Assembly: GCA_913053915.1 (NCBI GenBank)
Contig: CAJXGP010000208.1
Span: forward strand, 1 to 5,052
Direction: 5' to 3'
DNA length: 5,052 nucleotides
DNA from: an uncultured Ignavibacteriales bacterium
Lineage (GTDB): Bacteria; Bacteroidota; Ignavibacteria; Ignavibacteriales; Ignavibacteriaceae
This document shows positions 1 through 5,052 of this stretch, piece by piece. Every line of letters starts with the position of its first letter. Within the stretch, counting starts at the first letter, position 1. A model generated the notes under the pieces. It was given only the letters and a program-made list of their open reading frames with translations, was not told the origin of the DNA and did not search any database. A program made the position numbers and the translations under genes.

Positions 1-58
1 TTTCCGTTAAATAACTTCCATCCTGTCCGGTTATACCGGTTATTAAAACTTTTTTCAT
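1..58 (-). CDS. gmd: GDP-mannose 4,6-dehydratase, N-terminal fragment (cut by window edge)
   Basis: Read on the minus strand from the ATG at 58-56, the 19 visible residues are MKKVLITGITGQDGSYLTE. This is the characteristic N-terminus of Gmd: a first beta strand followed by the GxxGxxG NADP-binding loop in the form GITGQDG. The family is an extended short-chain dehydrogenase/reductase that converts GDP-mannose to GDP-4-keto-6-deoxy-mannose in the cytoplasm. The start is supported by a GGAG site five bases upstream. The gene lies 89 bp downstream of fcl, whose product uses the Gmd product, so the pair supplies GDP-L-fucose. The catalytic residues lie outside the window. The N-terminal loop alone could fit a few close SDR relatives, but GITGQDGSYL is very typical of Gmd and the neighbour fits. 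Confidence 0.88.
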   Translation of the reverse strand, partial: MKKVLITGITGQDGSYLTE

Positions 59-63
59 TAAAT

Positions 64-67
64 CTCC
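64..67 (-). promoter_or_regulatory. Shine-Dalgarno site of gmd
   Basis: On the minus strand GGAG is followed by a five-base spacer (ATTTA) and then ATG. It fixes the gmd start at position 58. It lies in the 89-bp gap after fcl, consistent with independent translation initiation on a shared transcript. Confidence 0.6.
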
Positions 68-147
68 GATTTATAATTAAAAATTATTGTAATTAGTTTA
101 ATCTTAAAATTCTGCCGGGAGGAGAAATTTTCCTACTTAAAAATTTA

Positions 148-1161
148 TCAGGGATTAATCTCTTTCCCACTTCTGTTTATTTCTCCATTTGACAAGAACC
201 ATTCATAAGTTTTTCTAATCCCTTCTTCCAATGAAGTTTTATGCCTCCACCCCAAATTATGGATTCTAGTAACATCCAATAATTTTTTAGGTGTACCATC
301 CGGTTTCGAAACATCGAATTCAAAATCGCCTTTAAATCCAATGATATTTGCTATTACTTCCGAAAGTTCATTGATCGAAAGGTCTTCTCCGGTTCCTATA
401 TTTATTTGTGAAATTCCTTCTTGATAAAGGTCTGTTGCATTAACATTTTCCATTAAAAATAAAATAGCCTCTGCAAAATCATCCACAAAAAGGAATTCTC
501 TTTTCGGCTTTCCCGTCCCCCAAATGGTTACTGATTTTTTGTCGCTTACATCTGCATTTTCATTATTAATTTTTGCTTCATGAAATTTTCGTATTAATGC
601 AGGAAGTACATGAGAAGTTAGAAGATCGAAATTATCATTATACCCATATAAATTAGTCGGCATTGTCGAAAAGAAATTAGAACCATACCGGCGATAGTAA
701 TTTTCACATAATTTAATACCTGCTATTTTTGCAATAGCATAAGGTTCATTCGTAGGTTCAAGATAACCTGATAAAAGATATTCTTCTTTCAAAGGTTGCG
801 GCGCCAGCTTTGGATAAATACACGAACTACCTAAAAAAATGAGCTTCTCTACATTATTCCGATACGCAGTATGAATAACATTCGATTCGATCATCAGATT
901 ATTATATATAAATTCAGCCCGGTATGTATTATTAGCCAAGATTCCTCCAACTTTAGCGGCGGCTATAATAACAATTTCCGGTTTTTCAGAATTAAAAAAA
1001 TTTTCCACTTCATTCTGTCTGATTAAATTAAGCTCCGAAGAATTCTTATAAAGCAAACTAGTATAGCCGCTTGCTTTCAATTTTCTCATAATTGCCGAAC
1101 CAACCATACCCCTATGTCCGGCTAAATAAATTCTCTTATTAATCAAATTTTTGTTTGTCAT
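148..1161 (-). CDS. fcl: GDP-L-fucose synthase (GDP-4-keto-6-deoxymannose 3,5-epimerase-4-reductase)
   Basis: This 337-residue protein has close to full family length (about 310-330). It is an NADPH-dependent extended SDR enzyme that epimerises C3 and C5 of GDP-4-keto-6-deoxymannose and reduces C4 to give GDP-L-fucose. Visible features: Rossmann loop GHRGMVG (15-21); AAAKVGGI (67-74); GSSCIYP (111-117) with Ser112 and Cys114; the Y-x-x-x-K pair Tyr141/Lys145 in EPYAIAK; and TSHVLPALIRKF (182-193) with His184. These match the E. coli catalytic set Ser107, Cys109, Tyr136, Lys140 and His179 with a constant offset of five. FLFVDDFAEA (about 223-232) and NIGTGED follow in the substrate-binding half. 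The ATG at 1161 gives a compact N-terminus just before the Rossmann strand, although the leader is AT-only without a visible Shine-Dalgarno site. It precedes gmd and follows a sugar aminotransferase, all on the minus strand. The C-terminal tail after about residue 325 is polar and probably dispensable. Confidence 0.95.
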   Translation of the reverse strand: MTNKNLINKRIYLAGHRGMVGSAIMRKLKASGYTSLLYKNSSELNLIRQNEVENFFNSEKPEIVIIAAAKVGGILANNTYRAEFIYNNLMIESNVIHTAYRNNVEKLIFLGSSCIYPKLAPQPLKEEYLLSGYLEPTNEPYAIAKIAGIKLCENYYRRYGSNFFSTMPTNLYGYNDNFDLLTSHVLPALIRKFHEAKINNENADVSDKKSVTIWGTGKPKREFLFVDDFAEAILFLMENVNATDLYQEGISQINIGTGEDLSINELSEVIANIIGFKGDFEFDVSKPDGTPKKLLDVTRIHNLGWRHKTSLEEGIRKTYEWFLSNGEINRSGKEINP

Positions 1162-1336
1162 ATTATTTTATTTTTATTTTTTAAGTAATAATTCATCGAA
1201 AAAAAGTTTTATCTTTCTTAAATTCCTCAATTAGGATTAACGGCAATCTATGAAGAATAATTAGAAAGGTCATTTTAAATTTATGGAATTTTGAATAATA
1301 ACAAAGATTACGGCTATTTCTATAATTAAAGTTAAA

Positions 1337-2521
1337 TCATAAAATAAATTCAGCGATTTTTTCAACCACATACTTCTGCTGTTCCTCACTCAACTCCGGA
1401 TATATCGGCAACGCTAAAGAAGTATTAGCTGTAGCTTCGGCAACAGGGAGATCACCATTATGATATCCCAAATTAGCAAAACATCTCTGCAGATGAAATG
1501 GAACGGGATAGTAAATTTCCGTTGATATTTCATTTTCAGCTAAAAATTCTCTCAGTTCATTCCTCTTTTCCACTCTTATAACGTATTGATTGTAAATATG
1601 ATAATTATTCAAATAAATATTTTTTTCAGTAACGGATGCTGTTTTATAAACTGCTTTGGGAAGTAAGACTCTATTTTTATCGTCAAAATCTATCTTTCCT
1701 TCATTCTCAGCCAGTCCTGAATTAATGAACAACCCTGTATAAATTCCCGCATTCTTTCTTCTTTTTTCCGACCAAGAATTGAGGTGAGGAAGTTTCACAT
1801 TAATTACCGAAGCTTGAATGGCATCCAGCCTAAAATTTCCACCTATTATTTTGTGATAATATTTGGGGTCAGCCCCATGCGTACGTAATATTTTTAATTT
1901 ATATCCGAGTTCGTCGTCATTAGTAACCACAAGTCCGCCATCACCGAAACAGCCTAAATTTTTACTTGGGAAAAATGAATAACATCCTATATCACCGATC
2001 ATGCCGGCATAACTCCCGTTTTTATATTGAGCGGTAATTGCTTGTGCAGCATCTTCAATTACTTTTAAATTATATTTATGTGCAATCTGTATTATTTTAT
2101 CCATTTCACAACTCTGCCCATAAAGATGAACCGGAATAACGGCTCTTGTTTTTGTTGTTATTTTTTCTTCGATAGAATTTGGATCGATATTAAAAGTAAT
2201 TGGGTCTATATCAACAAAAACCGGTACCGCGTTAAGCCTAGAAACCACTCCGGCCGTAGCAAAAAATGAGAAAGTTGGAACAATCACTTCATCTTGTGGT
2301 TGAAGACCGATTGCCATTAATGAAACAAGTAAGGCATCTGTGCCGGACGAAACACCTATTGCATACTTACAACCGAGTAAATCGCAAAAAGCTTTCTCCA
2401 TTTTATTTACTTCCGGTCCAAGAATAAAATATTGTGATCCGGCTACTTTTAATAGCGCTTCATTTAATTCTTTTTTTAAGGATTGATATTGTGGTCTAAG
2501 GTCTAATAACGGAACTTTCAT
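1337..2521 (-). CDS. DegT/DnrJ/EryC1/StrS family PLP-dependent sugar aminotransferase
   Basis: This 394-residue fold-type I aminotransferase would transfer an amino group, usually from glutamate, to a keto group of a nucleotide-activated sugar for surface polysaccharide synthesis. Motifs: N-terminal LLDLRPQY (5-12); ILGPEV (33-38); phosphate-binding SSGTDA (58-63); PVHLYGQ (130-136); EDAAQA (156-161) with Asp157 facing the pyridine nitrogen and Gln160 stacking on PLP; SFFPSKNLGCFGDGG (182-196) with Lys187 as Schiff-base lysine; NFRLDAIQA (229-237). The FFPSK-LGC-GDGG form resembles C3-aminotransferases of the WbpE/WlbC type (UDP-3-keto-GlcNAc-uronate) more than GDP-perosamine synthase, but the substrate cannot be fixed from sequence. 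About 25-30 extra residues (roughly 271-305) precede the conserved HIYNQYVIR segment. The start is supported by GGAG five bases upstream. A 175-bp gap separates it from fcl, so the two may or may not share a transcript. Confidence 0.92.
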   Translation of the reverse strand: MKVPLLDLRPQYQSLKKELNEALLKVAGSQYFILGPEVNKMEKAFCDLLGCKYAIGVSSGTDALLVSLMAIGLQPQDEVIVPTFSFFATAGVVSRLNAVPVFVDIDPITFNIDPNSIEEKITTKTRAVIPVHLYGQSCEMDKIIQIAHKYNLKVIEDAAQAITAQYKNGSYAGMIGDIGCYSFFPSKNLGCFGDGGLVVTNDDELGYKLKILRTHGADPKYYHKIIGGNFRLDAIQASVINVKLPHLNSWSEKRRKNAGIYTGLFINSGLAENEGKIDFDDKNRVLLPKAVYKTASVTEKNIYLNNYHIYNQYVIRVEKRNELREFLAENEISTEIYYPVPFHLQRCFANLGYHNGDLPVAEATANTSLALPIYPELSEEQQKYVVEKIAEFIL

Positions 2522-2526
2522 TTAAA

Positions 2527-2530
2527 CTCC
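2527..2530 (-). promoter_or_regulatory. Shine-Dalgarno site of the sugar aminotransferase
   Basis: The minus strand reads GGAG, five-base spacer TTTAA, then ATG at 2521. It supports that start, which also gives the family's usual N-terminus (LLDLRPQY from residue 5). Confidence 0.6.
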
Positions 2531-2537
2531 AAATAAA

Positions 2538-2543
2538 ATTATA
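2538..2543 (-). promoter_or_regulatory. Possible -10 box for the minus-strand polysaccharide block
   Basis: The minus strand has a perfect TATAAT at 2543-2538, 16 bases before the aminotransferase ATG. The region 16-18 bp upstream (TTATTT at 2566-2561) is a poor -35 box. Transcription would start about at the Shine-Dalgarno site, which leaves a very short leader. In DNA this AT-rich a chance TATAAT is likely, so it is only a candidate. Confidence 0.25.
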
Positions 2544-2654
2544 CTTTAAATTTATGAATTAAATAAGGAAAGATAAAATCATTAGTATCTTATCAGAGAT
2601 ATTCGTGTATTATTTGGCAGAAAATATTGATTTGTAATTTGTTCAATATTGTAT

Positions 2655-2759
2655 ACGAATGAATGTATGAAATGTATGGTTGTCCGAAGGATGCTGCGCG
2701 TAGGATAAAAAATTAATTTTAGTAAATTGACAATACAAACAGTCATACATTCATACTTC
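2655..2759. repeat. Imperfect inverted repeat pair enclosing about 50 bp (MITE-like or hairpin-forming)
   Basis: The left arm contains ATGAATGTATGA (2659-2670) and the right arm contains its exact reverse complement TCATACATTCAT (2743-2754). Similarity extends inward imperfectly: ATGTATGGTTG on the left matches CTGTTTGTATTG from the right arm read in reverse, with one gap. The arms therefore span roughly 25 bases each. The left arm also has a short direct duplication of AATGTATG (2662-2669 and 2671-2678). The enclosed segment has no open frame of note. No exact target-site duplication is visible at the flanks. It could be a miniature transposable element remnant or a transcribed hairpin. Confidence 0.5.
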
Positions 2760-2865
2760 AAAATTTACTTGCACTGTTTTTATAAATTGTCGCTATAAAT
2801 CCCTTTTGAGTTCCGGCTTGTCCAGGTTAGGAGTTACAATATTGTGAAGAAGTATATTTAATGAC

Positions 2866-2894
2866 TTGACAAAAACAATAGTAAATGATATTTT
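2866..2894 (+). promoter_or_regulatory. Sigma70-type promoter of the metal-sensor operon
   Basis: A perfect -35 box TTGACA (2866-2871) is followed by a 17-bp spacer and TATTTT (2889-2894), which matches four of six positions of TATAAT. The predicted transcription start is near 2901, about 32 bases before the sensor ATG. The start point falls inside the palindrome at 2896-2915, the expected layout for a promoter repressed by an ArsR-family protein. If the host were a strict Bacteroidetes with its own primary sigma consensus, this assignment would be weaker. Confidence 0.6.
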
Positions 2895-2895
2895 C

Positions 2896-2915
2896 ATTTT
2901 CGTAGATACGAAAAT
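2896..2915. promoter_or_regulatory. Palindromic operator, probable binding site of the CadC-like repressor
   Basis: This is a perfect inverted repeat, ATTTTCGTA then GA then TACGAAAAT (9-2-9). It begins one base after the -10 box and ends 17 bases before the ATG of the ArsR-family gene. ArsR/SmtB repressors bind as dimers to AT-rich imperfect palindromes of 12-2-12 type placed over promoters, and the two-base centre here agrees with that. Autoregulation by the adjacent sensor is inferred from position and family. Confidence 0.6.
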
Positions 2916-2932
2916 AATAAATACCTTAATAT

Positions 2933-3355
2933 ATGAAGTTTGCACAATTAAAAAAATCTAGTGAGAAAGCTTCAAAACAAAGCGGCAATAAAGATACATG
3001 TAAAATTGTTTGTTTTAATATTGATAAAGTGAATGAAGTAAAAGAATCACTTCCGGAAGATGAAGCACTAAACGAATTAACAGGCTTATATAGTTCACTC
3101 GGAAATAAAACAAGATTAAAAATTATATTTTCTTTAAGTAAAGGAGAACTTTGCGTTTGTGACATTGCTAATGTACTTAATTTGAGCATACCGGCAACTT
3201 CCCACCAACTTAAATATTTGACTGAACAAAAACTATTAAGATATAGAAATGACGGGAAGATGGTGTATTACTCATTAAACAGCGGCAAATTAATCAGCAT
3301 CTTAAAAGGAGACGTGGCATTTATTGAGAACGCGTTAAATGAAGACTTAGTTTAA
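2933..3355 (+). CDS. CadC-like ArsR/SmtB family metal-responsive transcriptional repressor
   Basis: This 140-residue winged-helix repressor would release DNA when it binds soft metal ions. The N-terminal segment KDTCKIVCFNIDKVNEV (20-36) aligns with staphylococcal CadC (KDTCEIFCYDEEKVN). ELCVCDIANVL (72-82) is the alpha-3 metal motif. The four thiolates of the CadC alpha3N site (Cys7, Cys11, Cys58 and Cys60 there) correspond to Cys23, Cys27, Cys74 and Cys76 here. The recognition helix follows as SIPATSHQLKYL (85-96), then the wing RYRNDGKMVYYSL (103-115). The second, alpha-5 zinc site of CadC (Asp, His, His, Glu) is absent: the aligned positions around 117-133 read Ser, Lys, Phe and Asn. This predicts response to Cd(II), Pb(II), Bi(III) or possibly As/Hg, not to zinc through alpha-5. 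It has about 16 more N-terminal residues than CadC. No Shine-Dalgarno site is visible, but 2933 is the only suitable ATG. No cadA-type ATPase is adjacent. Confidence 0.9.
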   Translation: MKFAQLKKSSEKASKQSGNKDTCKIVCFNIDKVNEVKESLPEDEALNELTGLYSSLGNKTRLKIIFSLSKGELCVCDIANVLNLSIPATSHQLKYLTEQKLLRYRNDGKMVYYSLNSGKLISILKGDVAFIENALNEDLV

Positions 3356-3444
3356 TTTTTTATTAATTGGAATCAAATAAAATAATGGCTTTAACGGCGA
3401 CATTTACCGTTTACGCTATTTAAAATTATTTTGATAATAAAAAA

Positions 3445-3684
3445 ATGAGCGCAACGGAAACAATCGGAGGGCTTACATTATCCGGAGCGCTTTATTTTTC
3501 AGAGTGTTTTTTGACAGGTTGCCGCGGACCGGCAATGCTAATTGTATATTTAAACTTTTCCGGTTCATCAATTTTAGGCTTTATAAAACCAATAACCGCC
3601 GGCTTAACATTTACAAGCATTGTATTCGGATTTATATGGATAAATAGAAAAAATAATAAAAATATTTGCTGTGATATTGATTAA
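3445..3684 (+). CDS. Small cysteine-containing membrane protein of unknown family
   Basis: This 79-residue protein is not assigned to a family I recognise. It is strongly hydrophobic, with two or three membrane segments at about 7-24, 29-47 and 49-66, and ends in a basic, cytoplasmic-looking tail (NRKNNK) with a Cys-Cys pair (75-76). A second cysteine pair sits at the end of the first membrane segment in ECFLTGCRGPAM (Cys21, Cys26), next to a Gly-Pro. Thiols near the membrane are common in metal or redox transport proteins such as MerT or DsbD/CcdA types, but I see no clear homology. It lies 89 bp after the metal-sensor gene and 39 bp before the corrinoid-protein gene on the same strand, so co-transcription is likely. 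No ribosome site is seen before ATG 3445. The same frame upstream has an ATG at 3385 stopped by TAA at 3421, so an N-terminally longer ancestral form is conceivable. The hydrophobic pattern and operon position support a real gene. Confidence 0.6.
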   Translation: MSATETIGGLTLSGALYFSECFLTGCRGPAMLIVYLNFSGSSILGFIKPITAGLTFTSIVFGFIWINRKNNKNICCDID

Positions 3685-3713
3685 AAAGCATGCGACGGCA
3701 CTGAGGGAAAAAA

Positions 3714-3718
3714 AGGAG
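3714..3718 (+). promoter_or_regulatory. Shine-Dalgarno site of the corrinoid-protein gene
   Basis: AGGAG, in a purine-rich run starting with GGG at 3705-3707, lies five bases before ATG 3724 and eight before the adjacent in-frame ATG 3727. The eight-base spacing is closer to optimal, so the true protein may start at the second methionine, a one-residue difference. It is the strongest ribosome site in the window and suggests that the last gene of the block is well translated. Confidence 0.75.
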
Positions 3719-3723
3719 ATTTA

Positions 3724-4860
3724 ATGATGGAAAAACAAAACGTAACAAGTGGTAATAATATTAAAATAGTTTATGAGGAATTAACTGAAGGTATTAGTTT
3801 ACCTAAATGTCAAAAATGTGGCTGCATGATGGAAACACTTGAAAATATAGAGACAAACTTTAAAAGCATTCCGGATAGTAAACTAATAGGATTGACTAAA
3901 GCAATTGATGGATGGAAAAAACAAATGCAGCCGATTAAATATTCCTGCCTTGGGTGTGCACATTGTTATCCCGCAGTTGCGATGAATCTTTTAAACGAGG
4001 CTTTTCCTGAAAACGCAAATACATTGCAGTTAGACTGCTCATTTGATGTGGAAGATGAGAAATGGCCTTATGTCGACGGTGAATATTATGCTTTTTGCGG
4101 CGGCGATTATTGTCCGGTTTCCGTTTCTACTTTAGGAGATACGAAACTTGCCGATAAACTTGCAAAAATTCATCCTGATGAACTTTGTATTGTAGGTAAA
4201 ACAGAAACAGAAAACATTGGTATAGATAAAGTGATAAAAAATACTATTACAAATCCTACTATAAAATATTTACTTTTGGTTGGAACGGAACCAAAGGGAC
4301 ATAAATCTGGAGAAACATTTATTGCTCTTGATAAAAACGGTGTTGATGATAAAATGAAAGTAATAGGTTCAACGGGCAAACGACCAATACTCCGGAACGT
4401 CTCTAATGTTGAAATAAATTCTTTTAGAAAGCAGGTAGAAGTTGTTGATATGATTGGATGCAGCGATGAAAATCTTATCGTACAAAAAATAAAAGAACTT
4501 GCATTTAAGAAAAAATCTACTTGCGGTTGTGAAAATTGTGAAGATGAACAGGTTGATGTTAAGTTTGCAACAATGGAAGTGTTACAAGCGCAAGAGCCTT
4601 CTAATATCATTATGGATAAAGCGGGTTATTTTGTAATTCTTCCTATTCCGAAGAAGCATATTATTAACGTAGAGCATTATTCTTATGATAATACTTTACT
4701 GAGAGTTGTTGAAGGAAAAGATGCAAGGAGCATCTACCGGACACTCATTAAAAACAACTGGGTAAGGCTTTTAAGTCATGCTGCTTATTTAGGTAAAGAA
4801 TTAGAGAAAGCTGAATTATCAATGGATTTGGGAACCAAATATGTCCAGGACGGTGCATAA
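3724..4860 (+). CDS. Cysteine-rich MtrA-like corrinoid protein with C-terminal DUF4346-like domain
   Basis: This 378-residue protein has three parts. (1) Residues 1-105: two cysteine clusters, CQKCGC (29-34) and CLGCAHCYP (75-83, Cys75/78/81), the second resembling an Fe-S or metal site. (2) Residues about 112-262: a domain like subunit A of tetrahydromethanopterin S-methyltransferase, with WPYVDGEY (114-121), CPVSVSTLGD (130-139), GKTETENIGIDKVIKN (158-173), EPKGHKSGE (189-197) and RKQVEVVDMI (235-244). In archaeal MtrA a histidine in the matching G-H-x-T/S-G stretch is the lower cobalt ligand, so His193 probably binds a cobamide. (3) Residues about 296-376: a segment ending in HAAYLGKELEKAEL (352-365), which I recall as DUF4346, a domain also found with pterin-binding proteins. 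Between (2) and (3) lies a further cluster, CGCENC (267-272). There are fourteen cysteines in all. No signal peptide or membrane anchor is visible, unlike archaeal MtrA, and no other mtr subunit is nearby. It probably carries a methyl group in the cytoplasm; donor and acceptor are unknown. The metal sensor upstream suggests metal-linked control. Confidence 0.85.
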   Translation: MMEKQNVTSGNNIKIVYEELTEGISLPKCQKCGCMMETLENIETNFKSIPDSKLIGLTKAIDGWKKQMQPIKYSCLGCAHCYPAVAMNLLNEAFPENANTLQLDCSFDVEDEKWPYVDGEYYAFCGGDYCPVSVSTLGDTKLADKLAKIHPDELCIVGKTETENIGIDKVIKNTITNPTIKYLLLVGTEPKGHKSGETFIALDKNGVDDKMKVIGSTGKRPILRNVSNVEINSFRKQVEVVDMIGCSDENLIVQKIKELAFKKKSTCGCENCEDEQVDVKFATMEVLQAQEPSNIIMDKAGYFVILPIPKKHIINVEHYSYDNTLLRVVEGKDARSIYRTLIKNNWVRLLSHAAYLGKELEKAELSMDLGTKYVQDGA

Positions 4861-5052
4861 TAATTACATTATTGATTTTCAGCACATAATAAATTCCCTG
4901 CATTTAAAACGAACAATATGCTTTGACAAATCAAATTCATTACGACATCCGGAACTCTTAACTTATCGTAAATTAAACTGTCTCGGTTTTTCCGGTGTAT
5001 CGCAATTATATTTAAAAATCATTTTTTTACTACCTATTATCAATTTAGAGGG

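Follow-up and report, generated by a model that had tools for sequence, protein, structure and literature searches.

Why does an MtrA-like protein, of the kind that belongs to the methyl-H4MPT:CoM methyltransferase of methanogens, lie downstream of a CadC-like metal sensor in an uncultured Ignavibacteriales bacterium (GCA_913053915.1)? The window, meaning the whole 5,052-nucleotide stretch analysed (contig CAJXGP010000208.1, positions 1-5,052), carries three plus-strand open reading frames at 2933-3355, 3445-3684 and 3724-4860, separated by intergenic gaps of 89 and 39 bp, as an initial annotation made from the letters had described. We regard it as an even chance that the window holds a partly decayed copy of a metal-induced corrinoid module, in which a methyl group is carried to a metal as detoxification. 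Metal control of the module is very probable, while the chance that the module adds methyl groups to a metal or metalloid, or removes them, falls somewhat short of even.

The first gene (2933-3355, plus strand) encodes a 140-residue CadC-like ArsR/SmtB metalloregulator. It matched HTH_5, the ArsR family, with 52 bits and the ArsR/SmtB metalloregulator model NF033788 with 77.8 bits (cut-off 55), and its sequence matched Lmo1102 (9t6r) and CadC (1u2w/3f72) in the PDB over residues 19-133. Cys23, Cys27, Cys74 and Cys76, read from the sequence, align with the cysteines of the alpha3N site, which we take to be Cys7, 11, 58 and 60 of CadC. The proposed four-cysteine CadC-type sensor was therefore confirmed by the model score, the structural relatives and the retention of all four cysteines. 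At the second alpha3N cysteine, the solved CadC chains read G and Lmo1102 has C. The genes regulated differ from those of CadC-type repressors, and the window is without an efflux pump. No metal ATPase was found within these 5 kb, in agreement with the initial annotation; this does not extend to the relatives, whose loci do have P-type ATPases.

A candidate sigma-70-like promoter (TTGACA-17-TATTTT, 2866-2894, plus strand) agrees with the consensus at 10 of 12 positions, a match that is weak by itself because the region contains 17 such sites against 12.1 in shuffles. Directly behind it lies a palindrome with 9-bp arms, ATTTTCGTAGATACGAAAAT (2896-2915, plus strand), which is probably the ArsR site. 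The palindrome is kept at the same position upstream of arsR in three relatives (L001, L002 and L011). Promoter and palindrome are both present as described earlier. In each of three genomes scanned, it occurred as a single zero-mismatch site. A wider ArsR regulon was rejected on this count, and sites with two mismatches occurred at the level of the reversed-pattern control.

The third gene (3724-4860, plus strand) looks intact and encodes a protein of 378 residues. Its MtrA domain (residues 112-264, 4057-4515) matched PF04208 with 130.8 bits (gathering cut-off 25), and its DUF4346 domain (residues 297-376, 4612-4851) scored 73 bits, also above the cut-off, and holds the invariant His318 and His352. 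Ahead of these domains is a six-cysteine region (3808-3966) in which the clusters Cys29/32/34 and Cys75/78/81 are invariant in all alignment rows with letters (59/59 and 60/60). The soluble MtrA-like protein with three cysteine clusters thus appears as annotated, with a third cluster (Cys267/269/272) that is less conserved (55/59, 50/58 and 45/62). In MtrA numbering, the cobalamin-site residues T53, E54, N55, G57 and N64 are kept in 62/62 rows and H84, the lower ligand (His193 of the window protein), in 63/63; position 61 is I, V or L. Passages of PMC4915002 give the roles in MtrA of the lower-ligand His and of the Glu paired with it, and both are kept in the window protein. A predicted model of the protein superposes on cobalamin-bound MtrA. 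By alignment and model, the protein is a genuine fusion of an MtrA corrinoid domain with DUF4346, and cobalamin binding is predicted. For the N-terminus and DUF4346 of the model no fold match was listed, which should not be read as a sign that the fold is new.

While the domain fold and cobalamin-site residues are those of methanogen MtrA (PF04208; PDB 5laa, 5l8x, 8q3v, 9qtr), the window protein differs in its extra cysteine-rich N-terminus and its DUF4346 domain, and many of its relatives stand in a metal-regulated context. It also scores under the NCBIfam cut-offs for MtrA types (TIGR01111, the MtrA equivalog, 123.4 bits; cut-off 249.15), and in most MtrA-DUF4346 rows the methanogen meander GAIPF-EN is replaced by G(R/K)RP-L(K/R)N.

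The middle reading frame is less straightforward. The membrane domain of the relative L002 aligns in one piece to 3388-3723 (plus strand, 126 bits), reading through in-frame TAA codons of the window at 3421-3423 and 3682-3684. We therefore rejected the 79-residue frame at 3445-3684 as a real small membrane protein and regard it as part of a decayed remnant of the domain, from which the N-terminal 58-67 residues are gone; the OB-fold gene that precedes the domain is also missing. Of the paired cysteines noted earlier, the terminal CC (ICCDID) is present, but the invariant CCGSP of the domain reads CRGPA. Because its membrane part is broken, the window copy may be failing. In relatives the domain is intact, bears a CCxxP motif and is fused or adjacent to the MtrA-DUF4346 gene.

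MerT of the mer operon is likewise a small membrane CCxxP protein, with a possible hand-over to a cytosolic enzyme. The likeness to the mer operon (MerT, MerP, MerA) is one of motif and logic: no MerA was noticed, and a search with a member of the membrane family (L146:3236-3748) gave no Pfam match up to E 0.01, PF02411 (MerT) included. Homology to MerT was not supported, the CCxxP motif being the feature seen to be shared. Foldseek found nothing better than E 2.7 for the model of the family, whose quality (mean pLDDT 70.6) may be insufficient for a match. L149 has a weakly MerT-like gene that scores below the cut-off; looked for on plasmids, this gene gave one weak hit, and the lead was dropped.

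If the module serves metals, its relatives should keep such company, and the test set beforehand was whether the fusion turns up repeatedly in distant taxa together with metal regulators and the membrane protein. This was seen in several phyla: ArsR, CsoR-type or MerR regulators adjoin the gene (for example CsoR with OB-fold genes in L145 and MerR in L058, mapped by tblastn), and the CCxxP membrane and OB-fold genes are recurrent partners. Neighbours were mapped by tblastn at 36 loci outside the Nitrospirota, leaving out a fragment (L045), a duplicate of L056 (L057) and a relic with no MtrA match (L150); counts from this mapping lean to nearness because the seeds came from loci with the gene. 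Pfam whole-genome searches are free of this bias. In at least nine of 28 genomes, an ArsR or CsoR-type regulator lies within 1.2 kb of the gene against 0.16 expected (ArsR accounts for at least six), a Poisson comparison that overstates independence because the CsoR-type loci, three of them in one genome, and L181-L183 and L192 are related. In a blind phylum sample of unseen genomes, searched with the same regulator seeds as the tblastn mapping, ArsR lay within 300 nt in 7 of 12 loci, although the ArsR match in one of these (L185) is a fragment of 40% identity where the contig stops and was not recovered as an open reading frame.

Two of three Planococcus plasmids were examined, and on both the gene lies within an operon of the order ArsR - HMA - P-type ATPase. 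In the whole-genome control, P-type ATPases were weakly enriched, with 2 near the gene against 0.19 expected (P 0.016). No matching stretch was found in the viral contigs searched. In the open-access literature searched, we found no mention of DUF4346, and no title among the matches listed placed an MtrA-type protein in metal resistance. Taken together, the metal switches and the metal pumps or arsenic-methylating enzymes beside relatives suggest a form of toxic-metal handling that has not been described.

Two relatives (L189 and L190, 56% identical to each other) have an in-frame UGA at the otherwise invariant Cys75, with coding frame on both sides, and encode an apparent selenocysteine form of the protein. 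Directly upstream of each is an ArsM-like gene with its own UGA and the UxxG motif that PMC13188914 gives for arsenite methyltransferase. ArsM is a separate protein from the MtrA-DUF4346 protein and is absent from the window, and both ArsM-like genes score below the NCBIfam ArsM cut-offs. Simple folding of the 57 nt after the UGA, as a search for a SECIS element, gave z values of -0.6 and 0.5, neither of them significant.

Our best reading is that soft metals or metalloids are the target of metal-induced corrinoid methyl transfer. The CadC-like ArsR would sit on the palindrome and keep the operon repressed until loaded with a soft metal ion. The protein then made would be cytosolic, with a metal- or Fe-S-binding six-cysteine N-terminal region, the MtrA corrinoid domain and DUF4346. 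In intact relatives, its partners are the small CCxxP membrane protein and an OB-fold protein, apparently extracytoplasmic and tethered to the membrane, or alternatively a thioredoxin/DsbD pair or a metal ATPase. Metal would be handed to the cysteine region, and the corrinoid would carry a methyl group to it as a detoxification step or, less likely, take one from an organometal. We infer the corrinoid binding, the methyl transfer and its direction, the metal, and the part of the CCxxP protein in metal passage. The earlier suggestion of soft-metal or organometal handling through a corrinoid-bound methyl group thus gains from the recurrence of metal regulators, while the type of chemistry and the metal are still deduced. 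Against this reading, no methyl donor is constant: SAM methyltransferases were seen in 5 of 48 loci (the 36 mapped and the 12 of the blind sample). Co(I) chemistry would also be hard in several hosts (Planococcus, Paraburkholderia and a cyanobacterium), which are probably aerobic.

The analogy to HgcA drawn in the initial annotation fits in logic alone: HgcAB also joins a corrinoid domain to a cysteine-rich part and to a membrane domain with roughly five helices. The corrinoid domain here is of another family, the MtrA type, and no HgcA model was among the five NCBIfam matches of the 378-residue protein (up to E 10). The module further differs in its metalloregulator and the CCxxP of its membrane part, no HgcB-like ferredoxin was noticed, and a role for mercury is not implied. 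Passages of PMC11588087 name SAM as the methyl donor of HgcAB, and PMC13188914 lists selenocysteine forms of HgcA and HgcB. It is possible, if doubtful, that MtrA-DUF4346 and its CCxxP membrane and OB-fold partners form a second corrinoid-based system of metal or metalloid methylation beside HgcAB, using another corrinoid family, induced through ArsR, CsoR-type or MerR regulators, carried on some plasmids and having a selenocysteine form that shares an operon with a selenocysteine ArsM. If so, corrinoid methyl chemistry would serve metal defence outside methanogenesis and acetogenesis, and 'tetrahydromethanopterin S-methyltransferase subunit A' would be a misnomer for these genes in non-methanogens. 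Toxicity and mobility vary among methylated metals, so the way environmental metal cycling is deduced from metagenomes would change with a second route of methylation or demethylation. One operator, one soluble protein, a membrane family that Pfam does not cover and a selenocysteine form make a testable set, and the position changed in that form points at a key cysteine.

The Nitrospirota group bears on a different explanation, namely that metal operons recruited a corrinoid protein whose general task is to carry methyl groups in one-carbon or methionine metabolism, for instance as a stand-in for methyl-transfer enzymes that thiophilic metals have poisoned, so that metal controls the gene and is not the methyl acceptor. 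Proteins of this group keep the same invariant residues, yet ParA lies within 300 nt in 26 of 27 loci and no seed regulator within 5 kb in any of the 27. Unrelated neighbourhoods with no metal regulator, the pattern named in advance as telling against a metal system, thus describe this group and not the metal-linked copies. As 14 of the 36 other loci, some on short contigs, also have no metal or partner gene, the basic chemistry of the module need not concern metals. A recruited carrier would agree with the prediction, in passages of PMC7857596, that in methanogens the methionine synthase MesA receives its methyl groups from MtrA, and with the match to TIGR00284, as DUF4346 also occurs in dihydropteroate-synthase-like proteins. 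It would leave the dedicated CCxxP membrane, OB-fold and arsM-like partners unexplained, and no methionine or folate gene recurs beside metal-linked copies among clusters present in at least two loci; a truncated-MTHFR-like gene was seen by eye near a single locus, L158. We consider it unlikely.

Also rather improbable is a thiol relay feeding efflux pumps, made up of the CCxxP membrane protein with the OB-fold protein or thioredoxin/DsbD, in which the MtrA-DUF4346 protein acts through its cysteines as a metal chaperone or reductant, with the corrinoid domain redox-active or structural and no methyl group moving. The invariant cysteines and the UGA at a cysteine position would suit such a role, as would the thioredoxin and DsbD_TM genes that adjoin the gene in L154 and L157 and the ATPase or CzcA-type RND genes near it in seven loci (L005, L012, L010, L148, L154, L159 and L056). 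However, the cobalamin residues are invariant in every row with letters and SAM methyltransferases are adjacent in L189 and L190, both of which argue for methyl chemistry.

Some sensors of cobalt or nickel belong to the CsoR-type and MerR families, and with the CzcA-type genes near relatives this would fit cobalt or cobalamin homeostasis, where the sensors respond to cobalt and the protein serves to store or repair corrinoid when cobalt or another metal is in excess. The window regulator has the CadC cysteine set, however, and among the neighbours looked over no gene for making or importing cobalamin stood out. We consider this very unlikely. That the neighbours are due to chance and the gene is housekeeping everywhere, as the 14 loci and the ParA context might suggest, is scarcely credible, being contradicted for the metal-linked copies by the whole-genome control, the blind sample, the conserved operator and the plasmid operon.

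The operon lies on the plus strand of the window at positions 2866-4860 and comprises a promoter-like site, a palindrome (2896-2915), an arsR/smtB gene, a 79-aa open reading frame and a 378-aa MtrA-DUF4346 gene (a predicted corrinoid domain fused to DUF4346; 3724-4860). The polysaccharide-type genes on the minus strand (148-2521), identified by family matches as encoding a NAD-dependent epimerase (148-1161) and a DegT aminotransferase (1337-2521), seem to have no relation to it. The initial annotation had proposed a metal-controlled corrinoid operon encoding a CadC-like sensor, a small membrane protein and the MtrA-DUF4346 fusion; the operon is real and its broad nature was guessed well, but the small membrane protein proved to be a remnant rather than a gene.

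The proposed four-cysteine CadC-type sensor was borne out, as the window ArsR passed an NCBIfam metalloregulator model (77.8 bits, above the cut-off of 55) and its Cys23, 27, 74 and 76 matched the CadC cysteines in an alignment to Lmo1102 and CadC. These C-x3-C and CVC cysteines are also found in ArsR proteins adjoining MtrA-DUF4346 in other phyla (loci L157 and L186). Relatives with 66-69% identity to the window ArsR are part of the gene strings at L001, L002 and L011, the regulator of L011 standing 6 kb upstream. The palindrome ATTTTCG(T/C)A..T(A/G)CGAAAAT occupies an equal position upstream of all four of these arsR genes, and with zero mismatches it occurs once per genome in all three relatives' genomes, in each case at that arsR. 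This conserved, single-copy exact palindrome is good evidence that the operon is dedicated and autoregulated. Two-mismatch sites occurred genome-wide at the control level; one such copy (G011:C138:1666-1685, at L168) lies directly 3' of arsR, ahead of the genes separating arsR from the MtrA fusion.

Most of the closest relatives of the MtrA-DUF4346 protein among the matches listed are 544-582 aa long, with ~165 additional N-terminal residues that form five longer helices in a structure model of a stand-alone homologue. This membrane piece contains an invariant GC-F-x-L-G-C-C-G-S-P stretch (34 rows), with slight variation outside the invariant columns; in L144-L147 it is encoded on its own, by a gene that overlaps the MtrA gene. 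A Pfam and NCBIfam search with membrane-piece representatives returned no family; over 28 whole genomes there were 13 matches, 12 of them fused to or beside MtrA-DUF4346. The membrane domain of L002 aligned to window positions 3388-3723 (126 bits) across two in-frame stops, with its first 58-67 residues missing from the window. The distance from the ArsR stop to a landmark codon is 134 nt in the window versus 680 or 707 nt in L001 and L002, and CCGSP of the relatives reads CRGPA. Given this shortened spacing, the stops, the missing residues and CRGPA, the window lacks about 550-570 bp, which in the relatives carry the OB-fold gene together with the first part of the membrane domain, and what remains is decaying. 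Broken or relic MtrA-DUF4346 copies were also observed at L045:6968-7559, in L150 (about 3061-4008) and, on the L144 contig, as a second fragment, so decay of this gene is recurrent. Another protein, P0195, combines the membrane (CCxxP) piece with a GDCCVxC (seleno)protein domain (NF041374, 99.7 bits) in one chain.

The pairing that the initial annotation had proposed as a check was seen: the fusion recurs with ArsR-family genes and the membrane piece. When 36 loci that do not belong to the Nitrospirota group, the window among them, were mapped, a regulator lay within 1.1 kb of MtrA-DUF4346 in 15 (ArsR 8, CsoR-type 5, MerR 2), the membrane piece was present in 13 and an OB-fold gene in 11; one or more metal or partner genes were present in 22 and none in 14. 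Arrangements, with neighbour families confirmed on representatives (Pfam/NCBIfam), included ArsR-OB-membrane-MtrA (L001, L002, L155), CsoR-OB-membrane-MtrA (L144-L147, L151), ArsR-MtrA-OB-membrane (L158, L159), ArsR-MtrA-thioredoxin-DsbD (L154, L157), a divergent MerR (L010, L058; that of L058 scored 148.5 against CadR-PbrR, slightly under the cut-off of 151.45) and an adjoining P-type ATPase (L005, L012). Two Planococcus plasmids carry ArsR-HMA-ATPase-MtrA followed by an ISL3 transposase. SAM methyltransferases stand nearby in L012 and, as MduS-like proteins (284 and 296 bits, cut-off 380), in L011 and L149. Source annotation calls the OB-fold protein CcmE in two rows and tRNA_anti-like in one, and 21 of 45 OB-fold homologues agreed with a listed MtrA fusion in the size of the longest contig, an indirect sign that the two are linked. 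The CsoR-type repressor at L146:2520-2855, with relatives in L144, L145, L147 and L151, has a Cys-rich tail (CPGTCEYC) and seems to lack the usual Cys ligands. Downstream of an MtrA-DUF4346 fragment, L149 encodes a MerT-like CC protein (1987-2571, under the cut-off) and has a DsbD_TM gene.

Whole-genome Pfam searches of 28 genomes (102.6 Mb, 31 MtrA-DUF4346 genes) placed at least 6 of 189 ArsR genes (0.16 expected) and 5 of 15 CsoR-type genes (0.012 expected) within 1.2 kb of MtrA-DUF4346, with one or the other nearby in 9 genomes, and 2 of 150 ATPases within 2 kb (0.19 expected). A blind sample covered 395 genomes of the phylum to which genome G008 belongs, and 12 had the gene (one already known). 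Of the 12 new loci, 7 had ArsR no more than 300 nt away, on one side or the other, accompanied by OB and membrane genes in three; one more had a membrane gene. Since the copies are related, both sets of figures are less independent than they appear. There is good support for a metal-controlled, predicted corrinoid module that recurs as a unit across genomes.

Homologues confined to unrelated neighbourhoods, which the initial annotation had named as refuting its proposal, are found in the Nitrospirota group (L017-L039, L041-L044), where ParA lies within 300 nt of MtrA-DUF4346 in 26 of 27 loci and no locus has a seed regulator within 5 kb. These copies keep the same invariant residues and form one clade (100/100) in a 61-row tree. 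Full-length copies (matches better than 1e-50) are rare elsewhere: 1/244, 1/250, 7/297 and 2/296 genomes in the phyla of G012, G005, G009 and G001, respectively, and 8/245 in the class of G001. The chemistry may therefore be general and merely recruited by metal operons. On the same tree, which has some long rows of unsure placement, the ArsR label requires five changes, three of them forced, so the link to the regulator has been gained or lost repeatedly.

The word DUF4346 did not occur in the open-access literature searched. MtrA-like proteins are noted in some bacteria in PMC4915002, and PMC11291895 calls their activity in non-methanogens unclear; a term search of PMC1526738, a comparative survey of metal-resistance regulation, gave no MtrA, methyltransferase or corrinoid.

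Apparent selenocysteine forms of MtrA-DUF4346 are encoded at L189:9444-10613 (plus strand) and L190:9235-10395 (minus strand), each with a single in-frame UGA exactly at the invariant Cys75. The frames are otherwise open (390 and 387 residues, 56% identity to each other), and both proteins pass Pfam MtrA and DUF4346 with UGA taken as Sec and entered as Cys. Simple folding of 57 nt, as a look for a SECIS hairpin behind the UGA, gave no significant structure (z -0.6 and 0.5). Each is immediately preceded, on its own strand, by a gene for an ArsM-like methyltransferase (stop-to-start 64 nt in L189 and 11 nt in L190) that has a further UGA within a UxxG motif; PMC13188914 lists arsenite methyltransferase selenoproteins of the UxxG kind. 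The ArsM-like proteins scored 180-185 bits against the plain ArsM model (cut-off 263) and 264-281 bits against two selenoprotein types, under the cut-offs of 460 and 510 of these models, which describe longer proteins.
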